Assembly: GCA_004298675.1 (NCBI GenBank)
Contig: SCRI01000082.1
Location: 1 to 64,000, forward strand
Direction: 5' to 3'
From: a bacterium
GTDB taxonomy: Bacteria; Vulcanimicrobiota; Vulcanimicrobiia; Vulcanimicrobiales; SCRA01
DNA length: 64,000 nucleotides
Shown: piece after piece, positions 1 to 64,000 of the stretch
Layout: every line of letters starts with the position of its first letter
Numbering within the stretch: position 1 is the stretch's first letter
The notes under the pieces: generated by a model
Seen by the model: the letters and a program-made list of their open reading frames with translations, nothing else
Told to the model about the DNA's origin: nothing
The model's database searches: none
Position numbers and translations under genes: made by a program

Positions 1-883
1 CGAGTTTCGCAACTGGATCTCCGCGGATGGCCGTACCGGCCTCCCGGCGGCCGCGGGACGCTACCATCTCTACGTCTCCTACGCTTGCCCCTGGGCCCAT
101 CGCACGATCATCACGCGCCGGCTCAAGGGCTTGGAGGAGACGATCGGCATGACCGCCGTGGATCCGATCCGCGACGAGCGCGGTTGGGCCTTCCGCGACG
201 TGCCCGGCGCCTCCAGGGACCCCGTCAACGGTTTCCACTACCTGAGCGAGGCCTATACGGCCACGGACCCCGCTTACCGCGCACGGGTTACCGTGCCGGT
301 GCTCTGGGACACGCAGACCAAACGCATCGTCAGCAACAGCGACGACGACATCATGCGCATGTTCGAGACCGAGTTCGACGCCTTCGGTGACGGCGGCGCG
401 CTCGATCTCTATCCGGAGGCTCACCGTACCGAAATCGAGACGCTCAACGCCTGGATCTACGAGACGATCAACAACGGCGTCTATCGCGCCGGGTTCGCCA
501 CGACGCAACAGGCGTACGAGCGCGCCGCTTATCGCCTCTTCGAGAGCCTGGACACGCTGGAGGATCGGCTCTCAACCCGGCGCTACCTCTGCGGTCCGCG
601 ACCCGTGGAGAGCGATTGGCGCCTCTTCGTGACGCTCGTGCGGTTCGACGCCGTGTACTACGGCCATTTCAAGTGCAACTTGCGCCGCATCGTCGACTAT
701 CCGAATCTCTTTGGCTACCTGCGCGACCTTTACCAGATCGACAGCGTCGCCGAGACCGTCAACTTCGACCACATCAAGCGTCACTACTACTACACGCACG
801 ACGACATCAATCCCACGCGCATCGTCCCGATCGGGCCGCGGCAAGATCTGATGACGCCGCACGGGCGCGAGCGTCTGAACTGA
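1..883 (+). CDS. Glutathionyl-hydroquinone reductase (GST family), 5'-truncated
   Basis: The frame is open from base 2 to the TGA at 881-883, so the N-terminus (probably about 30 residues) lies outside the window. The visible 293 residues contain the CPWAHRT motif (Cys about residue 29 of the visible part), typical of the YqjG/ECM4/Xi-class glutathione transferases that reduce glutathionyl-hydroquinones, and an all-helical C-terminal half ending in the family-typical region with HYYYTHDDINPTRI. It is a cytosolic thiol-redox enzyme. The stop lies 2 bases before the next ATG, so it is probably cotranscribed with the FtsH-like gene. Family assignment is firm; the physiological substrate is inferred from the family. 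Confidence 0.88.
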   Translation, partial: EFRNWISADGRTGLPAAAGRYHLYVSYACPWAHRTIITRRLKGLEETIGMTAVDPIRDERGWAFRDVPGASRDPVNGFHYLSEAYTATDPAYRARVTVPVLWDTQTKRIVSNSDDDIMRMFETEFDAFGDGGALDLYPEAHRTEIETLNAWIYETINNGVYRAGFATTQQAYERAAYRLFESLDTLEDRLSTRRYLCGPRPVESDWRLFVTLVRFDAVYYGHFKCNLRRIVDYPNLFGYLRDLYQIDSVAETVNFDHIKRHYYYTHDDINPTRIVPIGPRQDLMTPHGRERLN

Positions 884-885
884 CC

Positions 886-2763
<1,878 letters not shown>

Positions 2764-2792
2764 TCGGCCGCAGGCGGCGGTAGGATGGTGCC

Positions 2793-4541
2793 GTGCGCAC
2801 GCCCGCGGATGCTCAGCGTCTGGTGCTCGAATCACTAGCGGTACTCCCGAGCGAGGACGTGCCGCTCGACGCTGCCTCGGCGCGCGTGTTGGCCACCGAC
2901 GTCACGGCCGAGCGCGACTACTGGCCCTTCGCACGCGCGGCCATGGACGGCATCGCCGTGCGTGCGGCCGATCTTGCCGGCGCCACGCCGGAGCGGCCCG
3001 TGCGGCTCCTCCTCGACGGTGCCGCCTATTGCGGCGACGCGCCGTCGTCCGGCCCATCCGCCGGCTGCGCCGCGCGCATCGCCACCGGCGCGCCGCTTCC
3101 CACCGGCTGCGATGCCGTCGTCCCCAACGAGTGCGTGCAGTGGGATGGCGATAGCGTTGCGGTGCTGCGCCCGGTGGCAAGCGCCAAGCACGTCTTCCCC
3201 GCCGGTGAGGATGCGCGGGCGGGCGAGACGGTCCTGCGCGCCGGGAGCCGTTTGAGTGGAGCGCAGATCGGCCTCCTGGCGGCCTTGGGGCACGTACGCG
3301 TCGCGGTCGTCAGGCGCCCACGAGTCGCCATCGTCGCGTGCGGCGACGAGCTCGTGCCCGCGGGGACGGGCTTGACACCCGGCAAGGTGCACGACAGCAA
3401 CACGCCCGCGCTGGCCGCGGAGTTACGGGCTCTCGGTGCCGACGTCGTACGGTTGGGTATCGCGCCGGACGACCCTCTCCGCCTGGAGCAACTGCTCCGG
3501 CGCGCCCGCACTGCCGACGCGGTGATCACCTGCGGCGGGCTCTCGGTAGGCGAGCGGGACTTCGCGCGCGCGGCGCTGCGCAACGTCGGCGTCACGCTCG
3601 TGTTCGCGGGTGTGTCGATGAAGCCGGGGCACCCGGCGTCCTTCGGGCTCTGGGAAGGGCGTCCGGTCTTTGCGTTGCCGGGGACACCCAGCGCGTGCCG
3701 CGTGGCCTTCGAGGTTTTGGTACGTCCCGCCATCTTGACGCTGCTGGGCGATCGCCACATCCATCGCCCGCACGCACTCGTACGGCTGGCGCGCGACCTG
3801 CAGCTACAGGCGGGGCGCTCGCGTCTGCTGTGGGCGCGCTTGAGCAGCGATGCATACGGCGCGATCGTCGAGCCGCTGGTGGATCAGGGGAGTGCCACCA
3901 TCCGCTCCCCCAGCGACGCGCAGGCGCTGTTGCTGTTGGGTCCAACGCAGAGCACGCTCCCCGCCGGAACGTTCGTGCAGACTTGGGTCCTGGACGAAAG
4001 CTACGCCGGTCTGCTGCGCCGCGGTCCCCGCGCGGTTGTCAGCGTCGTGGGTGCGCGCAACGCCGGGAAGACACGCCTGATCGAGTTGCTGATCGAAGCC
4101 TGTGCGCGTCACGGCGTGCGCATCGGCGTCGTGAAGCATCACGGCCACATGCTGCACCTGGACGAGCCGGGGAAGGACACCGATCGCGCGCTGCGCGCCG
4201 GCGCAGCCGGCGCCGTCTTGACCGGGGCCAGGGGCCTGGTCTGCCGGGCACCCCGTGCCGGCGAGCCCGGTATCGCCGAGGCGCTCGCGTGTATGCCCAG
4301 CGCGGATCTGGTGCTGGTGGAGGGCTACGCCTCCTCAGGCCTCCCCAAGCTGCTCGTGCGCCGCGTGGGCTACGCCACCGATCGCCCCGAACCCGCGGGG
4401 CCGATCCTCGCTGTGGTAGGCGAGGGACCGGCCCCCGAGGGCACACCCTTCTTCGCTTGGGAGGCGATCGATGCGCTCGCCGAGCATCTCATTGCACGCA
4501 TCCCGGATGCGCCGCTGCGCCAGCTCGCTGGGAAGGCTTAG
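2793..4541 (+). CDS. Molybdopterin molybdotransferase MoeA fused to MobB
   Basis: A 582-residue bifunctional protein. Residues 1 to about 405 are MoeA (molybdate insertion into adenylylated molybdopterin): PFARAAMDGIAV near residue 50, CGDELVPAG, VHDSN, TCGGLSVGERDF, MKPGHPASFG and LPGTPSACRVAFE. From about residue 412 a MobB domain follows, with the P-loop GARNAGKT near 420 and GVVKHHGH, which aids guanine-dinucleotide cofactor formation. The start is GTG at 2793 after a weak purine-rich site. Cytosolic. It overlaps the porin gene tail-to-tail by 4 bases and sits beside a molybdoenzyme operon, which would use its product. A fused architecture of this kind is known in some bacteria. Confidence 0.92.
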   Translation: MRTPADAQRLVLESLAVLPSEDVPLDAASARVLATDVTAERDYWPFARAAMDGIAVRAADLAGATPERPVRLLLDGAAYCGDAPSSGPSAGCAARIATGAPLPTGCDAVVPNECVQWDGDSVAVLRPVASAKHVFPAGEDARAGETVLRAGSRLSGAQIGLLAALGHVRVAVVRRPRVAIVACGDELVPAGTGLTPGKVHDSNTPALAAELRALGADVVRLGIAPDDPLRLEQLLRRARTADAVITCGGLSVGERDFARAALRNVGVTLVFAGVSMKPGHPASFGLWEGRPVFALPGTPSACRVAFEVLVRPAILTLLGDRHIHRPHALVRLARDLQLQAGRSRLLWARLSSDAYGAIVEPLVDQGSATIRSPSDAQALLLLGPTQSTLPAGTFVQTWVLDESYAGLLRRGPRAVVSVVGARNAGKTRLIELLIEACARHGVRIGVVKHHGHMLHLDEPGKDTDRALRAGAAGAVLTGARGLVCRAPRAGEPGIAEALACMPSADLVLVEGYASSGLPKLLVRRVGYATDRPEPAGPILAVVGEGPAPEGTPFFAWEAIDALAEHLIARIPDAPLRQLAGKA

Positions 4542-5671
4542 AACGACGCGCCGACCTCCAGCGCGAGACGGAACTGCGACGCCTGCGTCCCCGCCGCTCC
4601 GAAGCCGATCCCCGGCGTCAGATGGCTGACGTCTACCGCGGAGGCCTCCGCGCGGGCGAAGGCGTGGCCCAGCCGGTAGGTAGGCGTGAGCGTGTAGCTC
4701 CACGCACTGCTGCCGGGGCCGTAACCGATGAGGTCCGCATTCGCGCTGGTGTCGGTGGTGCCGCTGGCATTCTTGACGTACTCCACGCGCGCCCCTAACG
4801 ACCAGGTGCCGTTCAACGCATAGGACCCCAAGAGCGAGCCGCCCGTGGCATGCTCGTCGGCGCTATAGCCCAGCGCTGCGTTCGCCGGGGAGTCGACGAA
4901 GAGCAGATACGGGCTCAACGACCAGCGCCCAGCGGTCGTCGTCAGCATCACGTTGTACTCGCGCTTGTTGGCGACCCCCGCCGTGACGTTACCGGGCGTC
5001 CCGGCCTGCGGCACGATGACGGCCAGGGCCACGCTGGTGGCGGAGCTGGTATTGTAGCCGATCATCCCTTCCTGCGCCCAGTGCGTACCGGAGTAGTAGC
5101 CGTCGTTCAGCTCATACGCGGCGATCAGCTTCCCCTGACTGTAGGTTGCGCGCACACCGCGGCTGATGAGCGGCTCCATGTTCCAAAGCAACCCACGCTG
5201 CACGTTGACGTTCTGGTAGGTGAAGACTCCCTCCGAACCCAGCAGCGTCGCTTGCTGGCCTACGCTGACGACCAAACTCGACGTCGGCGCATAGCCGACG
5301 TACGCCAGTGGAAACGGCGTAAAGAGGTTGGTGTTGGCGCCTTTCTGGAGCGTGGGATTACCCGCGAAGCCGACCACGGGAAAGTCGTAGATCCCCGCGG
5401 TCAAGCCGAAACGCACCGGGCCGCTGCCCTTCGACACGGTCAAGAGCGCATTGGTGACGTTGCCGCGCGCCGCTTCGTCTTGGCCGCTTACGGTATCGAA
5501 GCTGCCAACGGCGTTGACGCCGCCGCCCGTCGTGACGATGCTCGCAGCACTGAAGGCGCCGTTGACCGTCACGCCGGCAGCGTTGTCGTCGGCGACTGCC
5601 GGTGCAGCCGCGCAGACAAGCACGGCTGCGACGCCGAGCACGGTGAGGTATCTCATCGATGACTTGGGCAT
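4538..5671 (-). CDS. Outer-membrane beta-barrel porin-like protein
   Basis: About 377 residues. An N-terminal Sec signal peptide (MRYLTVLGVAAVLVCAAAP, cleavage near AVA-DD) is followed by alternating hydrophobic/polar stretches rich in Gly, Thr, Ser and Tyr, as in amphipathic beta strands, and the protein ends in Phe (GASF), the classic C-terminal signature of outer-membrane barrels. The ATG at 5671 has AAAGG 6 bases upstream; an ATG two codons earlier (5677) is possible but too close to that site. It lies 22 bases downstream of the molybdoenzyme gene on the same strand and may provide substrate passage for that periplasmic system. Specific substrate unknown. Confidence 0.75.
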   Translation of the reverse strand: MPKSSMRYLTVLGVAAVLVCAAAPAVADDNAAGVTVNGAFSAASIVTTGGGVNAVGSFDTVSGQDEAARGNVTNALLTVSKGSGPVRFGLTAGIYDFPVVGFAGNPTLQKGANTNLFTPFPLAYVGYAPTSSLVVSVGQQATLLGSEGVFTYQNVNVQRGLLWNMEPLISRGVRATYSQGKLIAAYELNDGYYSGTHWAQEGMIGYNTSSATSVALAVIVPQAGTPGNVTAGVANKREYNVMLTTTAGRWSLSPYLLFVDSPANAALGYSADEHATGGSLLGSYALNGTWSLGARVEYVKNASGTTDTSANADLIGYGPGSSAWSYTLTPTYRLGHAFARAEASAVDVSHLTPGIGFGAAGTQASQFRLALEVGASF

Positions 5672-5693
5672 CTGCATCCTTTCGTGTGTCCTT

Positions 5694-8156
5694 TCAGGCT
5701 CTGCGGTTCGAAATAGCGGGCGGATCGAAGGCCGTGACCGGTGGCAGCGCCTGCTCGTACTTCTTCACCTCCACCAGCGTGGTATTGGCGATGTTGGCTT
5801 GCGCGAGTTGCGAGCTCCCTTTGTCAAGCGTCAGCACGTTGACGAGGCCATGCTTGCAGAGCGACCCGTCCCTCTCGGGGACCTCAGGGTCGTACCAGGC
5901 ACCTTCGTGCAGGACCACCACGCCACGGCGCACGCGGTCCGTCACAAGCGCCCCAGCCAGCACCTCACCGCGCTCGTTGAACACGCGCACCACGTCGCCG
6001 TTGGCGATGCCGCGTTCGCGCGCGTCGTCGACGTTGAGCCACATCGGCTCACGCTCGTTTACCTCGTACCACTCCCGGATCCACGTGTTGCCGAGTTGCG
6101 AGTGCAGGCGATAGCGCGGATGCGGCGAGAGCAGATGGAGCGGGTACTGCTTGGCTCGAGCAGAACCCAGCCACTCTACGGGCTCCAGCCACGTGGCATG
6201 CGGCGGGCAATCGTCGTAATGGTAGCCCTCGATGATCTTGGAGTAGAGCTCGATCCGCCCCGAGGGCGTACCAAGCGGATGGAGCGCGGGATTTTCACGG
6301 AAATCCGCATGACTCGTGTAGCCCTTAGCCGCCTCCGGCACCGGAAACGCCACGCGTCCCTGCTCCCAGAACGCATCGAATGCCGGCATCTCGATCTTCA
6401 TCCCAGCCGCCTGCTTCAAGGTGGTGGCATAGAACGAGCGGATCCAATCCATCTCGCTCTTCCCCTCGGTGAACGCGTGCTCGAATCCAAGGCGCTTGGC
6501 AACACCGGTGAGGATGTCGATATCGTTACGTGACTCGAAGAGCGGCTCGATCACCTTGCGCATCGCGACGATGTACTCGTGCGAGTAGGCTCCGCAGACC
6601 TCGATGTCGTTCCGTTCGAACGTGGTGGTGGCAGGGAGCACGATGTCGGCGAACTTTGCTGTCGCCGTCCAGAACGGGTCCTGCACGATGATCGTCTCGG
6701 GCCGCCGCCAGGCCTCGACGACTTTGTTCGTCTGCCACAGGTGCGTCAGCGGATTGCCCCCTGCCCAGTAGATCAGATGGACGTCTGGATAGGTGATGAT
6801 CGTCCCGTTATACGCTACGTGTTGACCCGGATGGAGCAGCATCTCCGCCACGCGCTCGAATGGGAGCACGCTTTTGACCGGGTTTTCGCCGGCGGAGATA
6901 CCGGCAACGTCGGGAGCGGCCGCTGTCGGACTGCCGCCATTGTCATAGTGATAGCTGACGCCGAAGCCGCCGCCAGGCAATCCGATCTGGCCAAGCAGCG
7001 AAGCCAGCGTGACGAGCATCCAGTACGGTTGCTCGCCGTGGTCGGCGCGCTGGACGGCGTAGCCCGACATGAGCATGCTGCGGCTCTGTGCCATCCGTCT
7101 GGCGAGATCGCGAATCACGTTCGCGTCGAGGCCCGTGACGGCGGCGGCCCACGCCGGAGATTTCGGAACGCCGTCGCTCTTGCCGGTCAGGTACGCCGCG
7201 ATCCGATCGAAGCCAACCGTGTATTTCTCGATGAACTGCTTGTCGTAGCGCCCCTCGTCGTAAAGCACGTGCGCCATGCCCAGCATCAAGGCCGTGTCCG
7301 TGTTCGGACGCGGCGCCACCCACTGCGCGCCGAGGTAGACGGCCGTATCCGTCCGGCGCGGATCGATCGCGATGACTCGCGCCCGGCCCGCGCGCACTTT
7401 CTCACGGAAGCGCTCGATTGCGCCGTAGGCGTAGTGGTCCGCCGGATGCGTACCGATTTGATTGTCTTTGAGCGGGTCCACGCCCCAGAGGACCAGCAGC
7501 TCCGTGTGTTCCTGGATCACGGGCCAAGCGGTCTGCTGGTCGTACACTTCCAAGTCGCCAAGAATGTGCGGCAGAATGACCATCGCCGCCGCGATGCTGG
7601 GGTCTCCGGTACAGTCGGTGAAACCTCCGAAGAGTCCCAGCATGCGTCTGACCAGCGCCGACGCGCTGTGCAGCAGCCCCGCCGACTGCCAGTCGGCGGA
7701 GCCGGGGAAGATGCTGGCATTACCGTGCGCCGCGCGAACGCGTTTGAGCTCGCCGGCCACCAGATCGAGGGCCTCGTCCCAGCCGACGCGCACGAACTCC
7801 TCACGGCCGCGTCCCTCGCCGCCCGCGGCTGCCCCGCTTTTCAGAAAGCTCTTACGTACGGAGGGATACTGGACGCGACTCTTCGCATAGACGCTATCGG
7901 CGAAGGCCTCGATCATCGCCGTGGGATGGGCATCGCCGGAGAAGGGTGCCGCCCGGACGAAGCGCCCGCCTTGAACGGTGGCCTCCACCATCCCCCAGTG
8001 CGTGGCGGTCGGAGTCGTTGTACCGATCAGCGGATTCCCGCCCGGCGCGGCGGGCAGCACGGCGCGAGCGAGATCGGGATGGAGCAACAGGCCTCCGCCC
8101 AGCGCAGCTCCGCCGGCGATAAGCGCACGGCGCGAGAGCGGTCTGCGAACATTCAC
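5694..8156 (-). CDS. TMAO/DMSO/biotin-sulfoxide reductase-type molybdoenzyme, catalytic subunit
   Basis: About 820 residues, molybdopterin oxidoreductase family. The N-terminus carries a Tat signal (PLSRRALIAGG followed by a hydrophobic stretch ending LARA), so it acts in the periplasm. No N-terminal [4Fe-4S] cysteine motif is present and the segment FPGSADWQSAG aligns with the Mo-ligand serine region of DMSO/TMAO reductases (Ser about 158 from this start). Later motifs include TDCTGDPS, YWAGGNP and TTTFERNDIEVCG. GTG at 8156 was preferred over an upstream ATG (8198) because AAAGGTGAGG ends 6 bases before it. The cytochrome gene upstream overlaps the 8198 start and presumably supplies electrons. 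S- or N-oxide as acceptor is likely but not proven; arsenite- or other oxidoreductase activity is less likely. Confidence 0.87.
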   Translation of the reverse strand: MNVRRPLSRRALIAGGAALGGGLLLHPDLARAVLPAAPGGNPLIGTTTPTATHWGMVEATVQGGRFVRAAPFSGDAHPTAMIEAFADSVYAKSRVQYPSVRKSFLKSGAAAGGEGRGREEFVRVGWDEALDLVAGELKRVRAAHGNASIFPGSADWQSAGLLHSASALVRRMLGLFGGFTDCTGDPSIAAAMVILPHILGDLEVYDQQTAWPVIQEHTELLVLWGVDPLKDNQIGTHPADHYAYGAIERFREKVRAGRARVIAIDPRRTDTAVYLGAQWVAPRPNTDTALMLGMAHVLYDEGRYDKQFIEKYTVGFDRIAAYLTGKSDGVPKSPAWAAAVTGLDANVIRDLARRMAQSRSMLMSGYAVQRADHGEQPYWMLVTLASLLGQIGLPGGGFGVSYHYDNGGSPTAAAPDVAGISAGENPVKSVLPFERVAEMLLHPGQHVAYNGTIITYPDVHLIYWAGGNPLTHLWQTNKVVEAWRRPETIIVQDPFWTATAKFADIVLPATTTFERNDIEVCGAYSHEYIVAMRKVIEPLFESRNDIDILTGVAKRLGFEHAFTEGKSEMDWIRSFYATTLKQAAGMKIEMPAFDAFWEQGRVAFPVPEAAKGYTSHADFRENPALHPLGTPSGRIELYSKIIEGYHYDDCPPHATWLEPVEWLGSARAKQYPLHLLSPHPRYRLHSQLGNTWIREWYEVNEREPMWLNVDDARERGIANGDVVRVFNERGEVLAGALVTDRVRRGVVVLHEGAWYDPEVPERDGSLCKHGLVNVLTLDKGSSQLAQANIANTTLVEVKKYEQALPPVTAFDPPAISNRRA

Positions 8157-8181
8157 CGTATACCTCACCTTTCGTTGCTGC

Positions 8182-8817
8182 TTACTGCGCTCGAGCATGC
8201 TCCTGCAGATAGCGCGTGACCAGCGCCGTCTGCTCAGGATCGAGCGCGGCGTTTCTTACCATGGTCCGCAGGATACCGGGCCACTGATTGGCGGTGAACT
8301 CGGCCGGTGCGTGGAGCGCGTGACATGCGCTGCAGCGCGCGGCATACAGCTTCTGTGCGGACGACCACACGCTGGCGGCGTCGGGCACGAGGTGCGTGGC
8401 GTCAACCCAGCCCACGAGACGCACGTGCCGCCAAACGGTGCCGTAATCGTCGCGCTGCTCGGCTATCAGCGTCTCTTGCGGCGCTGCGGTTTCCAGCGTC
8501 GCTAGGACGATCCGGCGCCCCACGGCGCTGTAGAGCACGGCATCGGCGCCTTGGATCGACCACCCTTCCACGACGACCTCACTGCGCGCATGTGCCGCTT
8601 GCGGCGTGCCGCTCGGCATCACCGCCGTGCCGGGGCTGAGCGATCCGATCCCCCCACTGCCCTGGGCGGCGGCATAGAGTGGGGTCACGTCTTGGGTGAA
8701 CATCTGGCCAGCCGACGCCTTGGAGACCCCGATCAACGCCAGCGCGGTGATGGCGATCGTTAGGGTGACTGCCGCGGCCTTGTCTGCAAGCACAGACCAA
8801 CCATACACGTGGCGCAC
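8182..8817 (-). CDS. Membrane-anchored monohaem c-type cytochrome (TorC C-terminal-like)
   Basis: A 211-residue protein with an N-terminal membrane anchor (about residues 13-35), a periplasmic region containing EGW...QGADAVLYSAVGRRIVLATL, and one haem-binding CSACH motif near residue 165. A nearby Met (TMVRNAALD) could be the sixth ligand. The haem domain resembles the C-terminal pentahaem-cytochrome domain of TorC/TorY (CxxCH, then ANQWPG, then a terminal helix ending YLQ), but the tetrahaem NapC-like N-terminal part is absent. It is immediately upstream of the molybdoenzyme gene, so it probably passes electrons from the quinone-side chain to that enzyme. The TorC resemblance is from memory of the family. 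Confidence 0.8.
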   Translation of the reverse strand: MRHVYGWSVLADKAAAVTLTIAITALALIGVSKASAGQMFTQDVTPLYAAAQGSGGIGSLSPGTAVMPSGTPQAAHARSEVVVEGWSIQGADAVLYSAVGRRIVLATLETAAPQETLIAEQRDDYGTVWRHVRLVGWVDATHLVPDAASVWSSAQKLYAARCSACHALHAPAEFTANQWPGILRTMVRNAALDPEQTALVTRYLQEHARAQ

Positions 8818-8900
8818 GCACGCGTTACGAAGAACTCGAGCACGCCGTGCAGGCTACGCGCCTGCTTTCCCGCGGCGCAACACTCGGCGCCGCTGGAGCG

Positions 8901-9389
8901 CTACTGGTTGCCGGAGCAGATCATGTAGACGGAGGCGGTCTGCTTGGGATCCATCGGACGGCCGCACGGGCCTTTCAGAGCGCGCGGCAGCGCCGGATCG
9001 TCAGAGGGATAGAGCACCAGGTGCCCCGCGTACTGCTCGTGCTCGCTGGAGGTTACGTCAAGCGTGTACGCCATGGTTTGGTAGCCCCGCCGGCTCACTT
9101 GCAGGCGGTAATCACCGTGGTGCAGGCCCTTGAGTTGAAACGTCCCCTGCTTGTCCGTGCGGGTCTCTTGAAACGGCTGCAAGCCCACACGATAGGTGTC
9201 GGCATTGAAGACGCGCACGTGCGCCCCTTCGAGGGGCATGCTGCTGTGCACGTCGACGATCACGGCCTCCACGTTCGCAACCGGACTCTGTGCCGCGCGC
9301 GCGGCGAGAGGTGAGGCCAGCAGCACCGCGGCCGCGATCAGCGCAACGGCCAGAGGCAAGCGCTCGGCGAGCGCGATTCGTGTGTTCAT
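8901..9389 (-). CDS. Exported carboxypeptidase-regulatory-like (Ig-fold) domain protein
   Basis: A 162-residue protein with a signal peptide (hydrophobic LPLAVALIAAAVLLASPLAARA, cleavage near ARA-AQ) and one beta-sandwich domain with the pattern V..V..D..S..PLEGA.VRV, TDKQGTFQLKGL and GDYRLQVSRRGY, as in carboxypeptidase regulatory-like/transthyretin-like repeats. The last 30 residues have two Cys (PCGRP and MICSG) that could form a disulfide. It probably acts in the periplasm or at the surface. It lies 83 bases upstream of the cytochrome gene on the same strand and may belong to the same transcription unit. No catalytic residues recognised; function unknown. Confidence 0.65.
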   Translation of the reverse strand: MNTRIALAERLPLAVALIAAAVLLASPLAARAAQSPVANVEAVIVDVHSSMPLEGAHVRVFNADTYRVGLQPFQETRTDKQGTFQLKGLHHGDYRLQVSRRGYQTMAYTLDVTSSEHEQYAGHLVLYPSDDPALPRALKGPCGRPMDPKQTASVYMICSGNQ

Positions 9390-9450
9390 CTCCCGGTCTT
9401 ACCCGCGCCGAAACACCTGGCAAACGGCGCGGCATGCCATGGTGAGCCCC

Positions 9451-9479
9451 TTGTGAAAGCAGCGCGAACGCACTAAGAT
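9451..9479 (+). promoter_or_regulatory. Candidate sigma70-type promoter for the LacI-family gene
   Basis: TTGTGA (9451-9456) and TAAGAT (9474-9479) are separated by 17 bases, each matching the housekeeping consensus at 4 of 6 positions. Transcription would start near 9486, about 37 bases before the ATG. Seen by eye only. Confidence 0.35.
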
Positions 9480-9497
9480 GATCCCAAGCTAGCGCTT

Positions 9498-9505
9498 AAA
9501 CGTTT
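9498..9505. promoter_or_regulatory. Candidate LacI-family operator
   Basis: The 8-bp palindrome AAACGTTT with a central CpG is the typical core of LacI/GalR-family operators. It lies 18 bases before the lacI-family start codon and just downstream of the predicted promoter, consistent with autorepression. The outer positions match only partly (TTAAACGTTTTA). Confidence 0.4.
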
Positions 9506-9522
9506 TATAGCGTACGTAGTCT

Positions 9523-10596
9523 ATGTCAATCGAACATGACAACCGGACGAGCGCCCAGCATCTAGCCCGTCCGACATTGATCGACGTTGCAAGAGCGGCC
9601 GGTGTATCGATCGCCACGGTTTCCTACGCCCTCAACGGACGCCCGGGAGTGGGTGCGGAGACGCGGCGGCGCGTGTTGGAGCTGGCGGCGGCACTCGGAT
9701 TCCGTCCGAATCGTTTGGCGCGCGGATTGCGCTCGGGGCGCGCGCACGTCTTGGGGCTCTTGATCTCGGACGTGGCAAACCCCACCTATACGGAGATCGC
9801 CTCAGCGGTCGTCAACGAGGCCGCCGCGATCGGTTACCACGTCTTTCTCAGCCACGAAGGCGTGCACGGCGAGCTCAAACGCCAACAGGCCGAGGCGCTC
9901 TTGGACCAGCGTTGTGCGGGGCTCATCTTCACCTCCGTCGTCGAAGGCGACCGTCCGTTGCTCGCGCGGATCCGCGCGAGCGGCGTCCCGGTGGTCCAAG
10001 TAATCCGAAAGATCGACGGCGTAGGCGCGGACTTCATCGGTACGGACGAAGAGGCTGCCGGATACCGCGCGGCCGCGCACCTGCTCGCGCTCGGGCACCG
10101 GTGCATCGCGATGGCGGCCGGACCCCGCGTCTCGTCGGCCAGCCGTCTACGCGCCGCCGGCGTGCGCAGGGCCCTTGCCGCAGCAGGCTTGGCGATTCCC
10201 GCGCCTTGGTACAGCGAAGGCGATCTCAACGTGGAGTCCGGCTATGCTCTGTGCGCGCAGATGCTCTCGCAAGGCCCGCCGCCGACCGCGCTCGTATGCG
10301 GAAACGACGTGATGGCGCTGGGTTCGATGGATGCGATCATCGATGCAGGCTTGCGCATACCGGGCGATGTCGCGGTGGTCGGCTTCGACGACATGGCACT
10401 GGCATCGTCGCGCCTGATCGAGCTGACGACGGTACGCTCGCCGCACGCTGAGATTGGCAGGCGCGCGGTGCAGCGTCTACTCGAGCGTATCGAACGCCCC
10501 GAGCTGCCCGCGCGCGAGATCCTGCTGGAGGAACACTTGATCGTGCGCAGGTCCAGCGGCGGCCAGCGCGCTGCGGCGCAGGCTGCGATCGGTTAA
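9523..10596 (+). CDS. LacI/GalR-family transcriptional regulator
   Basis: A 357-residue regulator. Residues about 17-65 form the LacI-type helix-turn-helix and hinge (TLIDVARAAGVSIATVSYALNG, then RPNRLARGLRSGRAH), followed by a periplasmic-binding-protein-like effector domain (LGLLISDVANPTYTEIA, CGNDVMALGSMDAI, VAVVGFDDMALASS). It runs convergently with the KDPGal aldolase gene, overlapping by 4 bases, and is the nearest regulator for the sugar-acid cluster 10593-12815. The effector is therefore probably a sugar acid or its phosphorylated intermediate; this is inference from position. Confidence 0.9.
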   Translation: MSIEHDNRTSAQHLARPTLIDVARAAGVSIATVSYALNGRPGVGAETRRRVLELAAALGFRPNRLARGLRSGRAHVLGLLISDVANPTYTEIASAVVNEAAAIGYHVFLSHEGVHGELKRQQAEALLDQRCAGLIFTSVVEGDRPLLARIRASGVPVVQVIRKIDGVGADFIGTDEEAAGYRAAAHLLALGHRCIAMAAGPRVSSASRLRAAGVRRALAAAGLAIPAPWYSEGDLNVESGYALCAQMLSQGPPPTALVCGNDVMALGSMDAIIDAGLRIPGDVAVVGFDDMALASSRLIELTTVRSPHAEIGRRAVQRLLERIERPELPAREILLEEHLIVRRSSGGQRAAAQAAIG

Positions 10597-11234
10597 CGGC
10601 TGGACGCCGTGCGCGCCTGCCGCACGGCGGAGACGAAGCGCTGCGCGCGCCGGGAGACCTCCACCGCGCCGATGCCGGGACGAAACAACGCGGAGCCGAT
10701 GCCAAAGCCCGCGGCACCCGCTGCCAGCCAGGCCTCCACCGCCTCCGGGACGATGCCGCCGACCGGAAGGACGTCACTATGCGCAGGCAAGACTGCCAGC
10801 AGCGCGCGCAAGACCGCGGGCGTGAACGCCTCAGCGGGAAAGAGCTTGAGCGCGTCCGCACCGGCAGCAAGCATGCAAAACGCCTCGGTCGGCGTCGCGC
10901 AGCCGGGAACGGCGATCAGCCCACGCGCCTTGGCCTCCTTTACCACTGCCGCAGCGGCGTGCGGCATGACGATCACCTTACCTCCGGCTTCCGCCACCCG
11001 TGCGACGTCGCCCGGATCGAGCACGGTTCCGGCGCCGACGAGCACCCTCTCCCCGTAGCGTTGGGCCAGGCGTTCGATGCTTTCGAACGGACGCGGAGAG
11101 TTGAGTGGAATCTCGATCACCACAATCCCCGCGTCGACGATGGCGTCGGTGAGCGCCTCGACCTCGGTGGGCGTGACGCCGCGCAAGATCGCGATCAGCG
11201 GCGAGGCCTTCAGCCAAGCGCGCAAGTCCTTCAA
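10593..11234 (-). CDS. dgoA: 2-dehydro-3-deoxy-6-phosphogalactonate (KDPGal/KDPG) aldolase
   Basis: A 213-residue class I aldolase. Key residues are visible: the strand ILRGVTP (15-22), Glu41 in VIEIPLNSP, VGAGTVLD (66-73), and the Schiff-base Lys130 in ALKLFPAE, then VGGI and GIGSALF phosphate-binding loops. It cleaves 2-keto-3-deoxy-6-phosphogalactonate to pyruvate and glyceraldehyde 3-phosphate. Start is TTG at 11234, with GGAGG 8 bases upstream; this TTG overlaps the TGA of the kinase gene (TTGA), implying translational coupling. Pairing with the kinase favours the galactonate branch (DgoA) over KDPG aldolase of the Entner-Doudoroff pathway. Confidence 0.9.
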   Translation of the reverse strand: MKDLRAWLKASPLIAILRGVTPTEVEALTDAIVDAGIVVIEIPLNSPRPFESIERLAQRYGERVLVGAGTVLDPGDVARVAEAGGKVIVMPHAAAAVVKEAKARGLIAVPGCATPTEAFCMLAAGADALKLFPAEAFTPAVLRALLAVLPAHSDVLPVGGIVPEAVEAWLAAGAAGFGIGSALFRPGIGAVEVSRRAQRFVSAVRQARTASSR

Positions 11235-12118
11235 TGACCACCCTCCCGCAACAGCGCGAGGATCGCCGCGCAGCCGCGCGTCAGCGCGCGCACGGGATCC
11301 GGAAGCGTGTATTCGACACCCGCCAACGCCAGTGCGCGAGCATACAATGCGGCTAGCCGTTCGGATGCGAGCACCGTCACGTGCCCAGCCGGCGCCGCAT
11401 CCCGCAACTCGTGGCCGATGAGGAGGCCGGAGAGATACGATGCGGCCGCGGCACTGGGCAGCTCGCCGAAGAGCGCCCGCGTTCTCACCCCGAAGAGGTC
11501 GTGCAGGAGCGCGCCTCCCGCTCGCGCACGTCGAACGCCGTCGGCGAACGCCGCGTCGTCGGTGCCGTCGAGCCGATCCATCGTCTTGGCGAGGATACTG
11601 TGGCGGCACAGCACGTCGAACAGCTCGCCGGTCATGAAGGTACGAAACGAGACGATTTGCTGCCCGGCAACCATCGCAAATTTCGTGTGCGTGCCCGGTA
11701 GACAATAGACGCCGTCCCCGCCCGCATCCAGCGCTCCGAGAATCTGAATCTCTTCGCCGCGCATGACGTCGAGGACGCCGGCCGCATCGCGACAGCACAC
11801 GCCCGGGAGGATGAGGCCGGAGGTTGCCGCGTTCACACGCAGGCGCTGGGCGCCGGCCGCGATCTCGGCTAGGCCGGCGGGGCTTGGAACGTAAGGGACC
11901 TCGACCCAGCCTTGGCGGCTGCCGACCATCCCGCACATGACCACGGGACCCGCACCGTCTGCGAGCCAGTCCGCGACGTGCTCGTCGAGCACGCTTGCAA
12001 AACGCCCCGGCGCTACAGCCAGGATTCCCAGCGGCGCCGTGCGCACATCCACGACGCCCCCACCGGCGGCCACACGATAGGCCCGGAAGTTGCTGGTTCC
12101 CCAGTCGACTGCGATCAT
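11231..12118 (-). CDS. dgoK: 2-dehydro-3-deoxygalactonokinase
   Basis: A 295-residue sugar-acid kinase of the ASKHA fold. The N-terminus MIAVDWGTSNFRAYRV is the phosphate-1 motif, followed by MCGMVGSRQGW and the conserved LPGTHTKFAMV and FRTFMTGELFDVL. It phosphorylates 2-keto-3-deoxygalactonate, the substrate step before the downstream-coupled aldolase. The ATG at 12118 was chosen since the conserved motif begins there; the frame extends upstream only through low-quality Arg/Ser-rich sequence. Cytosolic. Together with dgoA it forms the core of galactonate or related sugar-acid catabolism; no dehydratase gene is visible nearby. Confidence 0.92.
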   Translation of the reverse strand: MIAVDWGTSNFRAYRVAAGGGVVDVRTAPLGILAVAPGRFASVLDEHVADWLADGAGPVVMCGMVGSRQGWVEVPYVPSPAGLAEIAAGAQRLRVNAATSGLILPGVCCRDAAGVLDVMRGEEIQILGALDAGGDGVYCLPGTHTKFAMVAGQQIVSFRTFMTGELFDVLCRHSILAKTMDRLDGTDDAAFADGVRRARAGGALLHDLFGVRTRALFGELPSAAAASYLSGLLIGHELRDAAPAGHVTVLASERLAALYARALALAGVEYTLPDPVRALTRGCAAILALLREGGH

Positions 12119-12140
12119 CGGCGCCCCTGCTGCGTTGGCC

Positions 12141-12815
12141 TCAGATGCGACCGAACTGCGCGAGCAGATCCTCGATGGTCTTGCCCTGCGAGACCCACTC
12201 GCGCGTGGATCTCTCCCGCTCCGCCTGCTCCCGGGCCAAGTCGAGCACCCTCTGCGCGTCCGCGCGCGGCACGACGGTGACGCCGATCTCGTCCCCGATG
12301 ACGATGTCGCCGGGACAGACGACCACACCGCCGCACGTGACCGGCACGTTGATCGAAAGCTCGTCCTTGCGCCCGGAGAACATCGTGTGCGTCCCGCGCG
12401 GCGTGATCGCGCGCACGAAGACGGGAAACGCGATGTCGCGCAACTCGTCCACGTCCCGCGCCGCGCCGTCGATGATCATGCCGGCGATGCCGCGATTCTT
12501 CGCCAGCCCGCCCATCAAGCCGCCGCAGACGGACGTCTCCGTCTCACCTCCCGCGTCCACCACGAGGACGTCGCCGGGCCTCCCCATCTCGAGCGCCTTC
12601 AGCGGATCGACCAGGTCGCCCGGCGAGAGCTTCACCGTCAACGCGGGTCCCACGAGCTTGGCCGTGTAGATCGGTTTGATGCCGCTGTGCATGACGTTGT
12701 CGCGACCTTGGACGTCCGCGAAGATGCACGATGCGCTGTAGCAGCGCGCGACCTCGATGAACCGCTGCACGAGCGCGGGATCCGGTCGCTCGTACTCATT
12801 GATCGAATGAAGCAT
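12141..12815 (-). CDS. RraA-family / HMG-CHA aldolase-like protein
   Basis: A 224-residue protein with the RraA-like core: GDVLVVDAGGETETSVCGGLMGGLAKNRGIAG and IDGAARDVDELRD, where the Gly-rich loop and Arg-Asp pair bind divalent metal and an oxoacid in HMG/CHA aldolases. Family members are class II pyruvate aldolases or oxaloacetate decarboxylases; only a subset are RNase E regulators. Its position 22 bases upstream of dgoK suggests a pyruvate-forming aldolase or decarboxylase acting in the same pathway. Exact substrate cannot be read from sequence. Confidence 0.83.
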   Translation of the reverse strand: MLHSINEYERPDPALVQRFIEVARCYSASCIFADVQGRDNVMHSGIKPIYTAKLVGPALTVKLSPGDLVDPLKALEMGRPGDVLVVDAGGETETSVCGGLMGGLAKNRGIAGMIIDGAARDVDELRDIAFPVFVRAITPRGTHTMFSGRKDELSINVPVTCGGVVVCPGDIVIGDEIGVTVVPRADAQRVLDLAREQAERERSTREWVSQGKTIEDLLAQFGRI

Positions 12816-12845
12816 GATCCTCCCTGTGTCGCCTCCCGTGACGCC

Positions 12846-14117
12846 TTACGAGGGGTACTCCAGGCGGCATACCCGTGCCGCTTCGCCTACCGGCAGCGCG
12901 ATGTTCTGCCCCTCTTGCTCGTCGACGATCTCCATCACGTCGTACTTGTCCTGAGGCGTCCCGTTGGGACGCAGCTTTCCGAACCAAACCGGCCAGATCA
13001 GCGAGTGGTCCGCCTTGCGATAGGAGGCTACGCCCTCCCACAGCGACTGGAAGGTCGACCCCTCCAGTGCCCGCGCGATCTTCGCGGGGTCGGTGCTCTT
13101 GGTTTCGTTCATCGCCCACAGCAGCCGGTCCGCCGCGATGTAGCCGAAGCAGCTGCGCGACGTGGCCGGGAAACCGTAACGCTTGCGCCACTCGGCCGCG
13201 AAGGTTGCCGCCTTGGCATTCTTCTTCGTGAAGACGCGCTCGCTGTTGTAGTACCATTCGCTGCCCCAGTAGCCCTGGCGGTACTCCGGCGGCAACGCCC
13301 ACACGGACTCCAACTCGGCGGCCCAACCCGCGACCGGGAACTTCTTCAGTAATCCGAACGAGCCGGCTTGTTTCATGAAGTTGACGTAGTCCTGGCTCGA
13401 GACGGTCACGATGATCACGTCGGGTTTGGCCGCCTCGATCTTCGTGAGATAGGGGCTGAAGTCGGTGGTGCCCAGCGGCGCGAGGTCATTGGCGACGATC
13501 GTCCCGCCGACTTTCTGCACCACGTCGGCATAGCCGGCGGCAATGGAGTGGCCGAAGGCGTAGTCGGGTGTGACTTCATACCAGCGCTTGCCGAAGAGCT
13601 TGGCGATCGAGAAGCCGGTGGCATGGGTCATCATCCACGTCGTATGGCAGGTCATGAACGTGCACCAGCGACAGTCTTTGCCGACGGCGTCGTCGGTATG
13701 TCCACCCGCATCCACGAACGGAACGCGCATCGCGGCGGCCGCGCCGCTCACGGAGAGCGTCACGGCGCTGCTGACGGTCCCGATGAACGCGGAGACTCTC
13801 TCCTCGTTGAAGAGTTTACGTGCCTTCTGGACGCCGACGCCGGGATTGGTCTGATCGTCCTCGACCAGCTTCTCGATCTTACGCCCCAGCACGCCACCGC
13901 GCTCGTTCCATTCTTGGACGGCCATGTCGGCGCCGCGCACCTGATTGAGACCAGCCGAACCGTACGGACCGCTCAGTGAGTCGATCTGACCGATTTTGAT
14001 GGTCTCGGCGGCTTCACCGAGTTTGGGGATGAAGGCGGGAAAGCCGGCGCCGAGCGCCGCCGCTGCGACGCCTGCGCCCTTGACGAACGTTTTGCGGGAG
14101 ACAGTTGAATAACGCAA
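12846..14117 (-). CDS. ABC-importer substrate-binding protein, branched-chain amino-acid type
   Basis: A 423-residue Peripla_BP_6/LivJ-like protein. It begins at TTG (14117), with AGGGGG 8 bases upstream. The N-terminus has a Tat-like RKTFVKGAGVAAAALGAG segment, then IKIGQIDSLSGPYGSAG, the standard first strand and ligand loop, and FGHSIAAGYADVVQKVGGTIV in the second lobe. It lies first in the minus-strand unit with the RraA, DgoK and DgoA genes and no permease or ATPase is adjacent, so it either borrows another Liv permease or works as a sensor. Ligand unknown, probably the acid degraded by the downstream enzymes. Confidence 0.88.
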   Translation of the reverse strand: MRYSTVSRKTFVKGAGVAAAALGAGFPAFIPKLGEAAETIKIGQIDSLSGPYGSAGLNQVRGADMAVQEWNERGGVLGRKIEKLVEDDQTNPGVGVQKARKLFNEERVSAFIGTVSSAVTLSVSGAAAAMRVPFVDAGGHTDDAVGKDCRWCTFMTCHTTWMMTHATGFSIAKLFGKRWYEVTPDYAFGHSIAAGYADVVQKVGGTIVANDLAPLGTTDFSPYLTKIEAAKPDVIIVTVSSQDYVNFMKQAGSFGLLKKFPVAGWAAELESVWALPPEYRQGYWGSEWYYNSERVFTKKNAKAATFAAEWRKRYGFPATSRSCFGYIAADRLLWAMNETKSTDPAKIARALEGSTFQSLWEGVASYRKADHSLIWPVWFGKLRPNGTPQDKYDVMEIVDEQEGQNIALPVGEAARVCRLEYPS

Positions 14118-14135
14118 CGAGATACCCCCTTCAAG

Positions 14136-14309
14136 TTACGGTAAGCAGAATCGGATGACGGCATAGACCGCGAAGAGATCGTTACCGTCCACGACCACGC
14201 CGTCGAAGCCGTAACCCGGTGCGCGCCCGGCCAGGGTCCTGGCAGCGCTCTGGCGCGAGCGCAGCGTCGAAATGGCCCAGCAGTTGTTCTGCAAGAAGAA
14301 GACAACCGG
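14136..14309 (-). pseudogene. Remnant of a thiamine-diphosphate 2-oxoacid dehydrogenase E1-alpha gene
   Basis: Fifty-seven codons on the minus strand, closed by TAA (14136-14138), read like the middle of pyruvate/branched-chain 2-oxoacid dehydrogenase E1 alpha: PVVFFLQNN.WAIST, then SRQSAARTLA, then APGYGFDGVVVDGNDLFAVY. In complete E1 alpha subunits (about 330-370 residues) this segment includes the second half of the ThDP-binding motif. Upstream codons lose the similarity (RRNFHRSR resembles ALNF loosely and a stop follows) and the C-terminal third is missing. No E1 beta or E2 gene is nearby. The remaining bases of the 14118-14531 gap hold the candidate promoter region of the MBL-cupin gene; nothing else was recognised. 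Confidence 0.7.
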
Positions 14310-14531
14310 TCGAGACCGATGGAAATTGCGACGCGATCGAAACGGTCACGACTCCGGCCTCCAACATACCCGTGACGACATTGTGCGTCGCTGCAAACGC
14401 CGGTGTCAAGCGAGAGGCTGCGGCATCTTCGGCCTGCGAAAGAACGTCGAGATTTTAAGTCGTTTTAAGCGACACGTGGTACACTCTTGTTACACGTACA
14501 GGGCGTCTTAGTGAGAACGGAGGCAGCCACC

Positions 14532-15632
14532 ATGATGACGAGCAAGGAGACGACACTCCTGCAGCGGACGTCCCTCCCGGGCATCGCGATGTGGTCGCGC
14601 TGGCAAGCCGACCGCTCGATGTTCTTCAATTCGTTCTTCGTCGAAGGCGAAGAGAACCTCATCGTCGATCCGCTGGCGCTCGAGGATGCCGATCTTCGAA
14701 CGATCGAGGCCGCCGGCGGTGCCGCTTGGATCGTGGTCACCACGCGCGACCACGAGCGCCAAGCCGGTGCGCTAGCGCAACGTCTGCACGCACGGATCGC
14801 CGCACCGGAGCGCGATCTCAAAGAGCTGACCGTCAAGGTAGAGCGCGCGTTGCGTGACGGCGACACGCTTGGCCGCGCGCGAATCGTGCAGTTCGACGAG
14901 ATGAAGTCGCCGGGAGAGTTAGGCCTCTATCTGGCGGATTGCGAGACCATGATCGTGGGCGACGCGCTGCAGGGCGATCCGCCCGGCTCGCTGCGCATGG
15001 TGCCGGACGCAAAGCTCGGCGATCCCAAGCGCGCGGCGTTGAGCCTGCGGCGCATCTTGGCGCTGCAGCCGCGCAACATCCTCATGGGCGACGGCCACTG
15101 CGTCTTCGGCAACGCCACCCAAGCCCTGGAAGAGTATCTAGCGACGCGCACCGACGTGCTGATCCACAAGATCAACCTCGACGAGCTGACCGATTGGACG
15201 GAACGGCACGGTCCTGGCAGGCTGCACCGCCGGCAAGCGGAGGTGGGATTCTTACTCGGCGCCCACCGTCTGGGCTATCAGGTCCTCGAGATCGCGCCGG
15301 GCGAGTGGGGCTCGCCGTTGCACGGGCACACCGAAGAGGAGGAGCTCTACGTTATCTTCGACGGCAGCGGCACGATCCGCTTCACGTTCGGCGAGTACCC
15401 AATTCGCAAGGGCGACGTGATCGCGCTGCCCACCGGCAAGCGCGGCGCGCATCAGCTCCGCAACACCGGCCCCTCGAAGCTGGTGGTGTTGGCGCTGGCG
15501 AACAACGAGCCCGGCGACGGCTGCTTCTATCCCGACTCCGACAAGCTGCTCTTCGCGCGCAACACGATGCCGCGAATGGTCAGCGGCAACCGTGGCACCG
15601 ACCTCGACTACTGGGACGGCGAATCGGGCTGA
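14532..15632 (+). CDS. Metallo-beta-lactamase-like domain fused to a cupin domain
   Basis: A 366-residue protein. The first two thirds resemble a degenerate MBL fold: FFVEGEENLIVDPL, then VVTTRDHERQAGALAQRL in the position of the HxHxDH motif (only DH kept), and MGDGHCVFGN in place of the later His ligand. The C-terminal part is a cupin with EWGSPLHGHTEEEELYVIFDGSGTIRF and KGDVIALPTGKRGAHQLRNTG, containing the His, His and Glu metal ligands. ATG 14532 follows GGAGG by 8 bases. The two-domain form is seen among uncharacterised proteins; I infer the cupin is the active part. Its 3' end overlaps the glycerate kinase gene by 25 bases, tail to tail. Confidence 0.75.
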   Translation: MMTSKETTLLQRTSLPGIAMWSRWQADRSMFFNSFFVEGEENLIVDPLALEDADLRTIEAAGGAAWIVVTTRDHERQAGALAQRLHARIAAPERDLKELTVKVERALRDGDTLGRARIVQFDEMKSPGELGLYLADCETMIVGDALQGDPPGSLRMVPDAKLGDPKRAALSLRRILALQPRNILMGDGHCVFGNATQALEEYLATRTDVLIHKINLDELTDWTERHGPGRLHRRQAEVGFLLGAHRLGYQVLEIAPGEWGSPLHGHTEEEELYVIFDGSGTIRFTFGEYPIRKGDVIALPTGKRGAHQLRNTGPSKLVVLALANNEPGDGCFYPDSDKLLFARNTMPRMVSGNRGTDLDYWDGESG

Positions 15633-17017
15633 CGTAGCCGCGGCGCGACGGCCACCAGCTTCAAGTCGTTGACGTTCGTGCCGGTCGCCCCCGTCTCGAC
15701 GATATGCCCGGCGCGCAGTAGTGCGGGCGTGACGTCGTGACAGGCCAGCGCCGCCTGAAGATCGACGCCGTTGCGACGCGCGATAGCGAGCGTCTGGCCG
15801 TCGGCGATCGCGCCGGCGTAACGCGTCGGTCCGTCCGTGCCGTCGGTATCGATGCCGAGCGCGACGATGCCCGGCGTCTCAGACAACGCCAGCGCGGCCG
15901 CCACCGCAAACTCCTGATTGGGTCCACCGCTCGCCGCCTCGCCGCAAGCCGCGGAGGTGCCCACGGTCACCGTCGTCTCGCCACCGGCGATGAGCACGCA
16001 CGGCGGCGCCGCCGGCTCTCCGCTGAACGCCGCCTGCTTTGCGACGGCAATGAGATTGCGTGCGAGCGCGCTGCTCTCACCGTCGAAGAACGTGGAGAGG
16101 AGCAGCGGCTGCAGACCGCGCTCGCGCGCGGCCGCGGCCGCTCCACGACAGGCCGCGTCGCCCTTCACGAGCAGAACGTCGGTGCGCTCCAGATGCGCGA
16201 GCTCCGCGGCGCGAACCGTCTCCCCCTGCGGTGGAGCGCGGCGCAGGTACGCCGCCACGGGCTCAGGCAGGCGCGCCCAGAGCCGGTACTTGTCCAGCGT
16301 CGCCCAGGCATCGGCGAAGCTCGAGGTGTCCGGCACCGTGGGATCCGTAATGTAATCGAGCCGGTCGCCGATCACGTCCGAGACGGTGAGGTTGACGAGG
16401 CTGCACCCAGCCGGGAGCCTGCGGGCAAGCCGGCCGCCCTTCACGGTGCTCAAGTGCTTGCGCACGGCGTTGATCTCGAAGATGTCTGCGCCGCTGTTCA
16501 ACAGCGTGCGATACGTGGCCGCAAGATCGGCCAGGGTCACGCCCTCCACGGGGCTGACGAAGAGCGCGGACGAGCCGCCGGTGAAGCAGGCGAAGACGAG
16601 ATCGCCCGGCCGGACGTCGTCGAGCATGCGCACGGCGCGGGCCGCCGCTGCGACGGAGGCGGCATCCGGCAGCGGGTGGCTGGCCAACTGCACGTCGATG
16701 TGGTCGAGCGTTCCCGGCTGTCCGTACTTGCAGGTGATCGCGCCGCGCGCGATGCGCGCTCCGAGCATGGCATCGAGCGCTTTGGCGATGGGATAGGTCG
16801 CTTTGCCGGCGCCGACGACGAAGATGCTCCCGCCGCGTGCGAGCTCGATCGTGCGTCCGGCCACCCGGACGTGCTCGCCTTCGCTGCGGAGCACACGATA
16901 GACCGCCTGCTCCGGGTCGGCCGCGGCGAGCCCGGCTTCGGCTAAGTCGAGCACAACTTCGCGCAACGCGGCAGCGCCGGTGGCAAGCAGGGTCGCGCGG
17001 TTCTTGACGTATCCCAT
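15608..17017 (-). CDS. gckA: Glycerate 2-kinase (GckA/TtuD, MOFRL family)
   Basis: A 469-residue kinase. Conserved blocks include GGSIFVVGAGKATYPIA, HPLPDAASVAAA, CFTGGSSALF (phosphate-binding), INAVRKHLSTVKGGRLA, and in the C-terminal MOFRL domain IAGGETTV, SGGPNQEFAVA and the signature DTDGTDGPTRYAGA. It converts D-glycerate to 2-phosphoglycerate. ATG 17017 sits 7 bases after the enolase-like stop, so both are on one transcript. The combination glycerate to 2-phosphoglycerate to phosphoenolpyruvate would be a complete route if the neighbouring enolase homologue is catalytically standard, which its residues put in doubt. Cytosolic. Confidence 0.9.
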   Translation of the reverse strand: MGYVKNRATLLATGAAALREVVLDLAEAGLAAADPEQAVYRVLRSEGEHVRVAGRTIELARGGSIFVVGAGKATYPIAKALDAMLGARIARGAITCKYGQPGTLDHIDVQLASHPLPDAASVAAAARAVRMLDDVRPGDLVFACFTGGSSALFVSPVEGVTLADLAATYRTLLNSGADIFEINAVRKHLSTVKGGRLARRLPAGCSLVNLTVSDVIGDRLDYITDPTVPDTSSFADAWATLDKYRLWARLPEPVAAYLRRAPPQGETVRAAELAHLERTDVLLVKGDAACRGAAAAARERGLQPLLLSTFFDGESSALARNLIAVAKQAAFSGEPAAPPCVLIAGGETTVTVGTSAACGEAASGGPNQEFAVAAALALSETPGIVALGIDTDGTDGPTRYAGAIADGQTLAIARRNGVDLQAALACHDVTPALLRAGHIVETGATGTNVNDLKLVAVAPRLRQPDSPSQ

Positions 17018-17024
17018 CGCGGCC

Positions 17025-18317
17025 CTAGCGGGGGCGGCGGAACGCGTGGCCGGCATACCTGGCTACACCGCCCAGCTCTTCCTCGATCTGCAGCAGGCGG
17101 TTGTGCTTCGAGGTCCGCTCGCCGCGCACCGGCATGCCGGTCTTGATCTGCCCGCTGTTGAGCGCGACCACGAGATCCGAGATCAAGGCATCCTCGGTCT
17201 CACCCGAACGCTCCGACACTTGCACGCCGTAGCCGTAACGATAGGCGTACTCCGCCGCGTCGAAGGCTTCCGTCAACGAGCCGATCTGATTGACTTTGAA
17301 GAGCATGGCATTGGCAGCTCCGGCTTCGATGCCCATTCTCAGCCGCGCCACGTTGGTGACGAAGAGATCGTCACCGACGATCTGTGCCTGCGGCAAGGCT
17401 TTGGTGACTGCGGCAAAGCCTTCGAAGTCCTCCTGATCGAGCGGATCCTCGATGGAGGCCAGCGGATACTTCACGGCCACTCTCCGGTAGAGATCGATCA
17501 GCTCGTTGCGGTCGTACGCCTTGCCGTCGAGCGTATACCGTTTGGCCTGCGGATCGTAGAAGTGGCTGGCAGCGCAATCGAGCGCGAAGACGACGTCCTC
17601 GCCGAAACCGGCGGCGTAGCCGGCGCTTTCCACGGCCTTCTGGAGAAACTCGAGCGGCTCCCAAATCCCCTTCATAGGCGTGGCAAAGCCACCTTCGTCG
17701 CCGGTGTTCGTTGCGAGGATACCGTACTTGGCGACGACCAGCTCGCGCAGGTGCTCGTTGATCTCCGTCGTCATCGCCAGCGCGTGCGCGTAATCGTCCG
17801 CGCCCACCGGCATGATGATGAACTCTTGAATCTCGAGCTCGTTGGCCGTCAATTTACCGCCGTTCAGAAAGTTCATCAGCGGCACCGGCAGCACGCGCGC
17901 GAACGGGTTGAGATAGCGGTAGAGCGGGATGCCGCTGACCGCGGCGCCGGCCCGCGCAGCGGCGAGCGAAACGCCCAGGATCGCGTTGGCGCCGAGTCTC
18001 TGCTTGTCGGGCGTCCCATCGAGCTGGACGAGCGTTGCGTCGAGCTGGCGCTGTTGCGTGACGTCGAACCCGGTCAAGGCATCGCGAATCGGCCCTTCGA
18101 CGTTGGCCACGGCCCTGCGCACGCCCAAGCCGCGATAGCGCTTGGGGTCGCCGTCGTGCAGCACGTGCGCCTCGTGCGCCCCGGTCGAGCGCCCCGCGGG
18201 CACATCGGCGCGCCCTTGGAGACGGCCATCGACGTAGACGTCGGCTTGCACCGTCGGCCAGCCGCGGCAATCGACGATCTCCCGCGCGCGTACATCGGTT
18301 ATCTTGCCGGTCGTCAT
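17025..18317 (-). CDS. Enolase-superfamily protein (enolase paralogue with altered active site)
   Basis: A 430-residue full-length enolase homologue. Retained: Ser44 of the RSTG loop, Glu165 (IQEF), Glu208 (GDEGGF), metal ligands Asp247, Glu290 and Asp317, Lys341 (KVNQIGSLTE) and Lys392 (IKTG). Changed: the His of the NGG-x-H motif (His159 in yeast) is Leu156, the SHRSGETED motif reads SERSGETED so that the phosphate-binding His (His373 in yeast) is Glu369, and SGASTG reads AGRSTG. ATG 18317 follows GGAGG by 7 bases. Genes with these changes may act on a substrate other than 2-phosphoglycerate. The downstream glycerate 2-kinase argues for a role near that metabolite. Enolase fold is certain; ordinary enolase activity is not. 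Confidence 0.85.
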   Translation of the reverse strand: MTTGKITDVRAREIVDCRGWPTVQADVYVDGRLQGRADVPAGRSTGAHEAHVLHDGDPKRYRGLGVRRAVANVEGPIRDALTGFDVTQQRQLDATLVQLDGTPDKQRLGANAILGVSLAAARAGAAVSGIPLYRYLNPFARVLPVPLMNFLNGGKLTANELEIQEFIIMPVGADDYAHALAMTTEINEHLRELVVAKYGILATNTGDEGGFATPMKGIWEPLEFLQKAVESAGYAAGFGEDVVFALDCAASHFYDPQAKRYTLDGKAYDRNELIDLYRRVAVKYPLASIEDPLDQEDFEGFAAVTKALPQAQIVGDDLFVTNVARLRMGIEAGAANAMLFKVNQIGSLTEAFDAAEYAYRYGYGVQVSERSGETEDALISDLVVALNSGQIKTGMPVRGERTSKHNRLLQIEEELGGVARYAGHAFRRPR

Positions 18318-18346
18318 CCCTGCGCCTCCGATCTGGTTAGGCTTCG

Positions 18347-18374
18347 ATCCTACCAGATTGTCGCCAATCGTCAA
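18347..18374 (-). promoter_or_regulatory. Promoter of the enolase-like / glycerate kinase operon
   Basis: Read on the minus strand: TTGACG (18374-18369), 16-base spacer, TAGGAT (18352-18347). The operator-like ATTG-N4-CAAT fills the first 12 bases of the spacer. A start near 18340 leaves a leader of about 23 bases containing the GGAGG site. Confidence 0.6.
18357..18368. promoter_or_regulatory. Operator half-site 1 of the GntR regulator (candidate)
   Basis: ATTGTCGCCAAT is an inverted repeat (ATTG-N4-CAAT) lying exactly between -35 and -10 of the minus-strand promoter. A near-identical copy sits in the plus-strand promoter with centres 41 bases apart, about four helical turns. Confidence 0.6.
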
Positions 18375-18391
18375 GATAGACGCCCGCTTCC

Positions 18392-18419
18392 TTGACGATT
18401 GTCGGCAATTTGTTATACT
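18392..18419 (+). promoter_or_regulatory. Promoter of the GntR-Liv-aminotransferase operon
   Basis: TTGACG (18392-18397), 16-base spacer, TATACT (18414-18419). It mirrors the enolase promoter in sequence and geometry. Transcription would begin near 18426, which places the GntR start codon at the GTG at 18441. Confidence 0.65.
18398..18409. promoter_or_regulatory. Operator half-site 2 of the GntR regulator (candidate)
   Basis: ATTGTCGGCAAT, an ATTG-N4-CAAT inverted repeat filling the spacer of the plus-strand promoter. Binding here would block RNA polymerase, so the GntR protein is expected to be an autorepressor. Confidence 0.6.
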
Positions 18420-18440
18420 GGCTCGCAAGCGGGATTCGAT

Positions 18441-19136
18441 GTGAAAGCAGTCGCCAAGAAGAGCGCCGAGGCGCAAGCCATCTCCAACTTGCGCGAGCAC
18501 TTGCTCAAAGGCGCGTTGCCGCTGGGCGCGCGCCTGACCGAGATGGAGCTGGCCGCACAACTGCAGATCGCGCGCACGACCGTGCGGCTGGCGCTGCACC
18601 GCTTGGCCCAGGAAGGACTGGTCGTCCAGATTCCTTACACGGGCTGGATGGTGGCCAATCTCACCGCCGCCGACGCCTGGGAGCTCTATACGCTGCGGGC
18701 GGCTCTGGAGGCGTTGGCCGCGCGGCTGGCCGCCACCGAGGCCACGGAGATCGGACGCAAAAAACTGCGGACGGCGCAGGAGCGCCTCGTGAAAGCCGCC
18801 CTCTCCGGCTCGCTCCCCGATGCGGCGAAAGCGGACTTCGCGGTACACGAGACGATCGTCGAGATCTCCGGCCACCGCCGCCTAGCCGAGCAGTACCGTA
18901 TCGTCGGTCAACAGATTCGCCTGTTCATCGCGTGCAGCGATGCGCTGCTCGCAAGCGGGCGTGCCCTGATCGATCAGCATCGCCCGATCGTCGATGCCAT
19001 CCTAGCCGGGAACGGCGATCTCGCGGCGTCGCTCTCGGAACGGCACAACATCACCGAAGGGCGAAAGCTCGTCGCCCATCTCGCGCCCACCGAAGCAGCC
19101 CAAGAAGCAATTTTGAATCGTCTGCGACCACCGTAA
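18441..19136 (+). CDS. GntR-family (FadR/FCD-type) transcriptional regulator
   Basis: About 231 residues. The N-terminal winged helix has AISNLREHLLKGALPLGARLTEMELAAQLQIARTTVRLALHRL in the usual GntR layout, and the C-terminal FCD-like helical domain keeps the Asp/His pattern (FAVHETIVEISGHRRLAEQY and DQHRPIVDAI) that binds metal and carboxylate effectors. GTG 18441 is favoured because the predicted transcription start (about 18426) excludes the earlier in-frame codon at 18399. The gene heads the importer operon and divides it from the enolase-like/glycerate kinase operon, so it very likely controls both through the twin operators. Confidence 0.9.
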   Translation: MKAVAKKSAEAQAISNLREHLLKGALPLGARLTEMELAAQLQIARTTVRLALHRLAQEGLVVQIPYTGWMVANLTAADAWELYTLRAALEALAARLAATEATEIGRKKLRTAQERLVKAALSGSLPDAAKADFAVHETIVEISGHRRLAEQYRIVGQQIRLFIACSDALLASGRALIDQHRPIVDAILAGNGDLAASLSERHNITEGRKLVAHLAPTEAAQEAILNRLRPP

Positions 19137-19173
19137 TCTTGCTTGCACCCTTCCTGATGAGGAGGTCCATGGC

Positions 19174-20409
19174 ATGAAGACGTTCACCCGCTCGGAGACA
19201 TTGATCGCCGGGGCCGGACTCCTGGCCTCGGCCGCCATCCAGCCACTGCCTGCGCTGGCCGCGCAGCCGATCGTGCTGGGCTGGGTCGGCCCACTCTCGC
19301 CTCCCGGCAGCTACGCCGCCGGACAAGAGATGAAGTGGGCGGCCGAACTCGCCATTGCGGAGCTCAACGCCGCGGGCGGCGTGCTCGGACGTCCGCTGAA
19401 GGTCCTGTACGAAGACACCAAAGGTACGCCGGACCAGGGCACGGCGGCGATGGAACTACTGGCTACGCAACGCGTCGCGGCGGTGTTCGGCGAGTTCCAC
19501 AGCTCGGTGGCGTTGGCGGAGACGCAAGTCGCGCACAAGCACGGCATCCCGTTTCTCGCCACCGACGTCTGGGCCGACAAATTGACGGCTCAAGGCTACC
19601 CTGAGTTCTTCCGCGTCTGTCCCTCCAACTCGCTGATCTACACCATGGTCGGCAAATGGGCTGCCGCAGCCGGCTTCAAGAACGCCGCCATCATGCAGGA
19701 GGCCACCGACTACGGTCAAGGCGCCGTGCAGGTGCTCAGCGACATCTTCAAGCAGCACGGCATCGGCACGAACGTCATCACGGTCGAGCTGAGCCAACAG
19801 GAGTTCTCGCCCGAGATCCTGCGCTTGATGAACGGCAGTCCGCGCCCGGACATCTTCATGGTCATCGTCTCGGGGGCGGCGGCCTACAACATCATTCGCG
19901 AATCGTGCAGCTCCAACTTCGCGCCCACGCCGCAGACCGCGCTCTACAACGGCGGCGGCCCGGCGTTGGAGAAAGAAGTCTGGGAGACCGACGGTAAGTG
20001 CGCGGTCAACCTGATCTGCGAGGACGTCGCGCTTCCCAAAGCGCGTTGGAATACCAAGGCCAAGCGCTTCGCGGCGGCATTCCAGCGGCACTTCAAGCGG
20101 CAGCCAACCGGCACCGCGATGGAATCCTATGACTGCGTCGGCGTGCTCGCCGCGGCGATCGCGCTGGCCAAGTCGACGGAACACAAGGCCGTCATCTCGG
20201 CGATGGAGCGCCTGAAGTACACCGGCTCGCGTGGCACCTACGCCTTCTCGACCAGCCACCAGCCCGCGTGGGCGTACCACCAGTTCATGTCGGCGCCGGT
20301 GATGCTGATCCAATACAGCGAGCTGAATCAGAGCCCGGAAATCTCGCCGATACTCTACCCCCGCGAATGGGCAACGGTGCCGTACCTCTTCGCCAAGCCC
20401 ACCGCCTAA
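19174..20409 (+). CDS. ABC-importer substrate-binding protein, Liv type
   Basis: A 411-residue Peripla_BP_6 protein with a signal sequence (residues 1 to about 30, ending LAA), then IVLGWVGPLSPPGSYAAGQEMKWAAELAIAE, the typical ligand-binding first lobe, and PTGTAMESYDCVGVLAAAIALA near the C-terminus. GAGGAGG precedes the ATG by about 8 bases. It is followed by two permeases and two ATPases in the usual order, so this is a complete importer for an amino acid or related small carboxylate. The GntR regulator upstream and aminotransferase downstream suggest an amino-acid ligand. Confidence 0.9.
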   Translation: MKTFTRSETLIAGAGLLASAAIQPLPALAAQPIVLGWVGPLSPPGSYAAGQEMKWAAELAIAELNAAGGVLGRPLKVLYEDTKGTPDQGTAAMELLATQRVAAVFGEFHSSVALAETQVAHKHGIPFLATDVWADKLTAQGYPEFFRVCPSNSLIYTMVGKWAAAAGFKNAAIMQEATDYGQGAVQVLSDIFKQHGIGTNVITVELSQQEFSPEILRLMNGSPRPDIFMVIVSGAAAYNIIRESCSSNFAPTPQTALYNGGGPALEKEVWETDGKCAVNLICEDVALPKARWNTKAKRFAAAFQRHFKRQPTGTAMESYDCVGVLAAAIALAKSTEHKAVISAMERLKYTGSRGTYAFSTSHQPAWAYHQFMSAPVMLIQYSELNQSPEISPILYPREWATVPYLFAKPTA

Positions 20410-20425
20410 AGGTAGCGAGGGCACC

Positions 20426-21328
20426 ATGACCAGCTACTTCGTGCTCCAGGTGCTGAACGGTCTGGTCACCGGGTTGATCTACGCGCTCATCGCCGCAGGA
20501 CTCACGATCATCTTCTCAGTCCTCAAGATCGTCAACTTCGGCCATGGTGCCCTCTACATGATCGGCGGATACGCCGGTTACTACGCCATCCATCTCCTGG
20601 GCGTGCCGCCGCTCTTCGCGGTCTTGGTCGCAATGGCGGCGACCTTCGTGCTCGGCGTCATCTTCGAACGCCTGATGCTGGCGCCGCTGTACACCAATAA
20701 AGTCGACCGTAAGGACGAGTACGCCACGATCGTCACGTTCGCGCTCTTCATGCTGCTGGAGAACGCGGCCATCGTCTCCTTCGGACCCTTCAACAAACGC
20801 CCACCCTCTTTCACCGACGCCTCGCTGCACGTCGGCATGCTGACGATCACCGGTGACAGACTGGTGGCCGCGGGGATGGCGGCGCTGCTGCTGATCGGCC
20901 TCTCGCTCTTCATGCAGCGCACCTCGCTCGGCCAAGCGCTCGATGCGGTGAGTCAGAACCGTGACGCCGCCGCGATCATCGGTATCGACGCCAAGCGCAT
21001 GTTCACGACCGCGTTCGGTCTAGGAGCGGCGCTGGCGGGCGGTGCCGGCGCGCTCATCGCTCCGATCTTCACGCTCTCGCCCTCCATGGGCGATCTGCCG
21101 TCCGTGCAGGCGTACATCATCGTCGTCCTGGGCGGAATGGGCTCCGTGCCCGGCAGCATCATCGGCGGCATGCTGCTCGGCATCGTCGAGGCACTCGGCG
21201 TCGGCTACTACCCCGATCCCAACCGCGCGCTGGCCTACAGCAACGCCTTTGGTGCCCTCTTGCTCATCATCACGCTGCTCGTGCGCCCCACCGGCCTCTT
21301 CGGCCGCGCGCACGTGCGAATGGAGTAG
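20426..21328 (+). CDS. livH: Liv-type ABC importer permease (LivH)
   Basis: A 300-residue inner-membrane permease with eight or so hydrophobic helices. It starts with LNGLVTGLIYALIAAGLTIIFSVL and contains NFGHGALYMIGGY and the coupling motif SQNRDAAAIIGIDAKR, diagnostic of LivH-type subunits. It pairs with the LivM homologue that starts 2 bases downstream. GAGGG precedes the ATG by 4 bases. Confidence 0.93.
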   Translation: MTSYFVLQVLNGLVTGLIYALIAAGLTIIFSVLKIVNFGHGALYMIGGYAGYYAIHLLGVPPLFAVLVAMAATFVLGVIFERLMLAPLYTNKVDRKDEYATIVTFALFMLLENAAIVSFGPFNKRPPSFTDASLHVGMLTITGDRLVAAGMAALLLIGLSLFMQRTSLGQALDAVSQNRDAAAIIGIDAKRMFTTAFGLGAALAGGAGALIAPIFTLSPSMGDLPSVQAYIIVVLGGMGSVPGSIIGGMLLGIVEALGVGYYPDPNRALAYSNAFGALLLIITLLVRPTGLFGRAHVRME

Positions 21329-21330
21329 CC

Positions 21331-22290
21331 GTGGCCCTACGCGCAAAGCCGGCTATCTCGTGGCTCGTTGCCATCGCCGTCATGGCGGCGCTGCCGCACT
21401 GGCTCAACGCCTACTGGCTGCACATTCTCGCCACCTCGTGGTATTACGCTATCCTCGCCGTGAGCTGGGCGCTGCTGGCCGGCTTCGCCGGACAGTTCTC
21501 GTTCGCGCACATGGCCTTTGCCGCCATCGGCGGCTATACGTCGGGACTGTTGGCCGTCGATCTGCATCTGCCGGTGCCGCTTGGGATCCTGTGCGGCGTC
21601 GCGTCCGCGGCTCTCGTCGGCGCCGCCATCGGCTGGCTCTGCCTGCGGCTACGCGGACCGTACCTCTCGCTCTTCACGCTGGCCTTCGCGCTGATCCTCC
21701 AGCTGATCATCATCGCCGAATACCAGTTTACGCGCGGCAGTCTGGGCCTCTCGGTACCGGGGCTCTTCGGCGGCAACTCCGATCTGCCGTACTATTACGC
21801 GGGCTTCGTCCTGGTGCTCGCGAGCCTAGCCATCATGGGCGCGCTGCTGCGCTCGCGCGTCGGGCTGTTCTTGCGGGCGTTGCGCGAGGACGAGGACGCC
21901 GCCGAGGCTAGCGCCATCGACACCTCTTACTACCGCATTCTCGTCTTCACGATCACCAGCGCCTTCGCGGGTCTGGCCGGCGGTTACTACGGCCACTACG
22001 TCGGCATCCTCTCTCCCAACATCGTCACGATTCCGGAGATGGGACTCGTAGTGGCCATGGCAGTGGTGGGAGGCATCGAGAACCTGCCGGGCGCGGCGAT
22101 CGGTGCAATCTTCGTCTTCGTCGCCTCTGAGGCGCTGCGCAGCGGCGGGCAGCTACGCTTCGTGGCGCTCGGGCTCGTCATCATGCTGACCCAACGTTTC
22201 GCGCAGAACGGATTGGTCGTGCTAGCTGCGGCGCGGTTGGCGCGTGCCACACGGCGGCGCGCCCCCTCTCCCAAGACGGCCACGGGCTAG
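21331..22290 (+). CDS. livM: Liv-type ABC importer permease (LivM)
   Basis: A 319-residue inner-membrane permease starting at GTG. Typical LivM segments: YYAILAVSWALLAGFAGQFSFAHMAFAAIGGYT, the EAA-like loop ALREDEDAAEASAIDTSYYRI, and GGYYGHYVGILSPN. It is translated almost directly after livH and before the ATPase genes. The C-terminal tail is Arg-rich. Confidence 0.93.
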   Translation: MALRAKPAISWLVAIAVMAALPHWLNAYWLHILATSWYYAILAVSWALLAGFAGQFSFAHMAFAAIGGYTSGLLAVDLHLPVPLGILCGVASAALVGAAIGWLCLRLRGPYLSLFTLAFALILQLIIIAEYQFTRGSLGLSVPGLFGGNSDLPYYYAGFVLVLASLAIMGALLRSRVGLFLRALREDEDAAEASAIDTSYYRILVFTITSAFAGLAGGYYGHYVGILSPNIVTIPEMGLVVAMAVVGGIENLPGAAIGAIFVFVASEALRSGGQLRFVALGLVIMLTQRFAQNGLVVLAAARLARATRRRAPSPKTATG

Positions 22291-22294
22291 GCCG

Positions 22295-23008
22295 ATGCTG
22301 CTCAGCGCGGAGAGCGTCACCAAACGCTTCGGCGGCATTCGAGCCGTGGACGATCTCACGCTCACCGTCGAAAAAGGTGAGCTGGTGGGCCTGATCGGCC
22401 CGAACGGATCCGGGAAGACCACGCTGATCAACTTGATGAGCGGCGCGCTCGTGCCGGACGGCGGCCACGTCCGTATCGACGGCATCTCGATGAGCGGCAA
22501 GGCGCCGCACGTCTTCGCGCGTTCCGGTGTGGGCCGCACGTTCCAGATTCCGCGGCTCTTCCGGCGCATGAGCGTGCTGGAGAACTTGATCACGCCGGCG
22601 CTCGCGCTCAAGCGCACGTATTCGCGCGTGGAGGCGGAGCACAAGGCGCATCAGGTACTGGCTTTTCTGCGCCTGACGCACGTGGCCGCCCTGGAAGCGC
22701 GCGCGCTCTCCGGGGGGCAGCAGAAGCTGCTCGAGCTGGGCCGGGCGCTCATGCTGGAGCCGCGGCTCTTACTGTTGGACGAACCCTTTGCCGGCGTACA
22801 CCCGAAACTGTTGGACCAAGTGGCCGAGCGCATCGAGGAGCTCAGCCGCACCGGCTACGCGATCGTCCTGGTCGATCACAACCTGGATGCGGTACGGGGG
22901 CTGGTCCGCCGCCTGGTGGTGATGGCACGCGGCCGCACGATCGCCGATGGTGCGCCCGACGAGGTGTTGCGGAGCGTCGACGTGATCGAGGCGTACACGG
23001 GCAGATGA
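22295..23008 (+). CDS. livG: Liv-type ABC importer ATP-binding protein (LivG)
   Basis: A 237-residue ATPase: Walker A GPNGSGKTT, the LivG-specific GRTFQIPRLFRRMSVLEN, signature ALSGGQQKLLELGRAL, Walker B LLLLDEPFAG and switch His in LVDHNLD. ATG 22295 begins right after the livM stop; its TGA overlaps the next ATG (ATGA). Cytosolic partner of the permeases. Confidence 0.94.
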   Translation: MLLSAESVTKRFGGIRAVDDLTLTVEKGELVGLIGPNGSGKTTLINLMSGALVPDGGHVRIDGISMSGKAPHVFARSGVGRTFQIPRLFRRMSVLENLITPALALKRTYSRVEAEHKAHQVLAFLRLTHVAALEARALSGGQQKLLELGRALMLEPRLLLLDEPFAGVHPKLLDQVAERIEELSRTGYAIVLVDHNLDAVRGLVRRLVVMARGRTIADGAPDEVLRSVDVIEAYTGR

Positions 23009-23748
23009 CGGAGAACAACGGCGCCTTTCTCGAAACCGACGGCCTCGTCGCTGGATACGTCGAGGATATCCTCATCCTCAACGGCGTCTCCGTGAAAGCC
23101 TGGCCAGGCCGGATCGCGTGCGTGCTGGGCCCCAACGGCACCGGCAAATCGACGCTTCTGAAGACGATCTTCGGTTTTCTCCCCGCGCTGCGGGGCAGCG
23201 TGCGCCTCAAGGGCCGCGAGCTGCGTGGCTTGCCGCCGCGCGCCATGCTGCGCCAGGGCGTCTGCTATCTGCCGCAGCACCCCAGCATCTTTCCATTCCA
23301 CAGCGTCGAGGTAAATCTGCGCCTGGGCCTCTGGCGCAGCGGACTCAGCCGCGCGCAAATCGGCGAGCGCGTCGCGCGCATGGAGGCGCAGTTCCCGGTC
23401 TTGGCGGAGAAGCGCCGCCAGCCCGCGGGGCAGCTCTCCGGCGGTCAGCAGCGCCAACTAGAGATGGCACGCAGCCTGCTGCTGGACCCCGACGTCTTCC
23501 TCATCGACGAACCGACCGCCGGCGTAGATCCCAAGACCAGCACCGAGATCTACCAGCGCATCCTGGCGCTGGCCAAGGAGCGCGGCAAAGCGATCCTGCT
23601 GGTAGATCAGGACATACGGCACGCCCTCGAAATCTCCGACTACGTTTACGTCATGCAGACCGGCGCCATCATCGAAGAGGGCGCACGCAGCGAGTTCGGC
23701 GGCGACACGCAGGCGCTGGTGGCACGCTGGCTACACGCCGGCGCTTGA
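23005..23748 (+). CDS. livF: Liv-type ABC importer ATP-binding protein (LivF)
   Basis: A 247-residue ATPase with Walker A GPNGTGKST, YLPQHPSIFPFHSVEVN, signature LSGGQQRQLEMARSL, Walker B FLIDEPTAGVDP and DQDIRHALEISDYVYVMQTG. Its ATG overlaps the livG stop by 4 bases. Completes the importer. The Q-H region uses an Asp-Gln pair (VDQDIR) like other LivF proteins that have Glu-Gln. Confidence 0.94.
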   Translation: MTENNGAFLETDGLVAGYVEDILILNGVSVKAWPGRIACVLGPNGTGKSTLLKTIFGFLPALRGSVRLKGRELRGLPPRAMLRQGVCYLPQHPSIFPFHSVEVNLRLGLWRSGLSRAQIGERVARMEAQFPVLAEKRRQPAGQLSGGQQRQLEMARSLLLDPDVFLIDEPTAGVDPKTSTEIYQRILALAKERGKAILLVDQDIRHALEISDYVYVMQTGAIIEEGARSEFGGDTQALVARWLHAGA

Positions 23749-23763
23749 GAAGGGAGTCCCGCG

Positions 23764-25056
23764 ATGGCTCTGACGACACGGTCCACACAAGCGTTGCTCG
23801 AGCTATGGCGCACCGCCGTGCCGCGCGGTGTCAGCAACGCCCATCCGATCTTCATCGACCGCGCCGAGGGCGCGCGCGTCTGGGATACCGACGGTGGAGA
23901 GTACATCGACTTCATCGGCGGCATCGGCGTCCTGAACGTGGGCCATCGGCATCCGCACGTCCTGGCGGCGGTAGAGGCGCAGCTCCAGCGGCTGATGCAC
24001 ACGTGCTTCCAAGTAGCGCTGTACGACACGTACGTTCTGCTGGCCGACGCGCTCAACCGCGTGACGCCGGGGGCGTTCGCCAAGAAGACGCTGCTGCTGA
24101 CGACGGGCGCCGAGGCCATCGAGAACGCGGTGAAGATCGCGCGGCAGGCCACGGGCCGCGCCGCGATCGTGACGTTCTCGCACGGCTTCCACGGGCGCAC
24201 GCTGCTGACCCTGAGCATGACCGGCAAGAGCGCGCCGTACAAACAGAAGTTCGGCCCGTACAGTCCGGAGATCTACCATGCGCCCTATCCCTACGAATAT
24301 CGCGGCTGGAGCAGCGCGGATGCGCTGCAGGCGCTGCGCGAGCTCTTCGAGACGCAGGTGCAGCCGGAGTGCGTCGCCGCCGTGGTGATCGAGCCGGTGC
24401 TCGGCGAGGGCGGCTTCGTGCCCGCGCCCAAAGAGTTTCTCGTCCAACTGCGCGAGCTCACGCAACGCCACGGCATCTTGCTCGTGGCCGACGAGATCCA
24501 ATGCGGCTTCGGCCGCACCGGCAAGATGTTCGCCATCGAGCACAGCGGCGTCGTCCCGGATCTCGTGGTCATGGCCAAGAGTCTAGCGGCCGGCCTGCCG
24601 CTATCCGCCGTATGCGGGCGTGCGGACGTCATGGACGCGGCGGAGCCGGGCGGCTTGGGCGGAACGTACGCCGGCAACCCCGTCGCGTGCGCCGCGGCGC
24701 TGGCGGTGCTCGAGATCTTCGAGCGCGAGCACCTGCTGGAGCGCGCGCGGCGCGTGGGCGCGGCGATCGCGCAAACCATGCACGCGCTGCACGCGAGTTA
24801 CCGCGAAGTCGGCGACGTCCGTGGATTAGGCGCGATGATGGCGATGGAGTTGGTAAGCGATCGGGAGACGAAGGTGCCGGATGCCGCGGCGGCGGAGCGG
24901 CTGGTCGAAGCCGCCCGCCGCCGGGGACTTCTGCTGCTGCGCGCCGGGCTTGCGAACAACGCGATTCGCGTGCTCGTGCCGCTGACCGTACCGGATGCGG
25001 ATCTCGACGCGGGGCTGCAGCGTCTGACCAGGAGCGCCGAGGAAGCGTTGAGCTAG
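23764..25056 (+). CDS. Class III pyridoxal-phosphate aminotransferase (GabT-like)
   Basis: A 430-residue omega-aminotransferase. Visible: GVLNVGHRHPHV, PLP phosphate-binding TTGAEAIENAVK, HGFHGRT, EPVLGEGGF, the PLP-ring Asp243 in VADEIQCGFGRTG and the Schiff-base Lys272 in VVMAKSLAAGLPLSA. This is the profile of 4-aminobutyrate/5-aminovalerate aminotransferases. It is last in the GntR-Liv operon, 15 bases after livF, so it probably deaminates the imported substrate. The true amino donor is not determined. Cytosolic. Confidence 0.9.
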   Translation: MALTTRSTQALLELWRTAVPRGVSNAHPIFIDRAEGARVWDTDGGEYIDFIGGIGVLNVGHRHPHVLAAVEAQLQRLMHTCFQVALYDTYVLLADALNRVTPGAFAKKTLLLTTGAEAIENAVKIARQATGRAAIVTFSHGFHGRTLLTLSMTGKSAPYKQKFGPYSPEIYHAPYPYEYRGWSSADALQALRELFETQVQPECVAAVVIEPVLGEGGFVPAPKEFLVQLRELTQRHGILLVADEIQCGFGRTGKMFAIEHSGVVPDLVVMAKSLAAGLPLSAVCGRADVMDAAEPGGLGGTYAGNPVACAAALAVLEIFEREHLLERARRVGAAIAQTMHALHASYREVGDVRGLGAMMAMELVSDRETKVPDAAAAERLVEAARRRGLLLLRAGLANNAIRVLVPLTVPDADLDAGLQRLTRSAEEALS

Positions 25057-25814
25057 TTGAAGACGAGGCCGCCGTCCACGACTAGGTTCTGGCCGGTGAC
25101 CGCACGCGCCCAAGGACTGGCAAAAAAGAGCACGGCATCGGCGGCCTCCGGCAGGGTGATGACGCGGCGCAGTGGCGTATTGGCGGCGATGAGGTCGAAG
25201 ACGGCTTCCGGCGTGGCGGCGCTCGCATCCGTCGTGCGCAAGAGTCCGCCGGAGACCATGTTGACGGTGATCCCCAGCGGTCCGAGCTCAGCCGCCGCGG
25301 TCCGGGTCAGCGCAAGCAAGGCCGCCTTTGCGGCGACATAGTCATGGTACGGCACCACGGGATTCTGAAAGAGATTGGTACCGATCGTGATGATGCGGCC
25401 GAAACCGGCGCTAGCCATCGCTGGGCGCACCGCATGCACGAGATTCAGCGCCCCTTTGACTGAGGTGTCGAGCTGAGCCGCTACGTCATCCCACGAGAGC
25501 GCATCGAGCTTGGTGCGTGCGTCGCCATTGAACGAGAAATCCGCCAGCGCATTATGAACAACCGTGGTTGGAGCACCCAGCGACGCCGTCACCTCAGCCA
25601 CCATTCGCTCCACCGCGCCGGCGTCACGCACGTCCGCCTGAAACGTGCGCGCATCACCGCCGAGTTGTGCCGCCAGCGCCTCCGCCTGCTCGCGGCTGGC
25701 GCGGTAGTTGAGCGCAACCTTCGCGCCTTCACGGGCGAACGCTTCCGCGATCGCCGCGCCTAGCCCACGCCCCGCACCGGTGACGAGAACCGTCTGCTCA
25801 CTGAGATCAAACAT
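25053..25814 (-). CDS. Short-chain dehydrogenase/reductase
   Basis: A 253-residue classical SDR. NAD(P) motif TGAGRGLGAAI near residue 12, then HNALADFSF in place of the NNAG motif, and an active-site YxxxK in YHDYVAAKAAL; the expected catalytic Ser is in the region GTNLFQ, where it is replaced by Asn or Thr. The C-terminal end GQNLVVDGG is typical of the FabG branch. The ATG at 25814 overlaps the end of the HemQ-like gene by 8 bases, so the two are coupled. Overlaps the aminotransferase gene tail-to-tail by 4 bases. Substrate unknown. Confidence 0.87.
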   Translation of the reverse strand: MFDLSEQTVLVTGAGRGLGAAIAEAFAREGAKVALNYRASREQAEALAAQLGGDARTFQADVRDAGAVERMVAEVTASLGAPTTVVHNALADFSFNGDARTKLDALSWDDVAAQLDTSVKGALNLVHAVRPAMASAGFGRIITIGTNLFQNPVVPYHDYVAAKAALLALTRTAAAELGPLGITVNMVSGGLLRTTDASAATPEAVFDLIAANTPLRRVITLPEAADAVLFFASPWARAVTGQNLVVDGGLVFN

Positions 25815-26475
25815 ACTGCGACAAGCCCTCTTCCAGATCGAAATACCGGCCGACGATAAACGGGTGTTCGTCCTGCATATACAATCTCGACTTCGACTCC
25901 CGCAGCTTCCGGACACAATCGACGAGCCGGCCCAACTCGTTCGTCTCAAACGTCAGTAGCCACTCGTAGTCACCTAAACCGAACGCATACACGCCATTCG
26001 TGAGAATGTCCGGCACGAACTCGTGGCCGATATCGCCGTGATCGCCGATCAGAGCTTTTCTCTCCCACTTGGGGAGCAGGTAGTACTCAGGCCTCCGGAT
26101 GAACGGGTAGAAGCAGAGGTACTTTCTCGGCGTCATCCCCACGGCAAACGAAGTAGGATGCTCCGAGAACTCGAACGGCTTCGTAATCCCGGTGAATGCA
26201 TGCGGCGTTTCAACGTATTTGCCGAACGCCGACCGGCGCAGGGCGAGCTGTAAATCCTGGATGTCTTCGAAGGAGTCGCTGAACATCCAAAACATGACGT
26301 CCGTGTGCCCCTGGAATCCCTGCACGACATACGTGCCGCGCAGCCCAACCTTATCTTCGCAGCGGTGGAAGAGCTCAACCACCTCTCGTACGGCGGCGGT
26401 CTTTTCGCCTTTCTCTTGCCGGCTCCACGCGGGCGTGAATTTTATAGCGAGATGGGCCGTAAATTGCTCTTGCAT
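25807..26475 (-). CDS. HemQ / chlorite-dismutase-family haem protein
   Basis: A 222-residue protein with the Cld/HemQ layout: two ferredoxin-like halves, Tyr in FYPFIRRPEYYLLP (about 123), the proximal-haem His146 in LIGDHGDIG, and FGLGDYEWLLTFET in the second half. HemQ proteins decarboxylate coproheme to haem b in the coproporphyrin-dependent pathway; the Tyr/Lys/His signature fits that branch better than chlorite dismutase. GGAGG precedes ATG by 8 bases. Coupled to the SDR downstream. I could not see other haem genes, so the in vivo role is inferred from family only. Confidence 0.75.
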   Translation of the reverse strand: MQEQFTAHLAIKFTPAWSRQEKGEKTAAVREVVELFHRCEDKVGLRGTYVVQGFQGHTDVMFWMFSDSFEDIQDLQLALRRSAFGKYVETPHAFTGITKPFEFSEHPTSFAVGMTPRKYLCFYPFIRRPEYYLLPKWERKALIGDHGDIGHEFVPDILTNGVYAFGLGDYEWLLTFETNELGRLVDCVRKLRESKSRLYMQDEHPFIVGRYFDLEEGLSQYV

Positions 26476-26507
26476 GTCGCATTCCTCCGCTTCTGGAGCA
26501 GGCTCTT

Positions 26508-26990
26508 CTAGATCCTAGGCTTGGCTTTTTCAATTTGATCGACGTGATATTGTTCGTGCAGCCAGATGAAGTCGACGAGATTCTTCAAACTGATCTTGCC
26601 GAACAGCGGATGATCCATCGATTTTTCCGTCAAGACGGTTTCATGGGTCTTGTTGAAGATGTACTGCAGGTACTTGAATCGCGATTCTTCCAAGAGGCGT
26701 ATCAGCTGCGCCTTGGATAGCGAGCCCGGCGGCGATGCCGTTCCCACTTGGCTGCTCTCAAACGTTTCGATGAGAGGTGCCACATCGCGCTCTTCGACTT
26801 TTCCGCCGGTACCCGGCAACGCGTTGAGCAACGTCTCGACGATGCCTTTTTCGGTATCGCAGACATGAGAAACAATCTGCGCGATGCTCCAGCCACCACC
26901 ACCGGGCGATTTATTCAGTTGCTCCTCAGACAAGCTATCCAAGCTGGCCATGAGCCTTCTACGGGTTTTTCCAAGGTTAGCAATCAGCAT
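26508..26990 (-). CDS. DinB-like metal-binding helical-bundle protein
   Basis: A 160-residue four-helix-bundle protein of the DinB/YfiT superfamily. Likely metal ligands are His42 (WSIAQIVSHVCDTE) and His145/His149 (LHEQYHVDQI), the usual three-His site. Family members transfer or hydrolyse thiol-linked groups or serve as bacillithiol-type transferases, but many are uncharacterised. It follows or precedes no obvious partner; the HemQ-like gene lies 32 bases downstream on the same strand. Function unknown. Confidence 0.8.
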   Translation of the reverse strand: MLIANLGKTRRRLMASLDSLSEEQLNKSPGGGGWSIAQIVSHVCDTEKGIVETLLNALPGTGGKVEERDVAPLIETFESSQVGTASPPGSLSKAQLIRLLEESRFKYLQYIFNKTHETVLTEKSMDHPLFGKISLKNLVDFIWLHEQYHVDQIEKAKPRI

Positions 26991-27141
26991 CGGCGCTGCT
27001 CCCTACAGTACGTACGTCTTGAGTTCTGTCAACGCGGCCGTGGTCCAGCGTACAGATTTGCGGGCTCGCGGGGTATGACATAGGTCCGAGCTCTCCAGGA
27101 CGGAGGTTTCAGGTGACCCGGGCGAGCAGAAGCCTTGGTCA

Positions 27142-28557
27142 ATGTCCGATTCTTCAGATCCTCGCCGCTGGCGCGCGCTGCTCGTGCTTTCGGCGGCACA
27201 ACTCGTGCTCATGCTGGACATGAGCGTGGTGAACGTCGCACTAGCACCCGTTCAGCACGATCTCCACTTTAGCCCCACCGGCCTCGCCTGGATCATCGAT
27301 GCTTACGCGTTGCCGTTTGGCGGGCTCTTACTCCTGGCGGGGCGCGTTGCCGATCTCATTGGAAGAAAGAGGACGTTCCTAGGCGGACTTGCGTGTTTTG
27401 CGCTTTCCTCGGCCCTAGGGGGACTTGCGCAGACGCCGGCGCTGCTGATCGTCGCACGCTGCGTCCAGGGGGCTTCGGCAGCCTTCGTCGCGCCTTCGGC
27501 CCTCGCGCTGCTGTCGCTGCTCTTTCCGCACCCACGCGAACGCGCGACCGCCTTTTCGGTATGGGGCGGCCTGCGCGGCGCCGGTGTCACGCTCGGCGTC
27601 GTGCTCTCCGGAGCCCTTGTCGGACTGCTTTCCTGGCGCTGGCTCTTCTTTCTCAACGTCCCCGTCGCCGCGGCACTCCTGCTGCTGGCCTGGCGATTGC
27701 TCGATGAGAGCCGGATCCCGGGCGAAAGCCGCCGCCTCGACGTCGCAGGCGCAGTACTCGTGACGAGCGGCTTCACGCTCATCGCGTTCGGCCTCTTACG
27801 GACGGCGGGATCGTCGTGGGCCGCGCCCATGACCATCCTGGCGCTGGCGCTGGGACTGCTCCTGACGCTGCTCTTCATCGTGGTGGAGGCGCACGACGAG
27901 CACCCGCTCGTGCCGTTGCCGTTCTTCTCCTCGCCGCGGCGATCGATCGGAAATCTATCGTTGGCGCTCTTCAGCGCTGGCTTGGCCGTGCTCTTCTTCA
28001 GCCTGCCGCTCTACCTCCAGAACGTCCTCGGCTACTCGGTCTTGCGCACGGGCCTGGCGTTCCTGCCCGTGGGCCCAACGTTCATCGTCATGGCCTACCT
28101 GAGCCCGTTCGTGATACGCCGGCTCGGCGAGCGCATCACCATGGGCGCAGGGCTCTCGATCGTCACGGTATCGTTCCTGCTGCTCTCACGCCTGAGCGTA
28201 GACGCATCGTATCTCGCGACGGTCTTGCCGAGCCTGATCCTTTTCCCGCTGGGAGGAGCCATGGTCGTCACCGCGGGCACGATTGCCGGCATCTCGGGAA
28301 CGGATGCGAAGAATGCCGGCTTGGCAGGCGGGGTCAATAACGTGGCCCAGCAGATGGGCATGGCGCTGGGGTTGGCCGCGCTCGTTTCCCTAGGCAGCGC
28401 ACGTTCACGAGCGCTCCTCGCTCGCGGAATCACGCACTCGCAGGCGCTGACGAGCGGCTTTGCGTTGAGCTTCAGCGTCACCGCGATCGCCGTGCTGGTG
28501 ATGGCCATCTACGTGTTCGGGCGTTCTGCTACCGGCGCCGAGCACGGCCGATCCTAG
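27142..28557 (+). CDS. MFS multidrug exporter, DHA2 (14-TM) family
   Basis: A 471-residue integral membrane protein with about 14 hydrophobic segments. Motif C-like sequence and family signatures: VVNVALAPVQHDLHFSP, WIIDAYALPFGGLLLLAGRVADLIGRKRTF (motif A) and GALVGLLSWRWLFFLNVPVA (motif C region). DHA2 members export drugs, dyes or metabolites against a proton gradient. It overlaps the 2-hydroxyacid dehydrogenase gene at the 3' end by 4 bases, convergently. Substrate cannot be told. Confidence 0.9.
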   Translation: MSDSSDPRRWRALLVLSAAQLVLMLDMSVVNVALAPVQHDLHFSPTGLAWIIDAYALPFGGLLLLAGRVADLIGRKRTFLGGLACFALSSALGGLAQTPALLIVARCVQGASAAFVAPSALALLSLLFPHPRERATAFSVWGGLRGAGVTLGVVLSGALVGLLSWRWLFFLNVPVAAALLLLAWRLLDESRIPGESRRLDVAGAVLVTSGFTLIAFGLLRTAGSSWAAPMTILALALGLLLTLLFIVVEAHDEHPLVPLPFFSSPRRSIGNLSLALFSAGLAVLFFSLPLYLQNVLGYSVLRTGLAFLPVGPTFIVMAYLSPFVIRRLGERITMGAGLSIVTVSFLLLSRLSVDASYLATVLPSLILFPLGGAMVVTAGTIAGISGTDAKNAGLAGGVNNVAQQMGMALGLAALVSLGSARSRALLARGITHSQALTSGFALSFSVTAIAVLVMAIYVFGRSATGAEHGRS

Positions 28558-29510
28558 TAACCGCGCTCGAGGTCGACCACGCTACATAGCGGCTCGCCTG
28601 CGGCGAAACGGCGCAAATTCTCCAGAATCGGCGGGGCGACGTCCTCCGGCCGGTTGATGCCGGAGACGTGCGGCGTGATGAAGACACCAGGGCAGTTCCA
28701 CAGGGGGCTCTCCGGCGGCAACGGCTCCTCTTCGAAGACGTCGATCGCCGCGCCGGCGATCAAGCCGCGCTCGAGTGCCGCGATGAGATTCGCCGCCGGC
28801 AGAGCGCTGCCGCGACCGACGTTGACAACGAAGCAGTCCGGCTTGAGCAGCGCCAGCCGCTCGAGCGACATGAAGTTCTGCGTCTGCGCGGTCGCCGGGA
28901 GCGCGAGCACGAGCACGTCGCAGTGGGCGAAGAACTCGGCCACCTCATCCAGCGCGTACACGCGCTCTACGCTCGCTGCCGGCGCGGCGGTGCGGCGGAC
29001 GCCGATGGCGTGCGCACCGAGAGCCGCAGCGCGTTTGGCGATCTCCGTGCCGACCGAGCCCAGACCTGCGATCCCAACCGTCTTGCCTGTGAAGCGTAGC
29101 GGCGCAAACGGCTCCCAGGCGTGGCGCCGCTGCTGTTCTACGATACGCGGGATGCGCTGGAAGTGTGCCAGAACGTAGGCAACGACGTACTCCGCGATGG
29201 CGGCGCCGAAGACGCCGCGCACGTTGGTGACCGTAACTCCGCGCAAGCGCTCCTGCGCGGGAACGACGGCGTCGACGCCGGTCCCAATGATCTGCAGCCA
29301 TTCGAGTTGGCCGGCATAGTCGAAGGCGGTAGCGGGGACGCCCCACGCGAGGATGACCCGCGCTCGCGCAAAGCGCTCGCGACACTCGGCCGCGCTCGCG
29401 GCGACGGCGACGCGGTAAGCAGGCGCCTGTTCTGAGATCAAGCGAGCGAGAGAGGCGTCGGTCTGCGGATCACCGCTGGAGATCACGAGATCGATGGTCT
29501 GGGGCGGCAT
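28554..29510 (-). CDS. D-2-hydroxyacid dehydrogenase (NAD-dependent)
   Basis: A 318-residue D-isomer 2-hydroxyacid dehydrogenase. NAD-binding GIAGLGSVGTEIAKRAAALG, active-site Arg in NVGRGSALP, acid-base Glu in DVFEEEPLPP and His in FITPHVSGI are present. It reduces a 2-oxoacid or oxidises the D-2-hydroxyacid. The ATG at 29510 is used; an upstream GTG at 29531 is possible. It lies downstream of the amidohydrolase on the same strand with an 80-base gap that holds a weak inverted repeat (29544-29550 with 29574-29580). Confidence 0.87.
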   Translation of the reverse strand: MPPQTIDLVISSGDPQTDASLARLISEQAPAYRVAVAASAAECRERFARARVILAWGVPATAFDYAGQLEWLQIIGTGVDAVVPAQERLRGVTVTNVRGVFGAAIAEYVVAYVLAHFQRIPRIVEQQRRHAWEPFAPLRFTGKTVGIAGLGSVGTEIAKRAAALGAHAIGVRRTAAPAASVERVYALDEVAEFFAHCDVLVLALPATAQTQNFMSLERLALLKPDCFVVNVGRGSALPAANLIAALERGLIAGAAIDVFEEEPLPPESPLWNCPGVFITPHVSGINRPEDVAPPILENLRRFAAGEPLCSVVDLERGY

Positions 29511-29589
29511 GCGAAGGTTGTTTTGCCTCACAACAGCTTGGCTCCCGGCGCGCCGTGGAGCACGGCTGGCGTTCGCCGGGTCAACGGTC

Positions 29590-30831
29590 TTACGCCAGCT
29601 CTTCCTTGAAGAAGTGCCCCGACTTCATGATCGCGATGAGGTGCTCTCCCTGCCCCGTGAGCAACGAGATGTCGCGCAGCGGATTCCCGTCAACGACCAG
29701 AATATCAGCCAGTGCGCCGGGTTCTATACACCCGAGCTGATCTTGCATCCGGAGGATCTCGGCGTTGACGGCCGTTGCACTCGCAATGATCTCGCTGGGC
29801 TTGAGCACGTTGGCCCGGATCCGAAACTCGTCACTTTGGTACTTGTGCATCTCGCCGAGCAGATCGGTACCGAAGCCGACTCTTACACCGGCCTGCTTGA
29901 AGATCTCAAGTGAATGGAAGCCCGCTTCCCGAACCGCCGCTACCTTCGCGATGCTTTCCGGATAGAGCCCAAAGTGCTCGCCATGATTGGCAAGCGCATC
30001 GTACGTGACGAGCGTTGGAACCGCATAGACACTGCAATCGTGCATTCGCTTGGCCGTCTCCTCGTCGACGAGGTTGCCATGCTCGATCGTTCGAACGCCG
30101 CAATCAGTGGCGCGACGAATCGCACGCGGTGTATAGGCGTGCGCCATGACGTAGGTATTCGTCGCTTCGGCTTCCTCTACGATGGCGCGAATCTCATCGA
30201 GTGAAAAGCCGGTGTTATCGATCCGGTCCGCCGACGATGCTACCCCGCCCGAGGCCGTGATTTTGATTTGCGTCGCTCCTTTGAGGAGCTCCTCACGCGC
30301 CGCCCGCCGGACGTTGTCGACGCCATCTTCGATACGCGTCAGCATCCCAAGCCGATCCGAACAGCACGACGGCTCGATATGGTCCGTCCGCCGGCGGAAG
30401 TCGCCATGACCGCCGGTCTGGCTGAGCGCTTTCCCCGACGGGAAGATCCGCGGGCCCTGGACGTATCCTTCTTCGATGGCCTGGGCGAGGAAGAAGTCCG
30501 CGCCTGCCGCATCCCGCACCGTCGTGAACCCGCGCGACAGCATCGAACGAAGCACCGGGATCGCCGCGTATGCGGTAGTGACGTTGGGCAGCCCGGCGTT
30601 AGCGGTCGGGTTGGCGATAACCGACATGACATGCACATGGCAGTCGATAAGACCGGGCATGACGGTCTTACCGTGCACGTCTACTGCTCGCGCGTTGGGC
30701 GATACAATCCTCCGGTCAGACACCTCCCGGATACGGTCGCCCTCGACGAGAATATCGTATCCTTCGCGAAGGCTATCCTCGCCCGGGACGAGCAATGCGC
30801 AATTTCGAAGTACGAGCTGTTCCACCATCAT
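29590..30831 (-). CDS. Amidohydrolase (imidazolonepropionase/prolidase-like)
   Basis: A 413-residue metal-dependent hydrolase of the amidohydrolase superfamily. HxH in MPGLIDCHVHV, Lys in TQIKITASGG (candidate carbamate or metal-bridging), His in VMAHAYTP and IEHGNLV, and Asp in VGFGTDLLGEMH complete the site. The ending GALADILVVDGNPLRDI is typical of this subfamily. It sits 16 bases downstream of the M24 gene in the polyamine-type ABC operon, so both enzymes probably act on the imported compound, perhaps an amide or dipeptide. Confidence 0.88.
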   Translation of the reverse strand: MMVEQLVLRNCALLVPGEDSLREGYDILVEGDRIREVSDRRIVSPNARAVDVHGKTVMPGLIDCHVHVMSVIANPTANAGLPNVTTAYAAIPVLRSMLSRGFTTVRDAAGADFFLAQAIEEGYVQGPRIFPSGKALSQTGGHGDFRRRTDHIEPSCCSDRLGMLTRIEDGVDNVRRAAREELLKGATQIKITASGGVASSADRIDNTGFSLDEIRAIVEEAEATNTYVMAHAYTPRAIRRATDCGVRTIEHGNLVDEETAKRMHDCSVYAVPTLVTYDALANHGEHFGLYPESIAKVAAVREAGFHSLEIFKQAGVRVGFGTDLLGEMHKYQSDEFRIRANVLKPSEIIASATAVNAEILRMQDQLGCIEPGALADILVVDGNPLRDISLLTGQGEHLIAIMKSGHFFKEELA

Positions 30832-30846
30832 CTCCCAAACGTTGAG

Positions 30847-32037
30847 TTAAACCGGCAGCGTGCACTCGTCGAGCCCACGCGGTGAGGCGGTGAGCACTTC
30901 AGGCTCCAGGCCGACCACGACCGTATCATCGATCCTGAATCCGCCCAATCCGTACACGTAGATGCCGGGCTCAATCGAATACACTTCGTTCGCTCTCAGC
31001 GGCCGCTGGTTGAACGGCATATCATCCGGGTACTCGTGTCCCTGCACGCCCAAGCCGTGGCCCGTGCGATGCAGAATCCGATCTCCGAAGCCTGCCTTCT
31101 CGATCACCTCCTGTGCGGCCGCATCGATGTCAGACACGCGATTTCCTAAACGAGCGGCATCTTTGCCGGCGGCATTCGCCGCGTGAGCAGCCGCGAAGGC
31201 CTCGCGCTGTACGCCACCCGGCCGGCCGACGAAATAGGTCCGCTCGTTCTCGGTCATCATACCGTTGAGGCGCATGTTACAGATCACGACGACACCGTCG
31301 CCCTCTTGGAATCTCGCACCGGTGGGCGCCCCATTGCCGTGCGGCGACGAAGAGTCGACACCGGTCAGCGTCATGCAGCGCGGCTCGAGATGCTCACCCG
31401 GATACCGCCTCGCACCTTCCTCCGCGACCATGCCGGCGAGCGTGAAGTCGAGCTCTTGTACGAGACGCCCCGGCCGGATCAATTTTCGATAGAGCTCTTG
31501 CCCAAAGTCGCACAGCGCGGCGGCCTGGCGATGGAGGGTGAGCTCCTCCCCATGCTTCACCCAGCGCATTACCCTCAGATCCTCAAGCAGCTCGACGAAC
31601 TTGAGCTCGGGAGCAGCGGCGGCTACTTTCCCGGCCCATCCCGCGCCGGACTCCACTCCGATCCTGCTATGCCCCAGCCCGTGCTGCCGCAGCAGCCCGG
31701 CCACCAGCCCGGGCCACTCCGCACGCGTAGGCAGGCGCCCCGTCAAGCGCACATGCTCGCCGTAGAAGTGCACGTCTCCAGGCCAGAACGCGCCACGCTC
31801 TTGGTGAAAGCGTACGTGATTGGTCGAGAGCTCGTGCATCACGACGAATGGCTCGCCGTCCTTCGGCACCACGGCGGCAATCGGTCGTTCCCAGGTCTGC
31901 ACGTCTACATGAAAGTTCGTAGCAAACTGGAAGAACTCGGGACTGCTGAATAACAGCGCGGCGACGTGATTTGCCTCCATGACGTCGCGCATCAGCTTTC
32001 GACGATACCCGAATACGGATTCCGATAGGAATGCCAT
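30847..32037 (-). CDS. M24-family creatinase/Xaa-Pro dipeptidase-like protein
   Basis: A 396-residue pita-bread-fold protein. N-terminal creatinase-N domain (SESVFGYRRKLMRDVMEANHVAALLFSSPEFFQFATNFHV region), C-terminal catalytic domain with GHGLGVQGHEYPDD and VYSIEPGIYVYGLGGFRIDD. The usual first Asp ligand of metallo-M24 proteases is Asn in VVICNMRLNG and the second is Glu in MTENERTYF, as in creatinase-like (non-metal) members. ATG 32037 follows GAGG about 9 bases upstream. Next to an ABC importer and an amidohydrolase, it may cleave a guanidino, urea-like or imino bond; this is inference. Confidence 0.8.
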   Translation of the reverse strand: MAFLSESVFGYRRKLMRDVMEANHVAALLFSSPEFFQFATNFHVDVQTWERPIAAVVPKDGEPFVVMHELSTNHVRFHQERGAFWPGDVHFYGEHVRLTGRLPTRAEWPGLVAGLLRQHGLGHSRIGVESGAGWAGKVAAAAPELKFVELLEDLRVMRWVKHGEELTLHRQAAALCDFGQELYRKLIRPGRLVQELDFTLAGMVAEEGARRYPGEHLEPRCMTLTGVDSSSPHGNGAPTGARFQEGDGVVVICNMRLNGMMTENERTYFVGRPGGVQREAFAAAHAANAAGKDAARLGNRVSDIDAAAQEVIEKAGFGDRILHRTGHGLGVQGHEYPDDMPFNQRPLRANEVYSIEPGIYVYGLGGFRIDDTVVVGLEPEVLTASPRGLDECTLPV

Positions 32038-32074
32038 GGACGATTCTCCTCGGTGGTACGGAGCGCGCGATCCG

Positions 32075-32968
32075 TTAACCCGCGCTCTTGTAACTTCGGT
32101 GCAAGAAGACTTGAGCAATCACGGTAAGAGCTACGGTCACGAACATCAGGACAAATGCGAGCGCAGCTCCAAACGGCCAGTTCTGAGTATTCGAAATTTG
32201 GTCGTAGATGGTCTGCGCCATCATTTGGAAGCTCGGTCCACCCAAGAGAACCGGCGTCGCGTAGGCATTCATGCATAGGATGAAGACCAGCGACGTCCCT
32301 GCGATCACGCCAGGCATAGCCAGCGGAAGGGTTACTTTGGTAAACACTCGCAGCGGTGCTGCTCCCAGATTGAGCGCTGCCTCCTCGACTGAAAAATTGA
32401 TCCCTTCGAGGACGCTCTGCAGCGTCAGTACCATGAACGGCGTGACGATCGAGATAATGCCAACGATAACTGCCCCCGTCGTATACATGATATTGAGCGG
32501 CACGGTGATGATGTGGAGCGCCTCCAACACCGAGTTCACGACGCCCTTGGTGCCAAAGAGAGCCATCCAGCCCGCCGCGCGCACCACGTTTCCAACGAGT
32601 AGTGGAAAGACCACGAGCATAACCAACATGCTCTTCGCCGCACTACGCGTACGGGCTAGGAAATATGCCAACGGGAAGGCGAGGACGAGACTGACAAACG
32701 TGCAAACGACCGACACCCAGACGGTCGTCAGCAATACCTTCTGAAAATAGTGATCCCGGAAGAAATGGGCATAGTTCTCTAAGGTGAAGACCTGCAGCAT
32801 CAGGCCGCCGGGCACGTACCGGTTGACGCTGTAGCGCAGCACGACGAGCATTGGCAACAGCAGAAACGCCAGCACGAACAGCGTGGCCGGGGCGAGCAAC
32901 GACGCCGCGGCGACGCCGTTGCTCGACCTACCTACGCGAGGAATTCTTGGTTCCACCACTGGAGCCAC
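32075..32968 (-). CDS. ABC importer permease, PotB/PotH type
   Basis: A 297-residue inner-membrane permease with six hydrophobic helices and the EAA-loop AALNLGAAPLRVFTKVTLPLAMPGVIAG. N-terminal VGRSSNGVAAASLLAPATLFVLAFLLLPM. It starts at a GTG (32968) inside the binding-protein gene, a 37-base overlap with no later start codon in frame before the first helix. Forms the importer with the binding protein, ATPase and second permease on this strand. Confidence 0.88.
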   Translation of the reverse strand: MAPVVEPRIPRVGRSSNGVAAASLLAPATLFVLAFLLLPMLVVLRYSVNRYVPGGLMLQVFTLENYAHFFRDHYFQKVLLTTVWVSVVCTFVSLVLAFPLAYFLARTRSAAKSMLVMLVVFPLLVGNVVRAAGWMALFGTKGVVNSVLEALHIITVPLNIMYTTGAVIVGIISIVTPFMVLTLQSVLEGINFSVEEAALNLGAAPLRVFTKVTLPLAMPGVIAGTSLVFILCMNAYATPVLLGGPSFQMMAQTIYDQISNTQNWPFGAALAFVLMFVTVALTVIAQVFLHRSYKSAG

Positions 32969-33978
32969 TGGGAATTGTTTTTCGCAATGTACCGGAAGTC
33001 TTGCGGGTAAAAGTGCGCCCGCTGCTCCTCCGTGAAGCCGATCTTACGTTCGAGGTCTTCCGGCAATTTTGCATTGCTCACGGTCGGCACGTAGCCCATA
33101 TTTGTTGCAAAGTCGACCTGGGCTTTTGCGTCGAGCATGGCATCCAGGTATGCGAAGCAACACCCTTGATCGGGGGCGTTCTTGGCAAGCCCCGCACGAT
33201 AGACAACCGGTAAGGCGCCTTCTTTGGGAACGGCGCTCTCGACTTTTAGGCCGCCTTTCGCCCACATATAGGCGCGCGCTCTCCAGTCGGGCGTCAGCCA
33301 CACGTCACCGTTGGCGATGCCGGCCGCAAGCGTCTCCTGAGTCGGGTAGATCCGCGGCTGATTCTTCTTGAGCTCCAGGAGAAGCTTCTTACCTGGCTCG
33401 TAATTCGATGGAGATCCACCACCGACTTGTGCCGCGAGCTGCAGCCAGTTTACCCATTCCGTACGCTGGATGCCGACGCGACCCTTATATTTCGGGTCCC
33501 AGAATGCCGAGTACGAATCCGGTACGCCCTTGACGTGGTCAGGCGTATACACGATGACCTGAGCGCTAAAGATGTGCGGTACGGAGTAAGAGTTCGCAAA
33601 CTGCTTCAGGACATACTTCAAATGCGGGAGCTTTGCGGGATCCAGCGAGCCGAGCACGCCGTCCTGATACATTTGAAACATGCTGGCATCGCTGAACGAG
33701 ACGACGTCGAGGCTGCCCTTCTTCAAACTGCGCTCCGCGAGCAGCTTCGTCATGCGCTGGGGCTCCTGAGTAATGTCCGGCAGGACCTGTATTCCCTTGG
33801 CCACCAACGGGGGCTCCACGAACTGCTTGAGAAAGCGATCGTAGTCGCCTCCCCAGGTCGTGACGATGACTTGTCGGCAGTCGTCATCAGCTAGGGCGAG
33901 ACGCGGCCCAACCGTGAGGCCCAATGCCGTGGCCCCCGCGGCTCCGCGGACGAACTCAGCGCGTGATATGTGCGGCAT
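32932..33978 (-). CDS. ABC importer substrate-binding protein, polyamine/PotD-like
   Basis: A 348-residue periplasmic binding protein. A Tat/Sec-like signal (SRAEFVRGAAGATALGLTVG) precedes QVIVTTWGGDYDRFLKQFVEPPL, typical of extracellular solute-binding family 1/8 proteins transporting spermidine, putrescine, Fe(III) or 2-aminoethylphosphonate. The order permease, ATPase, binding protein, permease and the adjoining hydrolases suggests a small amine or amide. Specific ligand unknown. Confidence 0.87.
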   Translation of the reverse strand: MPHISRAEFVRGAAGATALGLTVGPRLALADDDCRQVIVTTWGGDYDRFLKQFVEPPLVAKGIQVLPDITQEPQRMTKLLAERSLKKGSLDVVSFSDASMFQMYQDGVLGSLDPAKLPHLKYVLKQFANSYSVPHIFSAQVIVYTPDHVKGVPDSYSAFWDPKYKGRVGIQRTEWVNWLQLAAQVGGGSPSNYEPGKKLLLELKKNQPRIYPTQETLAAGIANGDVWLTPDWRARAYMWAKGGLKVESAVPKEGALPVVYRAGLAKNAPDQGCCFAYLDAMLDAKAQVDFATNMGYVPTVSNAKLPEDLERKIGFTEEQRAHFYPQDFRYIAKNNSQWLQWWNQEFLA

Positions 33979-34034
33979 TTTCTGCTTGCTCCTCTATCGT
34001 TGTAAGTGGGAGTTCCTCGACACACCCGAATGGT

Positions 34035-35102
34035 TCATTGATCAACGAGTCGCGCGCTCGATGGCAGCCATGTGGCGAAGCCTCGCTCCCCGGCGCGATA
34101 TTTCCCGGCCGCAACGCTGCCATCGTGGTTGTGAACATACGCGACGATGCGGCTACCCGCGCAGCGGAGTATGAGATCCAGCCGAGGCCCCGCGAAGGTC
34201 ACCGCTTCGATTTCCGCTTCGAAGCAGTTCATCGGGCCGTCCGCCGGAGTATTCCCAAACGTAATTCTTTCCGGCCGTACGGCAAGAGCGACGCCGCCCT
34301 GTGGCGTCCCGGCCTCTGGATCGAATTTCACGATCGCGCCAGTGTCCGTTTTAAATTGTCCGGGTCCACAAACACTGCCATCGAAGAAATTCGAATGTCC
34401 GATAAAGTCCGCGACGAACCGGTTCACGGGCCAATCGTACAACTCTGCCGGCGATCCGACTTGCTGAATTGCGCCGCGATCCATGACGACGAGACGATCC
34501 GCCATCGTAAGGGCCTCTTCTTGATCGTGCGTCACGAAGATCGTCGTTAGCCCTAGGGTTCGCTGGAGCTGCCTAATCTCTAAGCGAACTTCTTGGCGGA
34601 GTTTGGCATCCAGGTTCGAGAGAGGTTCATCCAACAGGAACGCATCCGGTTGGACGACCAATGCCCGCGCAAGCGCAACGCGCTGCTGCTGCCCGCCAGA
34701 CAACTGACGCGGCATGCGTTCCGCGTGGCCGTCCAGCCTGACGAGCTTCAAAGCTCGAGCAACACGCTCGCGGATCTCGGCGGCGCCCAGGCGTCGCATT
34801 CTGAGGCCGAAGGCTACGTTCTCGAACACCGTCATGTGTGGGAAGAGCGCATAGCCCTGAAAGACCATGCCGGTATTCCGCCGGTGTGGAGGGCATCCGG
34901 TGACATCTCGCTCTCCGATGCGGATCTCGCCGGCGGTGGCTTCGACGAATCCGGCGATCATACGAAGCGTGGTGGTCTTCCCACAGCCGCTGGGGCCGAG
35001 CAGCGCGACGAACTCACCGTCGGCGACGTCGAGTGAAAAGTCATCGACTGCGACGAAGTCGCCATACCGTTTCATAAGTTTATGAAGCTGTACCTTCGCC
35101 AT
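34035..35102 (-). CDS. potA: ABC importer ATP-binding protein, PotA type
   Basis: A 355-residue ATPase. Walker A GPSGCGKTT, QGYALFPHMTVFENVAFGLRMRR, signature LSGGQQQRVALARAL, Walker B FLLDEPLSNLDAKLR and switch TIFVTHDQEEAL are all present, with a C-terminal TOBE-like domain (VALAVRPERITFG). PotA/UgpC-type ATPases energise polyamine, phosphonate or iron importers. It precedes the binding-protein gene in the operon with a 56-base gap. Confidence 0.93.
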   Translation of the reverse strand: MAKVQLHKLMKRYGDFVAVDDFSLDVADGEFVALLGPSGCGKTTTLRMIAGFVEATAGEIRIGERDVTGCPPHRRNTGMVFQGYALFPHMTVFENVAFGLRMRRLGAAEIRERVARALKLVRLDGHAERMPRQLSGGQQQRVALARALVVQPDAFLLDEPLSNLDAKLRQEVRLEIRQLQRTLGLTTIFVTHDQEEALTMADRLVVMDRGAIQQVGSPAELYDWPVNRFVADFIGHSNFFDGSVCGPGQFKTDTGAIVKFDPEAGTPQGGVALAVRPERITFGNTPADGPMNCFEAEIEAVTFAGPRLDLILRCAGSRIVAYVHNHDGSVAAGKYRAGERGFATWLPSSARLVDQ

Positions 35103-35126
35103 GTGTCCCTCTATCGTCCAGATGAA

Positions 35127-36008
35127 CTAGACGAAGCTGCTGATCCTTACGAAGCGGTTCGTTACGAGCATCGCAACGCCAATGACGACGATTTCCACGA
35201 CCGACACAGCCGCGATCGTCGGGTCTAGGTTGAATGAGAGATATTGGAGGATGGCGATCGGGAGCGTCGTCTTCCCGGGCCCAACGAGAAACAGCGACAT
35301 CTCGAGATTACCGAAGGAGACGATAAAACTAAAGAGTGCGGCGGCGACGATGCCGGGGCGTATCAGCGGGAGCGTCACTTTAGTGAACGTCGTCCAGGCA
35401 TTCGCGCCCAGATTCATGGCGGCTTCCTCGACCGATCGATCTGCACCGCCCATGCTCGTGGCAACCAGACGGACCGTCCACGGAATCGTGATGGTGATAT
35501 GCGCGAATGCCAGCCCTGGGAGACTTGCAGCGAGGCGCAAGCCGAATAGTTCCGTGATTTGAACGTAGAAGACGTAGAGCGCCGTTCCCGCGACGATACC
35601 AGGTACGATCAGCGGCGACATGAGCAGCGTGTTCAAGAACGTTTTGCCACGAAAATCGAATTTTGTCAGCGCAATAGCCGCAAGGGTCCCGAGAATGCAG
35701 CCGCAGACCATCGCAAGCAGCGCGACCTGAAAGCTCATCACGAAGCCGTTCACGAACTGAACTTGCGAAAAGATATTAAGATACCAGCCCAGCGTATACC
35801 CATCGGCGGGAAACGAAATGATGCGATTGGAGAACACGCTGATGAACGCGATGAAGATCAGCGGCAGGAAAAGGAAGCCGTAGATCGTGGCCACTACAAC
35901 GTGAAACGCGGTCCGGCCAAGGTGAAAGCGGCGCGCTACCCGCACGCTTCCGGGCAAGCAACGGCCATCAGTTGCGGTCATCGGCAACCTCGAACGTCGC
36001 CCAACCAT
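35127..36008 (-). CDS. ABC importer permease, PotC/PotI type
   Basis: A 293-residue inner-membrane permease. Six hydrophobic helices, with a periplasmic segment FSNRIISFPADGYTLGWYLNIF and the EAA-loop AAMNLGANAWTTFTKVTLPLIRPGIVAA. The first gene of the minus-strand importer operon. Start ATG 36008 is used, but the ATG nine codons later (35981) is also possible. Divergent from the LysR gene 210 bases away. Confidence 0.9.
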   Translation of the reverse strand: MVGRRSRLPMTATDGRCLPGSVRVARRFHLGRTAFHVVVATIYGFLFLPLIFIAFISVFSNRIISFPADGYTLGWYLNIFSQVQFVNGFVMSFQVALLAMVCGCILGTLAAIALTKFDFRGKTFLNTLLMSPLIVPGIVAGTALYVFYVQITELFGLRLAASLPGLAFAHITITIPWTVRLVATSMGGADRSVEEAAMNLGANAWTTFTKVTLPLIRPGIVAAALFSFIVSFGNLEMSLFLVGPGKTTLPIAILQYLSFNLDPTIAAVSVVEIVVIGVAMLVTNRFVRISSFV

Positions 36009-36053
36009 GACGCGATACGGCTTGGCAGAACCATATCGTGAAATTGTTGAACT

Positions 36054-36068
36054 ATACCGAAAAGGTAT
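36054..36068. promoter_or_regulatory. Candidate LysR-type binding box
   Basis: The inverted repeat ATACC-N5-GGTAT gives the T-N11-A pattern typical of LysR-family sites (core TACC-N5-GGTA). It lies in the 210-base divergent intergenic region, 46 bases before the importer operon start codon, so it could mediate activation of that operon and autorepression. Confidence 0.5.
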
Positions 36069-36217
36069 GGTCTGACGGTGTACGTACTAACGATTTACCT
36101 ATATTGTAGTTATCGGCGACCTTCGTACAGTCCTGCGGAGGTACCTGAGGCAAGCCGCGAGGATCGGCACGCCGCCCTCAATGAGACCTCGATTGAAGAA
36201 ATGGTGGAGCCGTAAGA

Positions 36218-37099
36218 ATGTCCGTAGAGATCCGACAGCTGCGGTACTTTATCACCGTAGCAGAGGAATTGAACTTTGCACGGGCTGCGAAGCGGCTGGC
36301 GATGGCTCAGCCGCCACTCAGTCAAGCTATCCGGAACCTAGAGACGGAGTTGGGCGTCCAACTCTTTGACCGGACGCGCCGGCCCATCGCGCTGACGCGC
36401 GCGGGCCGCGCGCTGCTCGCGGAAGCACTGCCGATCATTGATCAACTCGCGTACGTCGTAGAGGCAACGCGGCGGGCAGGCACGAGCAAGGGCGGCCATC
36501 TCGAGATTGGCGCGGTCTCGGCGGCGCAACTGGGCATCCTACCGAAGCTCTTGAGGGTATTCCACACCGCCTACCCTGACGTGCAGATCGGTATCGATGA
36601 CATCACTTCATCACACCAACTTGCGGCGATCCGCGAAGGTAGAATAGATATCGGGTTCCTCCACTCGCCGGCCTACGACCCAGTGCTCGAGACACGGCTC
36701 GTACACAGGGAGGGCCTATCGCTCGTCCTGCCAACGACACACCGGCTCTCTTCCCTTTCCTCGGTTGAGATTTCGGAACTCGGCTCCGAGACATTCATCA
36801 TGTTCGACCGCGCAGAATCACCGGCGCTCTATGATCAAATCACCGGCCTCTGCCGTGCGGCGGGCTTCCGGCCTCGCATTCGCCAACACGTGAATCGGTT
36901 TACCGCGATCATCTCACTGGTCGCCGTAGGAGTCGGAGTGGCTGTTGTTCCTGCTTCAATCGAGCGCATGGCTACGAGCGGAGTGGTCGTTCCCAGCATA
37001 GACAACCCGCTGGCTTTCTGTGAAATACACGCGTGTTGGCGCGCATCGGAGACATCGACTGAGGTACGGAACCTGCTCTCTCTCATAGAGCCGGCTTGA
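36218..37099 (+). CDS. LysR-family transcriptional regulator
   Basis: A 293-residue LysR-type regulator. Winged-helix segment MSVEIRQLRYFITVAEELNFARAAKRLAMAQPPLSQAIRNLE, then LGVQLFDRTRRPIALTRAG, followed by the effector-binding domain. GGAG lies 8 bases before the ATG. It is divergent from the polyamine-type importer operon and therefore the best candidate regulator of the importer, M24 and amidohydrolase genes. Confidence 0.93.
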   Translation: MSVEIRQLRYFITVAEELNFARAAKRLAMAQPPLSQAIRNLETELGVQLFDRTRRPIALTRAGRALLAEALPIIDQLAYVVEATRRAGTSKGGHLEIGAVSAAQLGILPKLLRVFHTAYPDVQIGIDDITSSHQLAAIREGRIDIGFLHSPAYDPVLETRLVHREGLSLVLPTTHRLSSLSSVEISELGSETFIMFDRAESPALYDQITGLCRAAGFRPRIRQHVNRFTAIISLVAVGVGVAVVPASIERMATSGVVVPSIDNPLAFCEIHACWRASETSTEVRNLLSLIEPA

Positions 37100-37254
37100 T
37101 GGTCACGGCATCGCGGTGAGTCGCCGCCTGTGGGACGTCCGGCTCCATGGGCTCCGGCGGTTCGGCTCGCGTAGGTGCGAAAATGTGAGCTAATCCGTGT
37201 CAAACCGGCTCATCCATGGGTAGCATAGCCCGGGGAATCGCCCCGAGGAGGGTC

Positions 37255-38097
37255 ATGGACGAGCGATCCGGCCAGACGGTAACCCTGACAAAGAACGAGG
37301 AACGCGAGGTCCGGCGCCGCACGGGGCTGCGCGCCGCCGTGGTCTTCGAGACGGTACGCCGGGAAGGTGAGGCGGAGCTGCGCCGCCCTGCCGCCGCGCT
37401 CGCCTTCTCCGGCCTAGCAGCCGGGCTCTCGATGGGCTTCTCGCTCGTTGCGACCGGGATCATTCGAGCCGGGCTTACCGCCGCGCCGTGGCGAGTCTTG
37501 CTAGAGAACGCGGGCTACACGCTCGGCTTTCTCATCGTCGTCATGGGACGCCAGCAGCTCTTCAGCGAGAACACGGTGACGGCCGTGCTGCCGCTGCTCG
37601 ACGACCCGAACAAACGCCAGACCGCGCTGCGTGTCCTGCGCCTCTGGGCGATCGTCTTGGCCGCGAACCTCGTCGGCGTCTGCGTCTTCGCCTATGTCAC
37701 CGCACTCACCGACGTCTTTCCGCCGCACGTTCGTGCCGCGTTCCTGCAGCTAAGCGCCGAGGCGATCAAGCCAACGTTCGGGACGATTCTGCTCCGCGGC
37801 ATCTTCGCGGGCTGGCTCATCGCCCTCATGGTTTGGCTCTTACCCGCCGCCGATGCTTCGCGGGTGCTGATCGTGCTCATCATCACCTACATCGTCGGCG
37901 CGGCGGGCCTCAGCCACATCATCGCGGGATCGGTCGAGGTGCTCTACGGCGTCGCGGTTGGCACGATCTCTTGGGCGACGTACCTGCTCAAGTTCCTGTT
38001 GCCGGTGTTCATCGGCAACGTCATCGGCGGTGTCGCGCTCGTTTCACTGCTCAACTACGGCCAGGTGGCTCCGGAAGCGGTCGATACCGGCTCGTAG
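37255..38097 (+). CDS. Formate/nitrite transporter (FNT) family channel, YfdC-like
   Basis: A 280-residue membrane protein with six hydrophobic helices in the FocA/NirC order: ALAFSGLAAGLSMGFSLV, ENAGYTLGFLIVVMGRQQLFSENTVTAVLPLL, LRLWAIVLAANLVGVCVFAYVTAL, LRGIFAGWLIALMVWLLPAADASRV, HIIAGSVEVLYGV, and a final FLLPVFIGNVIGGVALVSLLNYGQV. It is the YfdC-type branch with a longer N-terminal charged region. The ATG at 37255 has GGAGG just upstream (4 bases); an earlier ATG at 37216 has none. Permeant anion unknown. Confidence 0.88.
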   Translation: MDERSGQTVTLTKNEEREVRRRTGLRAAVVFETVRREGEAELRRPAAALAFSGLAAGLSMGFSLVATGIIRAGLTAAPWRVLLENAGYTLGFLIVVMGRQQLFSENTVTAVLPLLDDPNKRQTALRVLRLWAIVLAANLVGVCVFAYVTALTDVFPPHVRAAFLQLSAEAIKPTFGTILLRGIFAGWLIALMVWLLPAADASRVLIVLIITYIVGAAGLSHIIAGSVEVLYGVAVGTISWATYLLKFLLPVFIGNVIGGVALVSLLNYGQVAPEAVDTGS

Positions 38098-38159
38098 TAG
38101 TATTCGTTTGCGCAAGCCGCGCATTCATCCGTTCCAGCCGCTCGTTGGTCGTCTGAAGC

Positions 38160-39434
38160 TCACCGCATCAGCCCAGGCAGCGCTAAGGTCACACCGGGGA
38201 TGACGTTCACGACGACGAGGGCAACGAACAACGCCGCGAGGAACGGCAGCACGGCCAGCGAGATGGTCTCCACCGGTTCCTTCGATATTCCTGAGACCAC
38301 GAAGAGATTCAAGCCAATCGGAGGGTGGATCAGGCCGATCTGCATCGCTAAGATCATGATAATTGCGAAGTGCAGCGGATCGACGCCCACGACCGCCAAC
38401 AGCGGCACGAACAACGGAACGGTGAGATAAATGATCGCCGGAGGCTCGAGGATGAATCCAAGGATCAGAAACGCGGCATTCGTCGCGAGCAAGAATAGTG
38501 TGAGCGACGGTTTGGATCCGACGACTGCGGACGCCAAATGCTGCGGGGCCTGGCTTTGAATCAAGTAAAACGCGAGCACCGCTGAGCTGGCGACGATGAA
38601 CATGATCATCGACGTCACTTGAGCGGTATCGACAAGCTGACGGATGAACGTCGAAAACGACAACTCCCGATACACAGCAGCGGCGATGATGATCGCGTAC
38701 ACGGCTGCGAGGGTGGCGGCCTCTGTAATCGTCACTAACCCGAGATAGATTCCGCCGAGCACGACGACCGGCAGCAGCAGTGCCGGGAGGGCCTTACGAA
38801 ACGCGCTGAATCGCTCTTCCCAGGAGTACGCCGGGAGCCTCTTTCCTTCTCCTCGTGCCGAAACGATGACGGCGACAGCGGTCAAGATCGCCGCGACGAA
38901 GATACCCGGGACGAGACTCGCTTGAAAGAGGCGCGCGATCGAGACTTGTGATATGGCGCCGAAGAGAATCAACGGAATACCGGGCGGGAACAGGATTCCC
39001 AGACAGCCGCCCGCCGCGACGACGCTGGCCGCGAAGCGGCGAGAATAGCCGGTGTCCACCATGGCTGGAATCATGATGGTGCCTACCGCGGTCGTGTCCG
39101 CGATACTCGAGCCGGTCATGGCCCCGAAAAACACGGAACTGACGATAGACACGATCGCCATTCCGCCGGGTAAGTGGCAGAGCAGCGATTCGAAAAATCC
39201 GGTCAGATAGCGCGCGGCACCGCTTGCCGTCATGACCTTGCCGGTGAGCACGAAGAGTGGGATAGCGATAAACACTGAGTTGTTGATCGCTGATTGAAAG
39301 GTGGTTGCAATAACGCTCGGCGCATAGGTTGACCCGAAGACCAAAAGCACGATTGCCGGGATCCCAATGGCAAGAAACAGCGGGGCGCCGAGGATCATGA
39401 GGAAGACGAGGATCGCGAGGCTAATCGCGATCAC
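38160..39434 (-). CDS. dctM: TRAP transporter large permease (DctM)
   Basis: A 424-residue integral membrane protein of about 12 helices, typical of the TRAP large subunit: IAIPLFVLTGKVMTASGAA, SVFFGAMTGSSIADTTAVGTIMIPAMV, and LAVVGVDPLHFAIIMILAMQIGLIHPPIGLNLFVVSGI. It overlaps the small-permease gene by 4 bases. With DctQ and the DctP-type protein at 43194-44258 it makes a complete TRAP system for an organic acid. It is transcribed away from the CoA-transferase/TDGLP/UGSC operon. Confidence 0.92.
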   Translation of the reverse strand: MIAISLAILVFLMILGAPLFLAIGIPAIVLLVFGSTYAPSVIATTFQSAINNSVFIAIPLFVLTGKVMTASGAARYLTGFFESLLCHLPGGMAIVSIVSSVFFGAMTGSSIADTTAVGTIMIPAMVDTGYSRRFAASVVAAGGCLGILFPPGIPLILFGAISQVSIARLFQASLVPGIFVAAILTAVAVIVSARGEGKRLPAYSWEERFSAFRKALPALLLPVVVLGGIYLGLVTITEAATLAAVYAIIIAAAVYRELSFSTFIRQLVDTAQVTSMIMFIVASSAVLAFYLIQSQAPQHLASAVVGSKPSLTLFLLATNAAFLILGFILEPPAIIYLTVPLFVPLLAVVGVDPLHFAIIMILAMQIGLIHPPIGLNLFVVSGISKEPVETISLAVLPFLAALFVALVVVNVIPGVTLALPGLMR

Positions 39435-39937
39435 GCCGAGCCCTTCCCGTCATGAATCGTGCGCGCCATGCGGCCGGCAAAGGCGACGCCTAGCAATACC
39501 ATCGATATCGGGAGCAGCAGCGCAACCAGGTACAATGGCGTCTGTAATGACGTCCCTGAGCGTATGTGCGCAGCGTAGAGCTGCAGTGCTTTCAACAGGC
39601 CTTGCCAGCACATGAATGCGCAAAATGCGAGTCCGATGACGTCGGTCGCAACAGCCGCCATTCGCCGCCCGCGGGGAGGAAGTAAGCGGACCAACATTCC
39701 GGTATTAACGTGCTCGCCTTCGGTGTAGGCGCTGCCGCTCACGACAAAGACGGTCATGAGCATGAGATATTGCTCGATCTCTCCGATCCAAGCGCCGCTC
39801 GTGTGGAAGACGTAGCGCTGAATCGCGGCGAAAGCCGAGACGACGACCATCAGAACGATGCCCGCGGCACCAACGAACTGGGCAGCTCTGGTCAGCAACC
39901 CCATCGGCCCGCCGGAGGCGCCGTTGCGCGCGTCCAT
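39431..39937 (-). CDS. dctQ: TRAP transporter small permease (DctQ)
   Basis: A 168-residue membrane protein with four hydrophobic helices and the conserved YTEGEHVNTGMLVRLLPPRGRR and WIGEIEQYLM segments of DctQ. It is upstream of dctM on the same strand with a 4-base overlap. Works with DctM and a periplasmic DctP. Confidence 0.9.
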   Translation of the reverse strand: MDARNGASGGPMGLLTRAAQFVGAAGIVLMVVVSAFAAIQRYVFHTSGAWIGEIEQYLMLMTVFVVSGSAYTEGEHVNTGMLVRLLPPRGRRMAAVATDVIGLAFCAFMCWQGLLKALQLYAAHIRSGTSLQTPLYLVALLLPISMVLLGVAFAGRMARTIHDGKGSA

Positions 39938-40022
39938 TGGCCGAGTGTACTACCGGCCTTGCTCGAAGTCAATTCGCCATGCTGATTCGCTAAGCTTCAC
40001 CGCTAGGCTTCGAGTGCGTCTA

Positions 40023-40052
40023 TTGACGCCTAGAAGCCACGGATGGTACACT
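40023..40052 (+). promoter_or_regulatory. Candidate promoter of the CaiB-TDGLP-UGSC operon
   Basis: TTGACG (40023-40028), 18-base spacer, TACACT (40047-40052), with a start expected near 40059, 21 bases before the ATG. Visual identification only. Confidence 0.45.
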
Positions 40053-40079
40053 CTTCCAAACTTCTACTAGGAATTCGAT

Positions 40080-41231
40080 ATGATGAATTCTGTTGGAGCA
40101 TTAGCCGGAATTCGCGTACTCGATCTCACGCGCATTGCGAGCGGGCCTTACGCAACGCTGCTGCTCGCCGATCACGGCGCCGATGTCGTGAAAGTCGAGG
40201 AGCCATCCCGGGGGGACGACACGCGCGCCTTTCCCCCGTACATCGCAGGAGAATCGACGTACTACCTCAGCCTCAATCGCGGCAAGAAGTCGGTAGCACT
40301 TGACCTGAACTCCGCGCGCGGCCAAGCGCTACTCCGTTCCGCCGTCCCGGACTTCGACGTCCTGATCCACAACTATCGGCCGGCCTATGTGGAACGGGCG
40401 CGCCTGGGATACGAAGAGCTTGCGGCCATCAATCCCCGGCTCATCTACTGCACGATTACGGGTTTCGGAACCAGTGGCCCCAAGGCGGACAAACCCGCGT
40501 ACGATCTGTTCGTGGCGGGGATTGCAGGCTTGATGAGTGTGACCGGGGAGCCGGACGGGCCGCCCCAGAGACCCGGGGTAAACCTCATCGACCATCTTGC
40601 CGGTGTCAACGCGGCCTTCGGCATCCTGCTCGCGCTAAAGGCCAGAGAGCGAACGGGACGCGGTCAACGCGTCGAGGTCTCGCTGCTCGACTCGCTCCTT
40701 TCCTGCTCCGGCTATCTCGTTGCGGCGGCGGCCGCGAACGGCAAGGCGCCGCGACCGACCAGTCACAACCAACACGCACAGATCGTGCCTTACGGGACGT
40801 TTCGCACGGCCGATGGCTACATCAACATCGGCGTGCTCAACGACAAAGTATGGCAACCTTTCTGCCACGCGCTGTCGCGCGACGATCTCTCCGCAGATCC
40901 GCGCTTTCAAACCAATGCCCTACGCGTCGAGCACAAGAGCGCGCTACTCGATCTCATCCGCCCCGTACTCCTGACCCGAGCCTCGGGTGAATGGCTCGAG
41001 TCGTTCGAAGCGGTGGGCATTCCGTGTGGCCCGATCAACTCATTTGCCGAGGTCCTTACCGATCCTCAGGTCATTCACAATAGCTTGCTTGTCGAGATGC
41101 AGCACCCAGCATATGGCTCGGTCACGGTCGTCCGCTCGCCCGTGCTGTTGAGTGAGACGCCCGCAAGCGTCTCGCTGGCGCCTCCGATTCTAGGCGAGCA
41201 CCCGATTAGCACGTTGAGGAGGCTGGCATGA
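40080..41231 (+). CDS. CaiB/BaiF-family CoA-transferase
   Basis: A 383-residue class III CoA-transferase. N-terminal LAGIRVLDLTRIASGPYATLLLADHGADVVKVEEP, RNKKSVALDL-like segment (NRGKKSVALDLNSARGQALL), the catalytic Asp in KPAYDLFVAGIAG and YCTITGFGTSGP. It transfers CoA from an acyl-CoA to a free acid. AGGA is upstream of two consecutive ATG codons. First gene of the plus-strand operon with the TDGLP and UGSC genes; presumably activates the acid imported by the TRAP system. Confidence 0.92.
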   Translation: MMNSVGALAGIRVLDLTRIASGPYATLLLADHGADVVKVEEPSRGDDTRAFPPYIAGESTYYLSLNRGKKSVALDLNSARGQALLRSAVPDFDVLIHNYRPAYVERARLGYEELAAINPRLIYCTITGFGTSGPKADKPAYDLFVAGIAGLMSVTGEPDGPPQRPGVNLIDHLAGVNAAFGILLALKARERTGRGQRVEVSLLDSLLSCSGYLVAAAAANGKAPRPTSHNQHAQIVPYGTFRTADGYINIGVLNDKVWQPFCHALSRDDLSADPRFQTNALRVEHKSALLDLIRPVLLTRASGEWLESFEAVGIPCGPINSFAEVLTDPQVIHNSLLVEMQHPAYGSVTVVRSPVLLSETPASVSLAPPILGEHPISTLRRLA

Positions 41232-42283
41232 TTGGCTCTCAAACGTCGCGCGAAGCGATCGAGATGATTGAACTGATGTATCAAGCAGGCTGGACGGACG
41301 GTTTACCGGTCGTTCCGCCGCTACCGGAACTCGTCGATGCCTTCGTGAGGTACGTCGACCGTTCTCCGGACGACCTGGTTGGCTATATCCCGCCCCTCGG
41401 CGGCAAGGCAACCATGGCGAAGGTCGCCGCGAACGCGGTGATGGCGGGATGCCGGCCGGAATACATGCCCGTAATCCTGACCGCCATCGATGCCATGCTG
41501 GACGACAAATTCAACCTCGGCGGAATGCAGTGCTCGACGCATCTTTCAACTCCCCTCTTGATCATCAATGGCCCCATCCGAAAGGAACTCGACATCAATT
41601 GCGGGGCCAACGTGTTCGGGCAGGGCTGGCGCGCCAACGCCACGATCGGGCGGGCCGTCAAGCTCGTCCTGGTGAACATCGGCGGTGCGATTCCGGGCGT
41701 CACGGATAAAGCCACGCTCGGCCACCCGGGGAAGTACACCTACTGCATCGGGGAGAACGAAGAGGAATCCCCGTGGGAGCCTCTGCACGTCGAGCGCGGA
41801 TTCAGTCCGGCAGACAGCACGGTCACCGTCTACGGCAGCGAGGCACCCCATAACATCAACAATCAGATGGTCGACAACCCGTTCGATCTGCTTACGACGA
41901 TCGGCAGCATGATGTCCAATCTCGGATCGAATCACCCATATCTCATGGGCGAGAGTTTCGTCGCGCTGTGTCCGGAGCACGCGAGTGTATGTGCCGCGAA
42001 TCGTTTTCGGAAAGTCGACGTTCAGCAGTTCTTGTTTGACAACGCGCGCAACGAACATCGCCGCCTCAAGGCTGGTGGAATTTACGGCGCGGACACGGCG
42101 AAGTATAACACCTGGCCGCATTGGATCGACCGGCAGCGGGACGATGTCATGGTCCCGGTCTGCCGGCGTGCCAGCGATATCTCGGTGATCGTAACCGGCG
42201 GGCCGGGGCGACACTCGGCCTACCTTCCGGGCTGGTCCTCTCGCTCGGCAACGCGAAAAATCGAACTAGCGAGGAGCAAGTAG
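41228..42283 (+). CDS. TDGLP-family protein (partner of UGSC selenoprotein)
   Basis: A 351-residue protein I do not recognise by name. Conserved features shared with the genes at 60434-61666 and with residues 220 onward of 61674-63416: GWTDGLPVVPP (21-31), ANAVMAGCRPEYMP (68-81) with an invariant Cys75, INGPI, and GWRANATIGRAVKL (133-146). No signal peptide is apparent, so it is probably cytosolic. It overlaps the CoA-transferase gene by 4 bases and is followed 2 bases after its stop by the UGSC selenoprotein. The constant pairing and the fusion at 61674-63416 indicate that it works with the UGSC protein, likely as the substrate-binding or catalytic partner; this is inference. Confidence 0.75.
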   Translation: MIGSQTSREAIEMIELMYQAGWTDGLPVVPPLPELVDAFVRYVDRSPDDLVGYIPPLGGKATMAKVAANAVMAGCRPEYMPVILTAIDAMLDDKFNLGGMQCSTHLSTPLLIINGPIRKELDINCGANVFGQGWRANATIGRAVKLVLVNIGGAIPGVTDKATLGHPGKYTYCIGENEEESPWEPLHVERGFSPADSTVTVYGSEAPHNINNQMVDNPFDLLTTIGSMMSNLGSNHPYLMGESFVALCPEHASVCAANRFRKVDVQQFLFDNARNEHRRLKAGGIYGADTAKYNTWPHWIDRQRDDVMVPVCRRASDISVIVTGGPGRHSAYLPGWSSRSATRKIELARSK

Positions 42284-42285
42284 AC

Positions 42286-43158
42286 GTGCAGACAGTAACT
42301 TCGACCAATGACGACCGCAAAGCCCTGGCCGCGAAGCGGCTGGCAGAGCTAGGCCTCGTTGATCCAGTGGACCATTCCTCAACGACTCTGGCTGCGGCTC
42401 AGCGCTTGGAGTCGCTCGCGGGTAAGCGCCCCGGACTGCTTGACAATCGCAAGGGGAATGGTGACCGCCTACTCGAGCGCATCGGTCAGCTGCTTGTCGA
42501 TCGGTATGGAACGCTGGAGCCGTACCGGACGACGAAGTTCATCTATGCCCGCCGAGCCGACGAGAAGATCCTCGAGGATCTGGCGGCAAGGTGTGACTTC
42601 GTCGTCACCGCGGTCGGTGATTGAGGGTCTTGCGTGTCGTGCAGTGTGCACGACGGCATCGAGTTGGAGACGCGTGGAATTCCTTCCGTGGCGATTCATA
42701 CGTCGGCCTTCCTCGGATCCGCACGCGCGCATGCGTCGGCGTTCGGGCGACCCGATTACGAACCGGTGATCATGCGGCATCCGATTGCGGGTCTGACCCC
42801 AGACGAGGTCATAGCGCGTGCGGACGAGATCATGCCGACAATCGTCGCGTACCTTCTCGGGCAGGAGATTGACGCTCCGTCTGCGCAGCCGGCAGCCATG
42901 AGCGATGCGGAGGCCGCGATAACGGCGGCACTCAGTGAGCTCCGCAGCGGCTTCAATGCCGACGGCGCCGACCTCGAGGTCGTCACGGCAGGCGCGAGTT
43001 CGGTAACCGTGCGTCTGATAGTGACGCCGGAGACCTGCCTCGACTGCATCGTTCCCAAAAGTGCCCTTCAGCACATCGTGGAGAGCGCGGTACGTAAGGC
43101 GCATCCAACGGTGCAGTCCGTCGAACTGATCGACCCACGTGAGGTGACCATTCAATAA
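42286..43158 (+). CDS. UGSC-family selenoprotein with C-terminal Nfu-like domain
   Basis: A 290-residue protein if the TGA at 42622-42624 is read as selenocysteine (residue 113). The reading frame is the same on both sides: VVTAVGD-Sec-GSCVSCSVHDGIELETRGIP gives Sec113-x-x-Cys116-x-x-Cys119. The UGSC family was described in marine selenoproteome surveys; its Sec motif and following segment resemble GrdB/PrdB-type reductases. The preceding part LDNRKGNGDRLLERI fits UGSC N-termini. Residues about 205-290 form a second domain like NifU/Nfu C-terminal domains with a CxxC (Cys251, Cys254) in TPETCLDCIV. The start is GTG 42286 with GGAG 10 bases upstream; no ATG is in frame. A SECIS hairpin follows the TGA. 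A stop reading would give a 112-residue fragment. Confidence 0.85.
42636..42654 (+). promoter_or_regulatory. Bacterial SECIS-like hairpin (UGSC-Nfu gene)
   Basis: Bases 12-30 after the TGA fold into a perfect 7-bp stem, GTCGTGC paired with GCACGAC, closing a 5-base loop AGTGT. The loop starts 19 bases after TGA and has G at its second position, matching the bacterial SECIS geometry known from E. coli fdhF (loop about 18-23 bases downstream with conserved G). It lies wholly inside the coding sequence. Confidence 0.75.
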
Positions 43159-43193
43159 TCGCAACGAGGGCTTCGGCTCCGGAGGAGTAGACC

Positions 43194-44258
43194 GTGACAG
43201 AAGAGACACCACATAGCAACCTTTCCATGGGGTTCGTCTCCCGGCGGAGACTGCTGCAATGGGCTGGGACCGGTGCGCTGAGCATGGCGCTGCCAAAAGG
43301 CGCTGCCGCGCAATCCAGCGGGGGAGCAATCGAGACGCTGACGATCCGCGTGAGTCACGAAGCTCCGGTCAATTTCATCAACGATCTCACGCTGAAAAAG
43401 TGGGCCGACAAGATCAAGGAGAAGAGCGGCGGCAAGATCACGGTCCAAGTGTTCCCCGCCGGCCAACTCTTCAACGATTCGGATGGCATGCAGACGCTGG
43501 TCACGTCGCAAGGCGCTACGTTACAAATGGTATCGACTAGCGCATTCTACGTCGAACCGTACTGTATAGCTGCCGGAGCGTTTGAGCTACCCTACGAGTT
43601 CGCATCTCAGAATCAGTTCCGCGGTGCCTTAGACACCGCACCAGGCAGGCTTATCTCAAAGAGCCTGTCAGAGAACGGTTTGATCGCCATTGGCGACGTC
43701 ATTGACCTTGGGCCGCTCATCGTGGTCAGCGCGAAGCGGCCGCTGCGGACACTCGCCGACATGCACGGGCTCAAAGTACGAAATTTGTCGGGCCAGATCA
43801 CGGCTGATGCTATCCACGCCTTGGGAGCGGGGCCGGTCGACATCTCGTTCCCACAGCTTCCCCTCGCCATGAGCCAAGGGACAGTTGACGCGGCCGTTGC
43901 CACCTATCTTGCGTGGAATGCCGTGCTATCGGACATCGCGATGTACGGCGTCGACCCGCAAATGTGGAAGGTTGGATACCTACAGCTCGTCCAGCGAGAC
44001 TGGTGGAATGCGCTCAACGCCCCTACCCGCAGCTTGATCTCGTCCACATTGTCAGAAGAGATCAGAGGTTCGTGGGCGGTGCTCGACGCAATGCTCGCGA
44101 GGGCGAAACATGCGCTTGCTGGAAAGGGACGAGAGGCGCTGACCCTGTCCACCAACGACATCGGCGCTTGGAAGCACGCTACGGCGTCCGTCATCGAAAA
44201 ATGGGAGCCGAAGATCGGCCGGGAGATTGTCCAGGGTTTTCGTAACGGAAGAGCCTGA
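43194..44258 (+). CDS. dctP: TRAP transporter substrate-binding protein (DctP)
   Basis: A 354-residue periplasmic protein. A Tat signal (SRRRLLQWAGTGALSMALPKGAAA) precedes LTIRVSHEAPVNFINDLTLKKWADKIKEKSGGKITVQVFPAGQLFND, the standard DctP opening. The Arg that binds the carboxylate is in VRNLSGQ. The start is GTG 43194 after GGAGGAG about 8 bases upstream. It lies 35 bases after the UGSC gene on the same strand while dctQM are on the other strand upstream of the operon, so the full TRAP system brackets CaiB, TDGLP and UGSC. Confidence 0.92.
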   Translation: MTEETPHSNLSMGFVSRRRLLQWAGTGALSMALPKGAAAQSSGGAIETLTIRVSHEAPVNFINDLTLKKWADKIKEKSGGKITVQVFPAGQLFNDSDGMQTLVTSQGATLQMVSTSAFYVEPYCIAAGAFELPYEFASQNQFRGALDTAPGRLISKSLSENGLIAIGDVIDLGPLIVVSAKRPLRTLADMHGLKVRNLSGQITADAIHALGAGPVDISFPQLPLAMSQGTVDAAVATYLAWNAVLSDIAMYGVDPQMWKVGYLQLVQRDWWNALNAPTRSLISSTLSEEIRGSWAVLDAMLARAKHALAGKGREALTLSTNDIGAWKHATASVIEKWEPKIGREIVQGFRNGRA

Positions 44259-44266
44259 GGTTAGGG

Positions 44267-45052
44267 GTGCGTGAGACAAAGCAGGCAGTTCCTGCCGTCG
44301 GAGCAGCGATTCGAATCCTTCGCCACTTATCGCTTGTCGAGTCGGCTCGCGCCTATCAGATTGCCGATGAGCTCGCGATTAGCCGCAGTTCTTGCCATGG
44401 CATACTCAAAGCCCTGGTTGAAGGCGGTATCCTCGGCTTTAACCTAAGGACGAAGGCGTACGTACTCGGAACCGCATTGATACCGCTGGGGGCGCTGGCG
44501 GCGGAGCGTGACTGGTATATCCGGTTGGCAAGACCCTATCTCCGCGAATGGGTCGATACCACACAGCTCACGATTTTCGTCGCGCGCCTCCTCCCGGATC
44601 GCGAGTTCATCGTCGTGGATGCGATGAATAGTTCGCACATCATCAAGGTGACGGTGAGCGTCGGACAGACCTTTCCGGTGACTTCCCCTGCCATGGGAGG
44701 GGCTCAACTTGCGTTCATGCCGGAAGCCGACGCCCAACGAATCATCCGCTCGAGCGGGCGCCGGCCACCCGACAGGGAGACCATTGCGGACAACGACACA
44801 TTCCTAGAAGAGCTTCCGAAGATCCGCACGCGTGGCTGGGCCGTCTCGCGAACGCAATATTACCGGAATGCAAATGCCGTGGCCGCCCCTGTGCTCGTTG
44901 ACGGTCAGGTCACGTTCGTGATATGCAGCCTCGGATCCACGCAGGACCTTCCCGCAGAGGGTATCGACCGTTTCGGCGTTGCCATCAAGATGGTCGCCGA
45001 TCGTATCGCCGATGAGATACGGCATGCCATAGCCCACGGCGTGGCTGTCTGA
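44267..45052 (+). CDS. IclR-family transcriptional regulator
   Basis: A 261-residue IclR-type protein. Winged helix with AIRILRHLSLVESARAYQIADELAISRSSCHGILKALVEGGIL, then the effector domain (GTALIPLGALAAERDW and VRTRGWAVSRTQYYRNANAVAAPV). GTG start at 44267, 8 bases after the dctP stop, so it is the last gene of the CaiB-TDGLP-UGSC-DctP operon and probably regulates it and dctQM, in response to the imported acid. Confidence 0.9.
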   Translation: MRETKQAVPAVGAAIRILRHLSLVESARAYQIADELAISRSSCHGILKALVEGGILGFNLRTKAYVLGTALIPLGALAAERDWYIRLARPYLREWVDTTQLTIFVARLLPDREFIVVDAMNSSHIIKVTVSVGQTFPVTSPAMGGAQLAFMPEADAQRIIRSSGRRPPDRETIADNDTFLEELPKIRTRGWAVSRTQYYRNANAVAAPVLVDGQVTFVICSLGSTQDLPAEGIDRFGVAIKMVADRIADEIRHAIAHGVAV

Positions 45053-45059
45053 GCGCGGA

Positions 45060-45081
45060 GGGTGCGCATTAATGCGCACCC
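45060..45081. terminator. Perfect 22-base palindrome between convergent genes (bidirectional terminator candidate)
   Basis: The palindrome has 11-base arms (half GGGTGCGCATT) and covers the end of the MaoC-like gene, starting 7 bases after the IclR stop. It could form a strong hairpin in RNA from either strand. No long U tract follows, so intrinsic termination is uncertain; it could also be a protein site. Confidence 0.4.
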
Positions 45082-46214
45082 TTGCTCGGCAGTTCGACGA
45101 CGCCACCGCCGAGCACGCTGAGCTCACCATCCTGATTGCGAGCTTCTTGCGCGATCTCTACCAAGTGGCGGCCCGCTTCGACGAACGTGCGGACGACATG
45201 CCCGTCGATGCGAAGCGTATCACCCTCGGGGTTGTGACGCCGGATCTTCGAGCTTGCCGAGCGCAGAGACCCGTCGTCGCCCATCCAATTGGTGAGATGG
45301 TGGGTTAGCCACGAGCAGCGCTCTGGGCCGTAGTCGTAAGCACCGGGTGCGCCAACGCGCAGGGCAAACTCGGAATCCCAATGCACGCGCTCCGGACAAT
45401 CCGGCACATTGAACCGATTAGGGATGCCGAGCCCGGGATGCTTGCTGAACTGCTTCCAGTTCAGCTTGTTCGCGCGGATGTAGAGACCGCCCCAGCCTTG
45501 CGCGTAAGCGATGAATCCCGTGATGGTCATCGGACCTTTCGCGAGCGTCGGGAGCTTGTCGCCCACGTGCACGTCTTCCCAGTAGCGCGGCGTCGCACCG
45601 CGCACTTCTTCTTTTGCATACAGCTCGAATATCGCCGCCAGCTCCTCCTCTGTGTAGCGTTTGGGTGGGCGGCTCTTGACGTTGGCGTACTTTGAACCGC
45701 TACGCGCATGATCGCGGTCGGTACGGAAACACCAGCTATCCGCTTCGGCGACCAGCTCGCCCTGCTGGTTCTTGAAGTCGACGTGGTAGATCTGTTGGAT
45801 GGCACGCCCGGCAAAGTGCGTTTCGTGCTCGATCAGATCTTTGAGCCAGGCTTCCGTCGTGATCTCATCGTTACGCCGCACGGGTAGATGCCACGTCCAA
45901 TTAGCACCCGCCCACATCGCGTGCACGCCCGAGAGACCACCGACGTAACCGGAAACGATGCGGTTCGTAGCAAACAGAAAGCTAGGGAGCGCCACGATGC
46001 CGCCCCAGCGGGTTTTGGCGGCGTACGCGGGATCACACCAGAGCGGATTGTCGTCGCCGATGCCGTAGGCATAGTGACGGATGTTGTCACGCGTGGCTTC
46101 GTAGCACCAGGGCTCGAGCGTTTTTTCGATCTTTGCTCCGATGCGCTCGCGCAGTTCGGCCAATCCTTGATCGGTGATCTTGGGAAAGCGTTCGACGGCT
46201 TCAGTAGACATCAA
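45069..46214 (-). CDS. Tandem hotdog-fold acyl-CoA dehydratase (MaoC/FAS1-like)
   Basis: A 381-residue protein with two hotdog domains. The N-terminal one (about 60-170) has YGIGDDNPLWCDPAYAAKTRWGGIVALPSF, the FAS1-like dehydratase/MaoC-N active-site pattern (Asp-x-x-x-x and His nearby are typical; here DDNP). The second half contains DVHVGDKLPTLAKGPMTITGFIAYAQ and ERVHWDSEFALRVGAPGAYDYGPERCSWLTHHLTNWMGDDG. It hydrates or dehydrates an acyl-CoA. Its neighbours suggest a role like mesaconyl-CoA hydratases, but identity is inferred. The upstream acyl-CoA ligase gene ends 4 bases inside its start. Confidence 0.82.
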   Translation of the reverse strand: MMSTEAVERFPKITDQGLAELRERIGAKIEKTLEPWCYEATRDNIRHYAYGIGDDNPLWCDPAYAAKTRWGGIVALPSFLFATNRIVSGYVGGLSGVHAMWAGANWTWHLPVRRNDEITTEAWLKDLIEHETHFAGRAIQQIYHVDFKNQQGELVAEADSWCFRTDRDHARSGSKYANVKSRPPKRYTEEELAAIFELYAKEEVRGATPRYWEDVHVGDKLPTLAKGPMTITGFIAYAQGWGGLYIRANKLNWKQFSKHPGLGIPNRFNVPDCPERVHWDSEFALRVGAPGAYDYGPERCSWLTHHLTNWMGDDGSLRSASSKIRRHNPEGDTLRIDGHVVRTFVEAGRHLVEIAQEARNQDGELSVLGGGVVELPSKGAH

Positions 46215-47782
46215 TTCCCTTTCGAAACGTGCTTGGCGGCCGCAGCTTCGCGATCGCGCAGAGCTTTGCGGTTGATTTTTCCGGCCGGCGTTTTTGGCAG
46301 TTCTTCGACGAAGACGAGGGCGCGCGGAAACTCATGCCGGCTCAGGTGCGCGCGAACGAACTCTTGGATCTCGGCGGCCAGCGCCTCGTTAGCAGGCCGA
46401 TTCGAAATGACGAAGCCTTTAGCAATCTGGCCGCGCACCGCATCCGGAACGGCGATCACCGCGGCGCCTTGCACGGCGGGGTGCTTGAGCATCGCGCCTT
46501 CGATCTCCGTTGCGCTCATCGTCCAACCGGCCGAGATGATGACGTCGTCGGCCCGTCCGGCATGATAGAAATAGCCGTCGGCGTCGACGTAACCGAGATC
46601 TTTGGTCGGGAACCAGGCACCGTTGCGCAGCACCTTGATCTCACCGGTTACCTCCGGCGGGCAGGGTTCGCCGGCGGCGTTTTGCACCTCGACACGGACG
46701 CCGGGCACCGCCTTGCCGAGCGAGCCCGGCTTGATCGGGAGATCGTCAGCGCCCGGATAACAGACCAGGCACACACCCACCTCGGTCGTTCCATAGATGC
46801 TGCCGACCGGCGCGCCGAACGTGCGCTGCGCAAAGTCGAGGCTCTCACTGTCGATCGCTTCGCCGGTGTAGGTGAGGCGGCGGATCGCGTACGTATACCG
46901 CGGTGCCTCGCCGGAGAGCATCATCATGCGATAGTGCGTGGCCGCCGCCGACAAATTGGTCGTTTGGTATTCATGAAGCGCACGCAGCAGGCGTCCGGGG
47001 TCGAATTTTCCTGCATAGACGCCGGTTTCCAGGCCCAGCGCCAGCGGAGCCAGGGTGCCATGCCACAGTCCGTGCCCCCACGCCGGTGACGACGGGCAAA
47101 AGTAGCGATCGCCGGGACGGATTCCCGTTCCGTACAACCCCGCGATCATGACGAGGACGATCGCGCGGTGTTTGTGACGTATCGCGGCGGGTAGCTCGCG
47201 CGTCGTGCCCGACGTGTATTGAAAGACGGCGAGGTCGCCTGCGCGCGTCGTCGTCTCGAACGTGGCGGGATGACGCGTGAGCGTGCCGATGAACCCCGTG
47301 TCCGCGATCACCGTTTCGAGCTGCAGCGATCCGGCTAGCTCCGCGGCTTTTTCTTCATTGGTGAAAAGCAGGCGCGGCGTGCAGTCATCGATGCGCAGGC
47401 GCACGCCGTCCGGTCCAAACGCGGTGAACAGCGGAACGGCTACGGCTCCACATTTGATCGTTCCGAAGAGCGTCGCGTAAAACGCGAACGAGGGTTCGAG
47501 CATGATCGCGATGCGATCCCCGGGCACCACGCCGCGCTCACGCAGTTCATGTGCGAAACGCGACGACGCTTCGGAGAGCGCGCGAAAGGTGAGCGCTTCG
47601 TCGGTGCCGTCGGCGTGTGCGATCCGCACCGCAATGCGGCGTGGATCTGCGGCATAGCGATCGATACACTCGTGGGCGATGTTCAGTTCGCGCTCGTTGC
47701 CGTCGAAGAGCTCCCAGAGCCGCTCTATCGTGAAGTACCGCTGAGCGTCGGCGTAGCTGGAATAATCAGTTAATTTTGCCAT
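46211..47782 (-). CDS. Acyl-CoA synthetase (AMP-forming, acetyl/benzoate-CoA ligase-like)
   Basis: A 523-residue AMP-binding protein. ATP motif LAVFQYTSGTTRELP, aryl/acyl-CoA ligase motif YGTTEVGVCLVCYPG, and the C-terminal DLGYVDADGYFYHAGRADDVIISAGWTMSATEIEGAMLKHPAV with the catalytic Lys in KTPAGKINRKALRD. It activates a carboxylic acid to its CoA thioester. ATG 47782 was chosen from the conserved beginning. It is divergent from an IclR gene 64 bases away and overlaps the MaoC-like gene by 4 bases. Confidence 0.9.
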   Translation of the reverse strand: MAKLTDYSSYADAQRYFTIERLWELFDGNERELNIAHECIDRYAADPRRIAVRIAHADGTDEALTFRALSEASSRFAHELRERGVVPGDRIAIMLEPSFAFYATLFGTIKCGAVAVPLFTAFGPDGVRLRIDDCTPRLLFTNEEKAAELAGSLQLETVIADTGFIGTLTRHPATFETTTRAGDLAVFQYTSGTTRELPAAIRHKHRAIVLVMIAGLYGTGIRPGDRYFCPSSPAWGHGLWHGTLAPLALGLETGVYAGKFDPGRLLRALHEYQTTNLSAAATHYRMMMLSGEAPRYTYAIRRLTYTGEAIDSESLDFAQRTFGAPVGSIYGTTEVGVCLVCYPGADDLPIKPGSLGKAVPGVRVEVQNAAGEPCPPEVTGEIKVLRNGAWFPTKDLGYVDADGYFYHAGRADDVIISAGWTMSATEIEGAMLKHPAVQGAAVIAVPDAVRGQIAKGFVISNRPANEALAAEIQEFVRAHLSRHEFPRALVFVEELPKTPAGKINRKALRDREAAAAKHVSKGN

Positions 47783-47824
47783 CGTCCCGGCGCCTTTTCG
47801 CGGCGAGAGGGGAATATCTTTCTT

Positions 47825-47838
47825 TGGTGAAATCACCA
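47825..47838. promoter_or_regulatory. Candidate IclR operator
   Basis: TGGTGA-AA-TCACCA is a perfect 6-bp inverted repeat with a 2-base spacer, 8 bases before the IclR start codon and inside the 64-base divergent region. A site of this position could repress both genes. Confidence 0.5.
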
Positions 47839-47846
47839 TTGCGCCT

Positions 47847-48698
47847 ATGAAACGACTAGCGGGTTCGGAACAGCGGCAAGCCGCTCCACGCGAGAGGGAC
47901 CTCCTTCTAACACCGGGCGACGACAGAGGCGCTCAGCACGCTCCCGCCGTGACCCGGGCCATCAAGATCTTGCGGCTCCTCGCGAAGAGTGACGCTCCGC
48001 TTGGCGGCAGCGCCATCGCCCGAACGCTGGACCTGGTCCCCAGTACCTGCCTGCACATCCTGCGCGCCCTCGTCGACGAGGGGATCGTGGCGGTCAACCC
48101 GGAGACGAAGCGCTACACCCTCGACGCGGGAATCCTCACGCTCGCCGGCTCGTTGCTGCAGGAAGAGAGCTTTTATCGCGCGCTGCAACCAACGATCGAC
48201 GGGATCGCCCACACGTTCGATATGACGACGATCGCGCTTCAGCCGCTCGCGCGCAAGCATTTGGTGGTGGTCGCGATCTCACGCACCGAGCGGGCGTTAC
48301 GCCTACACGTCGACATTGGCAGCCGCTTCCCGCTGTTGATCAGCGCAAGCGGGCGCTGTGTCGCGGCGTTCGGTTCATATTCACCTGCGGAGCTCGAGCG
48401 CGCGTTCACCGCACTGCGCTGGGACGACGCGCCCTCTTTCAAAGTTTGGAAACGGCAAGTCGAAGAAACACGCCGTCAAGGGTACGGCGTCGACATCGGC
48501 AACTACATCAACGGAGTGACGATTGTCGCCGCTCCGGTACTCGACCCCACGGGTCGCATCCCCCACATCCTGGTCGCGCTCGGCATCGGCGAGCAGATCG
48601 AACGAATCGGCATTTCGACGCTCGGCGAAGCGCTGCGCGAGGCAGCCACGGACATCTCGCAACACTTTAGTCCACGTCAGGAGGAGGAACGTTCATGA
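47847..48698 (+). CDS. IclR-family transcriptional regulator
   Basis: A 283-residue IclR-type regulator. Helix-turn-helix ITRAIKILRLLAKSD-like segment, GGSAIARTLDLVPSTCLHILRALVDEGIV and the effector domain (GYGVDIGNYINGVTIVAAPV). It is divergent from the ligase/MaoC pair and its stop overlaps the start of the downstream binding-protein gene by 4 bases, so it likely regulates the whole acyl-CoA cluster in both directions. Confidence 0.9.
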   Translation: MKRLAGSEQRQAAPRERDLLLTPGDDRGAQHAPAVTRAIKILRLLAKSDAPLGGSAIARTLDLVPSTCLHILRALVDEGIVAVNPETKRYTLDAGILTLAGSLLQEESFYRALQPTIDGIAHTFDMTTIALQPLARKHLVVVAISRTERALRLHVDIGSRFPLLISASGRCVAAFGSYSPAELERAFTALRWDDAPSFKVWKRQVEETRRQGYGVDIGNYINGVTIVAAPVLDPTGRIPHILVALGIGEQIERIGISTLGEALREAATDISQHFSPRQEEERS

Positions 48699-49864
48699 TA
48701 TCTCGAACGGTCACGCGGCTCGCTGCCGTTGCACTCATCCTCGCCTTCGCAGTCATCGGTGCGGCACCGGTGACGGCGGCCGATCCCATCAAGATCGGCG
48801 CCTCGCTCTCGTTGACCGGCCGCTTCTCCGATTCAGCCAAATACGTTCAAGAAGGGTATCAACTCTGGCTGGATGAGGTGAACGCGCACGGCGGGATCAA
48901 CGGCCGTCAGGTCCAACTGATCACCTACGATGACGAGAGCAATCCGGATACCGCCGCGGTGTTGACCGAGCGGCTCATCTCCCGTGACGGCGTCATCGCG
49001 ATCCTCGGGCCCTACTCGAGCCCGATTACCGATGCCGCCGCAACCGTGGCGGAGCGCGCCGGCGTACCGATGCTAGGAACGATCGCTTCGGACAGCTCCA
49101 TCTGGGAGCGCCGTAAGCTCCACTGGACCGTTCAAGCGTTTCCGTCGTCAACCTACGACCATGAAGGCTTTCTCAAGGTGATCGCGAGCAAGGGAAAAGC
49201 GATCAAACACCTCGCGATCGTCTACGAAGAGTCGCCGTTCTCGATCGGTGCCAAGAATTGGGCCATGGAAGAAGCGAAAAAGATGGGGCTTGCGGCCGAA
49301 GCCGTCGGCTACGCGCCGGGATCCCAGGATTTTAGCTCGATCGTCGAGCGTCTCATCGCGTCCAAGGCCGATGCCGTCTCGATGGGTGGATACTACCAGC
49401 CCAGCATCGCGCTCACGCGCAAGATGATCGAGCGCGGCTACAATCCCGTCGCATATCACTTCATCCAAGCGGCAGACGGCGTGACGAAGACCGCGCTTGC
49501 TGACAACGCCAACGGTATCTTCGGACGCTCCGCGTGGGAATCAACCTTCACCGACAGCGCGAGCAAAACGTTCACCGCCGCCTACAAGGCCAAGTTCAAC
49601 CGGTTGCCGTCATACCACTCAGCCGCCGCCTACGCCGCGGGACAAGTCCTCGAAGCGGCGATCAAGGCCAAAGGGCCGGACAAGAACGGCATCCGGGACT
49701 TCATCACCACGACGACGATGCCGACCGTGCTCGGCACCTACAAGGTCAACAGCAAGCTGCAGCAGGAAGGCTATCGCTACACGCTCACGCAGTGGGTGAA
49801 CGGAGAGTCCAAAGTCGTCCGCAACCCGGCTCAAGCCCTGTGGCCGAAGCCCGCCTGGAAGTAA
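48695..49864 (+). CDS. ABC-importer substrate-binding protein, Liv type
   Basis: A 389-residue Peripla_BP_6 protein with a signal peptide (hydrophobic LAAVALILAFAVIGAAPVTAA) followed by IKIGASLSLTGRFSDSAKYVQEGYQLWLDEVNAHGGINGRQV. GGAGGAGG lies just before the ATG. First gene of the second complete Liv importer; the following catabolic genes suggest that its ligand is an organic acid or branched-chain compound. Confidence 0.92.
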   Translation: MISRTVTRLAAVALILAFAVIGAAPVTAADPIKIGASLSLTGRFSDSAKYVQEGYQLWLDEVNAHGGINGRQVQLITYDDESNPDTAAVLTERLISRDGVIAILGPYSSPITDAAATVAERAGVPMLGTIASDSSIWERRKLHWTVQAFPSSTYDHEGFLKVIASKGKAIKHLAIVYEESPFSIGAKNWAMEEAKKMGLAAEAVGYAPGSQDFSSIVERLIASKADAVSMGGYYQPSIALTRKMIERGYNPVAYHFIQAADGVTKTALADNANGIFGRSAWESTFTDSASKTFTAAYKAKFNRLPSYHSAAAYAAGQVLEAAIKAKGPDKNGIRDFITTTTMPTVLGTYKVNSKLQQEGYRYTLTQWVNGESKVVRNPAQALWPKPAWK

Positions 49865-49868
49865 TCCG

Positions 49869-50735
49869 GTGACGCTGATACTGCAGCTCGCGATCAATGG
49901 GCTCGTCTTCGGCTCACTACTGGGGCTCGTCGCGCTGGGGCTCGCACTCGTCTTCGGCGTGATGCGGCTGGTGAACTTCGTCCATGGCGAGTTCATCACG
50001 CTGGGCGCCTACGCGACGTACCTCTTGGTCACCACAACCGGTATCTCACCGCTGTGGGGCATCCCGATCGCCGCGCTACTCGGCGCGGCGATCGGGCTCG
50101 CGGTCCAAATGCTCGTGATCTCACGCCTTGCCGGGCGCCCTGAGCTCGATGCATTGATGGCAACGTATGCGCTCTCTATCGTCGGCCTGGGACTCTTCGC
50201 GCTCGCTTTCGGCGGCGACTTCCGCACGTATTCGGCTGGGCCGAACGGCAACGTGTCACTTGCCGGCGTCGTCATCGGCTGGCGCAGCATCACGGTGCTC
50301 GTCACCTGCGTCATCGTTGGAGCCGCGACGTTGGCACTGGTTTCTCGAGCACGTACCGGCCTTGGTTTTCGCGCCGTCGCGCAGAATCGCGAGGCGGCCG
50401 CGGCGTGCGGCGTCAATGTCGTCGCAAGCGAACGCCTGGCGTTCAGCCTCTCCGTCGCGCTCGCGGCAATCTGCGGCGCGCTCATCAGCTTCATCGGAAC
50501 CACGACGCCGACCGTCGGCCACGAGTGGCTGCTCGACGGCTTCGTGGTCGTCATCATCGGCGGCCTCGGCAGCATTAGCGGCGCGCTCGTCGCCGCGCTC
50601 GCCATCGGCCTCCTGCACAGTTTCGCAAGCTACTTCCTCGACGATTCATGGGCACAGATCATGACCTACGCCTTGCTGTACGTGGCTCTGCTCGTCCGTC
50701 CGCACGGACTGCTCGGCGCGCGGAGCGCAACCTGA
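49869..50735 (+). CDS. livH: Liv-type ABC importer permease (LivH)
   Basis: A 288-residue permease starting at GTG. Contains LALVFGVMRLVNFVHGEFITLGAYATYLL and the coupling motif AQNREAAAACGVNVVASERL. Two hydrophobic C-terminal helices and a final RPHGLLGARSAT. Its TGA overlaps the beginning of the next permease. Confidence 0.93.
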   Translation: MTLILQLAINGLVFGSLLGLVALGLALVFGVMRLVNFVHGEFITLGAYATYLLVTTTGISPLWGIPIAALLGAAIGLAVQMLVISRLAGRPELDALMATYALSIVGLGLFALAFGGDFRTYSAGPNGNVSLAGVVIGWRSITVLVTCVIVGAATLALVSRARTGLGFRAVAQNREAAAACGVNVVASERLAFSLSVALAAICGALISFIGTTTPTVGHEWLLDGFVVVIIGGLGSISGALVAALAIGLLHSFASYFLDDSWAQIMTYALLYVALLVRPHGLLGARSAT

Positions 50736-51679
50736 ACACGCTCGCGCGCTTCACGGCGATTACCGTAGCGGTTGCGGCCGTCGCGGCAGTGATGCCGTTT
50801 GCCGGGGCATCCGTCTATGCAGGCACGCTCGTCTACTACGCGGCGTACTACCTCGTACTCGGGCAAGCGTGGAACATGATGTCGGGCCTCACCGGCTACG
50901 TCTCGTTCACGCACGGGGCCCTGGCCGGAATCGGAGCCTACACCGCGGTGCTTGCGATCAACGGCGGCTGGCCAATCGCGCTTGCGCTGGTCGCCGCGGT
51001 CGTTGTGACCGCATTCGCCTCTCTCGTTATCGGGGCGACCAGCCTACGGCTGCGCGGGACCGCGTTCACCTTCGCAACGCTGTTCTTCCAAGAACTGCTG
51101 CTGCTCGCCGTGCGCAAACTCCCAGCCGCCGGCGGTGCCGCCGGCACGACCCTGCAAGAGATTCTGCCGACGTCGCTCCCGCACGTACTGATGGTGTCGA
51201 CGGCCGCGGCCGCGACCATTGCCTTCGCGCTCTTGCGCCGTAGCCGCACCGGCGTGCGCCTGCTCTCGATCAAAGGCGATGAGGATGCGGCGGCCGCGGT
51301 TGGTATCGATGCAACGCGGTTGAAGATCGGGGTCTTCTGCGCCAGCGCCGCACTGTGCGGCCTCGCAGGCGGCATTCATGCGCTGTTTATCGCCTCCTTG
51401 CATCCTGAGTCGGTGTTTGCCGTCGAGACGTCGATCGTCGCGCTTGCGGTGCCGCTCATCGGCGGTGTGGAAACCGCGCTCGGGCCCGTCGTCGGGGCGA
51501 TTCTCTACGTCGGTTTGCGCGAGGTCCTACAGATCGTGGCGCCGTCGCTGCACCTGGTGATCGTCGGTTTGCTGATTCTGCTCGTCACCTTGTTCTTGCG
51601 CGACGGCATCGTCGGCGCCGCGCGCCGTCTGTTACAGCGGCGGCGCTCGTACCGGGCGGCATTGGAGACGGCACGATGA
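50732..51679 (+). CDS. livM: Liv-type ABC importer permease (LivM)
   Basis: About 316 residues: YYAAYYLVLGQAWNMMSGLTGYVSFTHGALAGIGAYT, then LLSIKGDEDAAAAVGIDATRLKIG, as in LivM. The start is unclear: no ATG, GTG or TTG occurs at the right spot; a CTG at 50732 overlaps the livH stop (CTGA) and gives the usual N-terminus, while an ATG at 50648 would overlap livH by 88 bases and a GTG at 50789 would shorten the first helix. Confidence 0.85.
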   Translation: MNTLARFTAITVAVAAVAAVMPFAGASVYAGTLVYYAAYYLVLGQAWNMMSGLTGYVSFTHGALAGIGAYTAVLAINGGWPIALALVAAVVVTAFASLVIGATSLRLRGTAFTFATLFFQELLLLAVRKLPAAGGAAGTTLQEILPTSLPHVLMVSTAAAATIAFALLRRSRTGVRLLSIKGDEDAAAAVGIDATRLKIGVFCASAALCGLAGGIHALFIASLHPESVFAVETSIVALAVPLIGGVETALGPVVGAILYVGLREVLQIVAPSLHLVIVGLLILLVTLFLRDGIVGAARRLLQRRRSYRAALETAR

Positions 51680-52398
51680 GCTGTCTGGAAGCCGTGGGCG
51701 TGAGCAAACGCTTCGGTGGGCTCCGCGCAGTCGACGGCGTCGACTTCACGGTCGAGCAGGGAGAGCTCGTCGGACTCTTTGGTCCCAACGGCGCGGGCAA
51801 GACGACGCTCTTCAACCTGATCGCCGGCGCCTACTTTCCCGATGCGGGCACGATTCGATTCGACGGCGGCGACGTGACACGCTTTCCGGCCTTTCGACGC
51901 GCGCGCCTGGGCATCGCGCGCACGTTTCAGGTGGTCCGGCCTTTTCGTGCGCTTTCGATCATGGAGAATTTACTCGCCGTGGTCGCGAGCCAAGGAGCAT
52001 CAAATCGAACCGCGGAGGACGATGCGCTCCAACTGCTCACCGGCGTGGGCCTAGCCGACCGTGCCCACGACCCTGCCGGTTCGCTCACGCTGGGTATGCT
52101 CAAGCGCTTCGAGGTTGCACGCGCGCTCATGGTTCAGCCGCGCCTCATCTTACTCGACGAACCATTGGCGGGGCTCACCGACGGAGAGTCCACGATGATG
52201 CTCCGGCTGATCGAATCGGTGAAGCTGCGTGCCGCTGTCGTGATGGTTGAGCATAACGTTCGCCTCGCGCTGCCACTGTGCGATCGCGCCGTCGTGATGG
52301 AACAGGGCCGGGTCATCGCGCAGGGCACACCGGCACAGATCCGGTCCGATCCCGCGGTCATTCACGCATATCTGGGCGATACGCCGGAGGGCGACTAG
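51676..52398 (+). CDS. livG: Liv-type ABC importer ATP-binding protein (LivG)
   Basis: A 240-residue ATPase. Walker A GPNGAGKTT, ARTFQVVRPFRALSIMEN, Walker B LILLDEPLAGL and His switch VMVEHNVR. The signature motif region is unusual, SLTLGMLKRFEVARAL, where LSGGQ-type residues are replaced by LTLGM. ATG overlaps the livM stop by 4 bases. The LTLGM form occurs in some Liv ATPases. Confidence 0.92.
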   Translation: MSCLEAVGVSKRFGGLRAVDGVDFTVEQGELVGLFGPNGAGKTTLFNLIAGAYFPDAGTIRFDGGDVTRFPAFRRARLGIARTFQVVRPFRALSIMENLLAVVASQGASNRTAEDDALQLLTGVGLADRAHDPAGSLTLGMLKRFEVARALMVQPRLILLDEPLAGLTDGESTMMLRLIESVKLRAAVVMVEHNVRLALPLCDRAVVMEQGRVIAQGTPAQIRSDPAVIHAYLGDTPEGD

Positions 52399-53094
52399 AT
52401 GCTCGACGTCCGCGGCGTCAGGGTCCGGTACGGTGAGGCACTGGCGGTGCGCGACGTCAGCTTGAGCGCACAGGCCGGTTCGTGGATTGCGATCGTCGGA
52501 CCCAACGGCGCGGGGAAGACCTCGCTTGCGCGCGCGATCTGCGGCCTGGTTCCGCATCAGGGGACGGTCGCCATCTCCGGCAAGGACATCAGCAAGCTCC
52601 CGGCGTGGGAGCGCCAGCGGCGCGGTATCGGGTACGTGCCGGAAGGGCGGCAGCTTTTCGGTGCGATGAGCGTCGAGGAGAACCTGCGTGTGGGGGCGTT
52701 CTCACGCGCCGGCGCAGAGATCCGGCGCGGACTCGACGAGGCATTCGCGCTCTTCCCGCGCTTAGCTGAACGGCGCGCGCAGCCGGCGGCAACGCTCTCG
52801 GGTGGTGAGCAGCAGATGCTCGCGCTCGCGCGTGCCCTCATGGCCAGCCCCAGCCTCCTCCTCGTCGACGAGATCTCGTGGGGTCTGATGCCGCTGCTGG
52901 TGGCGCAAGTCTTCGAGCGCCTCGCCGCGCTCAACGCCGAGGGATTGACGATCGTACAGATCGAGCAAAACGCGCACGAAGTGTTGCGCCGCGCCACCCA
53001 CGCCTACGTGATGGCCGCAGGCGTCTGCGTCTTCGACGGGCCGGCACAAAGCGTGGCGCGCGACCCCCGAGTCCTCGAAAGTTACATCGGCTGA
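52399..53094 (+). CDS. livF: Liv-type ABC importer ATP-binding protein (LivF)
   Basis: A 231-residue ATPase starting directly after the livG stop. Walker A GPNGAGKTS, YVPEGRQLFGAMSVEENLRVGAF, signature LSGGEQQMLALARALM, Walker B LLLVDEISWGL (Pro of DEP replaced by Ile-Ser) and IVQIEQNAHEVL. Completes the second importer. Confidence 0.93.
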   Translation: MLDVRGVRVRYGEALAVRDVSLSAQAGSWIAIVGPNGAGKTSLARAICGLVPHQGTVAISGKDISKLPAWERQRRGIGYVPEGRQLFGAMSVEENLRVGAFSRAGAEIRRGLDEAFALFPRLAERRAQPAATLSGGEQQMLALARALMASPSLLLVDEISWGLMPLLVAQVFERLAALNAEGLTIVQIEQNAHEVLRRATHAYVMAAGVCVFDGPAQSVARDPRVLESYIG

Positions 53095-53104
53095 TGGTGG
53101 TGGT

Positions 53105-54274
53105 ATGGATTTTGAACTAAGTGAAGAGCAACAGGCGATCCGGGACTCCGTCCTCAAGCTGTGCACGCGCTTCGATGACGCGTACTGGCTCGAAAAGGAT
53201 CGCCACGGCGGCTTTCCGGTGGAGTTTCACGCCGCGATCGCGCAAGCGGGTTGGCTCGGCATCGCGATGCCCGAAGCGTACGGTGGCGCGGGGCTAGGGA
53301 TCACGGAAGCCGCGATTCTGCTCGAAGCGGTTGCGGAGTCGGGCGCAGGGATGAGCGGCGCGTCGGCGATCCACATGAACATCTTCGGTCTGCAGCCGGT
53401 CGTCGTCTTTGGGACTGCCGAACAGAAGGCGCGCATGCTGCCGCCGCTCATCGCGGGAGCGGAGAAGGCGTGCTTTGCCGTTACCGAACCCAATATCGGG
53501 CTCAACACGACCGCACTCATGACGCGCGCCGAAAAGCATGGCGATCGCTACGTCGTCAACGGCGAGAAGATCTGGATCTCGACGGCTCAAGTCGCGGACA
53601 AGATGCTGCTGCTCGCGCGCACGACGCCGCGTGCGGACGTCAAACGTAAGACCGACGGGCTGACGCTCTTCTACACCAGCTTTCGTCGCGGCGAGGGCGT
53701 CGAAGTCCGGGAGATCGAAAAGCTCGGCCGCAAAGCGGTCGACTCGAACATGCTGTTCATCAACGGCCTGGAGATTCCCGAGGCCGACCGCATCGGCGCC
53801 GAGGGCGACGGCTTTAAATCGATCCTGCACGGCATGAATCCGGAGCGCATTCTCATTGCCGCCGAAGCAGTCGGCATCGGGCGTGCCGCTCTGCGCAAGG
53901 CAGCGGCCTACGCCAAAGAGCGGGTGGTCTTCGATCGGCCGATCGGGCAGAATCAAGGAATTGCCCATCCCCTTGCGCGCTGTTGGATGGACGTGGAGGC
54001 GGCCTACCTGATGGTGCTGCGCGCGGCGGACGCTTACGACCGCGGTAAGGAATGCGGAGTGGAAGCCAACAGCGCCAAGTACCTGGCGGCGGAAGCCGCG
54101 TTCCATGCGTGCGAGACCGCAGTCATGACGCTTGGCGGCATGGGCTATGCCAAGGAGTATCACGTGGAGCGCTATCTGCGCGAGTCGCTGATTCCCCGCA
54201 TTGCGCCGATCAGCCCGCACATGATCATGAACTTCATCGCCGAGCGCGTGCTCGGCTTGCCGAAATCGTACTAG
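53105..54274 (+). CDS. Acyl-CoA dehydrogenase family protein
   Basis: A 389-residue flavoenzyme. FAD/substrate motifs CFAVTEPNIGLNTTAL and EKIWISTAQVADKMLLLART, and the C-terminal helix domain with LGGMGYAKEYHVERYLRE. The catalytic Glu found in the YEGT motif of most acyl-CoA dehydrogenases is missing from the expected place (PRIAPISPHMIM), so either another Glu acts as base or the enzyme does not do simple alpha,beta-dehydrogenation. Cytosolic; 10 bases after livF in the catabolic operon. Confidence 0.87.
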   Translation: MDFELSEEQQAIRDSVLKLCTRFDDAYWLEKDRHGGFPVEFHAAIAQAGWLGIAMPEAYGGAGLGITEAAILLEAVAESGAGMSGASAIHMNIFGLQPVVVFGTAEQKARMLPPLIAGAEKACFAVTEPNIGLNTTALMTRAEKHGDRYVVNGEKIWISTAQVADKMLLLARTTPRADVKRKTDGLTLFYTSFRRGEGVEVREIEKLGRKAVDSNMLFINGLEIPEADRIGAEGDGFKSILHGMNPERILIAAEAVGIGRAALRKAAAYAKERVVFDRPIGQNQGIAHPLARCWMDVEAAYLMVLRAADAYDRGKECGVEANSAKYLAAEAAFHACETAVMTLGGMGYAKEYHVERYLRESLIPRIAPISPHMIMNFIAERVLGLPKSY

Positions 54275-54295
54275 ACGGAGAGGAGCAGATCCGAC

Positions 54296-54754
54296 GTGGC
54301 AGGGCTATATTTCGAGGAGTTTGACGAAGGACAGGTGTTCGAGCACGCGCCGACGCGCACGGTCACCGAGATGGACAACGTGCTGTTCAGCTCGCTGACC
54401 ATGAATCCGCAGCCGTTGCACCTGGACGAGGAGTACGCCCGGACGACGGAGTTCGGGCAGCGCCTGGTAAACAGCCTCTTTACCCTCGGACTCCTGGTCG
54501 GGATGACGGTGGGTGAGACGACGCTCGGAACGACGATCGCGAATCTGGGGATGAGCGAGATCGCCTTTCCGAAGCCGGTGTTCCACGGCGACACGCTGCA
54601 CGCACGCACGACCGTTCGCTCAAAGCGCAGCAGCCGCTCGCGGCCCGATGCCGGAATCGTCGAATTCCAGCATCAGGCAATCAATCAGCGGGGCGAGATC
54701 GTTGCGACATGCGTGCGTGCGGCCTTCATGAAGAAGCGCACGGCGGCAGCATGA
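54296..54754 (+). CDS. MaoC-family acyl-CoA dehydratase
   Basis: A 152-residue single hotdog domain. [56 protein letters not shown] carries the MaoC pattern with an Asn-x-His pair (NPQPLH), close to the Asp-x-x-x-x-His active-site layout of R-specific enoyl-CoA hydratases. GTG start at 54296. Stop overlaps the next ATG (ATGA). In the context it hydrates an unsaturated acyl-CoA before the CitE-like lyase step. Confidence 0.88.
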
Positions 54755-55605
54755 TGCGCTCGTATCTGTTCGTTCCGGCCGACAGCGAGCGTAAGCTCGC
54801 CAAAGGCAGCGAGAGCGGGGCCGACGCGCTGATCCTGGACCTCGAGGATTCGGTCGCCGAGGCGCGCCGTCCGATCGCGCGCGATTCCGCGCGAGCGTAC
54901 ATCGAAGCCGCCCGCGGCGGCCCACAACTCTACGTTCGCATCAATGCTCTGGCCAGCGGGGCGGCGCTCGACGATCTCGCGGTTGTCATGCGTACCCGGC
55001 CGTACGGCATCATGCTGCCGAAGTGCATTCCCGCCGACGTCCGGACGCTCTCTGCGTACCTGAGCGCGTTTGAAGCAGCCGGCGGGCACCCGGTTGGGGC
55101 GACGCGCATCGTGGCGATCGCGACGGAGACGCCCGCGTCCCTGTTCGCGCTGCAAGATTACCGCGGGGCGTCGTCACGTCTGGAGGCGTTGACCTGGGGT
55201 GCCGAAGATCTGGCGGCAGCGCTGGGTGCGGAGAATCGACTGGCCGACGGGACGTACGGCGATGTCTTCCGGCTCGCTCGTTCGCTGTGCGTGGTGGCCG
55301 CGGGGGCTGCGGAAGTCGCGGCGGTCGATACGGTATTCACCAACTTCAAAGACGAACGCGGGCTCGAGACCGAAAGCCGCGCCGCACGGCGCGCGGGGTT
55401 TGCGGGGAAGATGGCGATTCATCCGGCGCAGGTGCCGATCATCAATGCGGCGTTCACCGCGACGCCGGAAGAGCTGCGTTGGGCCAAGGCGGTGATCGAG
55501 GCCTTCGAGCGTGCTCCGGACGCGGGCACCGTCGCGATCGATGGCAAAATGATCGATCGCCCCCATCTCACCCTGGCGCGGCGCTTGCTGGGGGCAGCAC
55601 GATGA
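54751..55605 (+). CDS. HpcH/HpaI-CitE-like (malyl/citramalyl-CoA) lyase
   Basis: A 284-residue CitE-type aldolase/lyase. [18 protein letters not shown], metal-binding [41 protein letters not shown] and [17 protein letters not shown] are standard for citrate-lyase beta, malyl-CoA and citramalyl-CoA lyases. Start ATG 54751 overlaps the previous stop. Likely cleaves a beta-hydroxyacyl-CoA into acetyl-CoA or propionyl-CoA plus an oxoacid; the exact substrate is not determinable. Confidence 0.9.
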
Positions 55606-56735
55606 GCGGCACGCAGAACGCCGGCGCATGGGAGCCGCTCGCCGGCATACGTATCCTCGACTTCTCCGTGCTCCTGCCCGGGCCGTTTGCCACGCTAGCC
55701 CTGGCCGATCTCGGCGCCGACGTCATCAAGGTCGAGGCCCCCGCGGGGGACGAGGGCCGGACGATTACCGGCTTGCACTTCGCCTCGGTCAACCGCAACA
55801 AGCGCAGCATCGCGCTCGACCTGAAAGATGCGGCCTCACGACCGGTCGTGGCCAGGCTCGCGGCTTGGGCCGACGTCGCCATCGAGACGTTCCGGCCGGG
55901 TGTTGCGCAGCGTCTGGGGATCGATGCCGGGATGCTGCGTTCGTACAACGAGCGGCTGATCTACTGCTCGCTCTCGGGATACGGGCAAAACGGCCCGCAA
56001 GCGCAGACGCCCGGACACGATCTGAACTACCTCGCCGCGGCGGGAACGCTCGCGCTCGCGAGCCATTGGGGCGACGAGCGTCCGCGCCGCGCCGGCGTTC
56101 CAGTGGCGGACCTAGCCGGCGGCACCTACGCGGCGATCGCGATCTTGAGCGCGCTGTACGAACGCGAGCGGACCGGACGCGGCAGGCAACTCGATCTGAG
56201 CCTATTCGAAGCGGCGCTCTCGTTCACCGCCACGCGGCGCGGACTCGGCCTCGACGCCCCGACGCGGCTGCACCTCTACCCGACCAACGACCTATTCGAA
56301 ACGGCCGACGGCCGGTATATCGTGCTCGGGCTCGTCGAAGATCGTTTCTGGGCGAATTTCATGCGTGCGCTCGGCGACGAAGCGAGCGCGCTACGGGATG
56401 CACGCTTCGCGAGCGAAGCATTGCGGCGCGAGCACGGCGACGTGCTCGAGCCGATCCTGCGTGCGACGTTGCGCGCGCACGCGGCCGAGGAGTGGTTAGC
56501 GCGCTTCAGCCGGCACGACGTCCCGGCACAACTCGTGGTAACACCGCGCGAAGCGAGCCGAGGCCCGCAGATGCGCGCGCGCGAGCTGGTCGTGGAGCGC
56601 GATGGCGAGACGCACTTGCCATTTCCCGTCATCGCCGACGGTACGCACAGACCGGCCCTTCGCAGCACGGCGCCCAGCCTCAACCAGCATGCGGACGATA
56701 TCTTGCGCGAGCTCGGCATGGAGGCACGCGCATGA
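55602..56735 (+). CDS. CaiB/BaiF-family CoA-transferase
   Basis: A 377-residue class III CoA-transferase. LAGIRILDFSVLLPGPFATLALADLGADVIKVEAP, NRNKRSIALDLKD, YCSLSGYGQNGP and the candidate catalytic Asp in TPGHDLNYL. ATG overlaps the lyase stop by 4 bases. It probably transfers CoA between intermediates of the pathway; its relation to the second CaiB gene downstream may be a pair of subunits or two distinct enzymes. Confidence 0.92.
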   Translation: MSGTQNAGAWEPLAGIRILDFSVLLPGPFATLALADLGADVIKVEAPAGDEGRTITGLHFASVNRNKRSIALDLKDAASRPVVARLAAWADVAIETFRPGVAQRLGIDAGMLRSYNERLIYCSLSGYGQNGPQAQTPGHDLNYLAAAGTLALASHWGDERPRRAGVPVADLAGGTYAAIAILSALYERERTGRGRQLDLSLFEAALSFTATRRGLGLDAPTRLHLYPTNDLFETADGRYIVLGLVEDRFWANFMRALGDEASALRDARFASEALRREHGDVLEPILRATLRAHAAEEWLARFSRHDVPAQLVVTPREASRGPQMRARELVVERDGETHLPFPVIADGTHRPALRSTAPSLNQHADDILRELGMEARA

Positions 56736-57937
56736 GCGGGCCGCTGCAGGGAGTACGGGTCATCGACGTCACGATGAACGTCCTGGGACCGTTCGGCTCG
56801 CAAATCTTGGGTGACATGGGGGCCGATATTTGGAAGATCGAGCCGCCCGAAGGCGATACGCTGCGCGGCGTCGGGCCGGCCCGTCATCCCAAGATGGGGC
56901 CGTACTACCTCAATCTTAACCGGAACAAGCGCAGCATGGCGCTCGATATGAAGCGGGCCGAAGCGCGGCCAATTTTGCGGCGCATGATCGAGCGTGCGGA
57001 CGTGGTGTTTTACAGCTTGCGACCCAAGGCGATGGCGCGGCTCGGCCTCGGCTATGACGACGTGCGGGCCATCAATCCGCGCATCATCTACTGTGGCTCG
57101 TTCGGCTACGGACAAGACGGGCCGTACGCCGACAAGCCTGCGTACGACGATCTGATGCAAGGCGCGATTGGCCTCGCGGTGCTGCAAGCGAAGCAGGGTG
57201 AGCCGCCGCGCTACGTGGTGTCCGCCATTGCCGACCGCATCGTTGGGATGGCGGCTGCCTCCGCGATCGGAATGGCGTTATATCACCGCGAGAAGACCGG
57301 CGAGGGACAAGCGATCGAAGTCCCGATGTTCGAGACGATGATCCAATTCGTTATGGGGGACCATCTGTACGGGAAAACGTTCGAACCGCCCCTCGGCGAC
57401 TTTGGCTACCCGCGCCTCTTGGACCCACATCGCCAGCCGTATCGCACCAGCGACGGCTTCATCAGCGTGCTGGTGTACAACGACAAGCAGTGGGAGCGCT
57501 TCTTCGCGCTCGCACAGCGCGCGGATTTGGCCGGCGATCCGCGCTATGCGTCGATGCAGCAGCGCACGCAGAACATCAGCGCACTTTATGCCGAACTGGA
57601 CGCGATCTTTCCGCTGAAGACGACGGCGGAGTGGATGCGGCTGCTCGGCGAAGCCGACATTCCCGCGGCACCGCTGCATACGCCGCAGTCACTGCTCGAA
57701 GACGAGCACGTACGCGCGGTGAACTTTTTCCCGCTGATCGATCATCCCTCGGAAGGGCGCCTGCGCGGCATGGGCGTGCCGTCGACCTGGAGCGCGTCGC
57801 AACCCGAGATCCAGCGTCACGCGCCGGTCCTGGGCGAGCACACCGTCGAATTGTTGCGCGAGCTCAAGTTCTCCGAGCCCGAGATTGCCGCCGTCCTCTC
57901 CAGTGGAGCGGCAATGCAGTATCACGCGCGTCCGTGA
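56732..57937 (+). CDS. CaiB/BaiF-family CoA-transferase
   Basis: A 401-residue class III CoA-transferase. LQGVRVIDVTMNVLGPFGSQILGDMGADIWKIEPP, NRNKRSMALDMKRAEARPI, GSFGYGQDGPYADKPAYDDLMQG with the catalytic Asp. ATG overlaps the previous stop. Last gene of the 48.7-57.9 kb operon; a 28-base gap separates it from the convergent flavoprotein gene. Confidence 0.92.
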   Translation: MSGPLQGVRVIDVTMNVLGPFGSQILGDMGADIWKIEPPEGDTLRGVGPARHPKMGPYYLNLNRNKRSMALDMKRAEARPILRRMIERADVVFYSLRPKAMARLGLGYDDVRAINPRIIYCGSFGYGQDGPYADKPAYDDLMQGAIGLAVLQAKQGEPPRYVVSAIADRIVGMAAASAIGMALYHREKTGEGQAIEVPMFETMIQFVMGDHLYGKTFEPPLGDFGYPRLLDPHRQPYRTSDGFISVLVYNDKQWERFFALAQRADLAGDPRYASMQQRTQNISALYAELDAIFPLKTTAEWMRLLGEADIPAAPLHTPQSLLEDEHVRAVNFFPLIDHPSEGRLRGMGVPSTWSASQPEIQRHAPVLGEHTVELLRELKFSEPEIAAVLSSGAAMQYHARP

Positions 57938-57965
57938 TCAGCACGGACTGGCTATACGTGGGGAA

Positions 57966-58898
57966 TCAGAGTAACCCGCGCTTCTGCAAGTATTCGGTCG
58001 CAGCGGCAGCGGCTACGGCGCCTTCGCTCAGTGCATTGACGATCAAGCCGCGATAGCCGCGGCGCACGGCACCGGCCGCAAAAACGCCCGGCACGGAAGT
58101 CCGGCCGTCACTATCCGTCTCGACCAGCCCACGAGCATCACGCTGCACGTCCGGCGGGAGAAATTCGACGTTCGGATCTGCGCCGACGAACACGAATACG
58201 CCGCGCACCGGAAGCTCTTGCATGCTACCATCCGCTATGCTGCGCAGGACCACGCCCTCGACGCACTCCTTGCCGAGTACTTGTTCCACTACCGTCTCCC
58301 AGTGGAAAGCAATACGCTCGCATTCAGCGGCTGCCTGCAGGTATCGCCGACGCGCACGCAGCCGCGAGCCACGTACGATCACTGCTACGGAGCGGCAGAT
58401 CTCTCCCAGATGCAGCGCCGCCTGAAGTGCGGCATCGCCACCGCCGACCACTGCAACGTCGGCGTCACGGAAGAGGCCACCATCACACCAGTCGCACTGC
58501 GAAACACCACGGCCGCTCAACTCGCCCTCGCCGGGAACGCCGAGGGCATGTAGACGCCCGCCCGATGCGATGATGACCGCGTGCGCACGGACCATCCGGT
58601 CTTGCGTCGTCACCTCGAACCGCGGTGCCGCAATCTGAACAGCCGTCACGCGTGACTCCACCAGCGTCCCGCCCAGCGTCGCAAATCGCTCCTTCAACGT
58701 CTCCGCGAGCACTGCGCCGGAGACGGAGGTCGGCGCCGGATAACTACCGAGGACGCCTACGTTCGCGACCTGCCCGCCCGGCAGCGGGCTTGGCTCGATG
58801 CAGACGACAGAGGCACCGAGTTCGGCAGCCTCCGCCGCAGCCGCGAGTCCGCAAATGCCGCCACCGATAACGGCGACGTCGCATTCAAGTCCGAGCAT
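57966..58898 (-). CDS. Thioredoxin-reductase-like FAD/NAD(P) flavoprotein
   Basis: A 310-residue pyridine-nucleotide-disulfide oxidoreductase. FAD motif GGGICGLAAAAEA, the redox pair Cys135 and Cys138 in QCDWCDG (canonical TrxR CxxCDG), the NAD(P) motif VAVVGGGDAALQAALHL and the C-terminal GVFAAGAVRRGYRG. Members reduce small redox proteins. It is the last gene of the minus-strand unit headed by the UGSC-TDGLP selenoprotein, overlapping PxpA by 14 bases; the position suggests it supplies electrons to the selenocysteine. Confidence 0.88.
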   Translation of the reverse strand: MLGLECDVAVIGGGICGLAAAAEAAELGASVVCIEPSPLPGGQVANVGVLGSYPAPTSVSGAVLAETLKERFATLGGTLVESRVTAVQIAAPRFEVTTQDRMVRAHAVIIASGGRLHALGVPGEGELSGRGVSQCDWCDGGLFRDADVAVVGGGDAALQAALHLGEICRSVAVIVRGSRLRARRRYLQAAAECERIAFHWETVVEQVLGKECVEGVVLRSIADGSMQELPVRGVFVFVGADPNVEFLPPDVQRDARGLVETDSDGRTSVPGVFAAGAVRRGYRGLIVNALSEGAVAAAAATEYLQKRGLL

Positions 58899-59667
58899 GG
58901 ACTACCTCAGACATCGGAGCGATATGCACGCCGGCGCGCTCCAGCGCGCCACGTAGCTCGATCGCTACCTCGGCCGCACCCGGCGTATCCCCGTGCAGGC
59001 AGATGGTATGCATCGGAATCTCCAGCCACGCTCCGTCGATGGCGCGCACGCGCCCCTCCAGCACCATCGCCACCGCCCGCTTCACCACCCGTGCGTGATC
59101 GGTTATCACCGCACCCGGTTGACGCCGCGACACCAGCGAGCCGTCGCCATTGTATTCGCGGTCGGCGAAGACCTCGTAGGCCACGCGCATCCCCGCCGCC
59201 TCCGCAGCGCGCGCGAATTCCCCGCCGAAGCTGACGATCAATAGGTTGGGATCGAAGTCCTTGACTCCAGCTACGATGGCGTCGGCCAACGCACGATCCG
59301 TCAGCGAAATATTGTTGAGCTGCCCGTGCGGCTTGACGTGCTGCAGCGGGACGCCGAATCGCCGGCAGAAGCCGGCGAGCGCGCCGATTTGGTAAAGCAC
59401 GTCGGTGCGCGCCTCGTCGGGCGTCACGTTGAGGTTACGGCGTCCAAAGCCCACCAGATCCGCGAAGCCCGGGTGTGCTCCGACGCCAACGCCGTGACTC
59501 TTTGCCATCATCACCGTATGCGCCATCACACGCGGGTCGCCACCGTGAAAGCCACATGCCACGTTGGCAGACGAGATCGACGCGAACATGCGCTCATCGT
59601 CGCCCATCTTCCAGGCTCCGTAACTCTCACCCATGTCGCAGTTTAGGTCGATTACCGTTTCGCTCAT
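58885..59667 (-). CDS. pxpA: 5-oxoprolinase subunit A / LamB-YcsF family
   Basis: A 260-residue protein opening with DLNCDMGESYGAWKMGDDERMFASISSANVACGFHGGDP and containing HPGFADLVGFGRR and HVKPHGQLNN, the standard PxpA signature. PxpA with PxpB and PxpC cleaves 5-oxoproline to glutamate using ATP. PxpB follows on the same unit, but PxpC is not found nearby, so the substrate may differ. It overlaps the TrxR-like gene by 14 bases. Confidence 0.9.
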   Translation of the reverse strand: MSETVIDLNCDMGESYGAWKMGDDERMFASISSANVACGFHGGDPRVMAHTVMMAKSHGVGVGAHPGFADLVGFGRRNLNVTPDEARTDVLYQIGALAGFCRRFGVPLQHVKPHGQLNNISLTDRALADAIVAGVKDFDPNLLIVSFGGEFARAAEAAGMRVAYEVFADREYNGDGSLVSRRQPGAVITDHARVVKRAVAMVLEGRVRAIDGAWLEIPMHTICLHGDTPGAAEVAIELRGALERAGVHIAPMSEVVHART

Positions 59668-59676
59668 CGGCTCTCC

Positions 59677-60429
59677 TCACGCGAGCAGTGCGCTACCGGG
59701 CGGCTCGGGCGCAAGCATTTCTTCGCCGGTAGCGAACGCGGCCGCGAGATGCTCGTACTGCTCGCGGCCGATCGGATAGAAGCGGAGCACATCGCCCGGC
59801 GCCCAGAGCACCGGTGGAATACGTTCAAGATTAAACGGTACAACAGGCGTCCGTCCCAGGAGGTGAAAGCCGCCCGGACTCGCCGTTGGGTAGATCGTCA
59901 CCTGATGCCCGCCGAGCGCCACGGACCTAGGCGGCACAGCAACGCGCGGCGAGCCACGCCTAGGCAGGCGCAACGCGTCAGGGAGCATGCCGCAAATCGG
60001 CTGGCCGGGCGCGAAACCCACGGTGAAGATGCGGAAGTCCACTGCGGCGTGGAGGGTAATGACTTCATCCACGGTCAGACCGGTACGCGCGGCAACCTCA
60101 GGCAAGTCTTCCCCCGCGTACCACACCGGGACGCGGAAACGCCGGCCGGCAATCGTCTCATCCCCGCCTTGCATGAGCGCACTCCGCAATGCGGCGAGCA
60201 CGGCGTCGCGCGTTGTCGCAAGCGGATCGAACTCGATCAGGAGTGTATTATAGGAAGGAATCGTTCCCCAGACTCCGGGTAGCGCGCCGTCTGCTAGCAG
60301 CCGCTGTGCCATACGCGTCGCCAGCAGGACGCGCGCGTTCGCGGCAACATCCAGCACTTGGCCAAACTCGATCAGTACGGCGGCATCGCCGACGGGAAGC
60401 GTGTTCGACCACGGCAATGATCGCACCAT
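59677..60429 (-). CDS. pxpB: 5-oxoprolinase subunit B / KipI-family
   Basis: A 250-residue KipI/allophanate-hydrolase-subunit-1 homologue. N-terminal region LPVGDAAVLIEFG, then FTVGFAPGQPICGMLPDALRLPRRGSPRVAVPPRSVALGGHQVTIYPTASPGGFHLLGRTP, typical of PxpB. ATG 60429 begins next to the stop of the TDGLP gene with a nearby AGGA site. Works with PxpA; the normally adjacent PxpC is missing. Confidence 0.88.
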   Translation of the reverse strand: MVRSLPWSNTLPVGDAAVLIEFGQVLDVAANARVLLATRMAQRLLADGALPGVWGTIPSYNTLLIEFDPLATTRDAVLAALRSALMQGGDETIAGRRFRVPVWYAGEDLPEVAARTGLTVDEVITLHAAVDFRIFTVGFAPGQPICGMLPDALRLPRRGSPRVAVPPRSVALGGHQVTIYPTASPGGFHLLGRTPVVPFNLERIPPVLWAPGDVLRFYPIGREQYEHLAAAFATGEEMLAPEPPGSALLA

Positions 60430-60433
60430 GGTC

Positions 60434-61666
60434 CTACGTGGCGACGTCCTGCCGTAGGCGAGACCAATCCCGCGGCAAGGTAATCGGAACCACGATTCGA
60501 CACGGCGGGAACCCCCACGTCGGAAAGTAGACGTGCTGCGGGATCGGTACGTCAGCGCCGGCAACGAAGACGACAATGTCCTCCGCGCACTCGACGATGG
60601 GGATGGGCGCATGAGCGGCCTCGGCCGCAACGACCCACGACGGCAGGCCGTATGTCGGAGCGATCTTTGCACGCACCCACAAACGCTTCCACTCTTGGAT
60701 CGGCATGCGTGCACGTTCGAATAGGTAGCGCGATACGTCGCGCTTACTCCACCCCTGTTCCGCTACTTGCCTAGCCGTCGCCGGGGCAACGAGCACCGTC
60801 ACGTAGCCGCCGTGTAGGATGCTGAAGGCCGAAGCTGCCGATGCCATGACGCTCGCCAGATCGTCGAGTCCGCCCGTGACATTGATGCTGCACTCCGCGC
60901 GCAGCAGCGTGACGGCGCTGCTCTCCGCTGGCAACCCGCTCTCGACATGCAGCGGCTCCCAGGGATTGGCCCGCGTGCGTTCGGCCAGGCAGAGCGTATA
61001 GCGCGCTGGCTGGCCGGTGCCCGCCAACGAGGTGACGGCTGGGAATCCGCCACCAACGTTGTTCATGATCAAACGCACGGCCCGGCCGATCGTTGCGTTG
61101 GCACGCCAGCCGGGACCGAGCGCGCCGGTCCCGGCATTGACGCCTAGTTCCTCGGTCAGCGGACCGCTGACGACCAGCAACGGCGTGACGCTCTCGTCGG
61201 TCGTTTGCACACCGCGGAGGTTGAAGCGTGGATCGAGCAGGCCACGCACCGCCGCCAGCACGATCGGGAAGTAATCCGGCCGGCAGCCCGCCATGACGGC
61301 GTTGACCGCGAGCTTCTCCACGCTGGCTTCGCCGTGCATCGGCTCGAGTTCGCCGATGACGGTCGCCGCGGACTCTGGTGAGTAGCGCAGCGTGTCGCGC
61401 ACACGGGCTACCGTCGGCGGCACGATCGGCAGGCCGTCGGTCCAGCCACGGCGATAAAAGCGCGCGTTGACTGCCGCATCGGCATCCTTGCCGCGCACGC
61501 CCTCCACGCGCTGCAGCACACGGCCACCGCCAGCTGCACGCCCTCCCACGGCGTCCGTCTCGCGCATATGTTCGCTCAGGGCGTCATCGACCCACCCGCC
61601 GCCACGCTGAGCTCCGATAGGGTTGTGGATCCACTGCGTGCCGCCGTTCTCGCGCGGATCGCTCAT
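60434..61666 (-). CDS. TDGLP-family protein, stand-alone
   Basis: A 410-residue protein related to the one at 41228-42283. Shared: GWTDGLPIVPPT (74-85), VNAVMAGCRPDYFP with Cys128, LVVSGPLTEELGVN, GPGWRANATIGRAVRLIMNN. The first 60 residues are an extra Gly/Arg-rich arm (residues 1-66) without recognisable motif. No signal peptide. It starts 8 bases after the selenoprotein stop. Since the upstream gene carries its own TDGLP domain, this may be a heteromeric partner of the UGSC-TDGLP fusion. Function unknown. Confidence 0.75.
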   Translation of the reverse strand: MSDPRENGGTQWIHNPIGAQRGGGWVDDALSEHMRETDAVGGRAAGGGRVLQRVEGVRGKDADAAVNARFYRRGWTDGLPIVPPTVARVRDTLRYSPESAATVIGELEPMHGEASVEKLAVNAVMAGCRPDYFPIVLAAVRGLLDPRFNLRGVQTTDESVTPLLVVSGPLTEELGVNAGTGALGPGWRANATIGRAVRLIMNNVGGGFPAVTSLAGTGQPARYTLCLAERTRANPWEPLHVESGLPAESSAVTLLRAECSINVTGGLDDLASVMASAASAFSILHGGYVTVLVAPATARQVAEQGWSKRDVSRYLFERARMPIQEWKRLWVRAKIAPTYGLPSWVVAAEAAHAPIPIVECAEDIVVFVAGADVPIPQHVYFPTWGFPPCRIVVPITLPRDWSRLRQDVAT

Positions 61667-61673
61667 CTACACG

Positions 61674-63416
61674 CTATGTCGCAAGCGAAGACCGCAGCTT
61701 AGCCGCCCAATCGGTTGGCAGAGCGATCGGCCGCATCGTCGGAAATCCAAGCATGCCATTGTGCGCCAAGAACGTACAGTTTGTCCGCATCGGGTCACCG
61801 CACACGGCGATCACAAAATCCTCGGGGCGAACCACCAGCGGCACCAGCCGCTCGCGATCGCGAGAGGCACCGAAGATCTTGGGTGCCTTCTGCAGCATCG
61901 TCATGTCGTAAAGCGAACGCTTGCCGGGAACCAAGTTCGTCCAATCCGAGATATAGCGCTCGAACTGCCGTGCCGGGATACGTGCGTGCTCGAATAGGTA
62001 GGCCTGTACGTCGGCCTTGGTAAAGCCCGAGCTCGCTATCGCCTTGGCGACGATGGGTGAGAGCACGAGCATGGGCTTGTAAGTACCGGTCGCCATGCCG
62101 ACGGTGAACATCAGCTCCCAACCGGTGTACTTGACGACCGCATCGGCGAGATACGGCAAGCACTCCTCCGCCGAGGAACCGTAGACCGAAACGATGACGT
62201 GCGCGCCCGTGTAGCGCGCAATGCAGACGCCGCTCTCGTCCGCCGGCAGACCCATCTCGGAGCATATGCTTGGCCACCCGATCTCGGCCAACGCATCCTC
62301 GTTTTCCGCCATGACGACACGCCAGGTCCCGCCGAAGGTTGCCTTGTCGTTTTGGAACGGCAGAAATCCGGCGACGTTGCGCAGATAGAGGCGCCAGAAG
62401 CGGCCGATGCTGGTGTTGGCCTGGAAGCCGTCGCGCAGTGCTCCCTGCTCGTAATTGAAGCCAAGATCCTTGATGAGCGGGCCGTTGATAACGATCTGCG
62501 TCTCGGCGCCGGGCGTGTTGCCACTGTGCTCGACGCCGTAAGCCGGGTCGGCCATGGCCTCGACCAGCGCGACCAGGATCGGCATATACTCGGGGCGGCA
62601 GCCGGCCATGACGCCGTTCACCGCGATGTTCCAGATGGTGGCGGCACGGTGATCGGGAGGGATCTCCGCCACGACCTCATCCGGGTCGCGGTCCACGAAG
62701 GCGAGGAAGGTGCCGATGCGCTCCCGCGTCGGCGGCACGATTGGCAGTCCGTCGGTCCAGAGGTTCTCGTAGAAGTAGCGGTGGACCTCATCGATGCTTC
62801 CCTCGAACACCACCTCATGCGGCGCCGGCTCGGTCTTCTGCAGAGCGCCGTCCGTCGTGGTGGTCAAGCAATCGATCAGCCGCGCGAGCGTCACGGCCGA
62901 AATGTTGCGATCCAGTTCCTCAACACTCTGGACGTCGGGATGCCCCGGAACCATCGCGACCCCAAGAGCAGGCATACCCAAGCCCGACGACGTGGCCTCC
63001 GCCTGTCCGAGGAAGCCCTCGCAGACCAGCGTTGCCGTAGGAAATCCGGCTCTCTCGACCGCGGCGCTCACCCGCAGCACGGCGGGTGTGCAGCTCCCTC
63101 AACAGCCTATGCCGGAGACCACTGCATCGACGCCGAGTGCGCGCAGCTTGTCCGGCAAACCGCCAACCACTTCGTGCTCGTTCTCGCCGTGCGTGGAGCC
63201 AAACGTCTCGTGGCCTATGAAACGTATGTCGGGAAATCGGCGTTGCAGCTCGCGCTCGAGCATGGGGAAGATCTCGTCGCCGCGGAACAGATAGTCCCAG
63301 ACGAAGGCGACGGTCTTTCCGGCAAGTGAATCAAGCCGCGGGGCCAGGGGGTGCGACTGCAACGCCCGCTCTCCACGCGGCCAGAAGACGGCATAGGTAC
63401 CGCCGTGCTCTTCCAT
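61674..63416 (-). CDS. UGSC-TDGLP fusion selenoprotein
   Basis: A 580-residue protein if the TGA at 63101-63099 encodes selenocysteine (residue 106). The same frame continues on both sides: VVSGIGC-Sec-GSC-TPAVLRVSAAVERAG, giving Cys105-Sec106-x-x-Cys109. The N-terminal 105 residues (LAGKTVAFVWDYLFRGDEIFPMLERELQRRFP) match UGSC N-domains; from about residue 220 the TDGLP module follows (WTDGLPIVPP 220-229, VMAGCRPEYMP with Cys273, FQANTSIGRFWRLYLRN). ATG 63416 has AGGAGA 6 bases upstream. It is preceded by a strong promoter. Reading the TGA as stop would produce a 105-residue fragment and leave a downstream frame with no credible ribosome site. Function unknown; fused architecture joins two modules that are separate at 41228-43158. 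Confidence 0.85.
63069..63088 (-). promoter_or_regulatory. Bacterial SECIS-like hairpin (UGSC-TDGLP gene)
   Basis: Bases 11-30 after the TGA on the coding strand fold as CACCCGC paired with GCGGGTG, a perfect 7-bp stem with a 6-base loop CGTGCT (loop at bases 18-23). G is the second loop base. The position matches E. coli fdhF and the other SECIS in this window although the stem sequence is different. Confidence 0.75.
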
Positions 63417-63447
63417 TGGTTCTCCTGCTCTACCAACAGAACATCTT

Positions 63448-63470
63448 CAATCTTAGCTTGAGCAATCTTA
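63448..63470. repeat. Direct repeat CAATCTTA x2 (candidate operator)
   Basis: CAATCTTA occurs at 63448-63455 and 63463-63470, 15 bases apart, with the second copy overlapping the promoter -10. A regulator site overlapping the -10 is possible. Eight-base repeats can arise by chance. Confidence 0.3.
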
Positions 63471-63495
63471 TAACATCGCTATGCTCTTGTGTCAA
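63467..63495 (-). promoter_or_regulatory. Strong sigma70-type promoter for the UGSC-TDGLP operon
   Basis: On the minus strand: consensus TTGACA (63495-63490), 17-base spacer, TATAAG (63472-63467). It is the best promoter match I found in the window. Transcription would start near 63460, giving a leader of about 44 bases before ATG 63416. Confidence 0.65.
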
Positions 63496-63641
63496 CACGC
63501 GTTCTACGAAGAGAGCATTAGGCTTGTGCACCCGCTGAGGCACGTGCTATCGTTAGTCACCTATCGAGTCGCGGTATTGTCTTGCGGTTGCCGCCAGGCA
63601 CCGATTCTTCAGAGAGAGCGAGATCGAGCGTTGCGCTTGTC

Positions 63642-64000
63642 ATGAAGATCGTCGTCACCGATCCGATACACGAAGACGGCATTGCACGGCTCCGTCGCGA
63701 GCATGACGTGACGCTGCTCTTCGAGAACGGCAGCGCCGCACGCGCCGATGCCGCGTTTGAATGCGCGGACGCCCTGGTGATCCGCGGCTTCCCTATCACC
63801 GCTGCGTTCCTCGAGCGCTGCCCACGCGTGGGCGTTATCGGCAAGCATGGCTCCGGCGTGGATAACGTTGACGTCGACGCGGCCTCACGGTGCGGCGTGG
63901 TCGTGATCAGCACGCCGGGCGGAGGTAACGCTACCGCAGTGGCCGAGGGGGCTGTTGCGATGATGCTTGCCGTGCTCCGCCGCACGTTGGATTGCCACCA
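63642..64000 (+). CDS. D-2-hydroxyacid (3-phosphoglycerate-type) dehydrogenase, 3'-truncated
   Basis: The frame from ATG 63642 is open to the window end: MKIVVTDPIHEDGIARLRREH, CADALVIRGFPITAAFLERCPRVGVIGKHGSGVDNVDVDAASRCGVVVIS and GNATAVAEGAVAMMLAVLRR. This is the substrate-binding N-terminal domain of SerA/D-hydroxyacid dehydrogenases; the NAD domain lies outside. It is divergent from the selenoprotein operon across 225 bases that contain the promoter above; no clear promoter for this gene was seen. Confidence 0.82.
   Translation, partial: MKIVVTDPIHEDGIARLRREHDVTLLFENGSAARADAAFECADALVIRGFPITAAFLERCPRVGVIGKHGSGVDNVDVDAASRCGVVVISTPGGGNATAVAEGAVAMMLAVLRRTLDCH

Follow-up and report, generated by a model that had tools for sequence, protein, structure and literature searches.

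A UGSC-TDGLP fusion, almost certainly a selenoprotein, with a probable remote relationship to PrdB and GrdB

Organisation of the locus

The window analysed here (the whole stretch of DNA, 64,000 nucleotides long) carries UGSC and TDGLP genes at two loci, split in the first and fused in the second (Table 1). Positions 63416 to 61674 of the reverse strand form one frame of 580 codons, which starts with an ATG at 63416 and is interrupted solely by the TGA at 63101-63099; the sequence AGGAGA lies shortly 5' of the gene. The default gene caller split it into frames of 105 and 468 amino acids, and the fused product is likely to escape annotation, since gene callers that take TGA only as a stop split such genes. 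Re-reading of the sequence bore out the original prediction of a single TGA, in its coordinates as well as in its flanking peptides (GIGC-U-GSC). The claim of a true fusion of UGSC and TDGLP modules also held, since the match to PF24696 (UGSC) ran from amino acid 10 to 184 across the TGA, with 94.7 bits against a cutoff of 25, and since a relative of the same genus (G016) had a fused frame of 83% identity with one TGA. The score of the fused protein with NF041046 was 46-50 bits against a curated cutoff of 125, which places it outside the curated UGSC core. It shares with the UGSC family the PF24696 match, the U-x-x-C motif and a selenocysteine at the same site, and differs by its extra TDGLP domain of 380 residues.

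Table 1. Features of the two UGSC-TDGLP loci of the window
Feature	Position	Strand	Remarks
UGSC-TDGLP fusion selenoprotein	61674..63416	-	580 aa with predicted Sec106
UGSC domain (PF24696)	62865..63389	-	probably a remote homologue of the Sec domain in PrdB/GrdB
In-frame TGA, predicted Sec106 of the U-x-x-C motif	63099..63101	-	Cys109 at 63090-63092
TDGLP domain, aa 201-580	61677..62816	-	invariant Cys273 of MAGC at 62598-62600
SECIS-like hairpin	63070..63087	-	6-bp stem (ACCCGC/GCGGGT) that starts 11 nt 3' of the UGA; GU-containing loop
Second, separate TDGLP gene (TDGLP2)	60434..61666	-	directly downstream of the fused gene
PxpB-like (CT_C_D) gene	59677..60427	-	start estimated; same run
PxpA-like (LamB/YcsF) gene	58885..59667	-	same run
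TrxR-like (thioredoxin-reductase-like) flavoprotein	57966..58898	-	CDWC motif; proposed electron donor
TDGLP gene of the split locus	41228..42283	+	
Separate UGSC selenoprotein of the split locus	42355..43158	+	TGA 42622-42624; NifU-like C-terminus

A second TDGLP gene was also found 3' of the fused gene at L057, L058, L059 and L104, the last three of which had the same order of fused gene, TDGLP2 and TrxR-like gene, and at L063 two TDGLP stretches were followed by a TrxR-like gene. TrxR-like flavoprotein genes with a CxxC motif were present in eight loci, mostly of close relatives, and the proteins scanned scored below the TrxR equivalog cutoff. Genes resembling pxpA and pxpB were not seen in the other fused loci examined and are peculiar to the window; pxpC-type genes lie elsewhere in the host genome. 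Recurrent neighbours of the loci, called by sequence similarity only, included genes of the transporter and organic-acid catabolism types.

The N-terminal stretch of TDGLP2 (61490-61666, reverse strand; WIHNPIGAQRGGGWVDD) resembles the start of UGSC domains and is perhaps the remnant of a lost UGSC core. The C-terminal domain of the split UGSC selenoprotein, which contains CLDC, scored 24.5 bits as a NifU-like domain against a cutoff of 27; similar tails were seen at L010, L020 and L036.

Partnership and subfamilies of UGSC

All six TDGLP genes and all four UGSC genes found in the host genome were located in shared loci, adjacent or fused, and both gene orders were seen among the split pairs of other loci. 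The original prediction had reasoned from the fusion that UGSC and TDGLP act together; as every UGSC gene of the genome adjoins a TDGLP sequence or is fused to one, this functional link is supported at the level of gene arrangement.

A division of UGSC proteins into two subfamilies had also been proposed, and it was recovered in a tree of UGSC sequences, in which types A and B were separated with a support of 98/98. The motif columns were kept for this tree, and one row labelled B fell within type A, apparently mislabelled by the motif rule. Type B consisted of 63 fused proteins and type A of 45 split and 7 fused proteins, so that fused proteins occur in both subfamilies; these proportions do not reflect prevalence, since the TDGLP query that produced the sample was led by a fused protein. 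The motifs put forward to tell the subfamilies apart did not stand. Cys105, next to Sec106, was found in only 25 of the 55 fused proteins, and the second cysteine of Sec-x-x-Cys-x-x-Cys, offered as the mark of the other subfamily, is not universal in type A, where many members have a tryptophan. The marks that we retained were UG[STA]CTPAV[LM]R for type B and GDUGSCTS[WC]xxHD for type A. Sec or Cys106, Gly107, Cys109 and Cys273 of MAGC were invariant in the 55 fused proteins.

One TDGLP relative (L021) has TDKLP and MSGA instead of TDGLP and MAGC, and its genus has a Cys-type UGSC (L025, HCSTCAP); in this genus, the selenocysteine and the MAGC cysteine may have been lost together.

Selenocysteine codon and hairpin

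The host genome (3.03 Mb, 98.5% complete) contains a tRNA-Sec (71.7 bits), selA, selB and selD, the last of Sec type with an in-frame TGA of its own, and exactly one in-frame TGA was present in each of its four UGSC genes. A TDGLP profile was searched against the genomes of 84,980 species; the best 79 of 584 relatives were taken as loci and, with near relatives, gave 65 fused frames of usable length. Among these, 55 type-B frames had a TGA at the homologous codon. The loci came from Alpha-, Beta- and Gammaproteobacteria, Actinomycetota, Chloroflexota, Acidobacteriota and Bacillota, and single taxon assignments are not to be leaned on, since many of the sources are metagenome bins.

Cysteine-containing forms at the selenocysteine site, which the original prediction had suggested looking for, do exist and were found in Nocardioides sediminis (L106), in one copy of a Lachnospiraceae metagenome-assembled genome (L087) and in a Bacillota one (L135). 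A selA gene scored over the cutoff in three Sec genomes (L104, L125 and L080) and was present as a fragment in L065; none over the cutoff was found in the two Cys-only genomes tested (L106 and L135). The fused gene lies near selA and selB at L057, and near selA, selB and a TrxR-like gene at L089. At the Lachnospiraceae locus (L087), a further fused copy (9851-11617) has a TGA but lacks the SECIS-like hairpin; beside it lie the Cys copy (650-2380) and a copy devoid of both Sec and Cys (about 5217-6890), and a search of that genome yielded no selA.

The stem of the hairpin that follows the UGA barely varies, leaving little covariation to be read from its columns, and tests based upon synonymous codons were chosen for this reason. 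Within the stem-loop, proline was encoded by CCC in 46 of 51 cases (30% elsewhere in the same genes), leucine by TTG in 30 of 33 (12% elsewhere) and arginine by CGG in 50 of 55 (25% elsewhere); binomial P values for this enrichment overstate the evidence, since the sequences are related. When folding was compared with that of random codons for the same peptide, the mean z was -1.34 for 54 type-B Sec forms and -1.91 for the gene of the window, whereas Cys forms gave +0.52, -0.17 and +1.3. The hairpin was gone where the Sec codon is TGC or TGT. Judged by these codon comparisons, the peptide alone does not account for the SECIS-like hairpin. No Rfam SECIS model matched it at an E value of 5. Taken from the sequence, the product of 61674-63416 is almost certainly a fused selenoprotein.

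Relatives of the UGSC and TDGLP domains

The PrdB model was matched by 13 of 26 UGSC members (best 4.6e-5) and the GrdB model by 12 of 26 (best 2.4e-5). Comparison of UGSC with a profile of PrdB-like selenoproteins of the same class, made of two sequences only, aligned Sec on Sec, with an E value of 3e-6 and a probability of 88% in one comparison, while the negative control, TDGLP against the same profile, gave no match (E 0.27). The scores were 18.1 bits against a PrdB cutoff of 300 and 11.7-14.1 bits with GrdB-type models; since the match is below the family cutoffs, we call UGSC related to PrdB and GrdB and not a member of them. UGSC is very probably a remote homologue of their Sec domain. 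Three PrdB-like proteins with an in-frame TGA are also encoded in the host genome (G000:C18, C46 and C78; L139 and others).

The TDGLP domain matched neither PF09338 nor any NCBIfam model and shows no detectable relationship to the pyruvoyl partners of the GrdE/PrdA type; nothing credible was obtained from Pfam or NCBIfam with any of 14 members. A PF09338 search of the host genome was empty, and its controls gave no signal either.

The predicted structure of the fused protein (pLDDT 92, pTM 0.92) places Sec106 between a strand (98-104) and a helix (109-122); TDGLP2 alone was modelled with a pLDDT of 88.5. A PDB sequence search with TDGLP and UGSC gave nothing significant. The best Foldseek match of the fused model, a fumarase (E 5e-4, TM-score about 0.17), was rejected as not a credible relative, and TDGLP alone had no match at an E value of 0.001 or better. 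Thioredoxin-fold proteins were absent from the 50 best PDB matches listed for the fused model, nearly all of which had low TM-scores. As far as the models go, neither the fused protein nor TDGLP convincingly resembles a solved structure.

Discussion

The UGSC family has been known since the 2008 GOS survey, which counted 255 Sec and 21 Cys forms of UGSC-containing proteins, placed the family among the bacterial selenoprotein families most often met in water samples and mentioned a fusion of UGSC to a domain called Unknown_1 (PMC2398784). As in the fusion described here, UGSC is joined there to a domain that is conserved and has a cysteine conserved within it. Unknown_1 is possibly TDGLP or, alternatively, a NifU-like C-terminus such as another UGSC gene has, and the UGSC-TDGLP fusion may for this reason not be new. 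Reviews up to 2026 list the UGSC family without a function. In the open-access literature, we did not find the link to PrdB and GrdB, the TDGLP partner domain, the TrxR-like neighbour or codon-level evidence for a SECIS. Two points are new: the recurrence of a TrxR-like gene in the operon, and the probable remote homology between UGSC and the PrdB and GrdB Sec domains.

In GrdB and PrdB, a polarised carbon is the presumed target of the selenolate, and a thiol resolves the selenoether (PMC10298544). These systems and the fused protein are alike in a Sec domain, probably homologous, with an aligned selenocysteine and in the division of the enzyme into a Sec-bearing part and a part for the substrate. 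They differ in that the fused protein has its Sec part and its presumed substrate part in one chain and in that its partner, TDGLP, does not match the GrdE and PrdA models. A fluoroacetate system of the PrdB/GrdB superfamily, FarB/FarE, has a partner without pyruvoyl-forming cysteines and, together with the betaine reductase GrdI, provides a precedent for a Sec enzyme with a non-pyruvoyl partner (PMC10838667); FarE and GrdI are homologues of GrdE (PMC10838667), whereas TDGLP shows no detectable relationship to it.

From these comparisons, we infer the chemistry, the role of Cys273 and the electron route of the fusion enzyme as follows. SelB and the hairpin after UGA106 would insert selenocysteine, and the UGSC half would present Sec106-x-x-Cys109 where a strand ends and a helix starts. 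The TDGLP half, with its invariant Cys273, would replace the GrdE/PrdA subunit and bind the substrate. The selenolate would attack a small organic acid at a polarised carbon and cleave a C-N or C-X bond. The selenium would be resolved as a selenenylsulfide by Cys109 or Cys273, and the neighbouring TrxR-like flavoprotein would re-reduce it with NAD(P)H. We give an even chance to this mechanism as a whole, that of an NAD(P)H-driven selenoenzyme of reductive cleavage with TDGLP as its non-pyruvoyl substrate subunit. Counting against it are the lack of a recognisable fold in TDGLP, the finding of TrxR-like genes in only eight of the loci, the remoteness of the PrdB/GrdB match and the TGA-bearing copy of L087, which has no hairpin and in whose genome selA was not found. 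We propose more tentatively, at somewhat less than even chances, that UGSC-TDGLP proteins form a third branch of PrdB/GrdB selenoreductases, spread over many bacterial phyla outside the clostridia, where such chemistry has been studied. In this branch TDGLP, a non-pyruvoyl domain with an invariant cysteine, would stand in for GrdE/PrdA, a dedicated TrxR-like protein would be the donor and organic acids would be reductively cleaved.

The UxxC motif could instead be a redox motif of the thioredoxin type, in a thiol/selenol oxidoreductase (a peroxidase or a disulfide reductase) for which TDGLP would be a scaffold or a partner-binding domain. Besides the motif itself, the TrxR-like neighbour and the thioredoxin-like fold guessed for UGSC by the authors of the 2008 survey (PMC2398784) are in favour of such an enzyme. 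We consider it unlikely, as the structural matches listed contain no thioredoxin-fold protein, the homology is to the Sec domains of PrdB and GrdB, and the recurrent neighbours include genes of the transporter and organic-acid catabolism types, by sequence similarity only.

The PxpB-like and PxpA-like genes between TDGLP2 and the TrxR-like gene, and the fact that PrdB is part of a ring-cleaving C-N reductase (PMC10298544), would fit a selenium-dependent enzyme that opens or cleaves the ring of a cyclic nitrogen-containing acid, such as a lactam or a compound like 5-oxoproline, together with the Pxp-like products. The other fused loci examined are without pxp genes, however, the genome has its pxpC-type genes at other sites and the weak fold matches to cyclic-amide hydrolases were not significant, which makes this specialised function distinctly improbable. 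A last reading takes the TGA for a genuine stop or a sequencing error and the halves for two genes, the second starting from the GTG at 63080; it agrees with the frames of default gene calling and was rejected as scarcely credible in view of the TGA kept in 55 fused homologues and replaced by Cys in others, the hairpin and its codon selection, the complete Sec machinery of the genome and the continuity of the UGSC profile across the TGA.

With reductive cleavage by a relative of PrdB and GrdB as the preferred reading, UGSC becomes a testable enzyme system through its probable homology to PrdB and GrdB, its fusion to TDGLP and the associated gene order, and the TrxR-like gene of the operon.
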